Made by a program: the position numbers and the translations under genes. The notes beneath the pieces were generated by a model that did no database searches, had not been told where the DNA came from, and was given only the letters and a program-made list of their open reading frames with translations. 64,000 nt of DNA from Acidobacteriota bacterium (GTDB lineage Bacteria; Acidobacteriota; Thermoanaerobaculia; Gp7-AA8), in assembly GCA_003223645.1 (NCBI GenBank), contig QHVT01000008.1, positions 1 to 64,000 on the forward strand. Direction: 5' to 3'. Below are positions 1 to 64,000 of the stretch, in pieces (the stretch's first letter is position 1; each line of letters starts with the position of its first letter).

Positions 1-3000
1 CAGGTCTCACCGGCCGTGAAGTCGACCGTCGGGTCCAGCGTCCACGTCGTCGGACCGCCGCTCAGCGCGAACGCATGAGCACCGGAGGTCGCGCAGGAGA
101 TCGTGAATGACGCACCCGTCGCGTTGACGGGCTCGCTGAACGTGACCGTGACGTTGGTATTGGAGGTCTGATTGGTTGCGGCGTTTGTCGGCGTCGTCGC
201 CGTCACCGTGGGCGCGGCGTCGACGGTGAACGAGAAGACATAGTCCGCGGGCATGTTGTCCGGCGGATCGAACGCGTCGGTATCGGTGACCTGCGCGGCG
301 ACGACCGTCACGGTGCAAAGCTCGCCGAACGTGAAGTCGACGTTCGGATTGAGGGTGAACGTGGTGCTCGGGCTGGCGCTCGTGGTGAACGTATGCGAGC
401 CGGAAGAGGCGCAGGAGATGGTGAAGCTCGAGCCGCTCGCGTTCACCGACTCGCTGAAGTTGACGGTGATGTTCGTGTTCGCGGCGGCCTGCGGAGCGCC
501 GTTCGTGGGGGTCGTCGACGTGACGGTCGGCGCGGCGTCGACCGAGAACGAGAAGACGTAGTTCGCCAGCATGTTGTCCGGCGGATCGCCCGCATCCTGG
601 TCGGTGACCTGCGCCGCGACCACCGTCACGGTGCACGTCTCACCGCCGGTGAAGTCGGTGGTGGGATCGAGCGTGAACGTGGTCGGACCGCCGCTCAGCG
701 CGAAGCTGTGCGAGCCGGAAGTCGTGCAGGAGATCGTGAATGAAGACGCCGTCGCGTTCACCGCCTCGTCGAACGTGACAGTGACGTTGGTCGACGGGAA
801 CGTCGTCGAGGCGTTGGTCGGCGTGGTGGCCGTGACGCTGGGCGGATTGTCGGTCGTGAACGACCAGACGAAATTCGCGAGCATGTTGTCGGGCGGATCG
901 TTCGCGTCGTTGTCGCTGACCTGCGCCGCGAGCACGGTCGCGGTGCACAGCTCGCTGTTGCCGAAGTCGGTGTTCGGATCGACGGTCCACGTGGTCGGGC
1001 CGCCGCTGACGGTGACGGTGTGCGCACCGGTGTTGACGCAGCTGATGGTCACGGAGCTGTTGGTGATGGTGACCGGCTCGCTGAACGTGACGGAGAGGTT
1101 CGTGTTCGTGGCGACGTTTGTCGAGCCGTTCGTCGGCGTGACCGCCGTGACGCTCGGCGCCGCATCGATCGAGAACGTGAACACGTAGTCACCCACCATG
1201 TTGTCCGGCGGATCGAACGCGTCGGTGTCGGTGATCTGCGCCGCCAGCGCCGTCACGGTGCAGGTCTCACCGGCCGTGAAGTCGACCGTCGGGTCCAGCG
1301 TCCACGTCGTCGGACCGCCGCTCAGCGCGAACGCATGAGCACCGGAGGTCGCGCAGGAGATCGTGAATGACGCACCCGTCGCGTTGACGGGCTCGCTGAA
1401 CGTGACCGTGACGTTGGTATTGGAGGTCTGGTTGGTTGCGCCGTTCGTCGGCGTCGTGGCCGTCACGGTGGGCGCGGCGTCGACGGTGAACGAGAAGACA
1501 TAGTCCGCGGGCATGTTGTCCGGCGGATCGAACGCGTCGGTATCGGTCACCTGCGCGGCGACGACTGTCACGGTGCAAAGCTCGCCGAACGTGAAGTCGA
1601 CGTTCGGATTGAGCGTGAACGTGGTGCTCGGGCTGGCGCTCGTGGTGAACGTATGCGAGCCGGAAGTGGCGCAGGAGATGGTGAAGCTCGAGCCGCTCGC
1701 GTTCACGGACTCGCTGAAGTTGATGGTGACATTCGTGTTCGCCGCAACCTGCGGCGCGCCGTTCGTCGGTGTGGTCGTCGTGACCGCGGGTGCGGCGTCG
1801 ACGCCGAACGAGAAGACGTAGTCGCTGACCATGTTGTCCGGCGGATCGCCGGCATCCTGGTCGGTGACCTGCGCGGCGACGACGGTCACGGTGCAGGTCT
1901 CACCGCCGGTGAAGTCGGTGGTGGGATCGAGCGTGAACGTAGTCGGTCCGCCGCTGAGCGCGAACGTGTGCGCGCCAGACGTCGTGCACGAGATCGTGAA
2001 CGAGGATGCCGCGGCGTTGACCGCTTCGTCGAACGTCACCGTGACGTTGGTATCGGGAGACGTGGTGCTGGCGTTAGTCGGAGTCGTCGCCGTGACGCTT
2101 GGCGGGTTGTCGGTCGTGAACGACCAGACGAAATTCGCGAGCATGTTGTCCGGCGGGTCGTTGCTGTCGTTGTCGCTGACCTGCGCCGCGAGCACGGTCG
2201 CGGTGCACAGCTCACCGTTGCCGAAGTCGGTGTTCGGATCGACGGTCCACGTGGTCGGGCCGCCGCTGACGGTGACGGTGTGCGCGCCGGTGTTGGCGCA
2301 GCTGACGGTCACGGAACTGTTGGTGATCGTCACCGGCTCGCTGAACGTGACGCTGAGGTTCGTGTTCGTGGCGACGGTCACGGAGCCGTTGGTCGGAGTG
2401 ACCGCGGTGACCGATGGCGCGGCGTCGATGGTGAAGCTGAAGACGTAGTTCGCCAGCATGTTGTCCGGCGGGTCGACGAGGTCGGCGTCGGTGATGCCGG
2501 CCGCGAACACCGTCACGGTGCAGGTCTCACCCGGCGTGAAGTCGGTGTTCGGGTCGAGCGTGAAGCTCGCGCTCGGGCTGGCGCTGGTGGTGAACGTGTG
2601 CGCGCCGGAGGTGCCGCAGGTGATGTCGAAGCTCGCGCCGGCGGCATTGACGGACTCGTCGAAGTTGATCGTGACGTTCGTATTCGACGTCCGGTCGGTC
2701 GCGCCGTTCGCGGGCGTCGTCGAGCTCACCGACGGAGCTGCGTCGACGGTGAAGCTGAACACGTAGTTCGCCGCCATGTTGTCCGGCGGATCGAAGGCGT
2801 CCGTGTCAGTGATGCCGGCCGCGAACACGGTCACGGTGCAGGTCTCACCCTGCGTGAAGTCGGCGTTCGGATTGAGCGTGAAGGTCGTGTTCGGGCTGGC
2901 GCTGGTCGTGAACGTGTGCGCGCCGGAGGTGGCGCAGGTGACGTCGAAGCTCGCGCCCGCCGCATTCACCTGCTCGCTGAAGTTGATCGTGACGTTCGTG

Positions 3001-5290
3001 TCGGCCGCAACCTGCGGCGCGCCGTTCGTCGGCGTGGTCGTCGTGACCGCGGGTGCGGCGTCGATGCCGAACGAGAAGACGTAGTCGCTGACCATGTTGT
3101 CCGGCGGATCGCCGGCATCCTGGTCGGTGACCTGCGCGGCGACGACGGTCACGGTGCAGGTCTCACCGCCGGTGAAGTCGGTGGTGGGATCGAGCGTGAA
3201 CGTGGTCGGTCCGCCGCTGAGCGCGAACGTGTGCGCGCCGGACGTCGTGCACGAGATCGTGAACGAGGATGCCGCGGCGTTGACCGCTTCGTCGAAGGTC
3301 ACCGTGACGTTGCCATCGAGAGACGTAGTGCCGGCGTTGGCCGGAGTCGTCGCCGTGACGCTCGGCGGGTTGTCGGTCGTGAACGTCCAGACGAAGTTCG
3401 CCAACATGTTGTCCGGCGGATCGTTGCTGTCGTTGTCGCTGACCTGCGCCGCGAACACGGTCGCGGTGCACAGCTCGCCGTTGCCGAAGTCGGAGGCCGG
3501 ATCGACGGTCCACGTGGTCGGGCCGCCGCTGACCGAGACCGTGTGCGCACCGGTGTTGGCGCAGCTGACGGTCACGGAGCTGTTGGTGATCGTCACCGGC
3601 TCGCTGAACGTGACGGTGAGATTCGTGTTCGTCGCAACGGTCACGGAGCCGTTGGTCGGAGTGACCGCGGTGACGCTGGGCGCGGCGTCGATCGAGAACG
3701 AGAAGACGTAGTCCGCCAGCATGTTGTCCGGCGGATCGTTCGCATCGACGTCCGTCACCTGCGCCGCAACCACGGTCACGGTGCAGGTCTCGCCTTCGGT
3801 GAAGTCGGTCGTCGGATCGAGCGAGAACGAGCTCGGGCCGCCGCCGAGGGCGAACGGATGCGCGCCGGAGACGGTGCAGGAGATCGTGAACGCCGAGCCG
3901 TTCGCATTGACCGGCTCGTCGAAGTTGACGGTGATGTTCGTGTTCGATGCGCGATTGACCGCGCCGTTCGCCGGAGTCGTCGAAGTGACGCTCGGCGCCG
4001 CGTCGATCGTGAACGAGAACACGTAGTTCGCCACGATGTTGTCCGGCGGATCGTTCGCGTCGTTGTCGGCCACGTCGGCGGCGAAGATCGTCGCGGTGCA
4101 GCTCTCGCCCTGCGTGAAGTCGGTGGGGTTGATCGTGTACGACAACGGCCCGCCGATGATGGAGGAGTTGCCCGTATCGTGCGTGCCGGAGGTGCCGCAG
4201 ACGATCTGGAACCAGTTGCCGCTGAGCGTGACGTTCTCGCTGAAGTTGACGGTGACGTCGGAGTTCGACGGAACGCCCGTCGCGCCGTTCGCCGGAGTCG
4301 TGCTCTGCACCGACGGCGGCGCGTCGAAGCCGACGGTGAAGACGTAGTTCGCCAGCATGTTGTCGGGCGGATCGTTCGTATCGCTGTCGCTGACCTGCGC
4401 CGCGAGCACCGTGATGGTGCACGACTCGCCCGCCGTGAAGTCGACGTTCGGATTGAGCGTCCAAGTCGTCGGACCGCCGCTCAGCGCAAACGTGTGCGAG
4501 CCGGAGGTCCCGCAGGAGATCGTGAACGACGAAGCCGTGACGCTCACCGGCTCGCTGAACGTGACGGTGAGATCGGTGTCGGGCTGCGCGAACGAGCCGT
4601 TCGTCGGAGTCGTCGCCGTCACCGTGGGCGCCGCGTCGATGGAGAACGAGAACACGTAGTTCGCGGCCATCGCGTCGGGCGGATCGTTCGAGTCCACGTC
4701 GGTGATGTTCGCGGCGAAGACCGTCGCCGTGCAGCTCTCGTTTTCGGTGAAGTCGGTCGGGTTGATGGTGAACGTCGCCGGTCCGCCGCTGACCGCGGAG
4801 TTGCTCGGGTCGTGGAGGCCGGACGCGCTGCAGGAGATCTGGAACCAGGTGCCGGCCGCGTTGACCGGCTCGCTAAACGCGATCGTGACGTTCGAGTTCA
4901 ACGGCACGCCGACCGCGCCGTTGAGCGGCGTCGTCGAGGTGACGGTGGGCTGCGCGTCGACGCTGAACGTGAAGACGTAGTTCGCCGCCATGTTGTTCGG
5001 CGGATCGGTCACGTCGTTGTCCGTAACCTGCGAGGCAAACACCGTTGCGGTGCAGCTCTCGCCCTGCGTGAAGTCCGTCGGATTGATGGTGAACGTCGTC
5101 GCTCCGCCGCTGACGCCGGAGTTGCCGGTGTCGTGCGTGCCGGAAGTGGCGCACGCGATCGAGAACCAGGTGCCGGCGACGGTGACGGGCTCGCTGAACG
5201 TGATCGTCACGTTGCTGTTCAAAGTCACGCCGGCCGCGCCGTTCGCGGGCGTCGTGCTCTGCACGGTCGGCGACGCATCGACGTTGATCG
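1..5290 (-). repeat. Tandem array of ~315-bp Big_5 domain units with a 1260-bp higher-order period
   Basis: Domain units of 309-321 bp repeat about 16 times inside the giant gene. Bases 1-530 recur nearly unchanged at 1261-1790 (exact 1260-bp offset), and 561-1190 recurs at 1821-2450 and again near 3084-3710 (offset 1263). This points to duplication of blocks of about four domains. Units beyond about 3720 are more diverged. Confidence 0.85.
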
Positions 5291-7112
5291 TGAACGAGCA
5301 GGTGCCCGACACATCGACGCCGCCGTTGGCGGTGCCGCCGCTGTCGCGGACGCGGAGTGTGATGTTCGCCGTTCCGGTTGCACCGGCCACCGGAGTGAAT
5401 GTGAGCGTGCCGTTCGCGCTGACCGCCGGCCCCGCGGTGAAGAGTCCGGGATTGCTGTTCGCGGTGACTTCGAACGTGAGGGTCTGGCTCGATTCATTGG
5501 CCGGACCGGGGCTCATGCCGGTCGCCCAACCGGGGAACGACGCCGCGCCGAGGGAGCTGTCGGCGATGACGCTCGGACCGCAGCTGAAGCTCGGCGCGTC
5601 GTTGACCGGATTGACGGTGATCGTCACGGTCGCGGTGTTCGACACCTTGTTCGAGCTGTCCTTGGCGGTGTAGGTGAACGTGTCGGTGCCGAAGAAGTTC
5701 GGGTTCGGGGTGTAGGTCAGGTTCGGCGCGACGCCGGAGAGCACGCCGTTCGTCGGCGGGCTGACGATCTGCCAGGTGAGCGCGCTGCCTTCCGGATCAG
5801 TCGCGCTCAGCGTCACGCTGACCGGGACTTCCTCGTTGGTCGTACGCGAGAGGTTCTGCGCGACCGGCGCGTCGTTGACGCTGCCGATCGTGATCGTGAC
5901 GATCGCGTCGTCGTTGCTCGTGCCGTCGCTGACGCGATACGTGAACGTGTCGGTGCCGAAGAAGTTATGCGCGGGGTTGTACGTGAACGCGCCGTTGCTG
6001 CTGAGGACCACGCTGCCGTGCGACGGATTGGTGAGGAGCGTCGCGGTGAGCGCCGGCCCGTCGGCATCGACGTCGTTGGCGAGGACTCCGGGCGCCGCGA
6101 CGTTGAGCGGCGTGTCTTCCGGCGTGTTGTACGCGTCGTCGTTGGCGATCGGCGCGCTGGAGTTCTTGTTGGAGACTTTGATCGTCACTTCCGCGACGTT
6201 CGAGTCTTTCGTGCCGTTGTTCGCCTTGTAGTTGAACTTGTCGGTGGTGTCGCTCGTCGGATTGTCGGGGGTGTAGGTGAAGCTGCCGTCGGGGTTGAGC
6301 ACGACGTTGCCGTGCGACGGGGTGCTGACCGGCGTGGCGGTGAGCGGCTTGCCGTTCGGATCGCCGTCGTTGCCGAGGACTCCGGGCGCGTTGACGGCGA
6401 GGCCCTGTCCCGACTTGCGCGCGAACGAATCGTCCTGCGCGAACGGTCCGCTGTTATCGACGAAGCTGTCGAAGCGGAAGTAGATGAAGTCGTCCGTGGT
6501 GTTCGCGACCGCGAAGACCCGGAGCATGCGAACGGCGGTCGCGCCGTCGGACGCCATGCCGGTGACGAGCGGAGCGATGTTGTTCCAGTCGTTGCCGTTG
6601 CCATCGAGGACGAAGTTGCGCGAGCCGGGGGTGTTCGCCGAATGACGGCGGCCGACCGGAGGCGGAATCATGATCGGCGAGCCGTTCGGCTGCGTCAGAA
6701 CGTGCTGCGTGAAGAAGCCATCCGTGGCATCGAACCCGACGTGAATGCTCCGCGTCTCAATTCCAGGCACGGCGGAGTACGGGATGCGCGTTTCCAGAAG
6801 AACGAGGCCGCTGGGAGTTTGGAGGCCGGCGGGACGAACGGTGAGATCGAGATCGACGGGAGGACCGAAGACGCCGGCGGTGCAAACCTGGCGATAGATG
6901 CGTGTTTCCTGTGCCGACGTATCCGTCGTGACGGCGCGGGTGACGAGAATCGTGTCGACCCCGGTCATGCCGCCTTCGTTGCAGCCGACGTCCGGCAGGT
7001 TGTCGATCAGGACGCGGAAGTCCGCAGTTGCTGCCGACGCGAGAATGGGAAAAGCAGCGACAGCGAATAACAACGCAAATACGGCAGTCAGCCGGCGACG
7101 CGACGCGACCAT
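1..7112 (-). CDS. Giant secreted Big_5 (Ig-like) repeat protein, 3' end outside window
   Basis: The open frame runs without a stop for about 2370 codons and leaves the window at its 3' end. The ATG at 7112 follows AAAGGGG by 7-8 nt and starts a clear signal peptide (MVASRRRLTAVFALLFAVAA, then ILASA). A roughly 170-residue N-terminal region follows, then about 400 residues of VCBS/cadherin-like tandem repeats (PxANDDAY, GVLxND, GSFTYTP, GTDTFTYxxxD). The rest is about 16 Big_5-type domains of about 105 residues, each with TPTNGATNxxxNTNVTVTFS, a Cys in FTISC, a second Cys in GETCTVTV and a closing DPPDNM. The two conserved Cys per domain could form a disulfide. The architecture is typical of surface or extracellular adhesion and matrix proteins; the ligand is unknown. 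Large plus-strand ORFs here are antisense artefacts. Confidence 0.85.
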   Translation of the reverse strand, partial: MVASRRRLTAVFALLFAVAAFPILASAATADFRVLIDNLPDVGCNEGGMTGVDTILVTRAVTTDTSAQETRIYRQVCTAGVFGPPVDLDLTVRPAGLQTPSGLVLLETRIPYSAVPGIETRSIHVGFDATDGFFTQHVLTQPNGSPIMIPPPVGRRHSANTPGSRNFVLDGNGNDWNNIAPLVTGMASDGATAVRMLRVFAVANTTDDFIYFRFDSFVDNSGPFAQDDSFARKSGQGLAVNAPGVLGNDGDPNGKPLTATPVSTPSHGNVVLNPDGSFTYTPDNPTSDTTDKFNYKANNGTKDSNVAEVTIKVSNKNSSAPIANDDAYNTPEDTPLNVAAPGVLANDVDADGPALTATLLTNPSHGSVVLSSNGAFTYNPAHNFFGTDTFTYRVSDGTSNDDAIVTITIGSVNDAPVAQNLSRTTNEEVPVSVTLSATDPEGSALTWQIVSPPTNGVLSGVAPNLTYTPNPNFFGTDTFTYTAKDSSNKVSNTATVTITVNPVNDAPSFSCGPSVIADSSLGAASFPGWATGMSPGPANESSQTLTFEVTANSNPGLFTAGPAVSANGTLTFTPVAGATGTANITLRVRDSGGTANGGVDVSGTCSFTINVDASPTVQSTTPANGAAGVTLNSNVTITFSEPVTVAGTWFSIACATSGTHDTGNSGVSGGATTFTINPTDFTQGESCTATVFASQVTDNDVTDPPNNMAANYVFTFSVDAQPTVTSTTPLNGAVGVPLNSNVTIAFSEPVNAAGTWFQISCSASGLHDPSNSAVSGGPATFTINPTDFTENESCTATVFAANITDVDSNDPPDAMAANYVFSFSIDAAPTVTATTPTNGSFAQPDTDLTVTFSEPVSVTASSFTISCGTSGSHTFALSGGPTTWTLNPNVDFTAGESCTITVLAAQVSDSDTNDPPDNMLANYVFTVGFDAPPSVQSTTPANGATGVPSNSDVTVNFSENVTLSGNWFQIVCGTSGTHDTGNSSIIGGPLSYTINPTDFTQGESCTATIFAADVADNDANDPPDNIVANYVFSFTIDAAPSVTSTTPANGAVNRASNTNITVNFDEPVNANGSAFTISCTVSGAHPFALGGGPSSFSLDPTTDFTEGETCTVTVVAAQVTDVDANDPPDNMLADYVFSFSIDAAPSVTAVTPTNGSVTVATNTNLTVTFSEPVTITNSSVTVSCANTGAHTVSVSGGPTTWTVDPASDFGNGELCTATVFAAQVSDNDSNDPPDNMLANFVWTFTTDNPPSVTATTPANAGTTSLDGNVTVTFDEAVNAAASSFTISCTTSGAHTFALSGGPTTFTLDPTTDFTGGETCTVTVVAAQVTDQDAGDPPDNMVSDYVFSFGIDAAPAVTTTTPTNGAPQVAADTNVTINFSEQVNAAGASFDVTCATSGAHTFTTSASPNTTFTLNPNADFTQGETCTVTVFAAGITDTDAFDPPDNMAANYVFSFTVDAAPSVSSTTPANGATDRTSNTNVTINFDESVNAAGASFDITCGTSGAHTFTTSASPSASFTLDPNTDFTPGETCTVTVFAAGITDADLVDPPDNMLANYVFSFTIDAAPSVTAVTPTNGSVTVATNTNLSVTFSEPVTITNSSVTVSCANTGAHTVTVSGGPTTWTVDPNTDFGNGELCTATVLAAQVSDNDSNDPPDNMLANFVWSFTTDNPPSVTATTPTNASTTSPDTNVTVTFDEAVNAAASSFTISCTTSGAHTFALSGGPTTFTLDPTTDFTGGETCTVTVVAAQVTDQDAGDPPDNMVSDYVFSFGVDAAPAVTTTTPTNGAPQVAANTNVTINFSESVNASGSSFTISCATSGSHTFTTSASPSTTFTLNPNVDFTFGELCTVTVVAAQVTDTDAFDPPDNMPADYVFSFTVDAAPTVTATTPTNGATNQTSNTNVTVTFSEPVNATGASFTISCATSGAHAFALSGGPTTWTLDPTVDFTAGETCTVTALAAQITDTDAFDPPDNMVGDYVFTFSIDAAPSVTAVTPTNGSTNVATNTNLSVTFSEPVTITNSSVTISCVNTGAHTVTVSGGPTTWTVDPNTDFGNSELCTATVLAAQVSDNDANDPPDNMLANFVWSFTTDNPPSVTATTPTNASTTFPSTNVTVTFDEAVNATASSFTISCTTSGSHSFALSGGPTTFTLDPTTDFTGGETCTVTVVAAQVTDQDAGDPPDNMLANYVFSFSVDAAPTVTSTTPTNGAPQAAANTNITVNFSESVNASGSSFTISCASSGSHTFTTSASPSTTFTLNPNVDFTFGELCTVTVVAAQVTDTDAFDPPDNMPADYVFSFTVDAAPTVTATTPTNAATNQTSNTNVTVTFSEPVNATGASFTISCATSGAHAFALSGGPTTWTLDPTVDFTAGET

Positions 7113-7195
7113 CAAGCACACCCCTTTTGAGAGACCACCGTGGAAATACACCCGAGGAACATGGCTAACCCGAGCGAAATTCGGACGATGCGCAT
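7112..7195 (-). CDS. Possible 27-residue leader ORF overlapping the giant gene start
   Basis: A short ORF (MRIVRISLGLAMFLG, then CISTVVSQKGCA) has a positively charged start and a hydrophobic core. Its TGA overlaps the ATG of the giant gene as TGATG, the arrangement used in translational coupling. It begins directly after the T-tract of the hairpin at 7206-7240. Its own ribosome site is weak (GGGTGCTATC before ATG). It could be a coupled leader or a chance ORF. Confidence 0.25.
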   Translation of the reverse strand: MRIVRISLGLAMFLGCISTVVSQKGCA

Positions 7196-7205
7196 GATAG
7201 CACCC

Positions 7206-7240
7206 AAAAAAGAAAAGGCCGTCGCGCTCCCCGACGGCCT
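7206..7240 (-). terminator. Rho-independent terminator
   Basis: AGGCCGTCG (7216-7224) and CGACGGCCT (7232-7240) form a perfect 9-bp stem with a 7-nt loop. On the minus strand the stem is followed by TTTTCTTTTTT. It lies upstream of the giant gene, so it ends a transcript coming from the right or works as a leader attenuator. Confidence 0.7.
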
Positions 7241-7248
7241 CAACCGGA

Positions 7249-7312
7249 CGAAGCGGGCGAACGTGATCGCCACCCGCCGCAATCGCACGCCCCCGCGATC
7301 ACGCCCGCTTCG
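7249..7312 (-). ncRNA. Structured element between two terminator hairpins (candidate small RNA or leader)
   Basis: Between the two minus-strand terminators lies a long imperfect hairpin. An 11-bp outer stem pairs 7249-7259 with 7302-7312, then after a 4-nt bulge (7260-7263) a 7-bp stem pairs 7264-7270 with 7295-7301, closing a 24-nt loop. No known riboswitch or sRNA consensus was recognised. A TACAAT at 7368-7373 (minus strand) could be a -10 box, but no convincing -35 was seen. Confidence 0.3.
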
Positions 7313-7324
7313 CATATCCTCGTG

Positions 7325-7358
7325 AAAACAAAAAGAGGGCGTGCGGTACGCCCTCTTT
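7325..7358 (-). terminator. Rho-independent terminator
   Basis: AAAGAGGGCGT (7332-7342) pairs with ACGCCCTCTTT (7348-7358) in an 11-bp stem with a 5-nt loop. The minus strand continues into TTTTTGTTTT. It could end the MerR/CPMH transcript, whose last gene stops at 7692, or a short RNA started near 7361. Confidence 0.65.
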
Positions 7359-7416
7359 CCGTCGCGTATTGTACTCACCCGGTTGTTTTTGCACGTGACC
7401 GGCGTCACGTGGGAGC

Positions 7417-7691
7417 CTCCTGGCCTCCTGGCCTCCTAGTACGTCAATTGCGCGTCGTGGAGCGGCGGCCGCCTCGGCCGCCGGAGCGCAGCGACAACCA
7501 GATGCAGCGTTTTGATTTCGGCGGCCGAGGGCGGCCGCCGCTCCACAGTTTCGTGATTGAAGCTCAGTAGTGGTCGTTCAAACTTGAAAACTCTTGGTTG
7601 CCCGATCTCCCGTCTGGGAGGCCTGGAGGCCCGGAGGCCTGGAGGCCCGGAGGCTTGGAGGCCCGGAGGCCTGGAGGCCCCGCATCCGGTG
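7417..7691. repeat. Intergenic repeat cluster: family A palindrome flanked by AGGCC-type tandem octamers
   Basis: This gene-free stretch has CCTGGCCTCCTGGCCTCC at about 7418-7437, a family A palindrome at 7457-7546 (GTGGAGCGGCGG to CCGCTCCAC) and a GGAGGCCT/GGAGGCCC tandem octamer run at about 7617-7681. The octamers on the two sides are roughly complementary, so the whole could fold as one hairpin. Confidence 0.7.
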
Positions 7692-8195
7692 TCACCGATG
7701 ATCGGGCGCCTCCGCGGGAGATGAACTTACGGGGTCCCCGGTGTGGTGCTCCCCGATCTGAAACCGCAGAAACGCCTGCACGGCATCACGCGCGCGGCCC
7801 GGCTTGGCGGTGATGCGCACCCGCGCTCCGTTCGGGATCTCTTCATAGCGATATTCGATCGAGTCGCCGAGCTCCTTCATCGTCTCCGCGCCGTCGGGCA
7901 TCCGGCCGTGAATCTCGACCGGCTTCGCGAAGTCGCCGGCCGTGAACTCTTTAGCGATCGATTTGAGGTGCGTCCGGATCGCGGCGACGCTCTCCGCATC
8001 GTTCGCGTCGAGCGAGCGCGCCTCGATGGCGCCTCCGTCTTCCAAGAGGCGAAAGTTGTGCGTCGTCTTGTCATGCGAGAAGCCCATCACGCGATCGCCC
8101 GCCTCGGCGACATGTTTCGCGTGCATCGGACAGTTCTCGTGGTCTTGCGCGACCAGCGGCAGCGTGAGGAGCAGGATCAGCATCAGTTTTCTCAT
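7692..8195 (-). CDS. Secreted CPMH-motif protein in a MerR operon
   Basis: A 167-residue exported protein with a short signal peptide (MRKLMLILLLTLPLVAQ) followed at once by DHENCPMHAKH, a Cys/His-rich motif that suggests metal binding. A central alpha/beta region and a conserved-looking tail RDAVQAFLRFQIGEHHTGD follow. ATG at 8195 has AAAGGAA 6-7 nt upstream; an upstream in-frame start would remove the signal peptide from the N-terminus. The ATG overlaps the TGA of the merR gene (ATGA), so the two are translationally coupled and this protein is probably an effector of the MerR regulon. The exact function is unknown; metal or oxidant handling in the periplasm is an inference. Confidence 0.7.
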   Translation of the reverse strand: MRKLMLILLLTLPLVAQDHENCPMHAKHVAEAGDRVMGFSHDKTTHNFRLLEDGGAIEARSLDANDAESVAAIRTHLKSIAKEFTAGDFAKPVEIHGRMPDGAETMKELGDSIEYRYEEIPNGARVRITAKPGRARDAVQAFLRFQIGEHHTGDPVSSSPAEAPDHR

Positions 8196-8743
8196 GGTCG
8201 TTCCTTTCGTTTGCGCAGCCCTTCGAGCAGAAACGCGGCTTCGCCTTCGCGCGTCGCGGCGAGTTGCCCGTCCCATTCTTCGACGATCCCCGCGAGCTCC
8301 TCGCGCATCGCCTGCATCTCCGCGATGCGGCGATCGAGCCCGGCGAGCTTCTCACCCGCCAGCGCGCGCACACCGCGGCACGGAGGCGTGCCCTGGTCGC
8401 GCTGGCGAAGGATGCGCGCCAGCTCGGCGAGCGAGAAGCCGATCGCGATCGCTCTCCGGATGAGCATCACGCGGCCGGCACTCTCACGCACGTGGTAGCG
8501 ATAGCCGTTCGCCCCGCGCACCGGGGCGGGAAGCACTCCCACCCGCTCGTAGTGGCGGATCGTGTCGGCGCTCACTCCGCACATTCGCGCGAGCTCGCCT
8601 GTGAGGATTTCGTCGTTCGGCGAGTTTATCCCGCGCGTAGACGCGGGATCTGCGGAACCACCGCGAGATCCATCCCTGGATCCGGTGGCACCGGAGATCC
8701 CGCGTCTCCGCGCGGGATAAACTGAACCGATTTCGTCTTTCAC
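8192..8743 (-). CDS. MerR-family transcriptional regulator with a repeat inserted near its N-terminus
   Basis: The HTH (LTGELARMCGVSADTIRHYE) and following wing (GYRYHV) are typical of MerR, then a dimerisation helix with one Cys (TPPCRGV). The C-terminal metal-loop cysteines of CadR/ZntR are absent, so the inducer cannot be named. No ATG, GTG or TTG lies just before the HTH. GTG at 8743 gives V-K-DEI, then 41 extra residues from a palindromic repeat, then again DEI and the HTH. It sits directly downstream of a MerR-type promoter, so the mRNA may be leaderless. The gene ends by a 4-nt overlap with the CPMH gene. About 183 residues. Confidence 0.8.
   Translation of the reverse strand: MKDEIGSVYPARRRGISGATGSRDGSRGGSADPASTRGINSPNDEILTGELARMCGVSADTIRHYERVGVLPAPVRGANGYRYHVRESAGRVMLIRRAIAIGFSLAELARILRQRDQGTPPCRGVRALAGEKLAGLDRRIAEMQAMREELAGIVEEWDGQLAATREGEAAFLLEGLRKRKERP
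8624..8722. repeat. Family C palindromic repeat (copy 1), in frame inside merR
   Basis: GTTTATCCCGCGCG at 8624 and its complement ending GCGCGGGATAAAC at 8722 form the outer arms. GATTTCGTC occurs at 8606-8614 and again at 8729-8737, flanking the element as a 9-bp direct repeat 123 bp apart (41 codons). A second family member lies at 58643-58781. Confidence 0.85.
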
Positions 8744-8751
8744 GCCGGACA

Positions 8752-8782
8752 ACGTAAACTCTGGAACCAGTTCCAACGTCAA
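8752..8782 (-). promoter_or_regulatory. MerR-type promoter/operator
   Basis: Minus strand: -35 TTGACG (8777-8782), a 19-bp spacer, and a -10-like TTACGT (8752-8757). The long 19-bp spacer holds a dyad GGAAC-N2-GTTCC (8763-8774). A 19-20 bp spacer with a central dyad is the hallmark of MerR-regulated promoters, so the operon is probably autoregulated. Confidence 0.65.
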
Positions 8783-8840
8783 GACAACGAACGGCCACAG
8801 TTTTGCACGTGATGTAAATCCCGAGCTCTCGACGGGTCTC

Positions 8841-11138
8841 ATGTCAGAAATCGCGAAGCCGTTTCACCTCGTCCGCGCGAGCGATGGACCGGATGACGAA
8901 CTGTCGCGCCTCCGCGCGGAGCTCGACGCGCGCAATCGCCAGGAAACGGCGATGGCGGAGCTCGGGCAGGCCGCGCTCACCGGCGTCGACCCGCTCATTC
9001 TCCTCGGCCAGGTCTGCGCGCTCGTCGAGCTCACGCTGCGCGTCAGTCATTCCCGCGCGCTGGAGATCACACCGGGCGGACGCATGATCCTCCGCGCCGC
9101 CCTCGGCGCGAACGCGACGTTCCTCCATTGCGGCCGCGATGAAGACGAAGACGAGTCGATCGGCATGGTCACGCTCCTCGCCGACAGTCCGTTCACGTTC
9201 TCGAACCTCGAAGAAGAGACGCGCTTCAAGGGCACGCATCTTCGCAACTACCACGGCGTGCGCAGCGGCGCGGGCGTGGTCATCCGCACGCAGCACGGTC
9301 CGTTCGGCGTGCTCCTCGCCTACTGCAACGACGAGCGCACGTTCACCGACTACGAACTGGCGTTCCTCCGCGCCAGCGCGGACATCGCCGGCCAGGCCAT
9401 CACGCGCGCCCGCGCGGAGCGCGCGCTCGAGGAGCGCGAGAAACGATTCCGCACGATCGTCGAGAAGAGCTGGAGCGGCGTGGTGCTGCTCGACGCGAAC
9501 ACGCACTTCTCCTTCACCGGCTCGTCGACGCATCACCTGATCGGCTACGACGAGCACGAGCTGATCGGCCGCAGCATCTTCGAGTTCGTTCATCCTCGCG
9601 ACGTGACTGTCGCGCGGCAGGTGTTCGACGAAATTCTCACGTCGCCGAACAAAGAAGCGCACGGCGAGCTGCGCTTCCGCCACAAGAACGGCGCGTGGGT
9701 GTGGCTGGAAGGATTCGGACAGAACCTGCTGCAGGAGCCGAGCGTCGGCGCGATCGTCATCAACTATCGCGACGTCTCGCAGCGGAAGGAGACGGAGAAG
9801 CAGCTCGAGTATCGCGCGTATTACGACTCGCTCACGTCGCTGCCGAACCGGCTGCTCTTCCGCGACCGGCTCGTGAACAGCCTCGCGCACGCGCGCCGCA
9901 ACCGCGTCGGCCTCGCCGTGATGTACCTCGACGTCGATCACTTCAAGCTCGTGAACGACGGCCTCGGGCATAACTTCGGCGACAAGCTCCTCGCCGACAT
10001 CGCGCATCGGCTGCAAGGCGCGTTGCGCGCGTCGGACACGATCTCGCGAATCGGCGGCGACGAGTTCAGCATCCTACTGCCCGAAGTCACGAACGCCGAG
10101 GCGGTGGCGGGCGTCGCGCGCAAGATCCTCGACTCCCTGTCGAACCCGTTCAGCGTCGACGGCCACGATCTCTTCGTCACCGCGAGCATCGGCATCAGCT
10201 GCTTCCCCGCGGACGGCGACGACGTCGAGACGCTGCTCAAGTGCGCCGACGCGGCGATGTACCGCGCGAAAGAGCTCGGGCGCAATCAGGCGCAGCTCTT
10301 CACCGCGAGCATGAACGAGCGCTACGTGCGCCGCCTCGCGCTCGAGCAGCACCTGCATCACGCGATCGAGCGCGATCAACTGGAGCTTTGGTATCAGCCG
10401 ATCTACGACCGCGCGCGCCGGCGCGTCGTTTCCCTCGAGGCGCTCCTGCGCTGGCGCGATCCGAATCGCGGACTCGTGCAGCCGTCGGAGTTCATCACCC
10501 TCGCGGAGGAGACGGGACTCATCGTGCCGATCGGCGAATGGGCGCTGCGCACCGCGTGCATGCAGCTGCGCGAATGGCACAGACAGGGAATCGCGACGCT
10601 GCGCATGGCCGTGAACATTTCCGCCGTGCAGTTGCAGCAGCGCGGACTCGTGGACGTCGTGCGCGCGGCACTCGCCGCGGCCGGCCTCGCCCCCGAGATG
10701 CTGCAACTCGAGATCACCGAGAGCACCGCGATGCAGAACTTCGAGCTGACGGTGAGCGTGCTCGAGGAATTGCGCGCCATGGGCGTCAGCGTCGCCGTCG
10801 ACGACTTCGGCACCGGCCAGTCGTCACTCATCTACCTCAAACACTTCCCGATCGACGTCGTCAAAATCGACAAAGAATTCCTGCGCGAAGTCACGTCGAA
10901 CGACACCGCCGCCGCAATCGTCTCCTACGTCATCAACCTCGCCCACACCCTGCAACTGCGCGTCGTCGCCGAGGGCGTCGAGACCGAGGAGCAGTACACA
11001 TTCCTCAAACACTACGGCTGCGATCTGATTCAGGGATATCTGTTCAGCCCCCCGCTCCCCGCCGCCGACGTCTTCCCGTTCTTGCAGCGAACGCTGTGGA
11101 GGCCGAAGACGTTGGAGGTGAAGAGGCCGGAGGCGTAA
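8841..11138 (+). CDS. GAF-PAS-GGDEF-EAL cyclic-di-GMP turnover protein
   Basis: A 765-residue cytoplasmic sensor with no membrane segment. A GAF-like domain (about 35-195) and a PAS domain (about 210-320, ending VINYRDVSQRKETE) precede GGDEF (about 330-490) and EAL (about 505-750). The cyclase motif RIGGDEF is intact near residue 404, with an RASD inhibitory-site motif just before it. The phosphodiesterase side keeps EALLRW, NISAVQL, EITES, DDFGTG, KIDKEF, VAEGVET and QGYLFS, so both activities look possible. It is transcribed away from merR, with only about 100 bp between them. No strong Shine-Dalgarno precedes ATG 8841. The signal sensed is unknown. Confidence 0.92.
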   Translation: MSEIAKPFHLVRASDGPDDELSRLRAELDARNRQETAMAELGQAALTGVDPLILLGQVCALVELTLRVSHSRALEITPGGRMILRAALGANATFLHCGRDEDEDESIGMVTLLADSPFTFSNLEEETRFKGTHLRNYHGVRSGAGVVIRTQHGPFGVLLAYCNDERTFTDYELAFLRASADIAGQAITRARAERALEEREKRFRTIVEKSWSGVVLLDANTHFSFTGSSTHHLIGYDEHELIGRSIFEFVHPRDVTVARQVFDEILTSPNKEAHGELRFRHKNGAWVWLEGFGQNLLQEPSVGAIVINYRDVSQRKETEKQLEYRAYYDSLTSLPNRLLFRDRLVNSLAHARRNRVGLAVMYLDVDHFKLVNDGLGHNFGDKLLADIAHRLQGALRASDTISRIGGDEFSILLPEVTNAEAVAGVARKILDSLSNPFSVDGHDLFVTASIGISCFPADGDDVETLLKCADAAMYRAKELGRNQAQLFTASMNERYVRRLALEQHLHHAIERDQLELWYQPIYDRARRRVVSLEALLRWRDPNRGLVQPSEFITLAEETGLIVPIGEWALRTACMQLREWHRQGIATLRMAVNISAVQLQQRGLVDVVRAALAAAGLAPEMLQLEITESTAMQNFELTVSVLEELRAMGVSVAVDDFGTGQSSLIYLKHFPIDVVKIDKEFLREVTSNDTAAAIVSYVINLAHTLQLRVVAEGVETEEQYTFLKHYGCDLIQGYLFSPPLPAADVFPFLQRTLWRPKTLEVKRPEA

Positions 11139-11151
11139 GCCGTCTATCCGA

Positions 11152-11652
11152 TCAAGTGGTTCTCGGACTTTTGTCCATGGCATTGCGCAAACGCCGCTCG
11201 AACACACCCGCCGCGGCGGCGACGACGACCGACATGAAAATCATGAAAAGTCCCATCGCCACGCCGCCCGCAATGTCGTCCTTGCCGCGCACAGCGATCA
11301 ACAAGTAAGCCACTGCCGCTCCAATCAGAACGATCAGAGCGATTGCGCAGCGTTTGATCGTCCGCAAGGCTCTGACTGAGCTCGATGAGAATGCCTTATT
11401 TTGCCCGACGTACCCGAATAGCCTGAACGCTTGATAGAGGGCTACGAAAAACGCGATGGATGCGAGATATGCGTATGCCAGGAAGGGATCTTTGAAGTAA
11501 ATTTCGTAGAGCGTGGCATGCGCATTTCTCCCCTCGACATGAGGCTCCCAAAGCATGAAAGCGAGAGCGCCGATGCCTACGAGCACAATGACTGTCTGAA
11601 GAAATCTTGTCGAGCGTCGCTTGAGTGAGGGCGCTGGATTCATCCCTGCCAT
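11152..11652 (-). CDS. DUF2975-type four-helix membrane protein
   Basis: A 166-residue integral membrane protein with four hydrophobic helices (about 20-35, 60-78, 105-125, 132-150) and the loop motif NKAFSSSSVRALRTIKRCA, which resembles DUF2975 proteins. It starts one base after the MOSC stop codon, so both are in one transcript. Function unknown. In other bacteria DUF2975 genes often sit beside a small HTH regulator; none is seen here. Confidence 0.7.
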   Translation of the reverse strand: MAGMNPAPSLKRRSTRFLQTVIVLVGIGALAFMLWEPHVEGRNAHATLYEIYFKDPFLAYAYLASIAFFVALYQAFRLFGYVGQNKAFSSSSVRALRTIKRCAIALIVLIGAAVAYLLIAVRGKDDIAGGVAMGLFMIFMSVVVAAAAGVFERRLRNAMDKSPRTT

Positions 11653-11653
11653 T

Positions 11654-12307
11654 TTAATCGTGGTGATCGTTCCGCCGAAGCCTCTTGCGGAAATAGTCTC
11701 GCCACCCCTCTGGAAGCGCTGTCAGCCGGCTTACGCGGCGTAGAAGGTCTTGATTGTTTTGATCCGCTGCATACAGGCTCACGACATCCGCAACTGCGAT
11801 CGCTTCCGGGTGTTTCTCGATGACGGAGATTGCGTCGCCGGCTCCGGCTTCGCCGTCTCGAGAGACGGCCATATAAAAGCCTGTCCGTCCGCTGTGGAGG
11901 AAACGCTTCACCATATCGGCGCGTTTGAAACGGATGGAGAGTTTGAAGCAGGGCATGCGTGGCTGGGTCACGACGAATTCTGCGGTGCCGATGCGGAGCC
12001 GGTCTCCGATATGAACATTGCTCTCGCTCAATCCGGTCGTGGTGAAATTCTCACCGAAGGCGCCGCACGGAAGGTCGATCTCCGGAAGTTCGGCAGCCCA
12101 TAATGGATAGTGCTCCCTGGGGTAGACATACACTGCCTTATCGGCGCCGCCATGCACTGTGAGGTCCGACTGCCGGTCGCCTTCGACATTGAGACTCTTC
12201 ACCTGTACCCGCCCGGAAACAGGTTCCTTGAAGATGGACGTCTGAATGGTCTGGCCCTGCCATTCGACATTCCGCGGCAGTCCGACGTTGATGGAGATCA
12301 CTTCCAT
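11654..12307 (-). CDS. MOSC domain protein (YiiM-like)
   Basis: A 217-residue protein with the MOSC core: SLNVEGDRQSDLTVHGG, the acidic/aromatic VYVYPREHYPLW, the GAFGENFTTTGL strand and the Cys-containing QPRMPCFKL. YiiM-type MOSC proteins bind molybdenum cofactor and can reduce N-hydroxylated compounds; the conserved Cys here fits that chemistry. The C-terminal region (SLYAADQNNQDLLRR) is the helical tail usual in YiiM. It is the first gene of a two-gene unit with the DUF2975 protein. Confidence 0.85.
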   Translation of the reverse strand: MEVISINVGLPRNVEWQGQTIQTSIFKEPVSGRVQVKSLNVEGDRQSDLTVHGGADKAVYVYPREHYPLWAAELPEIDLPCGAFGENFTTTGLSESNVHIGDRLRIGTAEFVVTQPRMPCFKLSIRFKRADMVKRFLHSGRTGFYMAVSRDGEAGAGDAISVIEKHPEAIAVADVVSLYAADQNNQDLLRRVSRLTALPEGWRDYFRKRLRRNDHHD

Positions 12308-12379
12308 GATGAGATTTTCACCACGTTCTTGCTCATGATGCCAGGGAAATCGCGCTGCTGCCGGACGACGATCGGTTCG

Positions 12380-13645
12380 TCAGTGACGCGTTGAGCGGCG
12401 CCGCGTCGTGTCCTGCGGCTGCACGCGCAGCGCTCCGGTGAGCGTCGCGGTGTCGCGTCCGCTGCGCACGAGGACGACGAACGATCCTTCCGGCGCGTCG
12501 GGCTCGATGGTGTACGTCGCCTTCACGTAGTTTGCGCCCCACGAAAAGTCGGAGATGCGGTGGAACGCCGCATTCGGGATCTCGAACTGCGTCATGCCGC
12601 TGACGAATCCGTCGCCGGCGATCGCCAGCGTGACGGTATCTCCGGCGCGCGCGACGACGGGCGAGGTCTGCACGTTCACGTCCGTTCCGTTGCAGCGCCC
12701 GATCCAGCGTGGATTCAGTTGCACGGCGCCGGCGGTGTTGACGACGAGGTTTCCGTACACGCGCCCGTTCTCGACGCGCATCGGCGCGGCGTCGTAGAAC
12801 GTCGTGGGGAACGAAGTGGTCTTCGCCTGACGCCACGTGCCTTGCAGCGCCTTCACTTCGACCGGACCGTCGAGCGGCTCGGCGTAGATGCGATATGAGC
12901 CGGCCGGGACTCCGCTGAGCGTGAACTCGCCGCTGGCATTGCTGAGCGAGGTCGTCACGGCTTCGCCCGCCACATTCACGGCGACGACCTGGGCGGCGAA
13001 GATGCCGCCGCTGTCGCCGACGACGCGTCCCTGCAGCGTCGCGCCGCTCAGCGTCGGATCGAAGCGCGGATATGTCGTGGCAATGGCGATGCGATCGTCG
13101 CTGTCGAATGCCGTCGGAATGTTTCCCGGCGTCACGTAGGGAAACATGACCGCGGAAAGCACCGCGGAGTGATCGAGTCCGAGGACGTGTCCGACTTCGT
13201 GGCGCAGCGCGGTGTCGACGTTGAAGTCGCCTTTGAGCAGCCACGGATCGATCTGGATGTCTGCGTCGATGAAGTGCCCGCTGTCGTCGAACGTGTAGGT
13301 CGTCATCGCCAGCATGCCCTGGCCGTTGAAGAGCTCATCGGCGAGCGACACGACGACTTTTCCGTCGTTCGGCCGCGCCGCCGCGGCGACGATTCCGCGC
13401 GATGAGAATTGCACGTTCGCATCGGGAACCGACGCCCAGGCATTGAAGGCCTGATCGATCATCGTGCCGAAGGCGGGCTTCAGTTCGAGCAGCCGCTGAT
13501 CGACTTCGTACGGCAGCGGAAACGCCGACGCGCTCCACTCGATGGGCGTCGGCTTGCCGTTCACGTCGTACGTGAGGCGCGTCGCCGCCGCGAGAGGAAG
13601 TGTGATGAGGAGGACCGCCGAAACTGCCGCGAGTCGCGGGCGCAT
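12380..13645 (-). CDS. Secreted matrixin-like zinc metalloprotease
   Basis: 421 residues. Signal peptide MRPRLAAVSAVLLITLPLAA. The catalytic zinc motif HEVGHVLGLDH at about 148-158 is of the HExxHxxGxxH type of M10/M12 metzincins, followed by a Met (AVMFPYV) in the place of the Met-turn. After the protease part comes a carboxypeptidase-regulatory-like beta domain (GRVVGDSGGIFAAQVVAVN, ASGEFTLSGVPAGSYRIYA) and a C-terminal IPT/Ig-like domain. No propeptide Cys-switch was seen. Substrate unknown. A second matrixin-like gene lies at 44624-46390. Confidence 0.82.
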   Translation of the reverse strand: MRPRLAAVSAVLLITLPLAAATRLTYDVNGKPTPIEWSASAFPLPYEVDQRLLELKPAFGTMIDQAFNAWASVPDANVQFSSRGIVAAAARPNDGKVVVSLADELFNGQGMLAMTTYTFDDSGHFIDADIQIDPWLLKGDFNVDTALRHEVGHVLGLDHSAVLSAVMFPYVTPGNIPTAFDSDDRIAIATTYPRFDPTLSGATLQGRVVGDSGGIFAAQVVAVNVAGEAVTTSLSNASGEFTLSGVPAGSYRIYAEPLDGPVEVKALQGTWRQAKTTSFPTTFYDAAPMRVENGRVYGNLVVNTAGAVQLNPRWIGRCNGTDVNVQTSPVVARAGDTVTLAIAGDGFVSGMTQFEIPNAAFHRISDFSWGANYVKATYTIEPDAPEGSFVVLVRSGRDTATLTGALRVQPQDTTRRRSTRH

Positions 13646-13692
13646 GGTGACGGGCGAAAGTGCAAGGGCTGCGCCGGATGGCGGAGGGTTTT

Positions 13693-13790
13693 GTGGTGAC
13701 CGCTGCCCCCAGCGGTCACGGCGCCGCCTATGGCGGCGCTAAATTTGCGGCGCGTCGCACCGCTGTGACCGCTGAGGCAGCGGTCACCAC
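13693..13790. repeat. Family B palindrome (copy 1)
   Basis: GTGGTGACCGCTG at the left and CAGCGGTCACCAC at the right are inverted arms, with an inner GGCGCCGCC palindrome. It fills the gap between the matrixin gene and ridA. Other copies: 16731-16760, 25976-26070, 61176-61271. Confidence 0.85.
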
Positions 13791-13805
13791 AAACTCCAAT
13801 TAGCA

Positions 13806-14180
13806 TTAGCCCAGCGCGATCAGGTCGATTTCCAGCAGGCTCCCTTTCGGCAGGTTCGACGCCTCGATCGTCGTCCGAGCGGGCTTGTGATCGCCGAAGT
13901 ACTCGGCGTAGATGGTGTTCAACGTCTTGAAATTCTCGAGGTCGGTGACGTAGACGGTCGCTTTGAGGACGCGGTTGAAGTCGCTTCCGCCGGCGCGGAG
14001 AACGGCGGCGAGGTTCTTGAGCACGCGATGCGCCTGCGCGCTGAAATCGCCTTCGACGAGATTGTTCGTGGCCGGGTCGAGGGCGATCTGGCCGGAGGTG
14101 TAGAGGATGCCGTGGTGTTTCACCGCCTGGGAGTAAGGGCCGATGGCAGCGGGCGCGTCGGGTGTGGCAATGATCTCCAT
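13806..14180 (-). CDS. ridA: RidA/YjgF-family enamine/imine deaminase
   Basis: A 124-residue protein with the signature AIGPYSQAVKHHGILYTSGQIALDP, broken here by no indels, plus the conserved Arg in HKPARTTIEAS and the closing KGSLLEIDLIA. RidA hydrolyses reactive 2-aminoacrylate and related imines released by PLP enzymes. ATG 14180 is preferred over an upstream TTG because AAAGGA lies about 10 nt before it. It is divergent from the TPR gene, with a 50-bp shared promoter region. Confidence 0.92.
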   Translation of the reverse strand: MEIIATPDAPAAIGPYSQAVKHHGILYTSGQIALDPATNNLVEGDFSAQAHRVLKNLAAVLRAGGSDFNRVLKATVYVTDLENFKTLNTIYAEYFGDHKPARTTIEASNLPKGSLLEIDLIALG

Positions 14181-14230
14181 CGAGTGCAAGTCCTTTCAGC
14201 GCGGGAGTATCTCCTATACTAGGCCGCACT

Positions 14231-16306
14231 GTGAATTATCCGGGGAACCCCTCTCTCGCGGCGCCGGTGAAGGACCGCGTGGTCTCGACGTTTCAGCAAA
14301 CGCTCGCGCTCTACAAGCAGGGACGCAAGGACGAGGTCGTCGCCGGCTGCGGACTGATCCTGCAGATGGACCCGACGTTCGAGCCGGCGAAGAAGCTGCT
14401 GGAGAAAACGAAGAATCCGGCGTTGCCGATCGATGTCGAGGCGTTCTTTCCGCCGAGCGACATCCGTCCGCTGATCGATCAGGCGCGCGAGGCGATGGCC
14501 GCGCGCGATTTCCAGCGCGTCGTCCATCTCGCCTCCGAGATCCTCACCAACGACTTGATGAACGACGACGCCCGCATCCTCGGCGACGAGGCGCGCGAGA
14601 AGCTCGAAGCGGGTCCGTTCATCGAGCAGTTCATGCGCAAGTGCGAGGCGAACCTCAAGAGCGGCAACTACGCGGCCGCGAAGTCGGACCTCGAGAAAGC
14701 GCGCGCTCTCGACGCGTCGCATCCCGACGTCCTGCGAGCCTCGCAAACGATCGCCGCGCGGCAGAGCGGACCGAAGCCGGTTCCGCCGCAGCCGTCGTTC
14801 GTCGTCGACAACGCGCCGCCGGCGACGGGACGCGCGGCATCGCAGGCATCCGACTTCGGCTTCACGTTCGAAGAAGAGAAACCGCACGAAGGATCGTTCG
14901 CGAATTTCTCGTTCGACTCGCCGACCGATTCGCCGTTCTCATTCGGGGGCGCGCCCGCGAAAACGCCCGGCGCCGAGTTCGATTTCTCGACCGCATCGGT
15001 CGGCACATCGCCCGACGATCAGAAAAAAATCGAGCAGTATCTCGCCGACGGCGACAAGGCCTACGCATCGGGCGACCATCAGCAGGCGATCGATTTGTGG
15101 TCGCGCATTTTTCTGATCGACGTCACGAACGAACAGGCGTCGGAGCGGATCGAGAAGGCGAAGGGGAAGCGCCGCGAGGTCGAGCAGCGAGTCGATTCGC
15201 TCCTGGCATCGGGACTCGGGGCGATCGATCGCAAGGACAACCCTCGCGCGCGCGCCGACTTCGAAGAAGCGCTGCGCCTCGATCCGAACAACGCCACGGT
15301 GCGCGGCTATCTCGATGACGTGAACAAGCCGGCGGCGCAGGCGGCTGCGGCCGCACCATCGGCTCCGTTCGCTCCCGATGCCGACGAGAAGATCGATCTC
15401 GATTTCTTCGAGGATGAGATGCCCGAGGGCCTTGAGGCGCCTCTTCGTCCGCCGCCGCCTTCCGAGAGTCCGGTTGCTGCGGCGCCGGCGAAGGAAGCGA
15501 AGAAGGCGAAGCCGGTCTCGCCGCCGCGCGAGTTTCCGATGCGCGCGATCGCGATCGCGCTGGCGGTGCTCGTCCTCGGCGCCGGCGGATGGTTCGCGTA
15601 TCAGAAGTTCTTCAACCAATCCGGCGAAGAGACGGCGGCCACCGACTCGCAGGCGCTCCTCGGGCGCGCGAAGGCGCTCGCGTCGCGAGGCAAGTACGAC
15701 GACGCGATCAAGCTGCTGCAGGACATCAAGGCCGGCGATGCGCAGCATGACGCGGCGCTGAAGTTGATGGCCGATCTGAAGCAGAAGCAAACGGGATCGG
15801 CGGCGTTCATCGACGGCAAACCAGCGGCGCAGTACTACGACGAGAAAGTCGCCGCCGCGCGCCTGGCGTTCGGGCAGCACGACTACGCGGCCGCGAAGAC
15901 CGCGTTCGAAGATGCGCAGCGCGTGAAGCCGCTCGCGCCCGACGCGAAGGCGGAGTACGACACGGCCTCGAATCAGGTCGCGATGCTCGACTCGGCCAAG
16001 AAGCTCTTCACCGAACAACGCTACGATGAAGCGATCTCGAGCCTGCAGCCGATCCTCCAACAGGATCCGCAGAACGCAACCGCCCAGCGAATGATCGTCG
16101 ACGCGCACTTCAACCTCGGCGCGAAAGCACTGCAGGAACAACGCACCGCCGACGCCGTCGCGCAGTTCGACGAAGTGCTCAGAGTCACCCCGAACGACGA
16201 GCTGGCAAAACGCAGCCGCGAGCTCGCGCAGCGCTACGACAAACAAGGCAAGGACCTGCTGTACCAAATCTACGTAAAATATCTGCCGTTGCGGCAAGCG
16301 ACGTAA
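14231..16306 (+). CDS. TPR protein with a single transmembrane segment
   Basis: 691 residues starting at GTG. The N-terminal half carries TPR-like helical pairs (FQQTLALYKQGRKDEVVAG; DFQRVVHLASEIL; NYAAAKSDLEKARALD), then low-complexity Phe/Ser and Pro/Ala linkers. One transmembrane helix (MRAIAIALAVLVLGAGGWFA) lies near residue 440, and further TPR units follow on the other side (KYDDAIKLLQDI; DYAAAKTAFEDAQ; RYDEAISSLQPIL). This suggests an assembly scaffold with TPR surfaces on both sides of the inner membrane. No close functional match was recognised. Confidence 0.75.
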   Translation: MNYPGNPSLAAPVKDRVVSTFQQTLALYKQGRKDEVVAGCGLILQMDPTFEPAKKLLEKTKNPALPIDVEAFFPPSDIRPLIDQAREAMAARDFQRVVHLASEILTNDLMNDDARILGDEAREKLEAGPFIEQFMRKCEANLKSGNYAAAKSDLEKARALDASHPDVLRASQTIAARQSGPKPVPPQPSFVVDNAPPATGRAASQASDFGFTFEEEKPHEGSFANFSFDSPTDSPFSFGGAPAKTPGAEFDFSTASVGTSPDDQKKIEQYLADGDKAYASGDHQQAIDLWSRIFLIDVTNEQASERIEKAKGKRREVEQRVDSLLASGLGAIDRKDNPRARADFEEALRLDPNNATVRGYLDDVNKPAAQAAAAAPSAPFAPDADEKIDLDFFEDEMPEGLEAPLRPPPPSESPVAAAPAKEAKKAKPVSPPREFPMRAIAIALAVLVLGAGGWFAYQKFFNQSGEETAATDSQALLGRAKALASRGKYDDAIKLLQDIKAGDAQHDAALKLMADLKQKQTGSAAFIDGKPAAQYYDEKVAAARLAFGQHDYAAAKTAFEDAQRVKPLAPDAKAEYDTASNQVAMLDSAKKLFTEQRYDEAISSLQPILQQDPQNATAQRMIVDAHFNLGAKALQEQRTADAVAQFDEVLRVTPNDELAKRSRELAQRYDKQGKDLLYQIYVKYLPLRQAT

Positions 16307-16347
16307 GCGCGCTACGCTGCAAACAGCGCAGCGTACGGGAGGGTGTG

Positions 16348-16737
16348 ATGCGATTCGATGAGGTGGAGCTGCAGTCCGTTCCCTTCGATGCCGAGCCTGC
16401 GCCGCCTCCCGCCCCCTCACCCCGCACCCCCATCCTCAAACACGCACTCGCCCTGCTGACCGACCTCTCGCTCTTCGCGGCGCTCGCGCTTGCGCTCTCG
16501 CCACTCCTCCCCCAACCGCCGACACGCATCGCCCTCGTCGCACTCATCGGATTCGTGCTGATGCTCTCCTTCTATTACTTCGCCGGCGCGTGGACGCTGT
16601 GGGGAAAAACGGTCGGCGGCGCAATCTTCGACGTGCGGGTGGAGAAACGCACGCTGCGCAATGCGGCGATGAGGTGGGTGTGGATGGTGGTGGGGATCGG
16701 GATCGTTGCAGCGGTGGTGACCGCTGTGTTGTGGTGA
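16348..16737 (+). CDS. RDD-family small membrane protein
   Basis: 129 residues. ATG 16348 is chosen because GGGAGGG lies about 5 nt upstream. A Pro-rich N-terminus precedes three hydrophobic helices, with the RDD signature Asp in LLTDLS and GKTVGGAIFDVRV. RDD proteins are small membrane proteins, some tied to ion exchange. The last codons and stop fall inside a family B repeat, so the C-terminus was probably reshaped by the repeat. It follows the TPR gene by about 40 bp. Confidence 0.72.
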   Translation: MRFDEVELQSVPFDAEPAPPPAPSPRTPILKHALALLTDLSLFAALALALSPLLPQPPTRIALVALIGFVLMLSFYYFAGAWTLWGKTVGGAIFDVRVEKRTLRNAAMRWVWMVVGIGIVAAVVTAVLW

Positions 16738-16760
16738 CCGCTGAGGGCAGCGGTCACCAC
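16731..16760. repeat. Family B palindrome (short copy 2)
   Basis: GTGGTGACCGCTG and CAGCGGTCACCAC are joined by four bases. The left arm overlaps the RDD stop codon; together with a partial arm just upstream it forms a terminator-like hairpin between convergent genes. Confidence 0.8.
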
Positions 16761-16783
16761 AAAGAGCGATTACCACAGACTTC

Positions 16784-17557
16784 TTAAAGCGCGCTCTTCA
16801 CGTCCTTTGCGCTGCTCCTCCCCGCCTCCACCCACGCGAATCGTGTGGCGAGTGAGCCGAGGAGTGTCGATGCGGCGGCGGCTTTGCGTTTGTTGAAGAG
16901 GCGGAGCGCGAGCGGCACGGGGCCGGAGAGCGCGCCGGCGAGGCGCATCAGCAATTTTTCTTCGACGTTCGCGGCGGGGAGGGACTCGAAGATGGCGGCG
17001 CCGAGGGCGAGGGCGTTGAGGGCGTCGCTCTTGTTGCCGCGGAGCTCGAGCAGCGCGCATGCGGATGCGAGAGCGGATGCGCCGAAGTGGACAGGCAACA
17101 GGTCGACGTGTTCTTTCCAGACGGGAATCGTGGTCGCGCCGAGGAGGACGCCGGTGTAGGTCGACATCACGAGTCCGCTCGCGGCGGCAACGAGCGACGC
17201 GAGGTTGCGCACTGTTTTGTTCGGCACGAACACGGCGGCGGTGGAGCCGGCTCCGAAGACGGCGAGCGTCCACGCGCCGACGGACATCGGCGACTGCGGC
17301 TTGAAGACGCGCAGCATGTTGAGAAAACGGTCCGGACGTCCGAGATCGGCGATGAGGAGCGGAGCGGAGAGATTGGCGCCGATCGCGGCAATCCAGCGCG
17401 CGTCGCGCGCGAGCTTTTCGTTTCTCGGTCCGGCGATTTGCGCGGCGATGCCGAGGACCGCGGCGGCGCCGGCCGCGCCTCCGACGAAAAAGTACGCCGG
17501 CACTTCCCACGTCCAGACGGGCGGCTTCAGCAGCGGGAGGTCGTGATAGGAAGTCAT
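16784..17557 (-). CDS. NrfD/PsrC-like membrane subunit of formate dehydrogenase
   Basis: 257 residues beginning MTSYHDLPLLKPPVWTWEVP, with about eight hydrophobic segments. The start PPVWTWEVPAYFFVGGAAG and the following DLGRPDRFLNMLRVFKPQSPMS are typical of NrfD quinone-interacting subunits. It lies directly after the FeS subunit and probably passes electrons from formate oxidation to the quinone pool in place of a cytochrome b subunit. A longer frame reaches into the upstream hairpin repeat (17559-17644), but that part is repeat-derived, so ATG 17557 is preferred; no good ribosome site is visible. Confidence 0.8.
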   Translation of the reverse strand: MTSYHDLPLLKPPVWTWEVPAYFFVGGAAGAAAVLGIAAQIAGPRNEKLARDARWIAAIGANLSAPLLIADLGRPDRFLNMLRVFKPQSPMSVGAWTLAVFGAGSTAAVFVPNKTVRNLASLVAAASGLVMSTYTGVLLGATTIPVWKEHVDLLPVHFGASALASACALLELRGNKSDALNALALGAAIFESLPAANVEEKLLMRLAGALSGPVPLALRLFNKRKAAAASTLLGSLATRFAWVEAGRSSAKDVKSAL

Positions 17558-17558
17558 G

Positions 17559-17644
17559 AACGCAGAACGCAGAACGCAGAATGAAGAGCGAAGAACGTCA
17601 TGCGATTTCTCAATTCTACGTTCTGCGTTCTGCGTTCTGCGTTC
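17559..17644. repeat. Heptamer hairpin (GAACGCA / TGCGTTC arms)
   Basis: Tandem GAACGCA heptamers on the left face tandem TGCGTTC heptamers on the right, giving a long hairpin between the FeS and NrfD genes. It encodes the last residues of the FeS subunit (RRTQNAERRT). Confidence 0.8.
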
Positions 17645-18422
17645 GCCGCCCGAGCAGGGCAAATGCGAACACTGCTCCAAACGCGATCGCGCCCGCCGCC
17701 GCGGCAGCCGCGCTCCACGCGGGCTTGAGCAGCGTCGTCGGCAAGACCGGATTCGACGGCAGGTTGTATTGACGCGCGTCGCCGCGCACGAGAAAGAATG
17801 CGTGCGTGCCGCCGACGGACGAGTCCTTCGGATTCCAGATCGACGCGTCGGTCATGCCGCCCGCGTGCAGCTTCGCCACGCGCTCATCGGCCACGCGCTC
17901 GAGCTCCGCGAGATCACCGAAGAGAATCGACTGCGTCGGACACGCCTTCGCGCACGCGGGCTCCTCGCCCGCTTTCTGCCGGTCGTAGCAGAACGTGCAT
18001 TTGAACGCGCGTCCGTCATCGGGATTGCGGTCGACGACGCCGAACGGACAGGTGACGACGCAGTATCCGCAGCCGTTGCAGATGTCGGGCTGGATGTAGA
18101 CGCCGCCGAATTCCGTCCGAATGATCGATCCGGTCGGACACGCCTCGAGACATCCGGCGTGCTCGCAGTGCTTGCAGACATCGGACGAGAACTGCCAGGT
18201 CATGTGCTCCGCGGCGTTGCCGCCCGCGCCGATCGTCGTCGCGCTCTCGACGAACTTCACATGCCGCCACGTCGAATGTCCGAGGCTGAGGGTGTTGTCG
18301 TAGGAGAGGCCGGACCAGAGGAAGCCGTCGTGCGGAACGTCGTTCCACTCCTTGCACGCGACCTCGCAGGCTTTGCATCCGATGCAAAGCGTGGAGTCGG
18401 TGAAGAAGCCGGTCGTAGTCAC
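17616..18422 (-). CDS. fdhB: Formate dehydrogenase iron-sulfur subunit (four [4Fe-4S])
   Basis: 268 residues with four ferredoxin motifs: CIGCKACEVAC, CKHCEHAGCLEACP, CNGCGYCVVTCP and CTFCYDRQKAGEEPACAKACP split across a longer loop. The last long-spaced motif is typical of FdnH/FdhB-type subunits. A C-terminal hydrophobic helix (WSAAAAAAGAIAFGAVFAF) suggests membrane anchoring next to the NrfD partner. It relays electrons from the molybdenum/selenium catalytic subunit. The extreme C-terminus is encoded by the heptamer hairpin. It is separated from the catalytic subunit gene by about 540 bp of repeats and a gene remnant. Confidence 0.92.
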   Translation of the reverse strand: MTTTGFFTDSTLCIGCKACEVACKEWNDVPHDGFLWSGLSYDNTLSLGHSTWRHVKFVESATTIGAGGNAAEHMTWQFSSDVCKHCEHAGCLEACPTGSIIRTEFGGVYIQPDICNGCGYCVVTCPFGVVDRNPDDGRAFKCTFCYDRQKAGEEPACAKACPTQSILFGDLAELERVADERVAKLHAGGMTDASIWNPKDSSVGGTHAFFLVRGDARQYNLPSNPVLPTTLLKPAWSAAAAAAGAIAFGAVFAFALLGRRTQNAERRT

Positions 18423-18435
18423 CGGCGTGAGCTTA

Positions 18436-18760
18436 CCTCAGAGGTTGTGAAAAAAATCTCCGTCATCCTGAGCCGGCCCACCGCGCGATGCGCAGACCTC
18501 GATCGTAATGACCGCCCCTCACCCGGCGCTTCGCGCCACCCTCTCCCCGCATGCGGGGCGAGGGGTAACATGTACGAGCATCGAGATTTGTTGCCCTTCT
18601 CCCCGCATGCGGGGAGAAGGTGCCCGAAGGGCGGATGAGGGGCTGTCATTAGAAGCCGCGAAGACGGCGAAGGATCTCTAAATTGCAGACTCTTCGCATT
18701 TTGAGATCCTTCGTCGCGCTTCGCCGACTCAGGATGACGGAGATTTTTTCACAGGCTCTC
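18436..18760. repeat. Composite nested palindrome filling the gap inside the fdh locus
   Basis: Outer arms carry AAAATCTCCGTCATCCTGAG (left) and its complement CTCAGGATGACGGAGATTTT (right). Nested inside is a second palindrome at about 18509-18646 built from CCCCTCACCC, CTCTCCCCGCATGCGGGG and TTCTCCCCGCATGCGGGGAG. A third inner hairpin holds GAAGGATCTCTAAATTGCAG and GAGATCCTTCG. A related single-layer element lies at 29083-29291. Confidence 0.75.
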
Positions 18761-18980
18761 AGTGACGAACGGCGCGGCTGCGCGGCGCGACGTCGAATGC
18801 ATAGACGCGTCCGCTGCGCGAGTAGACATACGTGACGCGCCCGCGAAATTCGACGACGGAGCCGAAGTCGAGCGGCGCAGTCGTCCATGTTGAAGCGCCG
18901 ACCGACGCGCCCAGCGCGTCGACGCTGATGATCGTGCCTTCGCTGTGTGTACGGAGCGCGAGATCAGTTCGTCGCGCGCG
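18758..18980 (-). pseudogene. 3' fragment of an unknown protein gene
   Basis: An open frame without any start codon reads LALRTHSEGTIISVDALG, then ends with RVTYVYSRSGRVYAFDVAP and a stop. Its beta-strand-like composition looks like real protein sequence. Its 5' end is lost in the 3' end of the formate dehydrogenase gene, so it is probably the tail of a gene cut by a rearrangement. Function not recognised. Confidence 0.35.
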
Positions 18981-21900
18981 TCAGATTGCAGCTCAGCCCT
19001 TTCGACTCGAAGATCCGCACGTTCGGCTCTTCGGAAATGGCGAGCAGATCATTCACGACGTCGCCGGTCACGAGTCCGCGCGGTCCCCAGTGATACGGCA
19101 GTCCGACCTGATGGACGCGCGCGACCCCTGTTGAAGTATGGATGTCGAGCGACGGCATGCGCGTCGTGACGAGCGCGCGTGCGCGGATCGATCCGCGTGC
19201 CGTCGATACGATCACCACGTCGCCGTTCGCGACACCCGCCTCGCGCGCGAGCTCGGGCGAGATTTCGGCGAAGAGCTCGGGCTGCAGCTCGGCGAGATGC
19301 GAGAGCGTGCGCGACATGCCGCCGGCGGTGTGGTGTTCGGTCAGGCGATACGTCGTGAGCACGTACGGAAAACGCGCGTCGGGCGAGGACGCGTACGGAT
19401 TGTCGGGACGCTCGAGCGTCAGCGCGGCGGGATTCGTTTGCTGTTCGTACAGCGGGTTGCGCACGTTCGACTCGAGCGGCTCGTAATGCACGGGCAGCGG
19501 ACCGTCTTTCAATCCCGACGGCACCCACAGCCATCCCATTCCGTCGGGATGCATGATGAACGGCGCGTCGCCGGGGAGCGCTTCATCGCCGCCCTCGTCC
19601 GCGTCGGGCTTGTAGTCCGGCGCCTTGCCGCGCGTGAAATCGGCGACGTCGTGTCCGACCCACTCGCGCTTCTCTTCGTCCCACCAGACCAGCGCCTTGC
19701 GCTCACTCCACGGCGTGCCGTCCGGCTTCGCCGACGCGCGGTTGTAGAGGATGCGGCGGTCGAGCGGCCACGCGTAACCCCAGCCGTGTCCGTAGCGGCC
19801 CTCCGGCTCGCGTTTGTTCGCTTTGTTTTCGTTCTCGAACACGCCGGAGTAGATCCAGCAGCCGCACGATGTCGAGCCGTCGTTTTTCAGCTCGCCGAAA
19901 TGTTTGATCGGAGTGGTGCGCGTCTCTGGCGCGCCCCCGCCCGAAGGCGCGCCGGAGGCGCGCACCACTCCGCCGTGAATCTCCTTTAAAACCTCTTCCA
20001 CATTTTCGTCCGCGTAGTCCCACGTCAGCGCGCGTAGGGCGGCGTCGCGCGGACGATCGGTTGCGCGTGCTTTCATCCTCCGCCCGAGCTTCACCATGAA
20101 CTCGTAGTCGCTCTCCGCTGCTCCGGGCGGCTCGACGGCTTTCTCGCGCCATTGCAGGAGGCGCTGTGTGTTCGTGAACGTGCCTTCTTTTTCGACGTGC
20201 GACGCCGCGGGGAAGAAGAAGACTTCCGTCTCGATGTCGTCCGGCGCTTCCTGCCAGAACACGGCGGTCTCCATCTCGACCATGTCGCGCACGACCATCC
20301 ACTTCAACTTGCGCATGGCCTGGCGATGCAGCTTCGCGTTCGGCGATCCGACCGCGGGGTTCTGTCCCATCACGAACAGACCTTCGAGATGTCCATCGGC
20401 CATGTCGAGCGAGTAGCCGAAGTACGAATGATCGCCGGTCAGCTTCGGCAGCCAATTGAATCCGAAGTCGTTCTCGCGCGTCGCCGCGTCGCCGTAGTAC
20501 GCCTTCAGCAGGCTGACGATGTACTTATCGATGTTGAACCACCACCCCTTCGCGGCTTTGTGCTTCTTCAGATAGTCGGAGAGCGAGCGCTCCTTCGACG
20601 TCGGCATCGGCAGATAGCCGGGCAGGATATCGAAGAGCGTCGGCACGTCGGTCGATCCCTGGATCGACGCGTGGCCGCGCAGCGCCATGATGCCGCCGCC
20701 GGGACGTCCGATGTTGCCGAGGAGCAGTTGCAGGATCGACGCGGCGCGGATGATCTGCACGCCGCTCGAGTGCTGCGTCCATCCGACCGCGTAGCAGATC
20801 GCGCCGGTCTTCTCCGCGCCCGACGCGCTCGTGTAGACGTCGGCGATCTCGAGAAACTTCGCACGCGGGATGCCGCAGGACCGTTCGACGAGCTCCGGCG
20901 TGTAGCGCGCGAAGTGGCGCTTCAAGATCTGGAACACGCAGCGCGGATGCTGCAGCGAAACGTCGCGCGGCGGATCGTGCGGTGTCGTCGATGCGCCCTG
21001 CGCTTCGCCGCGATGTCCGGTGTCTCTGCTTTCGCCATCCGCCGTCTGCCATCCGCCATCCGGATACTGCCACGTCTCCGGGTTCGAAAACACGCCATCG
21101 AGCTCCTCGGCGTCGCGGAAGTCGTCGCGCACGATTACCGCGGCATTCGTGTAGCGCACGACGTACTCACGGAACCAACGATCGTTCTCGATGGTGTGGC
21201 GAATCAGCGCGCCGAGGAAAATGAGATCGCTGCCGGCGCGCAGCGGCAGCCAGTAGTCCGACATCGCGGACGTCCGCGTGAATCGCGGATCGACGTGGAT
21301 CACCTTCGCGCCGTTCTTCTCGCGCGCCTCGATCACCCACTGGAAGCCGACCGGGTGATTCTCGGCCATCGACGAGCCCATGATCAGGATCGCGTCCGCG
21401 AAGGCGAGGTCCTGCTGGGCCGTGGTGGCGCCGCCGCGCCCGAACGACGTGCCCAGACCGGGCACGGTGGAGCTGTGTCATATCCGCGCCTGATTGCTCA
21501 GGCAGACCATCCCCAATCCGGCGGTGAAGAGTTTCTTGATGAGGTAGTTCTCTTCGATGTCGAGCGTCGCGCCGCCGAGGTGCGCGACGGCGGTCGTGTG
21601 CATCTGCTCTTCGTCGAAGGAGCGCTCGCGCGACTCCCACAAGCGATCCGCGACCATCTCGGTCGCGCGATCGAGATCGATCTCGCTCCACGAGCGCGAG
21701 CGCGGCGCGCGGTACAGCACTTTCGTCATTCGCGCGGGATGCGTGACCAGCTCGTAGCTCGCCGCGCCTTTCGGACAGAGATGCCCGCGCGAGATCGGCG
21801 ACTCGGGATCGCCTTCGATGCTGACGACACGGCCGCCGCGATGGTAAACAAGTTGACCGCAGCCGACGCCGCAGTACGGACAGATCGAGCGCGCGACTTC

Positions 21901-22011
21901 AGTACGCTCGTTCTTCTTGCGCAACGCGCGCGTGCGATCGCTGACGGCCGCGTCGCCGTCGCCGCGCAACTGGCGGATCAGCGGCCACTTCAGAAGCAGC
22001 TCGGCGAGCAT
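18964..22011 (-). CDS. fdhA: Formate dehydrogenase catalytic subunit, selenocysteine-containing
   Basis: About 1015 residues if TGA at 21478-21480 is read as selenocysteine (residue 178). The frame continues on both sides: SNQARI-U-HSSTVPGLGTSFGRGG matches FdnG/FdhF around their catalytic Sec. The N-terminal [4Fe-4S] ligands are CPYCGVGC and HLCPKGAA; molybdopterin-binding regions follow (LIMGSSMAENHPVGF; VIHVDPRFTRT; VGWTQHSSG; MGQNPAVGS) and the C-terminal domain ends in SCNLTRATN. Start ATG 22011 (MLAELLLKWPLIRQLRG) gives the N-terminus usual in soluble Fdh. Two in-frame repeat insertions are seen, at about 21032-21065 and 19912-19970. It works with the FeS and NrfD subunits downstream and with FdhD. 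Confidence 0.9.
19912..19970. repeat. Palindromic repeat (AGTGGTGCGCG arms) in frame inside fdhA
   Basis: AGTGGTGCGCG and CGCGCACCACT are inverted arms 37 bp apart. The coding strand reads through it as a Gly/Ala/Pro-rich loop (RASGAPSGGGAPETRTTPI). No other copy was seen in the window. Confidence 0.75.
21449..21480 (-). promoter_or_regulatory. UGA codon plus bacterial SECIS hairpin of fdhA
   Basis: The TGA at 21478-21480 is followed after 12 nt by GTGCCC-GGTCT-GGGCAC (21465 down to 21449): a 6-bp stem with a GGUCU loop. The E. coli fdhF SECIS has the same GGUCU apical loop, and the spacing from UGA to loop (18 nt) falls in the known bSECIS range. Confidence 0.8.
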
Positions 22012-22036
22012 CGCGCGGCGAGTGTATAACGGCGCC

Positions 22037-22804
22037 ATGGCGCAGATCACGCGCGTCGAAGGTGACGCGAGCCGAACGGATGAGGACGTCGTTGCGATCG
22101 AAGAGCCGCTCGAGATTCGCATCGGTGAGAAACCGGTGTCGGTGACGCTGCGAACGCCCGGCGACGACTTCGACCTCGCCGCCGGCTTCCTCTTCACCGA
22201 GTCGATCCTTCATTCGCGCGACGACATCGCCTCGATCCGTCACTGGGGCTCGCCGAACGTCGTACGCGTCGACGCCAACGTGCAGGTCGACCTGCAAAGA
22301 CTGCAACGCCACTTCTACTCGACGTCCTCGTGCGGCGTGTGCGGCAAAGTCTCCATCGACGCGCTGCGCGTCCAGGCCTCCCCTCTCAACTCGCACATGC
22401 GCATCTCTCGCGACGCCATCCATCACCTCGGCGACGCGCTTCGCGCCGAACAACGCGCGTTCGATGCAACGGGCGCGATTCACGCTGCAGGCGTCTTCGA
22501 TTCGAACGGCGTGTTGATTCGCGTGCGCGAAGACATCGGACGGCACAACGCCGTCGACAAGGTGATCGGCTCGTTCTTTCGCGAGGGCGTTTCTTTGAAC
22601 GAGCATTTACTTTTTGTCAGCGGCCGTACTGCGTTTGAGATCGTGCAGAAGGCGATCGTCGCGCGCGTGCCGATCGTGGCGGCGGTGGGGGCGCCGTCAT
22701 CGTTGGCGGTGGATCTGGCGAAGGAGTTCAATCTGACGCTGCTGGGGTTTGTGCGGGAGGGGCGGTTCAACGTGTATTCGGGGGAAGAGAGGATAAGAAG
22801 CTGA
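22037..22804 (+). CDS. fdhD: FdhD, sulfurtransferase for formate dehydrogenase maturation
   Basis: 255 residues with the FdhD core: EEPLEIRIGEKPVSVTLRTP, the catalytic CGVCG motif (residues about 95-99), DIGRHNAVDKVIG and the closing VAAVGAPSSLAVDLA. FdhD transfers sulfur from IscS to the molybdenum cofactor of formate dehydrogenase and is needed for its activity. It is divergent from fdhA with 25 bp between start codons. A TATAAC at 22025-22030 ends 6 nt before the ATG, so the mRNA is probably leaderless. Confidence 0.93.
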   Translation: MAQITRVEGDASRTDEDVVAIEEPLEIRIGEKPVSVTLRTPGDDFDLAAGFLFTESILHSRDDIASIRHWGSPNVVRVDANVQVDLQRLQRHFYSTSSCGVCGKVSIDALRVQASPLNSHMRISRDAIHHLGDALRAEQRAFDATGAIHAAGVFDSNGVLIRVREDIGRHNAVDKVIGSFFREGVSLNEHLLFVSGRTAFEIVQKAIVARVPIVAAVGAPSSLAVDLAKEFNLTLLGFVREGRFNVYSGEERIRS

Positions 22805-22834
22805 GTGCAGAACGTAGTCGTCGTTGACTTCACA

Positions 22835-22972
22835 TAGGCGCAGAGGCTCATAGGCTCATAGGCTCATAGGCTCATAGGCGCATTGGCTCATAGGCTCATA
22901 GGCGCATTGGCTCAAGCTCACAAACTTCCAGGTCTGTGAGCCCATCAGCCTGTGAGCCTATGCGCCTATTCA
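22835..22972. repeat. Octamer hairpin (AGGCTCAT array)
   Basis: About nine AGGCTCAT-like octamers (some AGGCGCAT or TGGCTCAT) at 22835-22915 face a complementary arm, TGTGAGCCTATGCGCCTAT, at about 22950-22969. Architecture is the same as the heptamer hairpins elsewhere in the window, with a different sequence. Confidence 0.8.
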
Positions 22973-23030
22973 TCAGGACCAGCCAACGATGGTCTCGGGC
23001 AAGCCAATTCGACCTCCGGATAATTCAACG

Positions 23031-23378
23031 ATGACTTCCCGGCAAATCAACGTGACTTCCGGGCAAGTCAACGATGACTTCCGGGCAAGTCAACGATGAC
23101 TTCCGGGCAAGTCAACGATGACTTCCGGGCAAATCAACGTGACTTCCGGGCAAATCAACGTGACTTCCGGGTAAGTCAACGTGACTTCCGGGCAAGTCAA
23201 CGTGACTTCCGGGTAAGTCAACGTGACTTCCGGGCAGGTCAATGTTGACTTCCGGGCAAGTCGACGTTCATTACCGGACAAGTCAAATTGACTTCCGATC
23301 AAGTCAAATTGACTTCCGATCAAGTCAAATTGACTTGCCGGGAAGTCAAATCGACTTACCGGGAAGTCATGTTGACTG
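23031..23378. repeat. Array of about 16 tandem 21-22-bp units, each an imperfect palindrome
   Basis: The unit TGACTTCCGGGCAAGTCAACG repeats head to tail; TGACTT and AAGTCA are inverted around a 6-bp centre. Units drift toward TTGACTTCCGATCAAGTCAA and then TTGACTTGCCGGGAAGTCAA at the right end. There are no unique spacers and no convincing gene. 23379-23564 holds nothing recognised. Confidence 0.85.
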
Positions 23379-23564
23379 TCGCCAGGTCCTCGATGTCCTC
23401 CGCGGAGGTCATTCATGCTGCTCACGAATCGGGACCCGGCTTTGCGAGAAGGGACCTGACTCTCGTGACTTCGTCGCCCGTTCTGCGTTCAACTGTCCGC
23501 CCTCGAACACCCTCGTCCCACTTTCGCGCACGCTTCGCCCTGAACCGCCCGCGTTTTCAACCAC

Positions 23565-25970
23565 TTGTCCGCGGCACCGCGCTTGCGAAAATGGCGCGGC
23601 ATGCGCCGTCATCCCGCACGCCAGCTGCTCGTCATTCTCACGCTCGCTCTCGGACTCGGCGCAACGACGAGCATCGTCAGTGCGATTCGCGGGGTGTTGA
23701 TCGCGCCACTGCCGTTTCCGCATCCGCAGCAGTTGGTGAGTGTCGGCGAGGCGGATCCCGGAGATACCGACAGCATGACGACCGGCTTCGCGACGTATGA
23801 CGACTGGAAGCACTCGCTCCGCTCGTTCGCGAGGATGTGCGCGGTCGGTGACGGCAGCGGCACGCTGCTCGGCGGCGGCGATCCGGAGCAGCTGGAGTTG
23901 CTGCGCGTCACGTGGGACACGTTCGCGACGTTCGGGGTGAAGCCGGAGCTCGGGCGCGATTTCACTCCCGCCGACGACATTCGCGGCGGACCGCGGCGCG
24001 TGATTCTCAGTCACGAATTGTGGATGCGGCGCTACAACGGCGATCGCGGCGTCCTCGGACGCATGATTCGCATCAGCGACCTTCCGATGGAAGTGATCGG
24101 CGTGATGCCGCCGCGCACGCGCATTCGCGAGGAGGAGTGGCGCGGGCGGAACGTCGATGCGTGGGTCACGCTGCGCTACAACACGACGCTCCCCTACGCG
24201 TGCCGCGACTGCCGGCATCTGCGCGTGTTCGCGCGTCTCCGCGACGGCGTGACGCTCGATCAGGCGGCGCGCGAGACGGAGACGTTCACGGCGTCGCTGC
24301 GCAAGGAGTATCCCGACAAGTATTCGTCGCGCGGCTTCGTCAACGTGAGGTCGCTGCATCAATCGATCGTCGGACGGCAGGTCACGTCTTCGCTTTGGAT
24401 CGTGCTCGCGATCGCGGTGATCGTTCTGCTCGCCGCGGTGTCGAATGCGGCGGGACTGCGTCTCTCCGAGTTGTTCGTGCGGCAGAAAGAAATCATGGTG
24501 CGGCAGTCGCTCGGCGCGACGCCGGCGCGGCTCGCGTCGATGCTGATTCGCGAGTCGCTGATCCAGGCCGCGCTCGCGTCGCTCGCGGGATTCGGCATCG
24601 CCGTCGCGGGAATCCGCTGGCTGCGCGCGCATTCCGCCGCGTTCGTTCCGCGCGCGAGCGACCTCGCGATCGATCCGCTGGTGATGCTGACGTGCAGCGC
24701 GATCGCGCTTCTCTGCGGCGCGCTGGTCGGATGGATTCCGGCGCTCCGCGCGCGGCGGTGGGCGATGCGTCCCGATGGCCGCAGCATCGTCTCCTCGCGC
24801 GCGGCCACGCTGCGCATTCTCGTCGGTGTCAACGTCGCGCTGTCGGTCGTGCTGCTCGCCGGAAGCGCGCTTTTGTTGCGCAGCGTCCGCAATCTCTTCG
24901 CCGCGCCGCGCGGATTTCAAACGAAATCGGTGTCGACGTTCCGCCTCTCGATTGGCTCGAACCGGCAGAGCGAAATCGCGCAACAGGTCGCGCTCTACGA
25001 TCGCTTCATCGAGCAGGCGATGCGGCAGCCGGGCGTGGACGCAGTTGCGGTCACGACGCAGCTGCCGTTCGCGGAGAACAATGACAACGCGTCGATGACG
25101 GTCGAAGGCCGCGTGAGCGCCACGCCGGGCGATGCGCCGAGCGCGCAGCGCTTCGCGGTCTCCGCCGACTACTTCGGCGCGCTCACGATTCCGATCCTGC
25201 GCGGACGCGCGTTCAACCCGCAGGACGCGCAGAAGAGCGAGCCGGTGGCGATCCTCAATCAGACCGCGGCGCGCATTCTCTTCGGCAACGGCGATGCGCT
25301 CGATCATCGTGTGCAGCTCGGCGGCGGCGACGGCAATCCGTTCCGCCGCGTGGTCGGCGTCGTCGCCGACGTCGCGCCCGGCGACCTCGGCGCGTCCCCC
25401 ACTGCACAAGCGTATCTGCCGTTGGCGCAGTTCTACGATGCGTCCGAGGTGACGGGGATTGCGCGGACGAGCGGGGATGTGATGGCGCTGCGCGATCTCA
25501 TGCGGCGCATCGATCCGGACGTCGCGTTCTATCGCATCAGCAAGCTCGACTCGCTCGTGTTCGAGTCGGAGGCGCGGCGCACGTTCATCCTGACGTGCAT
25601 AGCGTCGTTCTCCATCGTCACGCTGCTCCTGGCGATGATCGGCATTTACGGCATGCTCTCGCTCATGGTCTCGAGCCGCACGCGCGAGATCGGCGTCCGC
25701 ATCGCCCTCGGCTCGACGAACGCGGACGTCGCGCGCTTCGTCGCATCGCACGCGCTGCGCATCGTCGGCGTCGCACTTGTTGCCGGCCTGGCCGCCTCCG
25801 TCCTCCTCGGTCGTTTCCTCTCCGCGCTGCTCTTCGGCGTGGCGAACGGCGATCCCGTCACGCTGACGGTCGTCGCGGCGCTGCTCGCCGGCGCATCGCT
25901 CGTCGCGTGCGCGGTTCCGGCTCTTCGAGCCGCACGCATCGAGCCGATCCGGGCGTTGCACGAAGAGTAA
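23565..25970 (+). CDS. MacB-like ABC permease of the acidobacterial duplicated orphan type
   Basis: 801 residues with two FtsX/MacB modules. An N-terminal helix (LLVILTLALGLGATTSIV) and a periplasmic MacB_PCD domain are followed by three helices near 270-400, a second periplasmic domain and three C-terminal helices (FSIVTLLLAMIGIYGMLSLM; VALVAGLAASVLLG; LLAGASLVACAVPAL). SRTREIGVRIALGSTNADV and the final RIEPIRALHEE are family signatures. No ATPase gene is next to it, as usual for this family, expanded in Acidobacteria. Start is uncertain: TTG 23565 or 23583 keeps the amphipathic LRKWRGMRRHPARQ; ATG 23601 is the alternative. Confidence 0.85.
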   Translation: MSAAPRLRKWRGMRRHPARQLLVILTLALGLGATTSIVSAIRGVLIAPLPFPHPQQLVSVGEADPGDTDSMTTGFATYDDWKHSLRSFARMCAVGDGSGTLLGGGDPEQLELLRVTWDTFATFGVKPELGRDFTPADDIRGGPRRVILSHELWMRRYNGDRGVLGRMIRISDLPMEVIGVMPPRTRIREEEWRGRNVDAWVTLRYNTTLPYACRDCRHLRVFARLRDGVTLDQAARETETFTASLRKEYPDKYSSRGFVNVRSLHQSIVGRQVTSSLWIVLAIAVIVLLAAVSNAAGLRLSELFVRQKEIMVRQSLGATPARLASMLIRESLIQAALASLAGFGIAVAGIRWLRAHSAAFVPRASDLAIDPLVMLTCSAIALLCGALVGWIPALRARRWAMRPDGRSIVSSRAATLRILVGVNVALSVVLLAGSALLLRSVRNLFAAPRGFQTKSVSTFRLSIGSNRQSEIAQQVALYDRFIEQAMRQPGVDAVAVTTQLPFAENNDNASMTVEGRVSATPGDAPSAQRFAVSADYFGALTIPILRGRAFNPQDAQKSEPVAILNQTAARILFGNGDALDHRVQLGGGDGNPFRRVVGVVADVAPGDLGASPTAQAYLPLAQFYDASEVTGIARTSGDVMALRDLMRRIDPDVAFYRISKLDSLVFESEARRTFILTCIASFSIVTLLLAMIGIYGMLSLMVSSRTREIGVRIALGSTNADVARFVASHALRIVGVALVAGLAASVLLGRFLSALLFGVANGDPVTLTVVAALLAGASLVACAVPALRAARIEPIRALHEE

Positions 25971-25975
25971 TCCAT

Positions 25976-26070
25976 GTGGCGACCGCTGCCCTCAGCGGTC
26001 GCGGCGGCGAGAAAGCGCCGCTGGCGCCGCCGAAGGCGGCGCTGTGACCGCTGGGGGCAGCGGTCACCAC
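25976..26070. repeat. Family B palindrome (copy 3)
   Basis: GTGGCGACCGCTGCC and GGGGCAGCGGTCACCAC flank an inner GGCGGCG/CGCCGCC palindrome. It lies between the permease and the gntR promoter; the rest of 26071-26128 shows nothing else. Confidence 0.85.
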
Positions 26071-26129
26071 AACACACGACGTTTCGAAATCTGCGCTCGC
26101 CTGAAACCCTGAAACGCATCCTCCGTACA

Positions 26130-26158
26130 TTGCTACTGTGATAGTTCTGTAGTACAGT
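26130..26158 (+). promoter_or_regulatory. gntR promoter with palindromic operator
   Basis: -35 TTGCTA (26130-26135), 17-bp spacer, -10 TACAGT (26153-26158). The perfect palindrome CTGTAGTACAG (26147-26157) overlaps the -10 box, and a related half-site CTGTGATAG lies just upstream. Self-repression by the downstream YtrA-type regulator is likely. Confidence 0.6.
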
Positions 26159-26173
26159 TTGGATCGGCGAGAA

Positions 26174-26569
26174 ATGATGCTGTTTCGATTGAATCCGTCC
26201 GTGGGTGTGCCGATCTATCTGCAGTTGATGGAGCAGGTGAAGCATGCGATCGAGACGGGAGCCCTGCAGCCGGGAGATCAGTTGCCGGGGATTCGTCCGC
26301 TCGCGGAGGAGCTGGTGATGAATCCCAACACGGTCGCCAAGGCTTATCGCGAGCTGGAGCACGAGGGCGTGATCGAGCTGCGGCACGGCGCGGGCGCGTT
26401 CGTCACGGCGAATGCGCGCGCGGGGAAGCTCGCCGACAAGTTGAAGCAGGCGCAGTCGATCGTCGCCGGCGCGGTCGATCGGTTGCGCGCGCAGCGGCTG
26501 AGCGAAGAAGAGATCCGGAGGCTGTTCGAGGCGGAGCTGTCCGCGCGTCGAGGAGGTCGTCGTGGCTGA
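26174..26569 (+). CDS. YtrA-type GntR regulator
   Basis: 131 residues from ATG 26174. The winged-helix part reads VPIYLQLMEQVKHAIETGAL, then PGDQLPGIRPLAEELVMNP, NTVAKAYRELEHEGVIELRH and GAGAFV. The C-terminal domain is very short (about 50 residues), as in the YtrA subfamily, which usually controls an ABC exporter in its own operon; that is what follows here. An upstream TTG start was not used because the promoter -10 would be too close. The stop overlaps the ATPase start by 8 nt. Confidence 0.88.
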   Translation: MMLFRLNPSVGVPIYLQLMEQVKHAIETGALQPGDQLPGIRPLAEELVMNPNTVAKAYRELEHEGVIELRHGAGAFVTANARAGKLADKLKQAQSIVAGAVDRLRAQRLSEEEIRRLFEAELSARRGGRRG

Positions 26570-27464
26570 GGAATGGATCGTTGAGGCGAACGGGCTGCGA
26601 AAAACATATGACGGATTCGAGGCGCTCGGCGGTCTCGATCTCCAGGTGCCGCGCGGATCGATCTGCGGTTTCCTCGGACGCAACGGCGCCGGGAAAACGA
26701 CGACGATCAAGATCCTCCTCGGCATGACGGCGCCGGCGTCCGGCAGCGCGCGCGTGTTCGGACTCGACGCGACGCAGGCGCAGCCGAGCGTGGAGATCCG
26801 CAGGCGGACGGGATTCGTCAGCGAGGACAAGGACCTCTACGACTCGATGACCGTCGCGGAGATCACGCGCTTCACCGCGTCGTTCTATCCGCGCTGGCGG
26901 CGCGATCTCCAAGAGAAGTATCTGCGCAGGTTCGAGCTGCCGCAGGAGCGCAGAGTGAAGGCGCTGTCGCGCGGCATGCGGACGAAGCTCGCGCTGATGC
27001 TTGCGCTCTGTCGCGGCGCGGAATTGTTGATTCTCGACGAGCCGACGTCAGGACTCGATCCGGCGATGGCGGAGGAAGTGCTGCAGGCGCTCGTCGGTCA
27101 CGTTGCGCGCGAAGAGATGACGATCTTCTTCTCGTCGCACCAGCTCACGGAAGTCGATCAGATCGGAGATCGCATCGTCATCATCGACCGCGGCCGCGCG
27201 GTGGTGACGGGCGCGCTCGACGATCTGCGCGAGAGCTTCCGCCGCGTGCAGCTCGTGTTCGACGGCGCGGCGCCGGCGGCGGAATTCCGCGCGGCGAACA
27301 TCACGCGCGTGCAGCGCAACGGCCGCGTGATCTCGCTGCTCGTGAGCGCGAACGCGGACGCGGTCGTCGACGAGGCGCGCGCGTGGAACCCGGCGTCGAT
27401 CGAAGTCACGCCGGTGACGCTCAAGGAGATTTTTCTCGAAAGTATCCGAATGGAGGGCGACTGA
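26562..27464 (+). CDS. ABC transporter ATPase
   Basis: 300 residues. GTG start with AGGAGG 9 nt upstream. Walker A GRNGAGKTTT, signature degenerate (ALSRGMRTKLAL in place of LSGGQ), Walker B LLILDEPTSGLDP, and the H-loop in FFSSHQLTEVD. The C-terminal extension after residue 215 is typical of exporters of the CcmA/NatA type. It pairs with the membrane protein two bases downstream. Substrate unknown; YtrA-type operons often respond to cell-wall-active compounds, an inference only. Confidence 0.9.
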   Translation: MAEEWIVEANGLRKTYDGFEALGGLDLQVPRGSICGFLGRNGAGKTTTIKILLGMTAPASGSARVFGLDATQAQPSVEIRRRTGFVSEDKDLYDSMTVAEITRFTASFYPRWRRDLQEKYLRRFELPQERRVKALSRGMRTKLALMLALCRGAELLILDEPTSGLDPAMAEEVLQALVGHVAREEMTIFFSSHQLTEVDQIGDRIVIIDRGRAVVTGALDDLRESFRRVQLVFDGAAPAAEFRAANITRVQRNGRVISLLVSANADAVVDEARAWNPASIEVTPVTLKEIFLESIRMEGD

Positions 27465-27465
27465 C

Positions 27466-28224
27466 ATGCTCTGGTACAAGTCGTGGCTCGAGACGCGCTG
27501 GCGTTTTTTCATCGGACTGGGACTGCTCATCTGTTCGGCGATGGGCGGCGTCTTCACCTACCCGCACTTCATGAAGTTGATGGCGTCGGTGCCGATGCCG
27601 AATCTGCCGGGCCGGATCGGTGAGCGCATCCACGAAGCGGTCGCGCTCGCGCACACCTATCGCGGCTTCGTCTGGTCGCAATGGTGGCGGCAGAACCTCG
27701 CGCAGACCGGCACTCTCTTCGCGATCCTCCTCGGCATCGCGAGTTTGTTCTCGCCGTCGCGCGGCGCGCTCTTCACGCTGTCGCTTCCCGCGTCGCGCAA
27801 GCGTCTGATGGGCACGCGCGCGATGACGGGACTCGGCGAGCTGTTCGTCATCGCGATCATCCCGTCGCTCCTGATTCCGCTCCTCGCGCCGGCGATCGGC
27901 GAGCGCTACAACGCGGGCGACGCACTCGTGCACGCGGCGTGTTTCTTCGTCGTCGCGACCACGTTCTTCTGCCTCGCGCTGCTGTTGTCGACGGTGTTCA
28001 GCGATCCGTGGCGGCCGCTCCTCATCACGCTGGGCATCGCGATCGTGATCGGCATCGCCGATCAGATTCTCGAAGTGCCATTCGTCGGCGTGTTCCGCGT
28101 GATGAGCGGCGAGAGCTGGTTCCGCAGCGGACGACTTCCGTGGCTCGGACTCGCCGGCAGCATCGCGGCATCCGCATTCATTTACTACGGCGCGCTCGTC
28201 AACCTCACGCGCCGCGACTTTTAA
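27466..28224 (+). CDS. ABC-2 type membrane subunit
   Basis: 252 residues with about six membrane helices: FFIGLGLLICSAMGGVF, TGTLFAILLGIASLF, a pair around LFVIAIIPSLLIPLL, HAACFFVVATTFFCLALLLS, PLLITLGIAIVIGIADQIL and the last IAASAFIYYGALVNL. A large extracytoplasmic loop lies between helices 1 and 2. Two bases after the ATPase stop, so it is the partner permease. A family D palindrome follows its stop. Confidence 0.82.
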   Translation: MLWYKSWLETRWRFFIGLGLLICSAMGGVFTYPHFMKLMASVPMPNLPGRIGERIHEAVALAHTYRGFVWSQWWRQNLAQTGTLFAILLGIASLFSPSRGALFTLSLPASRKRLMGTRAMTGLGELFVIAIIPSLLIPLLAPAIGERYNAGDALVHAACFFVVATTFFCLALLLSTVFSDPWRPLLITLGIAIVIGIADQILEVPFVGVFRVMSGESWFRSGRLPWLGLAGSIAASAFIYYGALVNLTRRDF

Positions 28225-28225
28225 C

Positions 28226-28285
28226 GGTGTAGCGCAGGCTTTCCAGCCTGCGACCGGGAGGCAGGCTGGAAAGCCTGCCCCACAC
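28226..28285. repeat. Family D palindrome (copy 1)
   Basis: GGTGTAGCGCAGGCTTTCCA with its complement ending GGAAAGCCTGCCCCACAC. Arms are CAGGCTTTCCAGCCTG-like. Other copies: 36986-37046 (inside a hydrolase gene) and a half copy at 40989-41016. Confidence 0.8.
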
Positions 28286-28305
28286 GAGAAGAAAGGAAAA
28301 ACCTC

Positions 28306-29082
28306 ATGCGCATTCGTGCGATCACACTCGTCGTGTCTCTACTCGTCTGCTTCTCGATGCGCGCGCAGAGCGGTCATTGGGAAGGCGTCTCCGCGCCGCT
28401 CACGTTTCATCGCGACGCAGCAAGTGGAGCGGCGCCCGCTTCGGGCGCCGGGATCTCGCGAGAGGTCGGCGGCCGAAGCGGCCGCCGCTCCACTGATCCA
28501 TCCGAGACGCTCATCGATCGATGGGCGTCTGCCGTCGGCGGACGAGAAAAAATCGCAGCGCTGAAGTCGATCTATCGCGAGGCCACGATCGACGTGATGG
28601 GACACACGGGAACGATTCACGTGTGGCACACGATGGACGGCAAGTATCGGAAGGAAGAGCAGGTCGCGACGTTCTCGACGGTCGAGACGTTCGACGGCAC
28701 AAACGGCACAGTCCAGCAGGGCGACGGCGCGCCGCGCGCGATGAGCGCGAGCGAAGCGGCGGTGGCGAAATCGAAAGCGTTCGCGAATGCGAATGCGATG
28801 TTCTTCGCGTTCTTTCCCGACAAGCGCCGCGGCAGCGTCAGCTACGACGGCGACACGATCGTGCTGCATCCCGAAGGCGGCGTGGAGTGGCGCGTGACGC
28901 TCGATCCGCAGACGTCACTGCCGAAGACGATGACGCACGTCGAGAACGATCGACTCGTGACCGTCACGTTCGTTGCGTATGAGAGCGTCGACGGGATCAC
29001 GATCGAAAAAGAGATTCAGCGCGGACCGGTCGGCGCGGTGATCCGGTTTACGAAGACGGTGTTCAACGCGGCGATGCCGTAG
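28306..29082 (+). CDS. Secreted protein with LolA-like fold, carrying a family A repeat in frame
   Basis: 258 residues. RBS AAAGGAAA, then signal peptide MRIRAITLVVSLLVCFSMRA. Residues about 40-63 come from an in-frame family A palindrome (SGAAPASGAG, then GRSGRRST). The mature part (ETLIDRWASAVGGREKIAAL, VMGHTGTIHVWHTMDGKYRKE, MTHVENDRLVTVTFVAYESV) resembles outer-membrane lipoprotein-sorting or DUF4292-like beta proteins. It may bind a lipophilic ligand for the ABC exporter just upstream. Assignment of the fold is tentative. Confidence 0.6.
   Translation: MRIRAITLVVSLLVCFSMRAQSGHWEGVSAPLTFHRDAASGAAPASGAGISREVGGRSGRRSTDPSETLIDRWASAVGGREKIAALKSIYREATIDVMGHTGTIHVWHTMDGKYRKEEQVATFSTVETFDGTNGTVQQGDGAPRAMSASEAAVAKSKAFANANAMFFAFFPDKRRGSVSYDGDTIVLHPEGGVEWRVTLDPQTSLPKTMTHVENDRLVTVTFVAYESVDGITIEKEIQRGPVGAVIRFTKTVFNAAMP
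28424..28493. repeat. Family A palindrome in coding frame
   Basis: A 70-bp element: GTGGAGC outer arm, inner GGCGCCCGCTTCGGGCGCC hairpin, second inner GGCGGCCGAAGCGGCCGCC hairpin, GCTCCAC outer arm. Read as GT-GGA-GCG-GCG, the same phase as the copies in the E1 and FG-GAP genes. Confidence 0.9.
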
Positions 29083-29291
29083 TCTTTGGACTGCGGCGGC
29101 TGCCGCCGCCGCTTTTCTACACCATAACAAACACCGTCATCCTGAGCTGCGTGAGACAGCGAAGGATCTCCGAATACGCAAACCTTTCGCATTTAGAGAT
29201 CCTTCGGCGTCTCCGCGCCTCAGGATGACGGTGATGACGGTGTTGTCATTCGTGTGTACAAAAGCGGCAGCGCAGCTGCCGCAGTCCAAAG
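29083..29291. repeat. Composite palindrome filling the gap between two convergent stop codons
   Basis: The left arm (CTTTGGACTGCGGC, CCGCTTTTCTACA, ACACCGTCATC) is matched by an inverted right arm (GATGACGGTGTTGT, TGTACAAAAGCGG, GCCGCAGTCCAAAG). Inside is a smaller hairpin with GAAGGATCTCCGAATACG and GAGATCCTTCGG. It runs almost exactly from one stop codon to the other and may act as a two-way terminator. Confidence 0.8.
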
Positions 29292-31715
29292 TTAGAAAAT
29301 CGGCGCGTACTTCTTCGGGCTCGCCTCGCGCAGCAGCTCGTACACGCTCGCGAAGATCGTCTCGCGATTCGGCTTCGACCAGTAGTCGCCGTCGGAGCCG
29401 TACGAGGGGCGGTGTTCTTTCGCGGGGATGGTGAGCGGCTCGGAGTCGAGCCAGTCGTAGCCGTGATCGCGCTCCAGGACCTGCTGCATCATGAATGCGG
29501 TCGCGCCGCCGGGGACGTCTTCGTCGATGAACGCGACGCGACTCGTTTTCTTCAGCGACTCGACGATGACGCCGCGGACGTCGAACGGGAGCAGCGTCTG
29601 CACGTCGATGACTTCGGCGTCGATGCCGCGATGCGTGAGGAGCTCGACGGCTTCCATCACGATGCGCAGCGTCGCGCCGTAGGAGACGAGCGTGACGTCG
29701 GATCCCTCGCGAATGATTTCGGGGACGCCGAGGGGCAGCGTGAAGTCGGCGATGTTCGAGGGGAGTTTTTCTTTCGTGCGATAGCCGTTCAATACCTCGA
29801 CGACGATCGCAGGGTTGTCGCCGCCCAGCAGCGTGTTGTAGAAGCCGGCCGCCTGCGTCATGTTGCGCGGGACGCACACGTGCATGCCGCGCAGGAGGCT
29901 GAGGATCGCCGCCATCGGCGAGCCGGAGTGCCAGATGCCTTCGAGTCGATGTCCGCGCGTGCGGATGATGACCGGCGCTTTCTGTCCGCCGGCGGAGCGC
30001 CAGCGCAGGCATGCGAGATCGTCGGAAAGAATCTGCAGCGCATACAAGACGTAGTCGAGATATTGGATCTCCGCAATCGGACGGAGTCCGCGCAGCGAGG
30101 CTCCGATCGCCTGGCCGGCAATCGTGCACTCGCGGATGCCGGTGTCCATCACGCGGCCGATGCCGTACTTTTCCTGAAGGCCGAGGCAACCCTGATTGAC
30201 GTCGCCGAGCTTGCCGACGTCTTCGCCGAAGATGACGATGCGCGGATCGCGGCGCAGCGCGTGATCGAAGCAGTGGTTGAGGATCTCGAAGCCGTTGAGC
30301 GTTGGGGTGTCGTCCGCGTATTGGGCGGGGACTTCTTCGACGGGCGCGGTTTCGCTGTAGAGATGCGAGTCGTAGCGGTGGTCGCCTTCGCGAAGTTTGG
30401 TTCGCAGCCAAGTACCGGCGGCCGAAGCGGCCGCCGCTCCACTGATTAGCGCGGATGCAACGGCTCGCACCGCGTCGCGCCGATATGGCGACTGATTGCG
30501 CTGCAATTCGCTTTTCAGATCGTGTGCGCCGAGCTCCTCGAGCAATGAAATGGCCTCGCGCACTTCGGCATCGATCGGCGCGCGGTACGCGTCCCACGCT
30601 TTTCGCTGTGCGGCGCGGACGACGGCGACGTCTTCTTTCTCCATCGCGTCGAGCTCTTCGACGTTGGCGATTCCCTGGGCGATCATCCACTCGCGCATTT
30701 TCTGGATGCCGTCGAATGCGGTCTCCCACTCGAGGCGCTCTTTCGATTTGTAGCGCTCATGGCTTCCCGACGTCGAGTGTCCCTGCGGCTGCGTGACCTC
30801 GGTGACGTGGATGATCGCCGGCACGTGCTGCTGCCGCACGATCGTCGCCGCGGCGATGTAGGTCTCGCACAGCGCGGCGTAGTCCCATCCTTTGACCGAG
30901 TAGATGTCGAATCCCTGTTTCGATTTCGGCTCGCGCTGAAATCCTTTCAGCAGCTCGGAGAGATTGCTCTTCGTGATCTGGAATTCGTTCGGCACGGAGA
31001 TGCCGTAGCCGTCGTCCCAGATCGAGACGATCATCGGGATGCCAAGGACGCCGGCGGCGTTGAGCGACTCCCAAAACATCCCTTCGGCGCAGCTGGCGTT
31101 GCCGATCGAGCCCCACGCGATCTCGTCGCCGTTGCGCGAGAACGCGCTGATGTCGAAGTCCAGGAGAGCGTGCGTCCCGCCCGCCCCCGATGGGCGGGCG
31201 GGACGCCCGCTCTCCTCGGAGTCGATCCGGAGGTCGCGGTAGAGCTTCGATGCCCATGCGAGTCCGACGAGACGCGGCATCTGCGAGCCGGTCGGCGAGA
31301 CGTCGGCGGAAATGTTGTACGCATCCGTCTGCCGCGTCCACGATCCGTCCGGATTCAGAAGGCGCGACGCGAAATGCGCGTTCATCGAGCGGCCGCCCGA
31401 CCACGGATCGTGTTCGACGTCCGCGTCCGCATACAACTGCGCGAAAAATTCTTCGAGCGTGCCCGCGCCGAGGGCGAGGAGCAGCGTTTGATCGCGATAG
31501 TAGCCGGAGCGCCAGTCGCCTTTGCGGAACGCGCGAGCCCACGCCAGCTGCGGGATTTCTTTCCCGTCACCGAAGATGCCGAACTTCGCCTTGCCGGTCA
31601 GCACTTCGCGGCGGCCGATGAGACTCGCCTGCCGGCTGCGTACGGCGACGCGGTAGTCGTCGATGATGCTCTCGCGCGTGAACTGCGTGCGCGTCAAGGT
31701 CTCGGGTGTGGACAC
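29292..31715 (-). CDS. Fused alpha/beta E1 of a 2-oxo-acid (branched-chain type) dehydrogenase
   Basis: 807 residues from GTG 31715, which has GGAGAG 5 nt upstream. The alpha part carries the thiamine-diphosphate region IAWGSIGNASCAEGMFWESL, with the usual GDG changed to GSI as in other fused E1 proteins, then PMIVSIWDDGYGISVP. The beta part (about 450-800) has FGEDVGKLGDVNQGCLGLQE, RVMDTGIRECTIAGQAIGA, VSYGATLRIVMEAVELL and EDVPGGATAFMMQQVLE. It would decarboxylate 2-oxo acids and transfer the acyl group to an E2, not present nearby. Two palindromic repeats lie in frame (31161-31219 and 30417-30442), the second in the alpha-beta linker. Confidence 0.88.
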   Translation of the reverse strand: MSTPETLTRTQFTRESIIDDYRVAVRSRQASLIGRREVLTGKAKFGIFGDGKEIPQLAWARAFRKGDWRSGYYRDQTLLLALGAGTLEEFFAQLYADADVEHDPWSGGRSMNAHFASRLLNPDGSWTRQTDAYNISADVSPTGSQMPRLVGLAWASKLYRDLRIDSEESGRPARPSGAGGTHALLDFDISAFSRNGDEIAWGSIGNASCAEGMFWESLNAAGVLGIPMIVSIWDDGYGISVPNEFQITKSNLSELLKGFQREPKSKQGFDIYSVKGWDYAALCETYIAAATIVRQQHVPAIIHVTEVTQPQGHSTSGSHERYKSKERLEWETAFDGIQKMREWMIAQGIANVEELDAMEKEDVAVVRAAQRKAWDAYRAPIDAEVREAISLLEELGAHDLKSELQRNQSPYRRDAVRAVASALISGAAAASAAGTWLRTKLREGDHRYDSHLYSETAPVEEVPAQYADDTPTLNGFEILNHCFDHALRRDPRIVIFGEDVGKLGDVNQGCLGLQEKYGIGRVMDTGIRECTIAGQAIGASLRGLRPIAEIQYLDYVLYALQILSDDLACLRWRSAGGQKAPVIIRTRGHRLEGIWHSGSPMAAILSLLRGMHVCVPRNMTQAAGFYNTLLGGDNPAIVVEVLNGYRTKEKLPSNIADFTLPLGVPEIIREGSDVTLVSYGATLRIVMEAVELLTHRGIDAEVIDVQTLLPFDVRGVIVESLKKTSRVAFIDEDVPGGATAFMMQQVLERDHGYDWLDSEPLTIPAKEHRPSYGSDGDYWSKPNRETIFASVYELLREASPKKYAPIF
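30417..30442. repeat. Half copy of family A inside the E1 linker
   Basis: Only the GGCGGCCGAAGCGGCCGCC half plus the GCTCCAC outer arm remains. In the E1 frame it encodes SGAAAASAAG, in the poorly conserved linker between the alpha and beta parts. Confidence 0.8.
31161..31219. repeat. Family E palindrome in frame inside E1 alpha
   Basis: AGGAGAGCGTGCGTCCCGCC with its complement GGCGGGACGCCCGCTCTCCT, around CGCCCCCGATGGGCG. Encodes ESGRPARPSGAGGTHALLD. A second copy, intergenic, is at 38352-38410. Confidence 0.85.
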
Positions 31716-31845
31716 GTCTACTCTCCGAATCGCTGGGTCAGGAAAGTCGACGCCCGGCGCGGGTCGCCGCTTCAACGGGCGAATCGTAGCACGCCGCCTG
31801 AGGCCGGATTCCGCTAGAGTAACCGCCGCGGTCCAAGGAGCTTTC

Positions 31846-33753
31846 ATGGAAGAGTTCACGCTTCGGCAGCGGCTTCGCTACGCGTTCGACAACACGCTGT
31901 CCCGCGGCACGCCCGCCCTCATCGCCTGGCTGGCGATCGTGTCGGTCGTCTTCATCGCCATCGGCGCGGTGCTGCTGGTGATCACCGGCAGCGCGCCACA
32001 GGGCGAGAACGGCGCTCATCTCTCGTTTCCCGAGCTGATGTGGCACAACCTGATGCGGACGCTCGACGCCGGAACGATGGGCGGCGATGCGGGATCGGCG
32101 GTCTATCTACTGATCATGTTGTGCGTGACGCTGGGCGGCGTCTTCATCGTCGGCACGCTGATCGGCTTGATCAGCAACGGCGTCGGCAACCAGATCGACG
32201 AGCTGCGCAAGGGACGATCGGTCGTCGCGGAGCGCGGTCACATCGTCATCCTCGGATGGAACGCACAGATCTTCGCCATCGTGAAGGAGCTGATCCTCGG
32301 CAACGAGAATCGGAAGCGGAACCGGATCGTGATCATGGCAGATCGCGACAAAGTGGGGATGGAGGACGAGATCCGCGAGCGCATCGACGATTTGAAAACG
32401 ACGCGCGTCGTTTGCCGGCGCGGCAGCCCGATCGATCTCGGCGATCTGAAGATCGTGAACTTCAACGCCGCGCGCGCGTTCGTCGTGCTCTCGCCCGAAG
32501 AAGCGGATGCCGACAGCGAAGTGATCAAAGCGATTCTCGCGATCACGAACCATCCGCAGCGGAGAGCGGAGAAGTTTCACATCGTTGCCGAGATTCACGA
32601 TCGCAAGAACCTCGAGCCGGCGCGACTCGTCGGACGCGATGAAGCGCAGCTGATCGATACCGGCGACGTCATCGCGCGCGTCGTCGCGCAGACGTGCCGG
32701 CAGACGGGACTCTCGACCGTCTATACCGAGCTGCTCGACTACGGCGGCGACGAGATCTATTTCAAAGAAGACCCGGCGCTGACCGGACTCTCGTTCTCGG
32801 ATGCGCTGGCCGCGTTCACCGATTCATCGCTGATCGGCGTGAAAACGCGCGACGGAGTCGTGCAGCTCAATCCGCCGATGACGCAGGCATTCGCGGCGGG
32901 CGATGCCGCAATCGTCATCGCGAAGGATCTCGAGTCCGTGCAGGTGAAGAAGTCGTCACCGCGCATCGACGCCGCACTGCTGGCCGAGCGCGCGGCCGCG
33001 AACGGCGCGCCCGAGCGCACGCTGCTCCTCGGCTGGAACGCACGCGCGCCGATCATCATCCGCGAGCTCGACAACTACGCGGCAGCGGGATCGACGTTGA
33101 TGGTCGTCGCGGAAGGCGACGGCATTTCCGAATCGATTGAGGAACTGCGCGCGTCCCTCGGCCGCTATTCCGTCGAGTACCGCGCCGCCGACACGACCGA
33201 CCGCGCGACGCTCGAGTCGATCAGCCCGGAGAGCTTCGAGCACATCATCGTCCTCTGCTACACCGAGCGGCTGCCGGTGCAGAAGGCCGACGCGAAGACG
33301 CTCGTCACGCTGCTGCATCTGCGCGACATCGAGATGAAGAGCGGCGCGAACCGCTATTCGATCGTCACGGAGATGCTCGACGTGCGGAATCGCGAGCTCG
33401 CGGAGATCACGCAGGCCGACGACTTCATCGTCAGCGAGAAGCTCACCAGCCTGCTGATGGCGCAGGTGACGGAGAACAAGGACCTCAACGCGGTGTTCGC
33501 CGACATCTTCGACGCCGACGGATCGGAGATCTACCTGAAGCCGGCCGGCGACTACGTGGCCCTCGGCAAGAGCATGAGCTACTGGCACGTGGTCGACTCG
33601 GCGCGGCGGCGCGGACACGTCGCGATCGGTTATCGTCTCGCCGCGAAGAGCAACGACGCGGCGCATGGATATGGCGTTACCGTCAATCCCGTGAAAGACA
33701 CCAGCGTCACGTTCGCGACGGAAGATCGCGTGATCGTGATCGCGGAGGACTGA
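31846..33753 (+). CDS. CASTOR/POLLUX-type ion channel with RCK-like domains
   Basis: 635 residues. ATG 31846 follows AAGGAG by 5 nt. Two membrane helices (PALIAWLAIVSVVFIAIGAV; SAVYLLIMLCVTLGGVFIVG) flank a pore-like segment with LMRTLDAGTMGGDAGS. Two Rossmann-like RCK/TrkA_N modules follow: GHIVILGWNAQIFAIVKEL with IMADRDK, and TLLLGWNARAPIIIRELDN with MVVAEGD. This is the layout of the plant CASTOR/POLLUX/DMI1 family and its bacterial relatives, a ligand-gated cation channel. Probably co-transcribed with the bPH gene 3 bp downstream. Confidence 0.85.
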   Translation: MEEFTLRQRLRYAFDNTLSRGTPALIAWLAIVSVVFIAIGAVLLVITGSAPQGENGAHLSFPELMWHNLMRTLDAGTMGGDAGSAVYLLIMLCVTLGGVFIVGTLIGLISNGVGNQIDELRKGRSVVAERGHIVILGWNAQIFAIVKELILGNENRKRNRIVIMADRDKVGMEDEIRERIDDLKTTRVVCRRGSPIDLGDLKIVNFNAARAFVVLSPEEADADSEVIKAILAITNHPQRRAEKFHIVAEIHDRKNLEPARLVGRDEAQLIDTGDVIARVVAQTCRQTGLSTVYTELLDYGGDEIYFKEDPALTGLSFSDALAAFTDSSLIGVKTRDGVVQLNPPMTQAFAAGDAAIVIAKDLESVQVKKSSPRIDAALLAERAAANGAPERTLLLGWNARAPIIIRELDNYAAAGSTLMVVAEGDGISESIEELRASLGRYSVEYRAADTTDRATLESISPESFEHIIVLCYTERLPVQKADAKTLVTLLHLRDIEMKSGANRYSIVTEMLDVRNRELAEITQADDFIVSEKLTSLLMAQVTENKDLNAVFADIFDADGSEIYLKPAGDYVALGKSMSYWHVVDSARRRGHVAIGYRLAAKSNDAAHGYGVTVNPVKDTSVTFATEDRVIVIAED

Positions 33754-33756
33754 TGC

Positions 33757-34350
33757 ATGGCATACGTCGACGAGAACCTGCTGCCCGCTGAGCGCGTGGT
33801 ATATCGCGCGCATCTGCATCCGATCATCTACGCGGGACCGTTCGCGCTCGCGCTCGGAGCCGTCGCGCTGTTCGCGTTCGCGTTCATGCGCGGAGATCTG
33901 CCGGTGCTGATGTGGGCGGCGCTGCCGATCATCGTCATCGCGCTCGTGCTGGCGCTGATTCAGCTCATTCACTCGCGCAGCTCCGAGTTCGCGGTGACGA
34001 ATCGCCGCGTGGTGATCAAGACGGGCGTGATCCGCCGTCACACGCTCGAATTGCTGCTGCCGAAAGTCGAAGGCATCGGCGTCGATCAGACCATCATCGG
34101 CCGCCTGCTGAACCTCGGCACCATCGTCGTGATCGGCACCGGCGGCTCGAAAGAAGAGTTCGCACAGATCGCCAACCCGCTCGAGTTCCGCCACCAGGTG
34201 CAGGCGCAGACCGCGGACATCCTCGAGCCGGAAATCGCTCCCCGCGCGCCGCAGAATCTCGCCGGCCCGTTCTGCAGCAAATGCGGCGCGCAGAACCCGG
34301 GCGAAGCGAGTTTCTGCTTCAAGTGCGGGACGAAGCTGGTGACGACGTAG
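33757..34350 (+). CDS. Membrane bPH-domain protein with C-terminal zinc ribbon
   Basis: 197 residues. Two helices (PIIYAGPFALALGAVALFAF; LMWAALPIIVIALVLALIQL) precede a bacterial PH (DUF304-like) domain: SEFAVTNRRVVIKTGVIRRH, LLPKVEGIGVDQTIIGRLLN, GTIVVIGTGGS. The last 30 residues form a zinc ribbon, FCSKCGAQNPGEASFCFKCG. It starts 3 bp after the channel stop codon, so the two proteins probably act together at the membrane. Confidence 0.85.
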   Translation: MAYVDENLLPAERVVYRAHLHPIIYAGPFALALGAVALFAFAFMRGDLPVLMWAALPIIVIALVLALIQLIHSRSSEFAVTNRRVVIKTGVIRRHTLELLLPKVEGIGVDQTIIGRLLNLGTIVVIGTGGSKEEFAQIANPLEFRHQVQAQTADILEPEIAPRAPQNLAGPFCSKCGAQNPGEASFCFKCGTKLVTT

Positions 34351-34439
34351 GGCGCCGAGGACGGCGACGACGCCGCCTTCGCTGCTCGCCTTCGTCAACT
34401 GTTAACCGCGACCACGTCCGGAGCGTTCTCAGTGGCAAC

Positions 34440-35252
34440 ATGAACCGCGCCGGATTGAAATGGCCCATCGCCGCTGTGTTCCTGGCCATCGCGATCACAT
34501 CGACGATGGACGCGACCGGCTTCACGGTTTTCAGCGCGTTGCCGCTTTTCGCTCTCACCGCAGGACTGTGGATCGTCCAGCGGATGTCACGAGGCGAAGT
34601 GGGCCTGCGATTCGGAAGGCCACGCGACTACGGGCTGGCGCTGCTCCATCCGCTTCTCGTGATCGGCGCTCTGACCGTGATCGCCGTCTCGGCCAGCGCC
34701 GGACACCTCGACCACGTTCCGTGGAAGCGCATCGGCACTCGCGTGCTGATCAGCGCACTGCTCGGCCCGATCATGGGTCTCCTGACCGAGGAGGGCTTCT
34801 TTCGCGGCGCGTTGTGGGCGTCGTTGAAACGGGCAGGGCGATCGGATGTCATGGTTCTTCTCTGGACGAGTCTCGCATTCGCCCTGTGGCATATCTCGGC
34901 CGTCGTCCTCAATACCGGCTTCAATCCACCGCCGTCTCAAGTGCCGCTCTTTCTCGTCAACGCGTTCGTGATGGGAGCGATCTGGGGTTGCCTGCGCGCG
35001 ATCTCGGGCTCGATCATCGTCTCGAGCGTCTGCCACAGCATCTGGAACGCGATCGCCTATTCCCTCTATGGATTCGGCACGAAAGTCGGCGCCCTCGGCG
35101 TTCGCGACACGTCGCTCTTCGCCCCCGAAGTCGGCCTGCTCGGTCTCATTCTGAACGTCGTGTTCCTCGCGATCGTGTTCGCGTGGTGGAGACGCAACGC
35201 CCGGCATGACGCCGCGCTCCCGAACCTCGCCGCGCCGGCCGCGATCGGATAG
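34440..35252 (+). CDS. CPBP-family intramembrane metalloprotease
   Basis: 270 residues with about eight hydrophobic segments. The three CPBP motifs are present: EEGFFRGALW (EExxxR) near residue 116, FALWHISAVV (FxxxH) and SSVCHSIWNAIAY (HxxxN). CPBP/Rce1-like proteases act in CAAX processing, bacteriocin immunity or membrane-protein turnover; substrate here unknown. The ribosome site before ATG 34440 is weak. It ends convergently with the YHS-like gene. Confidence 0.88.
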   Translation: MNRAGLKWPIAAVFLAIAITSTMDATGFTVFSALPLFALTAGLWIVQRMSRGEVGLRFGRPRDYGLALLHPLLVIGALTVIAVSASAGHLDHVPWKRIGTRVLISALLGPIMGLLTEEGFFRGALWASLKRAGRSDVMVLLWTSLAFALWHISAVVLNTGFNPPPSQVPLFLVNAFVMGAIWGCLRAISGSIIVSSVCHSIWNAIAYSLYGFGTKVGALGVRDTSLFAPEVGLLGLILNVVFLAIVFAWWRRNARHDAALPNLAAPAAIG

Positions 35253-35331
35253 GACCGCGAACCCGCCGCAAACGCACCGACGGCGATGGCTACGTGATCA
35301 GAGCGGTGATCACTGTGAATTGATCGAATGA

Positions 35332-35365
35332 GCAACGCCGCAGATCGCACGATCTGCGGCGTTGC
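35332..35365. terminator. Long inverted repeat between convergent genes
   Basis: GCAACGCCGCAGATCG (35332-35347) pairs perfectly with CGATCTGCGGCGTTGC (35350-35365): a 16-bp stem around CA. It lies 3 bp beyond the stop of the YHS-like gene and 80 bp beyond the CPBP stop. No long T-run follows on either strand, so intrinsic termination is plausible but not certain. Confidence 0.45.
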
Positions 35366-35367
35366 GG

Positions 35368-35772
35368 CTACTCTTTCTTCGCGCGCGCGCCGGCGTTGTA
35401 TTTCTGCAGGTTCGTCTCGTTCTCGAAGTAGAGGACCGCGGCACCGGGAAGCGCGCCGATGACGGCTTTTGCCTTGTCGACTCTCTTTCCGCTCACCGGG
35501 TCGATCGCGTAGCGGGACGACTCGTCCTTCAGCAGCCGCTCTTTGCACATCGGGCAGCAGCCGTAGTAGGTCTTGCCGTCGATCTCGACCGCGATCTGGT
35601 CGTTGGCCATCGAGCGGTCGTTGATCATGCAGACGTTCTTCGACAGGACGACGACGACCTTGTCCTGTGTGTCCTCGGACTTCTTGTCGTTCTTGTCCGC
35701 GGAGAGCGCAGCCGTCGCGGCGAGCGTGACGGCGAGGGCGAGCGCAAACACGAGACGGTTCTTCTTCATCAT
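35368..35772 (-). CDS. Secreted TRASH/YHS-like metal-binding protein
   Basis: 134 residues. Signal peptide MMKKNRLVFALALAVTLAAT. The mature part has CMINDRS, then YYGCCPMCKERL, DPVSGKRVDKAKAVIGAL and VLYFENETNLQKY. The Cys spacing and the FENETNLQKY ending resemble YHS/TRASH metal-handling domains. A role in periplasmic copper or other soft-metal handling is an inference. The first of two adjacent ATG codons is used, preceded by GGAAA. Confidence 0.7.
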   Translation of the reverse strand: MMKKNRLVFALALAVTLAATAALSADKNDKKSEDTQDKVVVVLSKNVCMINDRSMANDQIAVEIDGKTYYGCCPMCKERLLKDESSRYAIDPVSGKRVDKAKAVIGALPGAAVLYFENETNLQKYNAGARAKKE

Positions 35773-35849
35773 GGTTTTCCGGAACAGGCCGCCGGGCCTC
35801 GCGATTTCGTGTCGGCCTGCCTCTTGCCACCATCCGGGAGGAGGCTTCC

Positions 35850-36341
35850 ATGGGAACGAAGCGAAGCACGAAGAAGAACGGCAAGAGCGATCCGGCCGTC
35901 TCGTATGACGAATTCAAGACGTACGAAGGACAGAGATACACCGGGATGAAGGTCGGCCGCAGTCACAAGTGGTATTACGACAAGGGGGAGTGGAAGGAAA
36001 AGAAAATCACGCCCGATCTCTGGCAGATCAATTACGCGGTGACGAAGCGCCGCGCGGGGCGGGCTCCGGAAGGGTCGGGCGTGCCGGTCGGGACGGAGTA
36101 TCACTGGTATGTGCTGGCGCACCAGAACGTGTGCAAGCTGAACGCGAATGACTACACGACGTCGATGACGGGGCTGAAGTTCAAGATCGCCTACAGGAAG
36201 GCCGAGACGGGAAAGTGGAGCGCGACGCCGCATACCCAGCGCAAGCGGATGATCTCGTTCCTGCGCGACGTGATCGCGGATCTCGAGAAAGAGGAAGAGG
36301 CCGTCCCAGAAGTTCCCGCCCGGCGGAAACGGGCGGCGTGA
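35850..36341 (+). CDS. Conserved-looking hypothetical protein, basic and aromatic
   Basis: 163 residues, strong ribosome site GGGAGGAGG 5 nt before ATG. Soluble, Lys-rich at both ends (MGTKRSTKKNGKSD; RRKRAA), with an aromatic core: KWYYDKGEWKEKKITPDLWQ, VGTEYHWYVLAHQNVCKLNA. The basic tails hint at nucleic-acid binding, but no known domain was recognised. It stands alone between two minus-strand genes. Confidence 0.7.
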   Translation: MGTKRSTKKNGKSDPAVSYDEFKTYEGQRYTGMKVGRSHKWYYDKGEWKEKKITPDLWQINYAVTKRRAGRAPEGSGVPVGTEYHWYVLAHQNVCKLNANDYTTSMTGLKFKIAYRKAETGKWSATPHTQRKRMISFLRDVIADLEKEEEAVPEVPARRKRAA

Positions 36342-36380
36342 CGCGAGCGCGTATCCTTGGTGCGAACGCGGCGTGGTAGG

Positions 36381-37439
36381 TCACGGCAGCAGTTTGCGCA
36401 GCGCTGCCGTGAATCGCGGCGGGTCTTCGATGTACGGGATGTGGCCGACGCCGTCGAGGATGACGAGCTGCGAGTGCGGGATGAGCTGCTGCAGGCGCTC
36501 TCCCTGCCAGAGCGGAGTGACGCTGTCGGTGCGGCCCCAGAGGATGGCGACCGGCATGGAGAGTCTTCGGAAGTTGGTGAAGTCGCTGGAGAGCGAGCGG
36601 TCCTCGGACGTCGTGAGGACGTTGAGCCATGCGCCGTAGGCCGCGGTCGTACCTCTCACGTGCATCGGCCGTTCGATGACGTCGAGCCGCCCCTGCGTCA
36701 CCGCGGACTTGTTGGAGACGAAGGAGCGGAACACCTGCCGCAGGAACATTGGATTCGTTCCGTAGGCCGAGATGACGGCGGTGCGTAACGACGGAGTGGA
36801 GAAGAGGCTCTGCTGGATCCACGAGGGACGGTTTTGTGCAAAGTGCGGCGCGTCGTCGCGCTTCGACTGAAAGCCGAGGGCGGGATCGACGAGGATCAAC
36901 TTCGACAGGAGTTGCGGCGCGAGGAGCGCGACTTCGACGACGGGCCGCGCGCCGACGGAGTGTCCGACGATTGTGACCTTGCCGTGGTGTGGGACAGGTT
37001 TTCCAACCTGCCGCCCGGGGGCAGGCTGGAAAGCCTGCTCTACACCAACCTGCAACGACTCGATCACGCGAATCAGTCGGCGCGCCTGTGCCTCGCGTGT
37101 ATATGCCGAGGCGACGGCCGGCTTGTCCGAATATCCGAACGGCGGGAGGTCGACGGCGATGACGCGGTGATCGGCGGAGAGCGCATCGATCGTCTCGCGC
37201 CAGATCTCGCTCCACGTGCCGGTGCCGTGGACGAGCAGGACGGCCGGCGCATCCGGCGGTCCCGATTCCTGGACGAAGATCCGCAGATCGCCGGCGTCGA
37301 TGAAACGTCCGTTGCGCGGCGCCGCGGCCGCGGCGGTTTGCGTTTCACGCGCGCGGCGCTGTTGATTGAAAACCAGCACGACTCCCGCGATGGCCGCGAT
37401 TGCGATCAGGATCGCGATCGCGATGCGGCGAAGCGTCAC
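36381..37439 (-). CDS. Membrane-anchored alpha/beta hydrolase
   Basis: 352 residues from GTG 37439, which overlaps the upstream TGA as GTGA, so translation is coupled. One N-terminal membrane helix (IAIAILIAIAAIAGVVLVF) puts the enzyme outside the cytoplasm. Catalytic features: oxyanion HGTG, nucleophile GHSVGAR, acid in LWGRTDSVTP and His in GVGHIPYIEDP. A family D palindrome (36986-37046) is inserted in frame before GHSVG (VEQAFQPAPGRQVGKPVPHH), lengthening the loop there. Substrate unknown. Confidence 0.85.
   Translation of the reverse strand: MTLRRIAIAILIAIAAIAGVVLVFNQQRRARETQTAAAAAPRNGRFIDAGDLRIFVQESGPPDAPAVLLVHGTGTWSEIWRETIDALSADHRVIAVDLPPFGYSDKPAVASAYTREAQARRLIRVIESLQVGVEQAFQPAPGRQVGKPVPHHGKVTIVGHSVGARPVVEVALLAPQLLSKLILVDPALGFQSKRDDAPHFAQNRPSWIQQSLFSTPSLRTAVISAYGTNPMFLRQVFRSFVSNKSAVTQGRLDVIERPMHVRGTTAAYGAWLNVLTTSEDRSLSSDFTNFRRLSMPVAILWGRTDSVTPLWQGERLQQLIPHSQLVILDGVGHIPYIEDPPRFTAALRKLLP
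36986..37046. repeat. Family D palindrome in frame inside the hydrolase gene
   Basis: GTGTGGGACAGGTTTTCCAA with the complementary GGCTGGAAAGCCTGCTCTAC. Imperfect arms compared with the copy at 28226-28285. Confidence 0.8.
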
Positions 37440-38338
37440 TGCCACTCCGCGAGCACGGTCTTCGCGATGCCGGGAATCAGCGTCAGGTCGTCGGCGGTGC
37501 CGCGCGTGAAGATGACGAGGATGAATTTGCGGCCGTTGGGCAGCTCGACATACGCCGCGTCGTGGCGGACTTCGTTGGTCCAGCCAGCCTTCGACCACAA
37601 CTTCGCGCCGGCCGGGAGCGACTCGCCGAGGAATTCCTTGACCTGGTTTTCATCCTGGCGCATCGGCGCGAGCGGACGATCGAGGATCGCCATCATCTGT
37701 TCCGCGCCGGGGGCACGGCGGCGGACGATCCAGAGCAGCAGCGACGCGGTCGCGTTCGCGGTGAGTTTGTTGCGGTTCTCTTTGTTCGGGCCGAGAACCT
37801 GCAGGTCGCGGCCGAAGGGGCCGAAGCTCCACGGCTTCATCATCGCGCTGACGTTGTCGGTGTAGCCGAGGCGCTGGAAGCGGCGGTTGATGTCGCGGCG
37901 GCGGTCGATGAATTTGTTGAGCGCGCGTCCTTCGAGCGAGACGCCGGGCGTGGTGTTGGCGAGGATGTCGACGAGGTAGGCCGTGGCGTCGTTGTCGGAC
38001 ATCACGATCATCTCCTTGAGCGCGCGCTGCACGTCGGGGAGGTTCTCGCGATGCGTCGCGTAGACGTCGGCCATGAAGAAGAGCTTGATCACGGACGCGG
38101 GATAGAAGGGCGCGTCGCCGTGGTAGTCGCCGCGCGAGAAGGTGTTGGCATTGGTGACGTCGATCATCGTCAATGCGAGGTCTTCGTCTTTCAACTTCGG
38201 AAATTGTTTGAGCGACGCCTGCGCGGCCATGCGGAGCTTCGTCGCGATCGACGGATCGACGGGGACGGTGAGGAACTCGCGATAGTCGGCGAAGGCGGAC
38301 GTGGCGAGGAAGAGGATCGCGAAGGCGAGTTTGCGCAT
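37436..38338 (-). CDS. Class A beta-lactamase-like secreted serine hydrolase
   Basis: 300 residues with signal peptide MRKLAFAILFLATSAFA. The three serine-PBP/beta-lactamase motifs are present: SxxK in PASVIKLFF (about residue 80), SDN in IVMSDNDATA (about 111) and a KTG-like KAG in LWSKAGWTNEV. The usual class A ExxLN region is not obvious, so beta-lactam hydrolysis is unproven; it may be a peptidoglycan-active enzyme. First gene of a coupled pair with the alpha/beta hydrolase. Confidence 0.82.
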   Translation of the reverse strand: MRKLAFAILFLATSAFADYREFLTVPVDPSIATKLRMAAQASLKQFPKLKDEDLALTMIDVTNANTFSRGDYHGDAPFYPASVIKLFFMADVYATHRENLPDVQRALKEMIVMSDNDATAYLVDILANTTPGVSLEGRALNKFIDRRRDINRRFQRLGYTDNVSAMMKPWSFGPFGRDLQVLGPNKENRNKLTANATASLLLWIVRRRAPGAEQMMAILDRPLAPMRQDENQVKEFLGESLPAGAKLWSKAGWTNEVRHDAAYVELPNGRKFILVIFTRGTADDLTLIPGIAKTVLAEWQ

Positions 38339-38351
38339 CGCGGGGATTGTA

Positions 38352-38410
38352 GAGGAGAGCGGGCGTCCCGCCCGCCCCCGGGAGGCGGGCAAGATGCCCG
38401 CGCTCCTCGG
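38352..38410. repeat. Family E palindrome (intergenic copy)
   Basis: AGGAGAGCGGGCGTCCCGCC and GGCGGGCAAGATGCCCGCGC arms around CCCCCGGGAGG. It lies just upstream of the beta-lactamase-like gene. 38411-38531 shows no further feature. Confidence 0.8.
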
Positions 38411-38531
38411 CTAGCCGCCACGGGCGGCTGCGTGGATTGCTCCGCCTTGCGGCATGCTTGTCGCCACGTCACCACCTGCGGCTTCGAGCGGCGCAACGCG
38501 CCTGAAATCGTCGTTTCTGCCGCGCAAGCTC

Positions 38532-39809
38532 CTAGAAGCTACCGGCGGTGAAGATCTTCCCTTCCTTCATCACGAACGAAACCTTCTCCATCGCCGTGAT
38601 GTCGGTGAGCGGGTTGCCGGGGACGGCGACGAGGTCGGCGAGTTTTTTCGGCTCGATCGTGCCGACTTTGTCTTCGAGGCCGAGGGCGGCGGCGGCGATG
38701 CTCGTGGCGGCGCGGATGGCCTGCATGGGCGTGAGTCCGTCGCGCACGAGGTAGCCGAACTCTTTGGTCTGCAGATGCGCGTCCCACTCGAATGCGCCGG
38801 CGTCGGTGCCGAACACGATGGTGACGCCGCGGCGGGCCGCGCGGCGCACGGTGTCGCTGTGGAACTTCGGCAGCGCCGCCCAGATCGTCCGCCCCTCGGC
38901 CGCGCGTCCGGGCGCGACATGCTCCAGCGCGATCGTCGTCGGGCAATAGAAGATGCCCTGCGCTTTCATCCGATCGAGCTGCTCGTCGGTGATCGACAAT
39001 CCGTGCTCGATCGAGTCGACGCCGGCGACGATCGAGTTCTCGATGCCGGGAAACGCCATCGCATGCGACGCGACTTTGTGGCGCAGGCGATGCGCCTCAT
39101 CGACGATCGCCTTCAGCTCTTCGCGCGTGAACGTCGGGATGCTGGAGAGCGTGCCGTCGGGAAGAAGAAAGTAGGAGCGGTCGGCGTAGACCTTGATCCA
39201 GTCGGCGCCGTTGGCGATCTGTTCGCGCACGGCTTTGCGCGCCTCGTCGACGCCGTCGACGATCTGCACGCCGTGCGGATAGACGATCTCGGGCGAATAG
39301 CCGGCCGGGCCATAGCCGCCGGTGACGGAGAGCGCGCGCGTGGAGACGAGGAGACGCGGACCGGGGATCACTCCGTTGTTCACGGCGTTCTTCAGGTCGA
39401 CGTCGGTATACATCGCGCCCTCGGTCTCGAGGTCGCGCATGGTGGTGAAGCCGGCCTGCAGCGCGAAGCGGAGCGCGCGGCTGGCGCGCAGCGCGCGATA
39501 CGGCAACGACTCGCGAAAGATCTGCTTGTCATAGTCCTCGGTCGTGACGTCGCCCTGCAGCAGGACGTGCACGTGCGCGTCGATCAGGCCCGGCATCAGC
39601 GTCGCGTCGCCAAGATCGATCACCTTCGCATTCGCCGGCACGGCGATGTTCGGCCCCGCGCTTTCGATGCGGTCGCCGCGCACGACGACGACCGCTGGCG
39701 CGATCACGTTGTCGGATCGCCCGTCGATCATGCGCGCCGCGCGGACGACGGTCACGTCCTCGGCATGCAACGCGGCGGTGGCGAGGAGAAGGAGGAGGAG
39801 TTTGCGCAT
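38532..39809 (-). CDS. Secreted amidohydrolase (Xaa-Pro dipeptidase/imidazolonepropionase-like)
   Basis: 425 residues, signal peptide MRKLLLLLLATAALHA. Amidohydrolase metal ligands in order: LIDAHVHV (HxH), the Lys in DWIKVYADRS, ASHAMAFP (His), SIEHGLSI (His) and FGTDAGAFEWD (Asp). The C-terminal GTIEPKKLADLVAVPGNPL is typical of the family. Secreted members act on Pro-containing dipeptides or N-acyl amino acids. Strong ribosome site not needed to choose the start, as it begins the signal peptide. Confidence 0.88.
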   Translation of the reverse strand: MRKLLLLLLATAALHAEDVTVVRAARMIDGRSDNVIAPAVVVVRGDRIESAGPNIAVPANAKVIDLGDATLMPGLIDAHVHVLLQGDVTTEDYDKQIFRESLPYRALRASRALRFALQAGFTTMRDLETEGAMYTDVDLKNAVNNGVIPGPRLLVSTRALSVTGGYGPAGYSPEIVYPHGVQIVDGVDEARKAVREQIANGADWIKVYADRSYFLLPDGTLSSIPTFTREELKAIVDEAHRLRHKVASHAMAFPGIENSIVAGVDSIEHGLSITDEQLDRMKAQGIFYCPTTIALEHVAPGRAAEGRTIWAALPKFHSDTVRRAARRGVTIVFGTDAGAFEWDAHLQTKEFGYLVRDGLTPMQAIRAATSIAAAALGLEDKVGTIEPKKLADLVAVPGNPLTDITAMEKVSFVMKEGKIFTAGSF

Positions 39810-39830
39810 GGAGGGGATGCTACCGCAGGG

Positions 39831-39899
39831 CGGAGCGGCGGCCGCTTCGGCCGCCGGTTCTTCGCGAGAGGCCGGCGCCCGAGGGCGGGCGCGCTCCAC
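39831..39899. repeat. Family A palindrome
   Basis: CGGAGCGGCGGCCGCTTCGG through GGCGGGCGCGCTCCAC. Lies between the amidohydrolase and the HTH gene. Confidence 0.8.
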
Positions 39900-39968
39900 A
39901 AGATGCCCTCCTGCGCGCTTCGGGTACCCTGATACGGCCTCCCGTATGCAAACGATCCGAGGAACTCG

Positions 39969-40259
39969 ATGACTGACATTCCCGAACTTACCGCCAAGCA
40001 ACTTTCCAAGTCTATTTCCGCCCGCCAACGTAAGCGGTTGATCCTCGGCCGCTTTGAATCGGGCGACGATATCTCGGCACTTCGGCGATTCGTGGGCCTG
40101 ACACAGACGCAGTTCGCTCGAGCGATTGGGATCAGCGTTCACACACTTCGAAATTGGGAGCAGGGCCGAAGGCAGCCGGAAGGACCGGCGATCGCGTTGC
40201 TCCGGATCGCAGCGCGCCACCCTCGCATCATTCGCGAGAATCTTGAATTTGCAGCATAG
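39969..40259 (+). CDS. XRE/NadS-like HTH antitoxin-type protein without adjacent toxin
   Basis: 96 residues. RBS GAGGAA 5-6 nt before ATG. The HTH reads GLTQTQFARAIGISVHTLRN, then WEQGRRQPEGPAIALLRIA, close to NadS/HigA-type antitoxins. In this family a RelE/HigB toxin gene usually lies directly upstream; here that place is a family A repeat. It may be an orphan antitoxin or a stand-alone regulator. Confidence 0.8.
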   Translation: MTDIPELTAKQLSKSISARQRKRLILGRFESGDDISALRRFVGLTQTQFARAIGISVHTLRNWEQGRRQPEGPAIALLRIAARHPRIIRENLEFAA

Positions 40260-40289
40260 CTGTTAGACGCACTCCGCGCGGATCATTCG

Positions 40290-40324
40290 CGAGAGCCCGG
40301 CGCCCGAAGCGGGCGCCGCTCCAC
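40290..40324. repeat. Half copy of family A
   Basis: CGAGAGCCCGGCGCCCGAAG then CGGGCGCCGCTCCAC: the GCGCC half and one outer arm only, just after the HTH gene. Confidence 0.8.
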
Positions 40325-40367
40325 AAGACTCAGCCATGGGCGCGCCGATTGCGAAAGTCGCGTTGCC

Positions 40368-40727
40368 ATGCGAACAAGAAACGTGGTCCTCTCGCTCGCC
40401 ACTCTCATCGCGCTCACGACTGTGTCCGCAAAGGGTGAAAACGGTCTCGAACAAGGGACACGGGTCCTGAATCCGATCACCCTCGAGGGCCAGATCCGTG
40501 AGGTCCTCGTGGATGGCGACAACATCATCTTTCGGCTCTACCGGCAGCCGTACGACTTCGTCGCCGCGAAGTGGCTCCCGATGAAAACGACCGATGGCCG
40601 CCGGCTGTACGCGTGCGATCTCCAGGAGCGCGACTACATCCATCTCGATGGCGATCTCGATCACAAGACCGTCTACGCGAACAGGATCATTCTGCAGCGA
40701 CGCGAGCAACACGTCGGGGCGGAGTAA
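40368..40727 (+). CDS. Small secreted protein, OB-fold-like
   Basis: 119 residues with signal peptide MRTRNVVLSLATLIALTTVS. The mature part is a run of short beta strands (ITLEGQIREVLVDGDNIIFR; YDFVAAKWLPM; YACDLQERDYIHLDG; KTVYANRIIL) resembling small OB-like nucleic-acid or ligand-binding domains such as DUF5666. Function unknown. Confidence 0.6.
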   Translation: MRTRNVVLSLATLIALTTVSAKGENGLEQGTRVLNPITLEGQIREVLVDGDNIIFRLYRQPYDFVAAKWLPMKTTDGRRLYACDLQERDYIHLDGDLDHKTVYANRIILQRREQHVGAE

Positions 40728-40732
40728 GTACG

Positions 40733-40945
40733 CTAGCTCACTTCGACGAGCTGCGTGCCCACGAATTCCGCTTCTACTTTCAGATCGCCGTCCTGGAGAA
40801 GCATCTCGACGACTTCCTTGAGGTTTGCGTTCAACTCGTCAAGCGACTCAGCTTGTGTATGAGCTCCTGGAACACCGGGTACGAATGCGACGTAGTAACC
40901 CGTGTCGGTGTCTCGCTCAATGACGGCTGTAAATGTTCTCCGCAT
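40733..40945 (-). CDS. HicB-family antitoxin-like protein without HicA
   Basis: 70 residues. MRRTFTAVIERDTDTGYYVA, FVPGVPGAHTQAESLDELNA and NLKEVVEMLL match the HicB partial RNase-H-like fold. A HicA toxin gene is expected within about 100 bp but none is found on either side, and no C-terminal HTH is present. It may be an orphan HicB or a degenerated toxin-antitoxin pair. Confidence 0.82.
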   Translation of the reverse strand: MRRTFTAVIERDTDTGYYVAFVPGVPGAHTQAESLDELNANLKEVVEMLLQDGDLKVEAEFVGTQLVEVS

Positions 40946-40988
40946 GTCCGTTGATCCTATTCTCGCACCGTCCACGTAAAGAGGCCGG

Positions 40989-41016
40989 GGCACAGGCTGG
41001 AAAGCCTGTGCTACAC
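40989..41016. repeat. Half copy of family D
   Basis: GGCACAGGCTGGAAAGCCTG followed by TGCTACAC. Lies between transketolase and the hicB-like gene; may fold as a terminator stem for transketolase read from the right. Confidence 0.6.
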
Positions 41017-43110
41017 CGGTCCGCGCCACTCGCGAATGCGCGCTGCGACTTTCTCGGGCGTGAAGCCCAACTCCTCGGCGATCTTCTCGTATGGTGCGGA
41101 TGCGCCGAAGCGGTCGATGCCGATGACGAGGGCGTCGTGATTGACGTATTTGTACCAGCCGTCGGAGCGGCCGGCTTCGATGCAGACGGTGCGGCTGCGG
41201 TTGGGCAGCACTTCGTTCTGGTAGTCCGGAGGTTGACGATCGAAGACGTCGAGCGATGGGGCGGAGACGACGCGGATGTTCGTGCCTTCGCTGCGCAACA
41301 AATCGGCCGTCTTCACCGCGAGGGGGACTTCGGAGCCGGTGGCGATGATGGTGATGTCGCCGTTCTCGTATCCGTCGAGAACGTACGCGCCGCGGAGGAT
41401 GCGTTTCGGGTCGAACTCGAGCGGGTGCGGAATGGGATCGAGTTTCTGTCGGGTGAGGACGAGGACGGTCGGATAATCGGTCGCGTTCAACGCGTAGACC
41501 CACGACATCGCGGTCTCGGGTCCGTCGGCGGGACGGAAGAGGACGAGGTTCGGAATCAGCCGCAGTGCGAAGAGATGCTCGACCGGCTGGTGCGTCGGAC
41601 CGTCTTCGCCGAGGAAGACGGAGTCGTGCGTATAAATGAAGATCGACGGCGCGCCCATGAGCGCGGCGATGCGGACGGACGCGCGCATGTAGTCGGAGAA
41701 GATGAGGAAGGTCGCGCCGTAGCAGCGGAACGCGCCGTACAGCGTCACGCCGTTGACGATCGCGCCCATCGCGTGCTCGCGAATGCCGAAGTGGAGGTTG
41801 CGTCCCTGGAAGACGTCGAGTGACGGCAGTTCTTTCTCGTGTCCTTTCGGACGCTCGATGCTGCCGGCGTCTTTGATCAGCGTACTCGTCGACGGCGCGA
41901 GGTCGGCCGATCCGCCGACGACGAACGGCGCGATGGTCGCGATCTTCTGGATGACCTGGCCGGACAGGGCGCGCGTGGCGATCGCCTTGTCGGACTTGCC
42001 GGCTTCGAGGAGCACGGTCTCGAATCCGTCGGGCAGCCAGCGCGACCAATAGCGGTCCCACTCTTCGGCGAGCTGCGGCTGGCGCACGCGCCACGCCGTC
42101 ATCTCTTTTTCCCAGCGCTTGCGCGAGCGCACGAGTTTCTTCGTCTTGTTCGCGAATTCCTCGGCGACTTCGGGCGGCACGAGGAACGTCGGCTCGAGCG
42201 GCCAGCCGAGCGCTTCTTTCGTGGCCTTCACTTCGTCGGCGCCGAGGGGCTCGCCATGCGCGCGCGCGGTGCCGTGATACTTCGGACTCCCCCATCCGAT
42301 GATCGTCCGCGCGATGATCATCGACGGCCGCGCGGTCTCGCGCTGCGCGCGCTTGATGGCCTTGCGGATCGCGGCGCGATCGTGCCCGTCGATCGTCTGC
42401 ACGTGCCAGTGCACGGCTTCGAATCGCTTCTTCACGTCGTCGGAGTACGCGAGGCGCGTCTCCCCTTCGATGGAGATGTTGTTGTCGTCGTAGAAGTAAA
42501 TGAGATTGCCGAGGCCGAGGTGACCGGCGATCGACGCGGCTTCGGCGCTGAGGCCTTCCATCAAGTCGCCGTCGGAACAGATTGCGTAGATGTAGTGATC
42601 GACGGGATGGAACGGATCGGCGGTGTTGAAGCGCGCGGCGAGCATCTTCTCCGCGAGCGCCATGCCGACGCCGTGCGCGAAACCCTGCCCGAGGGGGCCG
42701 GTCGTGACTTCGATTCCGCTCGCGTGTCCGTACTCGGGATGTCCGGCGGTCTTCGATCCCCACTGGCGAAAGTTCTTCAGGTCGTCCAGCGTCATGTCGG
42801 AATAGCCGGTGAGATGGAGGAGCGAGTAGAGCAGCATCGACGCGTGGCCGGCGGAGAGAATGAAGCGGTCGCGGTTTTTCCAGTGCGGCTCGAGGGGATC
42901 GTGGCGGAGGAACTCGGTCCAGAGGACGAAGGCCATGTCGGCCATGCCCATCGGCGTGCCGGGATGTCCGGACTTCGCTTTCTCGACGGCGTCGACGGCG
43001 AGAAAACGGATGGTGTTGACGCACAGCTCTTCGAGCTTGTCGCGTTTTCCGATCGCCGGCTCGTTGCTTTCCTCGGCGACAGCGATGGCCGCCGCTCCCT
43101 CGTCTTGCAT
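41011..43110 (-). CDS. tkt: Transketolase
   Basis: 699 residues. ATG 43110 has GGAGG 6 nt upstream. Family landmarks: [55 protein letters not shown], the ThDP motif [54 protein letters not shown] and [16 protein letters not shown]. Transfers two-carbon ketol units in the pentose phosphate pathway. Stand-alone gene; the region 43111-43269 upstream holds only a short gap before the divergent gene. Confidence 0.96.
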
Positions 43111-43269
43111 CAGGTCCTCCGCGGAACTACTTTGAGGCGGGCGGATTATAGTCAAGCGACGGCATTGCCGTCGCTTGCCAATGAACACCGCGAAGCTGCT
43201 CGCTTCGCCTTTGGCTATACTCGTCGCTCGGTCAGCGAATTTCCGGCACAACTCGACTGGAGACGGACG

Positions 43270-43833
43270 ATGGTGGACGACAGCGTCACGGTCAAAGGAT
43301 CTCCCGTTCGCAGCCTGCAGAAGTTCATCGACGCCGAGCTCGACGCGCCGCAACGCGACGCGATGTTCGGCGCCCTCGGCCCCGAGTACGCGCGCTTCCG
43401 CTCGCCGATTCTCGCCACGGAAACCGTTCCTCTGCATATGTTGAACCGCCTCACGGAAGCGGCGGCGGCCGCGAAGGGCGAGCCGCTCGACGCGTTCGCG
43501 AAGCGCGCCGGACGCGAGGGTGCGAACGACGCGATGAAAGGCGTGTATCGATTCTTCGCAATGGTGATGACGCCGACGGCGATCATCGGGAAAGTGGGAT
43601 TGATGTGGAGCGCGATGTACAACCGCGGCGAGCTGCGCGTGCTCGATCAGAGCTCGCACGGCGTGCGCATCCAGCTCGCAGATTTTCCGACCGAGCGCGC
43701 GGGCTGCGCGCGATTCAGCGGATGGGTCGAGAAGATGGCGGAGCTGACGGGCGCGAAGAACGTGAGGATCGAGAAGCTGCAGTGCTTCACGAAGGACGGG
43801 GCGTGTTGCGAGTGGAGGCTGGAGTGGGAGTGA
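43270..43833 (+). CDS. DUF2378-like protein with V4R-like C-terminus
   Basis: 187 residues. RBS GGAGAC 5-6 nt before ATG. The start ([40 protein letters not shown]) resembles DUF2378, a family found mostly in myxobacteria. The C-terminal part ([60 protein letters not shown]) resembles V4R/4-vinyl-reductase small-molecule-binding domains with conserved Cys. A sensor role is an inference. Confidence 0.62.
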
Positions 43834-43867
43834 CGCGAAAGCGGAAGGCAGAAGGCAGAAGGCAGAA

Positions 43868-44611
43868 ATGAGAATCGGTTTGATGAAGCGATTGCTGTTG
43901 GTTCTTTTCATTGCTGGCAGCGTTCAGGCGCAGACGGATAAAGAGGCGCTGACGAAACTGCTGAACGATTTTCTCGCCGGCGCGTCGGTGAACGATGCGG
44001 CGATGCACGATCGTTTCTGGGCCGACGATTTGATTTACACGGGATCGTCGGGACGGCGCGTGAGCAAGGCCGACATCATGAAGGACGTGCGCTCGGCGCC
44101 GCCGCCGAATGCAGGCGATCCGGCGGTCGTCTACACGGCGGAAGACGTCCGCATCAATCTGTACGGTACGACCGCGGTCGTCGCGTTCAAGTTGGTCGGC
44201 ACCACCGAGCATAACGGGCGGCGCGAAGTCGGGACGTATCTCAACAGCGGCACGTTCCTGAAGCGCAAAGGAATGTGGCAGGTCGTGAATTGGCAGGCGA
44301 CCATCCTGCCGCGGCCTGAAGAGGAAGCGAAGAAGGACATCGCCGCGGTCGAGGCGCTATTTCTTGCCGCGCTCGTCAATGATCCGAAAGAGCTCGAGGC
44401 GCACGCCGATGAGTCGTTCGTCTGGACGCGCAATGCCGGCGATCAAGTGACGCGCAAGCAATTGATCGACGGCGCGGTCCACGTGTCCGCTGAGCCTTCG
44501 GCAGACGCGGTGATCACGGTGTTTCCGAACGCCGCGATCGTGCGGCGCGGCGCTTACACGCTGACGCTCGTCAATCGCGGCGGGTGGCGCGTGGTCTCGA
44601 TGCAGTGGTAA
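43868..44611 (+). CDS. Secreted protein with two SnoaL/DUF4440 (NTF2-like) domains
   Basis: 247 residues with signal peptide [16 protein letters not shown] if counted from the second ATG (43883); the first ATG (43868) gives MRIGL more. The two halves each look like a DUF4440 domain ([60 protein letters not shown]). The A-rich GAAGGCAGAAGGCAGAA run just before the start is a heptamer-repeat remnant and may serve as ribosome site. Ligand or activity unknown. Confidence 0.7.
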
Positions 44612-44623
44612 GGCACCAGCGCG

Positions 44624-46390
44624 TCAGTGCCGCACCGCGCGGTGGCGCGTGCTTTTGGGGACGATCGTGATCGTCACGGCACTGCTGTTCGCTGTATTGC
44701 CGCAGTGATTCGTGACGCGGCACCAGTAGCTCGTCGTCGTTGACGGTTGGACGTGCAGCGGGTTGCCGGTCCCGAGCTCCGATCCGGCACCGGGCGTTGC
44801 TCCCTCGAACCAGCGGTACGTGAACGACGTGCCGCCGCTGGCGTTGATGGAAAGCTGAAAGCCGTCGCTCACTTCCGTCGCGCGCGGTGCATCCAAAACT
44901 ACAAATGGACAGCTGAGCGGATTCACGACGACGACGGCGGCGCTGCTGTTCGCGGGCGGCGAGCACGCGCCGGTGACGCGGACCCAGTAGGACGTGGTGA
45001 ACAGCGGCTTGACGGAGATCGTCGCCGTGATTCCGCCGTTGACGGGAGCAGAGCTGTCGCCGCTCGAACCGGTGAACCATTGATAGGAGAGCGGCCCGGT
45101 GCCGCTTGCGGTGACGGCGAGCTGCGCGGGGTTGCCGCTGATGATCGCGGTGCCGGCCGGTTGCACGGTGATCGAAGGCGGCGTGCATGCCGGTGCGCTC
45201 CCGTAGACGCTGCTCAGCGCGGTCTTGTCCCACTGCTGGAGTTTTCCGTTGAGACCCGAGAGGAGGATGTGGTTCATCACCGCTGCGCTGCTGCAGTCGA
45301 GCGTGGAATCGGTCGAGCATGCGGCGGTCAGCTGGCGGTTCTGATCCGAATGACGGAAGCCGAGAGTGTGGCCCACCTCGTGGACGATGACGGTCTTGAA
45401 CTGGTCGGAGGAAACGGTGGTACAGGCGCCCAGGCCCTGGTTCATGCTGACGTCGGCCTCGAGAGTCGTCCCGAAGGTTTCGCCCTGATAAACGTGCACG
45501 CCGGATCCGAAGTCGGCGTGCGTCATGCCGCCCATGCCGAGGGCGCCGCCGGATGAACAGTTAAACGGCGGGACGCCAGCGGAGGTGAGGTTCTTCTCGA
45601 AGACAATGTTGTTGACGCCGTCGAAGGCGTCGAGAAATCCGTTCGGATTGGCCTTCGCGCTCGCGAGCACGTAGTTGGTTCCGCCGGCGTTCCAGGCGCT
45701 GAATGCAGCAGCGATCTCCGGAGTGCCGCTGCCCAAAACGCCGGTCTCTGAATTGCCCTGGTTCCAGTTCACCGCACTCGGGAAGACGTTCCATCGCGTT
45801 CCGCGACCGCCGCTGTAGTAAAGCGTGTACGAGGTGGCGGTAAAACTGCTCGTCGGGCGCAGCGGTTGGGTTGCGCGGTTCGCAACGAAGTAATTCCCGG
45901 CAATGGCCTCTCCGCGGACGATGCCACGAACGTACGCGAGAAACGGTTCCGCGGAACGCTGCTGTTCGCGATGCATTCGCCCGTCATGATCCCAGCCCTC
46001 GATCGCGGATGCATTGCGCAGGGCAAGCTCGTTGACCAAATGGAACGCGCCGAGCTGAAGATCGAGGACCGTGTACTCGCCGTCGTCGCGTTGATAGAGA
46101 AGGAGAAGCACGCGCTCTCCATCTGCGAATTCGGGGACGCCCGGAACGAGGGGCTCGTGCACCCGAAACCGATTGTCTGGAGTTCCGCGGATCGCCTCTT
46201 CGAGCGCGATGTCGGTCACGGTCTCGATGCCGTATCGCGACGCTTCGACGTGCGAGCTCAGAACGCGGCCGACGATGATCGCGCTCGCGCGCTCGATCTC
46301 GAATCGGTCCGCCGGGACGATGTACATCACGGCGAATATCCGCGGCGCGAGCCCGAAGGTCAGCAACAGCAAAACCCGCAGTCTGAGCAT
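44624..46390 (-). CDS. Secreted matrixin-like metalloprotease with Ig-like domains
   Basis: 588 residues. Signal peptide MLRLRVLLLLTFGLAPRIFA. N-terminal region of about 180 residues, then a metzincin-like domain with HEVGHTLGFRHS (about 330) after WNVFPSAVNWNQGN and AFSAWNAGGTNYV. Two Ig-like domains follow (SITVQPAGTAIISGNPAQLA; YQWFTGSS; YWVRVTGACSPPANSSA; TSYWCRVTNHCGNTANSSAV). An in-frame ATG five codons upstream (46405) is possible. Substrate unknown. Second matrixin-like gene of the window. Confidence 0.8.
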   Translation of the reverse strand: MLRLRVLLLLTFGLAPRIFAVMYIVPADRFEIERASAIIVGRVLSSHVEASRYGIETVTDIALEEAIRGTPDNRFRVHEPLVPGVPEFADGERVLLLLYQRDDGEYTVLDLQLGAFHLVNELALRNASAIEGWDHDGRMHREQQRSAEPFLAYVRGIVRGEAIAGNYFVANRATQPLRPTSSFTATSYTLYYSGGRGTRWNVFPSAVNWNQGNSETGVLGSGTPEIAAAFSAWNAGGTNYVLASAKANPNGFLDAFDGVNNIVFEKNLTSAGVPPFNCSSGGALGMGGMTHADFGSGVHVYQGETFGTTLEADVSMNQGLGACTTVSSDQFKTVIVHEVGHTLGFRHSDQNRQLTAACSTDSTLDCSSAAVMNHILLSGLNGKLQQWDKTALSSVYGSAPACTPPSITVQPAGTAIISGNPAQLAVTASGTGPLSYQWFTGSSGDSSAPVNGGITATISVKPLFTTSYWVRVTGACSPPANSSAAVVVVNPLSCPFVVLDAPRATEVSDGFQLSINASGGTSFTYRWFEGATPGAGSELGTGNPLHVQPSTTTSYWCRVTNHCGNTANSSAVTITIVPKSTRHRAVRH

Positions 46391-46405
46391 GGGGACCGTC
46401 CCCAT
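46388..46405. promoter_or_regulatory. Palindrome over the start codon of the matrixin-like gene
   Basis: CATGGGGAC-C-GTCCCCAT forms an 8-bp inverted repeat that holds both in-frame ATG codons. In the mRNA it could hide the start region and damp translation. No other regulatory signal was seen. Confidence 0.35.
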
Positions 46406-46455
46406 AATGGGTTTACGGACGGATCGCCGCCGTAACGAAAGTCACATCGGCCGGG

Positions 46456-46569
46456 TTACGCATCGAACGTCGCGTGAATGGCGACGCGCGTTGCGGCGGG
46501 ATCAGGCACGAGGACGACGGTGGTTCCGTTGGCGAGATGGTGCGTGAGGATCAGGAGTCCGAGGAGCAT
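46456..46569 (-). pseudogene. N-terminal remnant of an M16 (insulinase-family) peptidase gene
   Basis: A 37-codon ORF, MLLGLLILTHHLANGTTVVL then VPDPAATRVAIHATFDA and stop. LANGxTVVLVPDPAAxxVAIHATF is the opening strand pair of M16 peptidases, but the protein ends before the HxxEH zinc motif. It lies 32 bp downstream of the DUF255 gene and may be the last relic of that operon. Confidence 0.45.
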
Positions 46570-46600
46570 TGCACGTGCAGACGACGCGCGGGGCGAAACG

Positions 46601-48460
46601 TTAGCGGAGGAGCTCGCTCACTTTCGCGGCGTCGGTCACCGGCAATTTGCAGAGGTAGTTCGTGCAGACGTACGCGGTCGCGCGGCCGTGAATCGGCTTC
46701 TGCTCCTTTGTGTACGGTGCGAGCGCGACCGGCGCGCGGAGGACGACTTTGTTGGGGACGAATTGCGCGAAGACGGCGCGGCGGAGAGCGGTCACGTCTT
46801 TGCCGGCGAGGACGACTTCGTAGGAAGGGCCGAGGACGAAGTCGAGTGCGCTGAGGAGGCCGGTGGAGGCGACGGGAGCGAGGCTCGCTTCGTCGGCGAC
46901 GGAGCGGATCAGCGCGCCGGCGGACTTCGCGTAGTCGTCGCGCGCGGTGATGCGCGCGAGGCGGATGAGGTTCATCAGCTGCACGGAGTTGCCGGAGGGG
47001 AGCGCGCCGTCGCCGGTCTCGCGCGGGCGGACGAGCAGCTCGTTGGTGGACGTCACGAAGAAGCGGCCTTCGTTGTCGCGGAACAAACGCAGTGCTTTGT
47101 CTTCGAGTGCGATCGCGCGTTCGAGATACTTTGCGTCGAACGTTGCTTCGTAGAGATTGAGGAGGCCCCAGACGAAGAACGTGTAGTCGTCGAGGAATTG
47201 GAACCCAGAGCCCGAGCCCGAGCCCGGGGCGGTGGTAAGCGAAGCGACTTCTCCCCCACCCCGGGCGCGGGAGCGGGCGCGGGCACGGGCGCGGGATGGA
47301 ACGAAGACTTCGGCAGCGCTTTGAGCGGCGATCGCGTAGGAGTCTTCGTCGAGAATAACCGCACCGAGAGACAGCGACGCGATCATCAGGCCGTTCCAGC
47401 TCGTGAGAATTTTCTCGTCGCGTCGGGTGCGGACTTCGGAATCGTGGGCGGTGTAGAACGCGCCATTCGGCGCGCGCAGGTCGCGCAGCACGTACGTGAA
47501 GATCTCGCGCGCGACGTCGGCGTACTCCTTCTTGTGCGTCGCCTGATACGCCTCGAGATATGCGATCGCGAGCACGGCCTGATCGTTCAGCATCTTTTCG
47601 AAATGCGGCTCGCGCCAGGCGGCATCGGTGACGTAGCGATGAAAACCGAATCGCTGCGCGTCGTAGATCGGACGCGCGCGCATCGTCTGCAGCGTGTGCT
47701 CGACCATCTTCAGCGCCTTCGTGTCGCCGGTGCGCTTCCAGTAGCGCAGCAGGAACATCAGATGATGCGGACTCGGAAATTTCGGCGCGGGCAGGAAGCC
47801 GCCGTTCTCGGCGTCATAGCGCGCGGCGAGCTGGCGATAGCCTTTCTCGAGAATGTCCGCGCCGAGCGTTTCCGTGCTGACGGGCGGTGGTTTGAGCGCG
47901 GTCATGACCATGTTCGCCGAGGCGACGATGCCTTCGCGCTGCTCGCTCCACATCTTCTGCACGCGCGGGATCAGCGCGCGGAAACGTTCCTTCGGAATGT
48001 ATGACGCGGCGAAGAACGGCTTGCCGTCCGGCGTGAGGATGACGTTGTTCGGCCAGCCCGCGTCGCCGGTAAGCGTGCGCGTGACGGCGATGTAGACGCT
48101 GTCGATGTCAGGACGCTCCTCGCGATCGACGAGGATGTTGACGAACGCATCGTTCATCAGCTTCGCGATCTCCGGATCGGCGAAAGACTCGCGCTGCATT
48201 TCGTGGCACCAGTGGCAGGTGGAGTAGCCGATCGATAAGAAGATCGGCTTGTTGTTTTTGCGCGCCTCGGCGAACGCAGCGTCGCCGTATGACTGCCACT
48301 GGACGGGGTCGGACGCGTGTTGGGTGAGGTAGGGGGACCTCGGCGCGGCGGAGATGAAGGCAGAAGGCAGAAGGCAGAGGGCAGAAGTGAGAAGTAAGGC
48401 GAACACGCGACGGCAACGACTTCTTACTTCTGCCCTCTGCCTTCTGCCTTCTGCCTTCAT
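46601..48460 (-). CDS. DUF255/YyaL-type thioredoxin-fold protein, exported
   Basis: 619 residues. The thioredoxin-like domain opens with [20 protein letters not shown] and the CxxC motif [14 protein letters not shown]; an alpha/alpha-barrel (glycosyl-hydrolase-like) domain follows ([56 protein letters not shown]). The start lies 3 bp after the FG-GAP stop. The N-terminal 38 residues ([34 protein letters not shown]) act as a signal peptide and are encoded by a heptamer hairpin. An Arg/Gly-rich insert (about 47212-47296) is also repeat-like. Function of the family is not settled. Confidence 0.85.
48357..48458. repeat. Heptamer hairpin (GAAGGCA / TGCCTTC arms) encoding a signal peptide
   Basis: Tandem GAAGGCA units at 48357-48380 and TGCCTTC units at 48430-48458, with GCAGAAGT and ACTTCTGC inner arms. 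On the minus strand one arm encodes the hydrophobic [14 protein letters not shown] of the DUF255 protein. Confidence 0.85.
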
Positions 48461-48463
48461 TCG

Positions 48464-51400
48464 CTAGCGAACGATGCCCTTGCCCTGCACGATCCGATAC
48501 GTCCTATCCGCCCCCAATCCCTTGAACACCTGCTTCTCCCCGTCCGGCCAAATTACCGTCACGTCGGCTTTCGTGTCGCTGCCGAGGCCGAGGTGTTGTT
48601 CTTTTGGATGCACGGAGAGATAGCCGATCGTGGAGAAGACTTCGCGCCACATCCCTTTTTCTTTGGCGGTGTCGACGAGGATCTTTGCGCCGATGGCGTC
48701 GCGGGTGACGCCTTTCGACGGATCGCCGGTGAGGTGCAGTTTGATCCAGTGATTGCCGCTGGTGTTGTTGCGATAGACGATCGCCGGGGCGTTGAAGTTG
48801 TTGACGACCATGTCGAGATCGCCGTCGTTGTCGGCGTCGAGGTACGCGACGCTGCGCGCGTTGCCGGCGGGGTCCGCGCCGCTCTGCGCGCTCTCTTCCT
48901 GCAGCATGCCCTTCGTGTTGACGAAGAACACCGGCTCTTCTTTCGTCGCGACGGGCAGCACCGCGTTCGTCGGCTTGCCCGACGGATCGGTGAGATACGG
49001 ATTCACGCTCGAGTAGACCGCGTACTCGTTCATGCCGTTGACGAGATAGAGATCGTCGTCGCCGTCGTTGTCGTAGTCGAAGAACTGCGCGCCCCAGCTC
49101 CAACCCGTCGAGCGGAATCCGCGGCCGATCGCTTTGGATTGCTCGTATTGGACAGGCAGGATTGCCTGTCCTCCACTTCTCGAGACCCACATGTCGTTCG
49201 CTTCGACGACGCGCATGTTGGCCATCTTCGCGGGATTGAATTTCATCTGCGTCTTCGTGTCGGGGAGGACGTACTTTTCGTCCTTGTCCATCGTCACGAT
49301 GTTGGAGATGTAGACGTCGGGGAGGCCGTCGCGATTGAGATCGGTGATGCCGACGTTCATCGTGTAGCTCGGCTTGTCAGTGCCGATCTTCGACGACACG
49401 TCCTCGAATTTTCCGTTTCCGAGATTGCGATACCACGCATTCGTGCCGAAGTCGTTGCCGCAGATCAAATCTTCGCGGCCGTCGCCGTCGAAGTCGAGAT
49501 GGCCGACGGACTGCGCCCAGCCGGTGTTCTCGACGCCGCTGTCCGGCACTTCTTCGAACACGAAGTTGCCCTTGTTGCGAAACAGCTTGTCGGGCAGCGC
49601 GTTGCTGTTGCGGCGCGAGAGCGTCGGCAGCGTGCCATGAATGTAGTCGCCGAAGTAGCCGATGTAGAGATCGAGGAGACCGTCGTTGTCGAAGTCGAGC
49701 GCGGTCGCGGGACCGCCGACGAGTCCCTTTCCGCCGAGGTGCGCGCGGGAGGTCACGTCCTCGAATTTGCCGTTGCCCAAATTGCGATACACACGATGAT
49801 CGTCGTCGACGTACGTGATGATGACGTCTTCGAGCCCGTCGTTGTCGAAGTCGGCGACGATCGGCTGTCGGGGCTCGCCCGCCGTTCCGTCCGCGCGTCT
49901 CCAACCGAGTCCGGCCGCCTCGGTCGCATCGGTGAAGCGTCCCTTGCCGTCGTTGAGATAGAGCGCGTTGCCCGCGCCGCTGAGAATCAGCACGTCGATG
50001 TCGCCGTCGTTGTCCACATCCTCGGCGGCAACACCCGCTCCGCCGAACGTCGGCGGCACGGCGAGGCGCACGGTGTTGCCTTCGACGACCTGATAGCTGC
50101 GGATGAAACGCGCGAGCCAGTCCGACATCCGGTGCTCGAAGGCGATGCCGCTCGAAGAGGTGACGTCAGTGAAGAACTTCCCTCCCGACTTCGCAGCCGA
50201 AGGCGCGGACGCGATCGCGGCGGCAGTTTTCTTCGGCGCGGGCATCGACGCGTGTTTGTCGAGCTTGGCCTGGATGATCTTCAGCGACTTCTCGAGATCG
50301 CCGAGCTGCAACCGCTCGCGACTCTCCGACTCGGCAACGCCGCCGGCGACGCGCAACACGAGCACACCCATCTGCGCCGCGCCTTCGGTGAGGAGCTCCG
50401 CCGCGAACGGATCGGGCTCGATCGTGCCTTTGTAATTCGGGTCGTTGATCGCTTCGCTGAGATAGAGCCAGTGAACGCCGCCGTCGCGGAAGGCGTCGAG
50501 GTCGTAGGCCTCGATGACGACGCGCTCGTTTTTCGGGAGGCGCGGGAAGTAGATGATGTCCTCGTACTGATTCGCCTCGTGCGGCTGGAAGATCTGCAGC
50601 GCGGCGTGAACGTCGCCGACGCGGATCAACGGATGGTTGTTCTTCTTCGCCTGCCTGTCCGCTTCGAGCAGCACGTCGTTCATCCAGGCGATCATCACGT
50701 TCGTGAATTGATCGCGGAACTGCTTCCCTTCTTCGGGATCTGACGGCCACATGTGCCGCGCCATGTAGACCTGCAGGTTGCGGAGAAAAACGGCCATCGA
50801 GAGGTTGTTGTACTTCTCGAACGCGGCGACCTTCTCGGCGACGATCGCCTTGATCGTCGCGAACTTTTCTCCGGTCTCTGTGGAGCGGCGCCCGCTTCGG
50901 GCGCCGATTTCTCGCGATGCGTCGGCGGCCGAAGCGGCCGCCGCTCCACCTATGACGTTTCTCCACGCCGCTTTCAGAAGATCGGGCGTGATGCGATCGC
51001 GATTCAATTTGCGCGACTCGCGATCGGCGCGCTGAAGCGCCGCGAGCGTGGTGAGGTCGACCGACTCCTTGAACAGCTCGACCGCGTCGGCGTTCAACGG
51101 CAGCAGCGCCGCTTTCGGATCGAAAAGTGCATCCTGCTGCACCGCGAGCACCGCGCGCAGCGCATACGCGACCGTTCCGTACTGACGTTTGTCGCGCGCC
51201 GTCACGGTGGTGTCGCCGTGCACGAGCCACGAGCCGTCCGCGTTCTGCACATACGCGACCGCGCCCTGCAACACCGGCTTCAATTCATCGACGCCGACTT
51301 CGCTCTTCCCCGCCGCGCGCGAGGCGTTCGACGCCTTTTCCCACAGCGCGCGAATGAATTGTTTCTGCAACTCGATCTTCGCGAACCGCGCCTCGGACTC

Positions 51401-51571
51401 GAGCGGCGTTCCATAAATGAAGTCCTCGAGGCGGCTCGCGGTCGCGTAACACTTCGGGTCGCGCACGCCTTCGAGCTCTCCGATCTCGTTGATGATCGTC
51501 GGAACCTGCGCGGCGGCGATGAGGGGGAAAAGAAGGACGAGGATCGACTGAAGCGTACGCCTGCGGGACAT
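48464..51571 (-). CDS. Secreted FG-GAP/ASPIC-UnbV (CRTAC1-like) protein
   Basis: 1035 residues, signal peptide MSRRRTLQSILVLLFPLIAA. The first half is helical and unfamiliar. The second half carries FG-GAP/VCBS blades with Asp-rich calcium loops (DVDNDGDIDVLI; DFDNDGLEDVII; DFDNDGLLDLYIG; DFDGDGREDLI; DYDNDGDDDLYLVNG; DADNDGDLDMVVN) and the closing ASPIC/UnbV domain (TRDAIGAKILVD; LSVHPKEQHLGLG; VIWPDGEKQVFKGL). A family A repeat (50880-50949) and a short palindrome (49150-49171) are in frame. ATG 51571 has AAGGAG upstream. Likely extracellular beta-propeller; partner unknown. Confidence 0.88.
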   Translation of the reverse strand: MSRRRTLQSILVLLFPLIAAAQVPTIINEIGELEGVRDPKCYATASRLEDFIYGTPLESEARFAKIELQKQFIRALWEKASNASRAAGKSEVGVDELKPVLQGAVAYVQNADGSWLVHGDTTVTARDKRQYGTVAYALRAVLAVQQDALFDPKAALLPLNADAVELFKESVDLTTLAALQRADRESRKLNRDRITPDLLKAAWRNVIGGAAAASAADASREIGARSGRRSTETGEKFATIKAIVAEKVAAFEKYNNLSMAVFLRNLQVYMARHMWPSDPEEGKQFRDQFTNVMIAWMNDVLLEADRQAKKNNHPLIRVGDVHAALQIFQPHEANQYEDIIYFPRLPKNERVVIEAYDLDAFRDGGVHWLYLSEAINDPNYKGTIEPDPFAAELLTEGAAQMGVLVLRVAGGVAESESRERLQLGDLEKSLKIIQAKLDKHASMPAPKKTAAAIASAPSAAKSGGKFFTDVTSSSGIAFEHRMSDWLARFIRSYQVVEGNTVRLAVPPTFGGAGVAAEDVDNDGDIDVLILSGAGNALYLNDGKGRFTDATEAAGLGWRRADGTAGEPRQPIVADFDNDGLEDVIITYVDDDHRVYRNLGNGKFEDVTSRAHLGGKGLVGGPATALDFDNDGLLDLYIGYFGDYIHGTLPTLSRRNSNALPDKLFRNKGNFVFEEVPDSGVENTGWAQSVGHLDFDGDGREDLICGNDFGTNAWYRNLGNGKFEDVSSKIGTDKPSYTMNVGITDLNRDGLPDVYISNIVTMDKDEKYVLPDTKTQMKFNPAKMANMRVVEANDMWVSRSGGQAILPVQYEQSKAIGRGFRSTGWSWGAQFFDYDNDGDDDLYLVNGMNEYAVYSSVNPYLTDPSGKPTNAVLPVATKEEPVFFVNTKGMLQEESAQSGADPAGNARSVAYLDADNDGDLDMVVNNFNAPAIVYRNNTSGNHWIKLHLTGDPSKGVTRDAIGAKILVDTAKEKGMWREVFSTIGYLSVHPKEQHLGLGSDTKADVTVIWPDGEKQVFKGLGADRTYRIVQGKGIVR
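49150..49171. repeat. Small palindrome (GGACAGGCA arms) in frame inside the FG-GAP gene
   Basis: GGACAGGCA and TGCCTGTCC are inverted around GGAT. In the gene frame it encodes GGQAILPVQ, between two FG-GAP blades. Confidence 0.75.
50880..50949. repeat. Family A palindrome in coding frame of the FG-GAP gene
   Basis: Full 70-bp copy. Coding strand reads GGAAAASAAD then REIGARSGRRST, in the same phase as the copies in the E1 and 28306-29082 genes. Confidence 0.9.
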
Positions 51572-51646
51572 GGTTTGGGGACTCCTTACGGATCTGTGCA
51601 GGAGATTGTAACGGAGCCGGTTACGCGGTTGCGCAGTCGCGCCCAA

Positions 51647-52903
51647 TCACGGCTTCCAGAGCCGGTTCGGTTCCCCCTTCTCCCACGGCTTGTAGGAGAG
51701 CGCGAAGGCGATGCGCTTGTTGATCGGCGGATGCGAGTAGCGCCAGAGCTCGATGAATTCGCTCGGCTCGGGATTGGTCTTCGAGTCCTCGGCGAATTTG
51801 ACGAACGCATGCGCCATCGGCTCGTTGAAGTGCGTGAGCTCGAGCGAGAAGACGTCGGCGTTGTGCTCGAGGTGGCGCGAGAAGCCGTTGATGACCGGCG
51901 ACAGCAGGAAGCCGATGATGCTGACGAGCAGCAACAGCCACGGCACCGACGCGGGATCGCCGCGGCCGGTGATGCCCCACTTCGCGCCCCATCGCTCGAG
52001 ACCGCGGTCGTGGATCTGCTGGCCGAAGTAGTAGACGAAGAACGAGAGGCCGATGAAAAACGCGAGGCCTTTCCACATGTGCCACATCACGTAGTGGCCC
52101 ATCTCGTGGCCCATCACCGCGAGCACTTCGTCGTCGTTCATCTTCGCGAGCAGCGTGTCCCACATGACGATGCGCTTCGTCGGACCGATGCCGTTCACGT
52201 ACGCATTCATCGTCTTGGTCTGCTTCGATTTGTTGACCTCGTACACACGCCCGCCCTCGATGCCGGCGCGCGACGCGAGCGTGAGCAGCTCCTGCTTCAG
52301 CCGCTGGTTCTTCAGCGGCTCGAACTTGTTGAAGATCGGATCGAGGATCACCGGCTGGATGACGACCATCAGCAGGACGATCGGAATCGTTCCGATCCAG
52401 AGCACGAGCCACCAGCGCTTGAACTTGCGAATGCCGAAGAGCGCGAGCGCGCCGATCAGCGCACTGAGCACGAGTCCGACGCCGAGCCCTTTTCCTTCAT
52501 CGGCCAGCCACGAGACAAACGTTTGATTCGTGAGATCGAACTGATGCGGCAACACGAAGCCCGCGTAATACGAGAGCGGAAATTCGAGGAGCGTGGTCGC
52601 GATGGTGAAGAAGACGATGTACAGCATCGCCATCACGAACCATTTCTTCGACAGCGCAGCGGCAAGATCGCGCATCTTTCGTGAGGCGCCGCTGAGCAAC
52701 AACAGGAGCAGCACGCCAATCGAATATGCCGTGCCGGCGAAGTAAAGCGTGTCGAGGATCCGGCTATGCCGAACCATCTCCGGCGTCACCTTCACCGCGA
52801 TCTTTTCTTCTTTCTTCGGCTCCTCCCGTTTCGGCTGCGCCACCACGGCAACCGTGACCACGACCAGGGCGGCGGCGAGGGCAACCTTCACGAGCGTGCG
52901 CAT
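51647..52903 (-). CDS. M48-family membrane metalloprotease (Ste24-like)
   Basis: 418 residues. An N-terminal hydrophobic segment, then helices around 55-75, 90-110, 145-165 and 175-195. Zinc motif VMGHEMGHYVMWH (HExxH) near residue 265 and the third ligand in FSRHLEHNADVFSLELTHF. SHPPINKRIAFAL closes the domain. This is the layout of Ste24/CAAX prenyl protease 1 and of bacterial M48 quality-control proteases. Same strand as the FG-GAP gene, 75 bp apart. Confidence 0.92.
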   Translation of the reverse strand: MRTLVKVALAAALVVVTVAVVAQPKREEPKKEEKIAVKVTPEMVRHSRILDTLYFAGTAYSIGVLLLLLLSGASRKMRDLAAALSKKWFVMAMLYIVFFTIATTLLEFPLSYYAGFVLPHQFDLTNQTFVSWLADEGKGLGVGLVLSALIGALALFGIRKFKRWWLVLWIGTIPIVLLMVVIQPVILDPIFNKFEPLKNQRLKQELLTLASRAGIEGGRVYEVNKSKQTKTMNAYVNGIGPTKRIVMWDTLLAKMNDDEVLAVMGHEMGHYVMWHMWKGLAFFIGLSFFVYYFGQQIHDRGLERWGAKWGITGRGDPASVPWLLLLVSIIGFLLSPVINGFSRHLEHNADVFSLELTHFNEPMAHAFVKFAEDSKTNPEPSEFIELWRYSHPPINKRIAFALSYKPWEKGEPNRLWKP

Positions 52904-52921
52904 TTTGCGAAGGCGAGTTTA

Positions 52922-53017
52922 CTCGACACGTCCTGTGGAGCGGCGCCCGCTTCGGGCGCCGATTTCTCGCGAGTGCTCGGCGGCCGGAGCGGCCGCCGCT
53001 CCACAGGACGTGTCGAG
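52922..53017. repeat. Family A palindrome with extended arms
   Basis: The 70-bp element at 52935-53004 is flanked by a further 13-bp inverted sequence, CTCGACACGTCCT and AGGACGTGTCGAG. It lies between the M48 start and the RAYT start. Confidence 0.9.
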
Positions 53018-53043
53018 AATGGACGCCGAGGGACAATGGGAGT

Positions 53044-53589
53044 GTGCCGGTTGGGATTGACACGAACGCGTATCGAAGACGGTTGCCGCACCTGAGCAAA
53101 GTCGGCAGGACGTTTTACGTGACGTTCTGTACGCAGGATCGGAAGACGCTCGTGCCGCTTGCGCGAGACATCGTTCTGCGGTCATGCATTTACGATCACG
53201 AAAAGATGTGCTGGCTCGATTGCGTCGTCGTCATGCCTGACCATGTACATCTGATCGTCACGCCGTATGACGACGTCCCGCTGTGGGAGCTGCTGGATCG
53301 CATCAAAGGCGCGTCCGTTCATCAGATCAACCGCAAACTCAGGCGCTCCGGCCAACTCTGGCAGCGCGACTCCTTCGATCGAATGCTGCGTTCGGACGAA
53401 AACCTGAATGCAAAACGCGAGTACATCTTCAACAATCCTGTTCGTGCCGGTCTCGTCGCGCGATGGGAAGACTACCCGTGGCTATGGTCTCCGGAGCTTG
53501 TGGAGCGGCGCCCGCTTCGGGCGCCGGGTTCTCGCGACAAATCGGCGGCCGAAGCGGCCGCCGCTCCACAAGACGACGAATTACCTTGA
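53044..53589 (+). mobile_element. REP-associated tyrosine transposase (RAYT, Y1_Tnp)
   Basis: 181 residues starting at GTG. Signature HUH pattern MPDHVHLIVTP (HxH, about residue 68), catalytic Tyr in NAKREYIFNNPVRAGLV, and the final WEDYPWLWS. RAYTs are single-copy housekeeping-like transposases that mobilise nearby REP palindromes; here four family A copies flank or overlap the gene (52922-53017, 53500-53569, 53624-53693, 53748-53816). The C-terminus after WSPEL is read through the first downstream REP (VERRPLRAPG, then AAEAAAAPQDDELP). Confidence 0.92.
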
Positions 53590-53816
53590 CGCGCTGACTG
53601 CCCGTGCTCCGGCCGCCGAACCTGTGGAGCGGCGCCCGCTTCGGGCGCCGGGATCTCGCGACGAATCGGCGGCCGAAGCGGCCGCCGCTCCACAAGACGA
53701 CGAATTACCTTGACCCGCTGACTGCCCGTGCTCCGGCCCCCGAACCTGTGGAGCGGCGCCCGCTTCGGGCGCCGGGTCTCGCGACAAATCGGCGGCCGAA
53801 GCGGCCGCCGCTCCAC
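53500..53816. repeat. Three family A palindromes in a 124-bp tandem
   Basis: Copies at 53500-53569, 53624-53693 and 53748-53816 (69-70 bp each), exactly 124 bp apart, with the linker AAGACGACGAATTACCTTGA, then GCTGACTGCCCGTGCTCCGG repeated. Directly after the RAYT gene. Confidence 0.92.
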
Positions 53817-53821
53817 GAGAC

Positions 53822-55048
53822 CTACGCCCTTAGCGCTTCTACCGGTTGCAACCGTGACGCGCTCAATGACGGGTACAAGCCCGCGAACAAGCCTACGAAG
53901 ATGGCGAAGCCGGTCGATACCATGACGCCGAAGGCGGAGACCGGTAGTCCCGCGGGGAAGAATTTCGAGATCAATCCTACGACGCCCATGCCGAGGAGGA
54001 GGCCGATGGCGGCGCCGACGACGGAGAGGGTGACGGACTCGATCAGGAATTGCATGAAGATGTCGACATCCGACGCGCCCATTGATTTGCGGAGGCCGAT
54101 CTCGAAGAGTCTCTCGCTGATCGAGATTTTCAATACGGAGAAGATGCCGACGCCGCCGATGAGGAGGGACACGCCGGCGATGGAGAAGAAGACGATGCGC
54201 CAGTTGCGGAGGATGATCTCGATCTGTCCGCGCTCGCGCAGGATGTCTTTGCCGATGTTGTTGATGCGGGTGTCGCCGATGCCGTTATGGGCCTGGCGGA
54301 ACCGCGCGGTCGCCTCATCCTCGGCTTCGACGCTCTTTTCCGGCGTCACCGCCTTCGCGAGCATGTACGAGATCGCGTTGGCGCGGCCGAACATGTCGCG
54401 GTAGATCGTCCAGGGGATGTACACGCCGCCCATCTCTTTGACCAAGTCGTCGTCATCGACGAAGGTCGTGTCGAATTTCGTCCCGATGCCGATGACGGTG
54501 AGGCGGCGATCGCCGAGGTTCACCTGGCGGCCGATCGCTTCCTCGCCGCCGAAGAGCTGGGTCTTGAGTCGATATCCGAGGACGGCGACCGCGGCATTCG
54601 TTTCCGCGTCGCGCTGGCTGATGAAGCGGCCCATCGATGTCTTGCGATTGTGAATGTCGGCGTACTCCGGCATGACGCCGTAGACGTTGATGCGCCGCGT
54701 GGTATTGCCGGCGGTGATGACGGAGCGCGTCTCGCCGACCGGCGACATCTCGGTGATGTTCTGCGAGTCGTCGAACGCTTTCACGTCTTCGGCGCGGAGT
54801 CCGCGCGAGAGATGCGCCTTCGCTTTCTCGACACGATCGACCGGCGTGCGCTGCGACGCGGCGATGACGCCGTCGAGTCCGAGGTCGTCGATCCCTTTGA
54901 GAACGGAGTGCTGCACGCCGTCGAGCACGGACATGACGACGACCAGCGCGAGCGTGCCGAGGATCACGCCGAAGAGCGTGAACGCGGAGCGGAGCGGATG
55001 TCCTCTGACCTCTTCGAGCGACGTTCTGATGGATTCGCCAATTTGCAT
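53822..55048 (-). CDS. MacB/FtsX-type ABC permease
   Basis: 408 residues. N-terminal helix (FTLFGVILGTLALVVVMSVL), a large periplasmic MacB_PCD domain (about 45-275) and three C-terminal helices (IVFFSIAGVSLLIGGVGIFS; LSVVGAAIGLLLGMGVVGLI; MVSTGFAIFVGLFAGLYPSL). FEIGLRKSMGASDVDIFMQF and the end SRLQPVEALRA are family signatures. Last gene of the efflux operon adaptor-ATPase-permease-permease. Confidence 0.9.
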   Translation of the reverse strand: MQIGESIRTSLEEVRGHPLRSAFTLFGVILGTLALVVVMSVLDGVQHSVLKGIDDLGLDGVIAASQRTPVDRVEKAKAHLSRGLRAEDVKAFDDSQNITEMSPVGETRSVITAGNTTRRINVYGVMPEYADIHNRKTSMGRFISQRDAETNAAVAVLGYRLKTQLFGGEEAIGRQVNLGDRRLTVIGIGTKFDTTFVDDDDLVKEMGGVYIPWTIYRDMFGRANAISYMLAKAVTPEKSVEAEDEATARFRQAHNGIGDTRINNIGKDILRERGQIEIILRNWRIVFFSIAGVSLLIGGVGIFSVLKISISERLFEIGLRKSMGASDVDIFMQFLIESVTLSVVGAAIGLLLGMGVVGLISKFFPAGLPVSAFGVMVSTGFAIFVGLFAGLYPSLSASRLQPVEALRA

Positions 55049-55064
55049 ATCGTCACCCGTTCAA

Positions 55065-55140
55065 AGCAGAAAGCAAAAGGCAGAAAGCAGAAATGAGGCT
55101 TCGGCCACTTCTGCTTTTTGATTTCTGATTTCTGATTTCA
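55065..55140. repeat. Heptamer hairpin (GAAAGCA / TTCTGAT arms)
   Basis: GAAAGCAGAAAGCAAAAGGC on the left and CTTCTGCTTTTTGATTTCTG on the right, in the 92-bp gap between the two permease genes. Diverged from the other heptamer hairpins. Confidence 0.65.
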
Positions 55141-56370
55141 TTACTCCACCCTCAACGCTTCGATCGGATTCAGGCGCGACGCGCGGATCGCCGGGTACAT
55201 GCCGAACACGAGTCCCGTGCCGGCCGCGAAGATCATCGCGGTGACGACGGTGCTCGGCGTGACGACGGCGGGATCCTTCGTGAGCAGCGCAATGCCCTGC
55301 GTGAAGAACTTGCCGACGAACAATCCGAGGAAGCCGCCGAACACGGAGACGAGCAGCGACTCCGTCAGCATCTGGAAGAAAATCTGGATCGGCGCGGCGC
55401 CGACGGCCTTGCGCGTGCCGATCTCGCGCACGCGTTCGTTGAATGACGCCAGCTGAATATTCATGACCACGATCCCGCCGACGAGCAGCGAGATGAGTCC
55501 GCAGATCATGAACGTCACGTCGTACATCTTGTTCTCGGATTCATTGCGCGCGAGGTTCGCGACGCGCGAGAACACCTGGTAGTCCTTGGTGTGGTGCTGG
55601 CGGAAGAGGATGCGCTCCAACTCCGCGACCGCTTCCTTGTGCCGCTTCACGTCTTTCATGCGCGCGTGCATGAACGAGATGCGCCCCTGTTTCAGCGGCT
55701 CGCCCTTGCGCGTCATGGCCGTGGTGATCGGCATGTACATCTGCCGGTTCATCCAGCGCAGCGCGTTGTGCTTCTGATCGAAGCTGAAGTACTTCTCTTC
55801 CATGACGCCGACGACGAGATATCCCGCACCGTTGACGAAGATCGTTTTCCCGACCGGGTTATCGCTGCCGAAAAATTCTTCGGCGCGCGTCGTGCCGAGG
55901 ACGACCACGCGGGCGGCGCCCTGCAGGTCAGCGTCGGTGATGAAGCGTCCATGCTCGACTTTGAAGAAGCTGATCGGCGAGTACGCGGGCGTGACGCCCA
56001 TGACCGAGCGGCTGCTCTCTTTGCCGTTGTAGCGGATCGTCATCTGATCCTCGGACACGGGCGATACGAGGTCGATCTCCTTCGCCTCGGCGCGCACGGC
56101 CATCGCGTCGGCATACGTGAGGCCCTTCGATGCGTTCGCCTTCGCGTCCTGCGTGACTTTGCTCGACTGCTTGTTGCCGATCCAGATGCGCTCGATGCCG
56201 CCGCTGACGCGGTAATACTTCATCGACGCTTCTTTTCCGGCGACGGAGAGCGAGAACGTCGCGACGATCGATCCCACGCCCAGGATGATTCCGAGGAGCT
56301 GCAGCAGCGTGCGCCCGAAATGATCCTTGATGTCGCGGATGCCGTCGATGATGGCTTCGAAAATCAGCAT
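55141..56370 (-). CDS. MacB/FtsX-type ABC permease
   Basis: 409 residues, paralogue-like partner of the next permease. N-terminal helix (LLQLLGIILGVGSIVATFSL), periplasmic domain with VMGVTPAYSPISFFKVEHGR and ARVVVLGTTRAEEFFGSDNP, then three helices (VTFMICGLISLLVGGIVVMN; LLVSVFGGFLGLFVGKFFTQ; AMIFAAGTGLVFGMYPAIRA). VREIGTRKAVGAAPIQIFFQ and RLNPIEALRVE are family signatures. The two permeases probably form a heterodimer with the ATPase dimer. Confidence 0.9.
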   Translation of the reverse strand: MLIFEAIIDGIRDIKDHFGRTLLQLLGIILGVGSIVATFSLSVAGKEASMKYYRVSGGIERIWIGNKQSSKVTQDAKANASKGLTYADAMAVRAEAKEIDLVSPVSEDQMTIRYNGKESSRSVMGVTPAYSPISFFKVEHGRFITDADLQGAARVVVLGTTRAEEFFGSDNPVGKTIFVNGAGYLVVGVMEEKYFSFDQKHNALRWMNRQMYMPITTAMTRKGEPLKQGRISFMHARMKDVKRHKEAVAELERILFRQHHTKDYQVFSRVANLARNESENKMYDVTFMICGLISLLVGGIVVMNIQLASFNERVREIGTRKAVGAAPIQIFFQMLTESLLVSVFGGFLGLFVGKFFTQGIALLTKDPAVVTPSTVVTAMIFAAGTGLVFGMYPAIRASRLNPIEALRVE

Positions 56371-56381
56371 TGGTTCCTCGG

Positions 56382-56448
56382 TTGCGCGGTCGCGCGGTTA
56401 CGCGGGGTTTTGCTGCGCGACTGCGCAACCGCGTAACTGCGCAACCGA
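56382..56448. repeat. GCGCAACC hairpin
   Basis: GGTTGCGCGGTCGCGCGGTT on the left and CTGCGCAACCGCGTAACTGC on the right, filling the gap between permease and ATPase genes. A related GGTTACGCGGTTGCGC lies at about 51619-51634. Confidence 0.7.
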
Positions 56449-57204
56449 TTAGTCCATGTCGTCGTTGTCGGCGATGAGGCCGTCGACGATCTTGATGCGG
56501 CGCTGCGTGCGCGCGGCGATGACGGGGTCGTGCGTGACGAGAATGATGGTCTGTCCGTTCGCGGCCAGCTCTTCGAAGAGGTGGATGATCTCGCCGCCGG
56601 TTTTCTGATCGAGGTTGCCGGTCGGCTCGTCGGCGAGGATGACGGACGGGTTGTTGACGAGCGCGCGCGCGATCGCGACGCGCTGCCGCTGTCCGCCGGA
56701 CAACTCGTTCGGACGATGCTTCGCACGGTTCGCGAGTCCGACGCGCTCGAGCGCGGCGTAGGAGCGCTCTTTCCGCTCATCGCTGTCGATGCCGGCATAG
56801 AGCAGCGGGAGCTCGGCGTTTTTCAGGATCGTGGCGCGCGGCAAAAGGTTGAACGTCTGGAAGACGAAGCCGAGTTTGAGGTTGCGGATCTTCGCGAGCT
56901 GGCGCGCGGAGAGCGTCGCAACGTCTTCGCCGTCGAGCCAGTACCTTCCCTCGGACGGCGTGTCGAGACAGCCGAGGATGTGCATCAGCGTCGACTTGCC
57001 CGAGCCGGATGGACCGATGATCGAGACGAACACGCCGCGATCGATCTGCAGGTCGATGCCACTCAACGCCTGCACGGCGTTCTCGCCGGAGTCGTAGGTC
57101 TTGGTGACGCGCTCGAGCTGGATCAGCTGCTTGCCGATCTTCTCCGCGCTCGGCGGCTCGGGCTTCGACCCGGTCCATTCGTGAAATTTGAAGACTGCGC
57201 TCAT
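56449..57204 (-). CDS. MacB/LolD-type ABC ATPase
   Basis: 251 residues. Walker [22 protein letters not shown]-loop [13 protein letters not shown], signature [17 protein letters not shown], Walker [13 protein letters not shown] and the H-loop VTHDP. It starts [10 protein letters not shown]. Same-strand gene order adaptor, ATPase, permease, permease indicates a tripartite MacAB-like efflux system, though no outer-membrane channel gene is present. Confidence 0.94.
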
Positions 57205-57230
57205 GTCGTTCGTCCCCGTCGCAATGCACT

Positions 57231-57302
57231 GTGGAGCGGCGCCCGCCCTTGGGCGCCGAATTCTCGCGAGTAGTCGGCGGCCGAGGGCGGCCGCCGCTCC
57301 AC
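57231..57302. repeat. Family A palindrome
   Basis: GTGGAGCGGCGCCCGCCCTT to GGGCGGCCGCCGCTCCAC, between the adaptor and ATPase genes. Confidence 0.9.
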
Positions 57303-57307
57303 TTCAC

Positions 57308-58531
57308 TTAGTCGTTGTCTTCGTCCTTATCTTTGGTGACGGTGGGATCTTCGAGCGCGACTTCTTCGCCGGGCTTGAGGCCGCTGACGATCTCGACGCG
57401 CGCGTTGTCGGCGAGGCCGGTGACGACGACGCGCTTGTCGAAGAACTTCTTCCACGCGTCCTTGTCTTCTTTCTTCGGGCCGTCCGATTTTTTCTTCTTC
57501 GCGTCTTGGGCGAAGGCCTTCGGATCGATCGTCTTCTTCACGTAGACGATTTCCTGATCGTCGCGCTTGAAGACGGATTCGACGGGGACGGAGAGCACTT
57601 TGTCCTTGCGCTCGCCGACGACTTCGATGTTGGCGGTCATGCCGGAGCGAAGCTCGCGTCCCTGTGCGTCGAGACGGATCTCGACGTCGAACACGCGCAC
57701 TTTGTCATCGACGCGCACGGCCGGAGCGATGCGGTCGATCTTTCCCTTGAAGAGAACTTTCGGGTAAGCGTCGAGCGTGACGCGCACCGGCATCGCGACG
57801 TGGATCTTGCCGATGTCCACCTCGTTGACGCCGGCCTTGACGATCATGCGCGACGTGTCGGCGACAGTGAAGAGCACCGTGCCGGCGTTGAAGGACGAGA
57901 CACCCGAGGTGATCGACTCGCCGATCTCGATGTTCTTGGTGAGCACGACCCCGCTCATCGGCGCGACGACGCTGGAGCCCTGGAAGTTGGCGGGCGACTG
58001 GCTGATGGGGATGCCGCTCTTTTCGACGAGGTTGTATTTCTCGCGTGCTTTCGAATACTCCTGCTGGGCCTGGAGGTACTCGGATTCCGCGTCGCGATGC
58101 GCTTTCGGCGCGAGCAGTCCCTGGAGGAAGAGCTTGTCGTCGGCTTCGAAGTTTTTCTTCGCTTCGCTGTAGCGGATCTCGGTGGACGCGACGGAGTTCT
58201 TGGTCTCCGCGAGCGACTGCGCCTGGTTGAGGTCGGGCTCGACGCGCGCGAGCGTGTCGCCACGGTTCACGACGTCGCCGTCACGGTGCAGGATCTCGAC
58301 GACCTTGCCGGAGATCGCGGACTTGACCTCGACCTTCACTTCCGGCTCGACCGTGCCGACTTCCGTCACCTTGACCTGAACGTCGGCGACCTCGGCCTTG
58401 GCGGTCTTGACCGGCGACTCCGGCGGCTTCTTGTCCTTTCCGTTCGCCTTCACCGCCACCGTTCCCACGATGGCAACGACGAGAACGATGATCGTAATGA
58501 TCGTGACCTTGCGTTTCCGCTTCGCACTCAT
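57308..58531 (-). CDS. HlyD/MacA-type periplasmic adaptor
   Basis: 407 residues. ATG 58531 has GGAGG 8 nt upstream. N-terminal membrane helix (IITIIVLVVAIVGTVAVKA), lipoyl-like part (VEVKSAISGKVVEILHRDGD), coiled coil (ASTEIRYSEAKKNFEADDKL; SEYLQAQQEYSKAREKYN), second lipoyl half (VVAPMSGVVLTKNIEIGESI) and beta-barrel (FKGKIDRIAPAVRVDDKVRV; ELRSGMTANIEVVGE). A Lys-rich insert (KKKKSDGPKKEDKDAWKK) is unusual. It bridges the ABC permeases to an outer-membrane channel. First gene of the operon. Confidence 0.92.
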   Translation of the reverse strand: MSAKRKRKVTIITIIVLVVAIVGTVAVKANGKDKKPPESPVKTAKAEVADVQVKVTEVGTVEPEVKVEVKSAISGKVVEILHRDGDVVNRGDTLARVEPDLNQAQSLAETKNSVASTEIRYSEAKKNFEADDKLFLQGLLAPKAHRDAESEYLQAQQEYSKAREKYNLVEKSGIPISQSPANFQGSSVVAPMSGVVLTKNIEIGESITSGVSSFNAGTVLFTVADTSRMIVKAGVNEVDIGKIHVAMPVRVTLDAYPKVLFKGKIDRIAPAVRVDDKVRVFDVEIRLDAQGRELRSGMTANIEVVGERKDKVLSVPVESVFKRDDQEIVYVKKTIDPKAFAQDAKKKKSDGPKKEDKDAWKKFFDKRVVVTGLADNARVEIVSGLKPGEEVALEDPTVTKDKDEDND

Positions 58532-58642
58532 TTCCCTAACCTCCAGGTGTCCTGACCCCTTATTCGTCAGCCGCAGCAAATAGTTGCAGGTTGACTGTTA
58601 CAACGCGGGAGGCGGGAGGAGGGTTAACAGGCTGGTCTTTTA

Positions 58643-58781
58643 GTTTATCCCGCGCGAAGACGCGGGATCTCCAGTTACACCGCGAAGGGTGATACCACGA
58701 GCATGACGGTGACGGACAGCTATCGTAGGCTCCAGCGGTCGCGGTGGAACCAGAGATCCCGCGTCTTCGCGCGGGATAAAC
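58643..58781. repeat. Family C palindromic repeat (copy 2)
   Basis: GTTTATCCCGCGCGAAGACG and the complement CGTCTTCGCGCGGGATAAAC, 139 bp overall with a longer centre than the merR copy. Intergenic, between the adaptor and peroxiredoxin genes. Confidence 0.9.
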
Positions 58782-58788
58782 TCGAAGA

Positions 58789-59226
58789 CTAGAGAGTCTC
58801 GAGTTGCGTGTGCGGATACGACGCCGGGTCCACCTTCGGATGCGCCTGCGCGATCTTGCCGTCCTCATCGATCACGTACGCGATGCGGCGCGCGTATTCG
58901 TCCTTCGGTGATTCGGCGGCGCCGTAGGCGAGGCCGATTTCGCGATCGGTGTCGCAGAGGAGGGGGAAGTTGAAGTTGTACTTCTGCGCGAACGCTGCGT
59001 TGTCGTTTTCGTTGTCGAAGCTGATTCCGAAGATCGTGGCGTTCTTCGCCTCGTATTCTTTCGCGAGGTCCCGGAACCCGGAACCTTCTTTCGTTCAACC
59101 GGGGGTGTCGGCCTTCGGATAAAACCAGAGGACGACTTTGCGGCCGCGCAGGTCGCTGAGGCGGACGGTATTGCCGTGGTGGTCTTTGACTTCGAAGTCG
59201 GGAGCAGGATCGCCGGGCTTGAGCAT
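58789..59226 (-). CDS. Bcp-type peroxiredoxin with selenocysteine at the peroxidatic position
   Basis: 145 residues if TGA at 59095-59097 is read as selenocysteine (residue 44). The frame is unbroken on both sides: [40 protein letters not shown], then [20 protein letters not shown] and [20 protein letters not shown]. In Bcp/PrxQ the motif is PKADTPGCTKEACGFRD, so U replaces the peroxidatic Cys; the second Cys five residues on is Ser here. It would reduce peroxides through a selenenic acid. ATG 59226 has AGGAAAGG upstream. A SECIS-like hairpin follows the UGA. A conventional gene caller would split it into two false ORFs. Confidence 0.82.
59067..59097 (-). promoter_or_regulatory. UGA codon plus SECIS-like hairpin of the peroxiredoxin
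   Basis: After the TGA and 9 nt comes GGTTCCGG-GTT-CCGGGACC (59085 down to 59067): an 8-bp stem with one T-G pair and a GUU loop, the loop starting 17 nt after UGA. A short apical loop that begins with G at this distance fits the bacterial SECIS pattern. Confidence 0.65.
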
Positions 59227-59291
59227 CTTTGCCTTTCCTCTCGTGAGAACTTGAACGACTCCGCGGAGGCTCATGCTCTCATACTCTCACA

Positions 59292-59816
59292 ATGAATCTC
59301 CAGGAGTGGAACGAGCGATATCGGACGCGCGAGGAGATCGATCGCGAGCCCGCGTCGCTCCTGGTGCAAGCCGCGTGCGATCTCACGCCGAGATGCGCGC
59401 TCGATCTCGCGTGCGGCGCCGGACGCAATGCGTTCTGGCTGGCGGATCGCGGATGGAACGTGACGGCGATCGACGGCGCGCCGGAGGCGATTCGCATCGT
59501 GGGCGAGCTCGATCCGCGCATCGATGCGCGCGTGCTCGATCTCGAAAGCGGAGCGACGCTGCCGTTCGAGGATGAATCGTTCGATCTCGTCGCGATCCTA
59601 TTCTATCTGCATCGACCGCTATTCGCGGAAGCGAAGCGCGTCGTGCGACGCGGAGGAGTGGTCGTCGCGGCGGCGCGGATGAGCGGCACGTATGCGATCG
59701 CTGCCGGCGAGATGCGCGCGGCGTTCGAGGACTTCGATGTGCTTCAGGAACGCGAAGGAGAGATCGCGGAGATCATTGCGCGCAAGCGTCACTTCATCCA
59801 CTCGAACACTTTGTAG
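59292..59816 (+). CDS. Class I SAM-dependent methyltransferase (TehB-like)
   Basis: 174 residues. Motif I LDLACGAGRNAFWLADRGWN, acidic loop VTAIDGAPEAI, motif with LDLESGATLPFEDESFDLVA and a short C-terminal part (KRVVRRGGVVVAAARMSGTY). The small size and the early YRTREEIDREPASLL resemble TehB/tellurite-type or thiol methyltransferases. Its 3' end overlaps the convergent GNAT gene by 28 bp. Confidence 0.85.
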   Translation: MNLQEWNERYRTREEIDREPASLLVQAACDLTPRCALDLACGAGRNAFWLADRGWNVTAIDGAPEAIRIVGELDPRIDARVLDLESGATLPFEDESFDLVAILFYLHRPLFAEAKRVVRRGGVVVAAARMSGTYAIAAGEMRAAFEDFDVLQEREGEIAEIIARKRHFIHSNTL

Positions 59817-60244
59817 TGCTCGCCGGACATGCCGAGGCGGGCGTAGACCTGCTGCGCGGAGACGTTGCGATTGTCGACGTACAGGCGGATGCCGCGAATC
59901 GACGGATCGGGCGCGACGATCGCTTTGATGTGCGCGTAGAGGCCGGCGTAGATGCCGCGCTTGCGAAACGACGGATCGACATACACGCTCTGGATCCACC
60001 ACACCATTCCGTTGCGCCAATCGCTCCATTCGTACGTGATCATCAGGGATGCGACGGCGCGTCCATCGACGTCGGCGACGTAGTAGCGCCCGAGGTTCGG
60101 ATCGTCAAAGAGCGCGCTCACGCCTTTCGTGAGGATGTCGCGATCGAGGTCCAGCTCCTCGGTCTCGCGCGCCATCGCAATCTGGAAATCGATGATGGCC
60201 GGGACGTCGGCGCGCGTGGCATCGCGGTAAAGAATGTCGCTCAT
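59789..60244 (-). CDS. GNAT-family acetyltransferase
   Basis: 151 residues with the GNAT fold: start ILYRDATRADVPAIIDFQIA, strand VASLMITYEWSDWRNG, and the acetyl-CoA loop SVYVDPSFRKRGIYAGLYAH, with the conserved RxxGxx pattern. LYVDNRNVSAQQVYARLGMS gives the usual C-terminal VxAxxxYxxxG motif. Substrate unknown. Convergent overlap with the methyltransferase gene. Confidence 0.92.
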   Translation of the reverse strand: MSDILYRDATRADVPAIIDFQIAMARETEELDLDRDILTKGVSALFDDPNLGRYYVADVDGRAVASLMITYEWSDWRNGMVWWIQSVYVDPSFRKRGIYAGLYAHIKAIVAPDPSIRGIRLYVDNRNVSAQQVYARLGMSGEHYKVFEWMK

Positions 60245-60262
60245 CGGTTAATCTCCCGCGTC

Positions 60263-61171
60263 GTGACGATAGCAAATGCCACGCGGCGCGCGCTCCTGCT
60301 GATGTTCGCGTCGGCGACGTTCTTCGGGTTGATGGCATTCTGCGCGAAGCTCGCCTCGGCGCGGCTCTCGGGATCGCAGGTCGCGATGATCCGCTTCGCG
60401 ATCGGTCTCCTCCCTCCCCTGCTCATCACGCGCTATCGCAACGCCGCGCTCACGTTTCAGCGCTTCGACCTCCTCATCTATCGCGGTTTCTTCGGCGGAA
60501 TGGCGGTGCTGTTTTACTTTCTCGCGATCGAGCACACGAGCGTCGGCGTGGCAACGCTGCTCAATTACACGGCGCCGCTGTTCAGCGGCGTGTTCTCGAT
60601 GCTCTTCATCGGCGAGAAAATCAGTCCGAAGGTGCTGATCCCGATGCCGGTCGCACTCACCGGAATCTTTCTCGTCGTTCACGCGCACGCGCGCCCCGAG
60701 GACATCCTCGGATTCGGCCGATGGGAACTGCTCGGACTCTGTTCTGCGCTTTGTTCGGGCGTCGCGGTGACGGCCATGCGCGCGGCGCGGCGCGGAGAGA
60801 ATTCGTGGGCGGTGTACACGAGCTTCTGTCTCTTCGGCGTGTTCGTCACGTCGCCGTTCGCGATCGCGACGTGGAAGTCGCCGCTGCGCGACGAATGGTT
60901 CGCATTGATCGCGACGTCGCTCCTCGCGATCGCCGCGCAGCTGCTGCTCACGTTCACCCTGCGCTGGGTCGACGCGATGACGGTCGGCGTGATCTCGCAG
61001 CTCGCCGTCATCGTCTCGATGTTCCTCGGCGCGCGTTTTCTCAACGAAACGATCAACATGATGGCGGCGATCGGCGCGCTGCTCACCATCGGCGGCGTCG
61101 TCGGCGTGGTGTACGTGACGTCGCTGTCGAAGCGCGTCGTCGCGGCGGAGGAAGTGGCGCCGGAGAGTTAA
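60263..61171 (+). CDS. EamA/DMT-family transporter
   Basis: 302 residues from GTG 60263. Ten hydrophobic helices in two EamA repeats: MFASATFFGLMAFCAKLASA, ALFYFLAIEHTSVGVA-like loops, LLNYTAPLFSGVFSMLFIGE, then the second repeat with LLGLCSALCSGVAVTAMRAA and FTLRWVDAMTVGVISQLAVI. Such proteins export metabolites or nucleotide sugars; substrate unknown. Divergent from the GNAT gene by 18 bp. Confidence 0.9.
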   Translation: MTIANATRRALLLMFASATFFGLMAFCAKLASARLSGSQVAMIRFAIGLLPPLLITRYRNAALTFQRFDLLIYRGFFGGMAVLFYFLAIEHTSVGVATLLNYTAPLFSGVFSMLFIGEKISPKVLIPMPVALTGIFLVVHAHARPEDILGFGRWELLGLCSALCSGVAVTAMRAARRGENSWAVYTSFCLFGVFVTSPFAIATWKSPLRDEWFALIATSLLAIAAQLLLTFTLRWVDAMTVGVISQLAVIVSMFLGARFLNETINMMAAIGALLTIGGVVGVVYVTSLSKRVVAAEEVAPES

Positions 61172-61175
61172 TGAT

Positions 61176-61271
61176 GTGGCGACCGCTGCCCTCAGCGGTC
61201 GCGGCGGCGCGAATGCGCCGCTGGCGCCGCCGTTAGGCGGCGCTGTGACCGCTGAGGTCAGCGGTCACCAC
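61176..61271. repeat. Family B palindrome (copy 4)
   Basis: GTGGCGACCGCTGCCCTCAG and CTGAGGTCAGCGGTCACCAC with an inner GGCGGCG palindrome. Fills the gap between convergent transporter genes. Confidence 0.9.
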
Positions 61272-61281
61272 AACAAATGTT

Positions 61282-62916
61282 TCAAGATTGGCGTTCGGCG
61301 TAGTCGAGCGCGACGTCGAGCGTCTTCGCGAGATTGTCGCGCGTGAAGTGTCCGGTGCGGACGATCGCGCGCAACGGCTGCGGGCGGATCTCGGTCAGGA
61401 TCAGCGTCGTGCCCTGATGCCGGCACTTCTTCGCCATCTGCGCGAGCGCATGGATGCCGGTGGCGTCGATCGCCGGCACGTTGCGCATGCGGAGGATGAA
61501 GACTCGCGGCGGCTTGTCGATCTCCGACATCGTGTCTTTCAACTTATCGGCCGCGCCGAAAAAGAATGGTCCGTTGACCTCATAGATCACGACGTCTTTC
61601 GGAATCGCGCGGCCGATGTCTTTCACCGGCTCATCGTCGCGATCGCGCAGCTCCGTCGTCACGCCCTCGATGTTCGTCACCTCGGACATCCGCTTTATGA
61701 ACAGCAGCGACGCGGCGACGACGCCGACCTGCACGGCGACGGTGAGATCGACGAACACGGTGAGCGCGAACGTGACGATCAGCACGAAGATGTCGCTCTT
61801 CGGCGCGCGCAGCAGGCTCGCGAACGAGCGCCACTCGCTCATGTGATACGACACGATGACGAGGATCGCGGCGAGCGCGGCGAGCGGAACTTTCGCCGCC
61901 CACTGGCCGGCGAACACGAGGATGAGCAGCAGCGTGACGGCGTGCAGCATGCCGGCGAGCGGCGTGCGTCCGCCGGTACGGATGTTCGTGGCGGTGCGCG
62001 CGATCGCGCCGGTGGCGGGAATGCCGCCGAAGAGCGCCGAGCCGATGTTCGCGACGCCCTGCGCGACGAGCTCCATGTTCGATTTGTGGCGCGTGCCGAT
62101 CATGCCGTCGGCAACGACGGCGGAGAGGAGCGACTCGATGGCCGCGAGCAGCGCGACCGTCACCGAGGGCGAGATCAAGTCGCGGATGTGATCCCATGGA
62201 ATCGCGCGCAACTGCGGATGCGGAAGCGCCGACGGGACCGCGCCGAAGCGCGAGCCGATCGTCGCTACGTTCAGATGAAAGAACTGCACGACGATCGTCG
62301 CGAGGACCATCGCGACGAACGGCGCGGGAACGATGCGCGAGACCCGCGGCCAGGCGAGGAGAACGACGAGCGTGCCGATCGCGACGCCCGCGGTCGTCCA
62401 ATCGATCGAGTCGAAATGTCCCGCGTACGTCATCCACTTCTCGACGAAATCGGCGGGCACGGTGCCGATGTGCAATCCGAGAAAGTCTTTGACTTGTCCA
62501 GAGAAGATGATGACGGCGATGCCGGACGTGAAGCCGGTGATGACGGGATACGGGATGAACTTGATGAGCGCGCCCATGCGCGCGAGTCCCATCGCGATGA
62601 GCAGGACGCCGGCGATGATGGTGCAGACGACGAGGCCTTCGTAGCCGTATTTCGCGACGATGCCGTAGACGATGACGACGAATGCGCCCGTGGGACCACC
62701 GATCTGGACGCGCGAGCCGCCGAGGGCGGAGATCAGGAAGCCGGCGATGATCGCGGTGTAGAGACCGCGCTCGGGCGGCACGCCGGACGCGATCGCGAAC
62801 GCGAGGGCAAGAGGAAGCGCGACGATGCCGACGACAATGCCGGCGACAACGTCGCGCGTGATCGATTCACGGGTATAGCCTTCGCGAAAACAGACGAGAG
62901 ACTTCGGGACGAACAC
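61282..62916 (-). CDS. SulP-family anion transporter with STAS domain
   Basis: 544 residues starting at GTG. About 12 helices (ITRDVVAGIVVGIVALPLAL; GSRVQIGGPTGAFVVIVYG; GVANIGSALFGGIPATGAIA), then a C-terminal STAS domain (VVIYEVNGPFFFGAADKLKD; RVFILRMRNVPAIDATGIHA). SulP members move sulfate, bicarbonate or other anions; specificity cannot be read here. It follows the TonB-like gene by 12 bp on the same strand. Confidence 0.94.
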   Translation of the reverse strand: MFVPKSLVCFREGYTRESITRDVVAGIVVGIVALPLALAFAIASGVPPERGLYTAIIAGFLISALGGSRVQIGGPTGAFVVIVYGIVAKYGYEGLVVCTIIAGVLLIAMGLARMGALIKFIPYPVITGFTSGIAVIIFSGQVKDFLGLHIGTVPADFVEKWMTYAGHFDSIDWTTAGVAIGTLVVLLAWPRVSRIVPAPFVAMVLATIVVQFFHLNVATIGSRFGAVPSALPHPQLRAIPWDHIRDLISPSVTVALLAAIESLLSAVVADGMIGTRHKSNMELVAQGVANIGSALFGGIPATGAIARTATNIRTGGRTPLAGMLHAVTLLLILVFAGQWAAKVPLAALAAILVIVSYHMSEWRSFASLLRAPKSDIFVLIVTFALTVFVDLTVAVQVGVVAASLLFIKRMSEVTNIEGVTTELRDRDDEPVKDIGRAIPKDVVIYEVNGPFFFGAADKLKDTMSEIDKPPRVFILRMRNVPAIDATGIHALAQMAKKCRHQGTTLILTEIRPQPLRAIVRTGHFTRDNLAKTLDVALDYAERQS

Positions 62917-62928
62917 TTCGGGGCGCGA

Positions 62929-63684
62929 TTATCGCACCCCGAAGTCCACGGTGAGGTCGAGATAGCACTCGACGGCCGTTCCGTTCAGTGATGCCGGCTG
63001 ATAGCGCCACTCTTTCATCGCGCGCAACACCGACTCGCCAAACGCGGGCATCGTCGCGTAGATCACTTGCGCGTCACGCACGCGGCCGTTCCTGTCGATG
63101 ACGCAGTGCACGGAGACTTTGCCGGCCATCTTCGCGCGCATCAGCGCGGGCGGATACAGCGGCTCGATGCGATTGAGGATCGTCGGAGATTTCACTTCGC
63201 CGACGGTGTAAATCTTCTCCTGCACCGGAGTCTGCGGCATCGCGACCGGCGGCGCGTCGAGCGATCCCGGCGAGTCTTTGGTTCCCCACGGAACGCCGAT
63301 CGGCCCCGGCACGGTGCCGTCGCCGGAAGTCGTCGTGGTGTCGCCGCCGGTGGATGCGCTCTGCGCCGGCTGCGTGGTGTCGGGTATCGCCGGCGGCGCG
63401 GTCTGCTGCACCGGGAGTGTGACCGCGGGTTTCTGCTGCGGCTGCGGCTGGGGTTTCGGCTTTGCACCGCCGTTCGGATTGCCGAGCGGAGGAGGGATCT
63501 GGACGGACGCGAAGATCGGCGCGCGCGCGAACTCGTTCGGCGCGTCGAGCGGGAAGCGCACGGAGACGAGTCCGATCGTGATCGCACCGATGATGACGGC
63601 GCTGTGCGCGATCAGCGAGACCGTCAGCAGCGTGTACTTGCCGCGCGACGGAAGGGCCTTGGCACGGATCGAAGTCTCGAACAT
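62929..63684 (-). CDS. TonB-like energy-transducing protein
   Basis: 251 residues. AAGGAG 7 nt before ATG 63684. Layout of TonB: short cytoplasmic start, one helix (LLTVSLIAHSAVIIGAITIG), a long Pro/Gln/Thr-rich periplasmic spacer (PKPQPQPQQKPAVTLPVQQT) and a TonB C-terminal domain (LYPPALMRAKMAGKVSVHCV; IDRNGRVRDAQVIYATMP; ESVLRAMKEWRYQPASLNGT). ExbB/ExbD are not nearby. It delivers proton-motive energy to outer-membrane receptors. Confidence 0.9.
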   Translation of the reverse strand: MFETSIRAKALPSRGKYTLLTVSLIAHSAVIIGAITIGLVSVRFPLDAPNEFARAPIFASVQIPPPLGNPNGGAKPKPQPQPQQKPAVTLPVQQTAPPAIPDTTQPAQSASTGGDTTTTSGDGTVPGPIGVPWGTKDSPGSLDAPPVAMPQTPVQEKIYTVGEVKSPTILNRIEPLYPPALMRAKMAGKVSVHCVIDRNGRVRDAQVIYATMPAFGESVLRAMKEWRYQPASLNGTAVECYLDLTVDFGVR

Positions 63685-63763
63685 GGTGTTCTCCTTTGCT
63701 TCGTTGGATGGAGGCGATGCCGCCCGCGAAACCGAGAGCTGCAACGAACTCGTAAACACGGGA

Positions 63764-63839
63764 TGGCGGATGGCAGATGGCGGATGGCGGATGGCGGATG
63801 GCAATTCGAAACCACCGCCATCTGCCATCTGCCATCCAT
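63764..63839. repeat. Heptamer hairpin (GGATGGC / GCCATCT arms)
   Basis: Tandem GGATGGC heptamers at 63764-63801 face tandem GCCATCT heptamers at about 63818-63838. It lies about 80 bp upstream of the TonB-like gene start. A short GGATGGC run also occurs in fdhA at 21032-21065. Confidence 0.85.
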
Positions 63840-63879
63840 CAGTGACCTCTGGCATGCTTCGTTCGTAGAACCGCTGAAG

Positions 63880-64000
63880 ATGGCGAAGAAACTGATTCCC
63901 GACCCGGAGCTCGAGCAGCTGGTGCGCGAGCTGAATGAAACGGATGATTCTGTGGAGCGGCGCTCGCTTCGGGCGCCGGCTGGTCTCGATACCTCGGCGG
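63880..64000 (+). CDS. 5' end of an unidentified gene, running off the window
   Basis: ATG 63880 opens MAKKLIPDPELEQLVRELNE, then TDDSVERRSLRAPAGL, still open at the window edge. The second part is a family A palindrome starting at 63952 and read in frame as VERRSLRAPAG. Too short to identify. No clear ribosome site. Confidence 0.5.
   Translation, partial: MAKKLIPDPELEQLVRELNETDDSVERRSLRAPAGLDTSA
63952..64000. repeat. Family A palindrome, cut by the window edge
   Basis: Left outer arm GTGGAGCGGCGCTCGCTTCG and inner GGGCGCC are visible; the right half lies beyond base 64000. Confidence 0.8.

Follow-up and report, generated by a model that had tools for sequence, protein, structure and literature searches.

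Analysis of the 64,000-nucleotide stretch of DNA (the window) revealed a gene encoding a REP-associated tyrosine transposase (RAYT, or TnpAREP), which lies among palindromic repeats of a single family, termed family A (Table 1). The full family A element is a REPIN composed of two inverted half-REPs. In each half, a GTGGAGC tag leads into a GC-rich stem with a short loop; the tags are outermost, and the spacer between the halves is centred on CTCGCGA. A first-pass annotation of the window had placed four full family A elements around the RAYT gene. All four were recovered, one upstream and three downstream of the gene, and together they comprise eight GTGGAGC-tagged hairpins. The six scattered copies reported in the same annotation are also real, one of them being diverged, and two single half-REPs that had been overlooked were added.

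Table 1. Positions of the RAYT gene, REPINs, spacers and single half-REPs in the window.
Feature	Position	Strand	Remarks
Dispersed REPIN, 90 bp	7457..7546		Spacer longer, unrelated
Dispersed REPIN	28424..28493		Close to the 5' end of a called gene
Single half-REP	30416..30442	-	
Diverged REPIN	39830..39899		One side tagged GCGGAGC
Single half-REP	40298..40324	-	
REPIN	50880..50949		In frame within FG-GAP/UnbV_ASPIC protein gene 48464-51646 (-), in linker; G005, G014, G017 and G011 without REPIN there
REPIN 1	52935..53004		Upstream of RAYT; within extra 13-bp perfect inverted repeat (52922-52934 / 53005-53017)
RAYT (TnpAREP) gene	53044..53589	+	181 codons (aa), GTG start; HUH in PDHVHL, Tyr127 in EYIFNNP; residues 153-176 encoded by REPIN 53500-53569
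REPIN 2	53500..53569		Overlaps RAYT 3' end; tandem unit one
Spacer copy 1, 54 bp	53570..53623		Contains RAYT stop codon 53587-53589
REPIN 3	53624..53693		Tandem unit two
Spacer copy 2, 54 bp	53694..53747		2 differences from copy 1
REPIN 4	53748..53816		Tandem unit three; 69 bp
Dispersed REPIN, 72 bp	57231..57302		
REPIN clipped by window end	63952..64000		Partner half at contig position 64030-64045

The assignment of the gene to the Y1_Tnp RAYTs, made at first from the sequence alone, was confirmed by profile searches. The deduced protein matched Pfam Y1_Tnp with 32 bits (cut-off, 23) and the REP-associated tyrosine transposase profile NF047646 with 103.5 bits (cut-off, 80). It is the sole RAYT match in the 6.38-Mb genome and thus represents a single-copy gene, not a multicopy insertion sequence. 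The gene is intact, and its GTG start lines up with the Met of two homologs. Residues H67, H69 and Y127 were invariant in an alignment of 15 RAYTs. In an AlphaFold2 model of the protein, the core had pLDDT values of mostly 92 to 98, and the top solved fold match to this model was E. coli TnpAREP in complex with a REP hairpin (4er8; E value, 5.5e-9). The protein contains the motifs DHVH, WQ and YIFNNP. For placement in subclass 2.7 or 2.5 (group 3), these motifs were set against Table 1 in the work of Quentin et al. (2018, PMC6006769), with a mixed outcome: HUH and W agree with subclass 2.7, and Tyr agrees with subclass 2.4. HUH and Tyr are about 60 residues apart, which disagrees with subclass 2.4 as described in that work. 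The conserved W of the C-terminal WxxW motif has been lost (PWLWSPEL versus PWLWREW), and a similar loss was detected in the G011a RAYT (PWLWPGEL).

The C terminus of the transposase had been described as REP encoded, and inspection of the reading frame upheld this description. The frame crosses REPIN 2 for 24 codons and yields the tail VERRPLRAPGSRDKSAAEAAAAPQ, followed by DDELP and the stop codon. This tail is disordered by prediction (AlphaFold2 pLDDT of about 50). In this RAYT family, stop codons of the genes are often positioned inside or just past the 3' REP, in the form of a loop TAA/TGA, a tag TAG or read-through (G000, G008, G012, G015, G007, G003 and G010), which indicates that REP-encoded ends are recurrent among them. 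Positions 53026-53034 of the window, ahead of the RAYT start, hold a CCGAGGTAGCCTCGG-like palindrome with a GAGG Shine-Dalgarno-like core. Many family members have a comparable palindrome in front of their RAYT genes (L057, L059, L062, L064 and L117), and it could couple translation of the RAYT to a hairpin.

To describe the family beyond the window, half-REPs were counted in the whole genome (6.38 Mb, 51 contigs, 96.7% complete). The counts were 463 for exact half-REPs and 515 with at most one mismatch, against 22 for a reversed-pattern control. REPINs number about 250 in the genome as a whole. The 70-nt REPIN DNA was predicted to fold with -37 kcal/mol (z = -7.2), and a half-REP hairpin with -13.7 kcal/mol. 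The excess over the control and the fold z-score indicate that family A is not a product of chance. The census of REPINs and genes covered about 2.36 of the 6.38 Mb (1.96 Mb, then a further 400 kb). In the first 1.96 Mb, 70 strict REPINs, mostly of 69 to 72 bp, and 44 single halves were found. The tag read GTGGAGC in 174 of 184 half-REPs; tags and stems are near-invariant, and loop and spacer vary among many REPIN copies. Family A thus has the characters of a REP family: a GT[AG]G-type tag (GTGG) at the foot of the palindrome, hairpin formation and occurrence as inverted doublets. Two variants were observed in addition. The first comprises "double-foot" perfect palindromes, six of 24 bp (GTGGAGCGGCGGCCGCCGCTCCAC) and one 34-bp version (C4:113371-113394, C6:133918-133941 and five more sites). 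They resemble REPINs with the middle deleted and fit the account in PMC6006769, where a double-foot REP is explained by a central deletion in an inverted dimer. The second is a minor REPIN subtype with the stem GGCGGGC, the loop TCTTA/TCTCA and the same GTGGAGC tag (G000 C44:250466-250529, C29:364525-364595 and C21:372647-372717), perhaps a second subfamily served by the same RAYT.

Analysis of the nucleotides directly 5' of the tag revealed CT, CA, TT or TA in 144 of 184 half-REPs (78%; background, 15%), with 6.9-fold enrichment of CT and 10.8-fold enrichment of TA. Cleavage between C and T by E. coli TnpAREP, and at CT and CA by the Marinomonas enzyme, is described in PMC8266576. By analogy, the step before the tag would be the expected scar of TnpAREP cleavage chemistry, though it is no proof of it; taken genome-wide, it predicts the cleavage dinucleotide. 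No target-site duplications beyond chance were found at the REPINs. Two REPINs are located inside extra inverted repeats, one of 13 bp (52922-53017) and one of 10 bp (C29:317650-317718). Insertion of REPINs into palindromes as a rule was rejected, since the whole set was not clearly above shuffles (four REPINs with repeats of at least 5 bp; shuffle mean, 0.7; shuffle maximum, 5).

The distribution of the family was then compared with that of the RAYT. Abundance of family A in relatives that lack the RAYT had been named as evidence against a pairing of the two; among the 120 nearest relatives, G006 alone was rich in family A, with 216 halves. G006 was rejected as a genome with family A but without the RAYT because a RAYT is present there: the gene is truncated where its contig ends, and its stop codon is followed by a family A REP, so that the pairing in G006 is judged on a partial RAYT. 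The congener G001 contains neither the RAYT nor family A. In a phylum sample of 396 genomes including the one studied here, none of the 395 other Acidobacteriota genomes had more than two exact copies. Because the congener and nearly all relatives are without the family, its expansion is lineage specific. These results indicate that family A REPs track the presence of the RAYT. Related RAYTs are 43 to 60% identical over the alignment, and most have other GT[AG]G-tagged hairpins at their sides, for example, the palindromes GTGGGGCGCCGGCGCCC, GTAGGTCGGACTCTCC and GTGGCACAGACACTC. A matching tagged palindrome was present on both sides at 40 of 58 RAYT loci from several phyla, the tag being GTGG at 24 and GTAG at 14 of those 40. 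The clean system of one RAYT and one REP family, together with relatives whose RAYTs lie beside many different tagged hairpins, offers a natural series for the study of RAYT-REP recognition.

The unit had been called REPtron-like; by the published definition it is a REPtron, with cognate REPs on both sides of the RAYT gene (52935-53004 and 53500-53816) and a family in high copy number in the genome. We assign a probability of about 90% to the reading that one intact RAYT, a TnpAREP-type single-strand HUH nuclease, sits in this REPtron among REPINs that it most likely mobilises. In single-stranded family A DNA, each half-REP would form a GC-rich hairpin with the GTGG tag on its 5' side. The RAYT may bind tag and hairpin and cleave where a pyrimidine-A/T step (CT, CA, TT or TA) borders the tag; the freed REPIN could then be joined to a similar step elsewhere. 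We infer binding, cleavage and present-day mobility, as well as the cause of the tandem considered below. The lost W of WxxW, the REPIN-encoded tail, the partial RAYT of G006 and the lack of target-site duplications count against this reading. Since RAYTs are described as single-copy, housekeeping-like genes (PMC8266576; PMC6006769), the RAYT might instead be a domesticated host gene among REPINs that are now immobile, their spread long over, and that function chiefly as terminators, mRNA hairpins or supercoiling sites. The intergenic position of most sampled REPINs (40 of 79) and the loop and spacer differences in many copies agree with such a role. The lineage-specific expansion and the near-invariant tags and stems speak against it, as do the approximately 30% of REPINs within genes, which are unlikely to be regulatory there; the reading with immobile REPINs is rather unlikely.

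Downstream of the RAYT, three palindromes in an exact 124-bp tandem had been annotated. The start-to-start spacing is indeed exactly 124 bp twice, but the sequence is not exactly repeated: the first and second REPIN-plus-spacer units are identical at 120 of 124 positions, and the third REPIN has 69 bp versus 70 bp. The claim of recent amplification is softened by these 4 differences in 124 positions and the 1-bp deletion. No second 124-bp REPIN-plus-spacer tandem was found in the approximately 2.36 Mb of sequence covered, where a further pair of closely spaced REPINs (C21:339956-340122) has differing spacers and an inverted order. The tandem probably originated from local duplication of a REPIN with its flank; repeats of REPIN plus flank would result from slippage, from unequal recombination or from local rejoining assisted by the RAYT. 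An origin unrelated to the transposase, through slippage during replication, through unequal recombination of strong hairpins with each other or as an artefact of the 51-contig draft assembly, appears rather unlikely. The very stable hairpins would favour slippage, but the 4 differences in 124 positions and the base pair missing from REPIN 4 speak against a pure assembly duplicate, and the tandem is unique in the sampled sequence and abuts the RAYT, like the RAYT-adjacent REPIN clusters described for P. fluorescens (PMC3116915).

REPtrons, RAYT-adjacent tandem REPIN clusters, REPs overlapping RAYT ends and intragenic REPs have already been published; the present system is a further one of this kind, from an Acidobacteriota (Gp7-related) lineage. 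For P. fluorescens SBW25, Bertels and Rainey (2011, PMC3116915) described tandem clusters of REP doublets (REPINs) next to every cognate RAYT. As in SBW25, inverted REP doublets are the repeated unit, with about 71 bp in one SBW25 group, and clusters lie beside the RAYT. In contrast to SBW25, the present genome is from the Acidobacteriota and has one RAYT, one main REP family and many intragenic copies, whereas the SBW25 study concerned extragenic space. The REPtrons of E. coli, S. maltophilia and Marinomonas, as presented in PMC8266576, share the RAYT between tagged palindromes and the CT (cut between C and T) or CA dinucleotide adjoining the REP, and the perfect palindromes of family A resemble group 3 of that work. 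They differ from family A in the tag (GTAG versus GTGG); here, the step before the tag can also be TT or TA, and the RAYT C terminus is REPIN encoded. RAYT-specific REPs have been described in PMC6006769, as have REPs that belong to the reading frame of the RAYT itself in tnpAREP subclass 2.4; the insertions of that subclass are located between HUH and Tyr, whereas the REPIN studied here extends the C terminus.

Less expected than these features are the dinucleotide step before the tag and the approximately 30% of sampled REPINs that lie in frame within genes, mostly in one phase. Genes were predicted with a simple, home-made dicodon gene caller. Among 79 loosely defined REPINs in 1.96 Mb, 24 were positioned within genes whose coding signal was good to either side of the element, and 5 of 16 were so positioned in the further 400 kb. 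Examples are G000 C29:376209-376278, C44:65171-65239 and C5:177619-177688 (in L168, L174, L189 and L193-L199). Orthologs in the compared relatives lack the REPIN; the affected proteins, named by Pfam or PDB matches or, for the first, second and fifth listed, by conserved motifs, include phytoene synthase, methionyl-tRNA formyltransferase (fmt), ETF-alpha, an ABC-F protein, a GNAT protein, a glycoside hydrolase and others. The net length gain over the relatives' orthologs ranged from about 0 to +23 aa. Little net change was found in the ABC-F protein, ETF-alpha, a Wzt-like ABC protein and an FG-GAP protein. A general replacement of linkers by REPINs was dropped as an explanation because a kinase-like protein (+23 aa) and the GNAT protein (+21 aa) carry near-pure insertions.

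The Ala/Gly/Ser-rich phase was used by 20 of the 29 pooled intragenic REPINs, whereas the phases in which pyrimidine-A/T steps fall within genes predict 38%, in a 38/49/13% spread over the three phases (p of about 8e-4); this bias is driven by the first set, the second (3 of 5) being too small to stand alone. GAAAASAAD is an example of a peptide encoded by a REPIN. With 29 cases and a home-made gene caller, the phase bias is a lead; no report of such a bias was found in the REP/RAYT literature consulted. All six frames are open in 56 of 70 REPINs, compared to 284 of 3,000 random 70-mers, because the GTGG tag provides no TAG stop and the stems are GC rich. We see an even chance that family A is a reading-frame-tolerant REPIN that has seeded in-frame linker peptides in perhaps a hundred proteins of a single genome, with selection sorting the reading phase. 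That the copies in genes represent gene-calling errors or pseudogenes instead of translated insertions is improbable. The gene caller is home-made, and in a few cases the coding signal is weak to one side of the REPIN, but the frames to either side are long and open and have a strong coding signal, and there is the bias in reading phase. In addition, phytoene synthase, fmt, ABC-F, ETF-alpha, GNAT and others continue as conserved protein past the REPIN, and the REPIN segment is all that their relatives lack. Read as translated insertions, the intragenic copies form a sizeable natural set of in-frame insertions that can reveal which protein linkers tolerate a foreign peptide.

Comparable properties are described in PMC3733652. 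The GTAG families there include dimers encoding 20 to 30 aa, REPs over RAYT 3' ends and dimers in tandem with flanking DNA. The O. terrae GTAG-20 family is rich in intragenic copies, and GTGG is found in most O. terrae GTAG-20 elements, as in family A; as judged from the published description, stem and host differ. The Rickettsia palindromic elements (RPE) cited in the same work are likewise palindromes in frame within many unrelated proteins, but the RPE-4/RPE-6 type belongs to a CGTC class for which that account gives no associated transposase gene, whereas family A has the RAYT. In a phytoene synthase-like protein of G010 (L258), a different repeat-like insert, ILSPEEGEGSPG...GDSSPSARLRMT, occupies the loop matching the REPIN site at G000 C44:65171; the loop might thus be one that readily accepts insertions.
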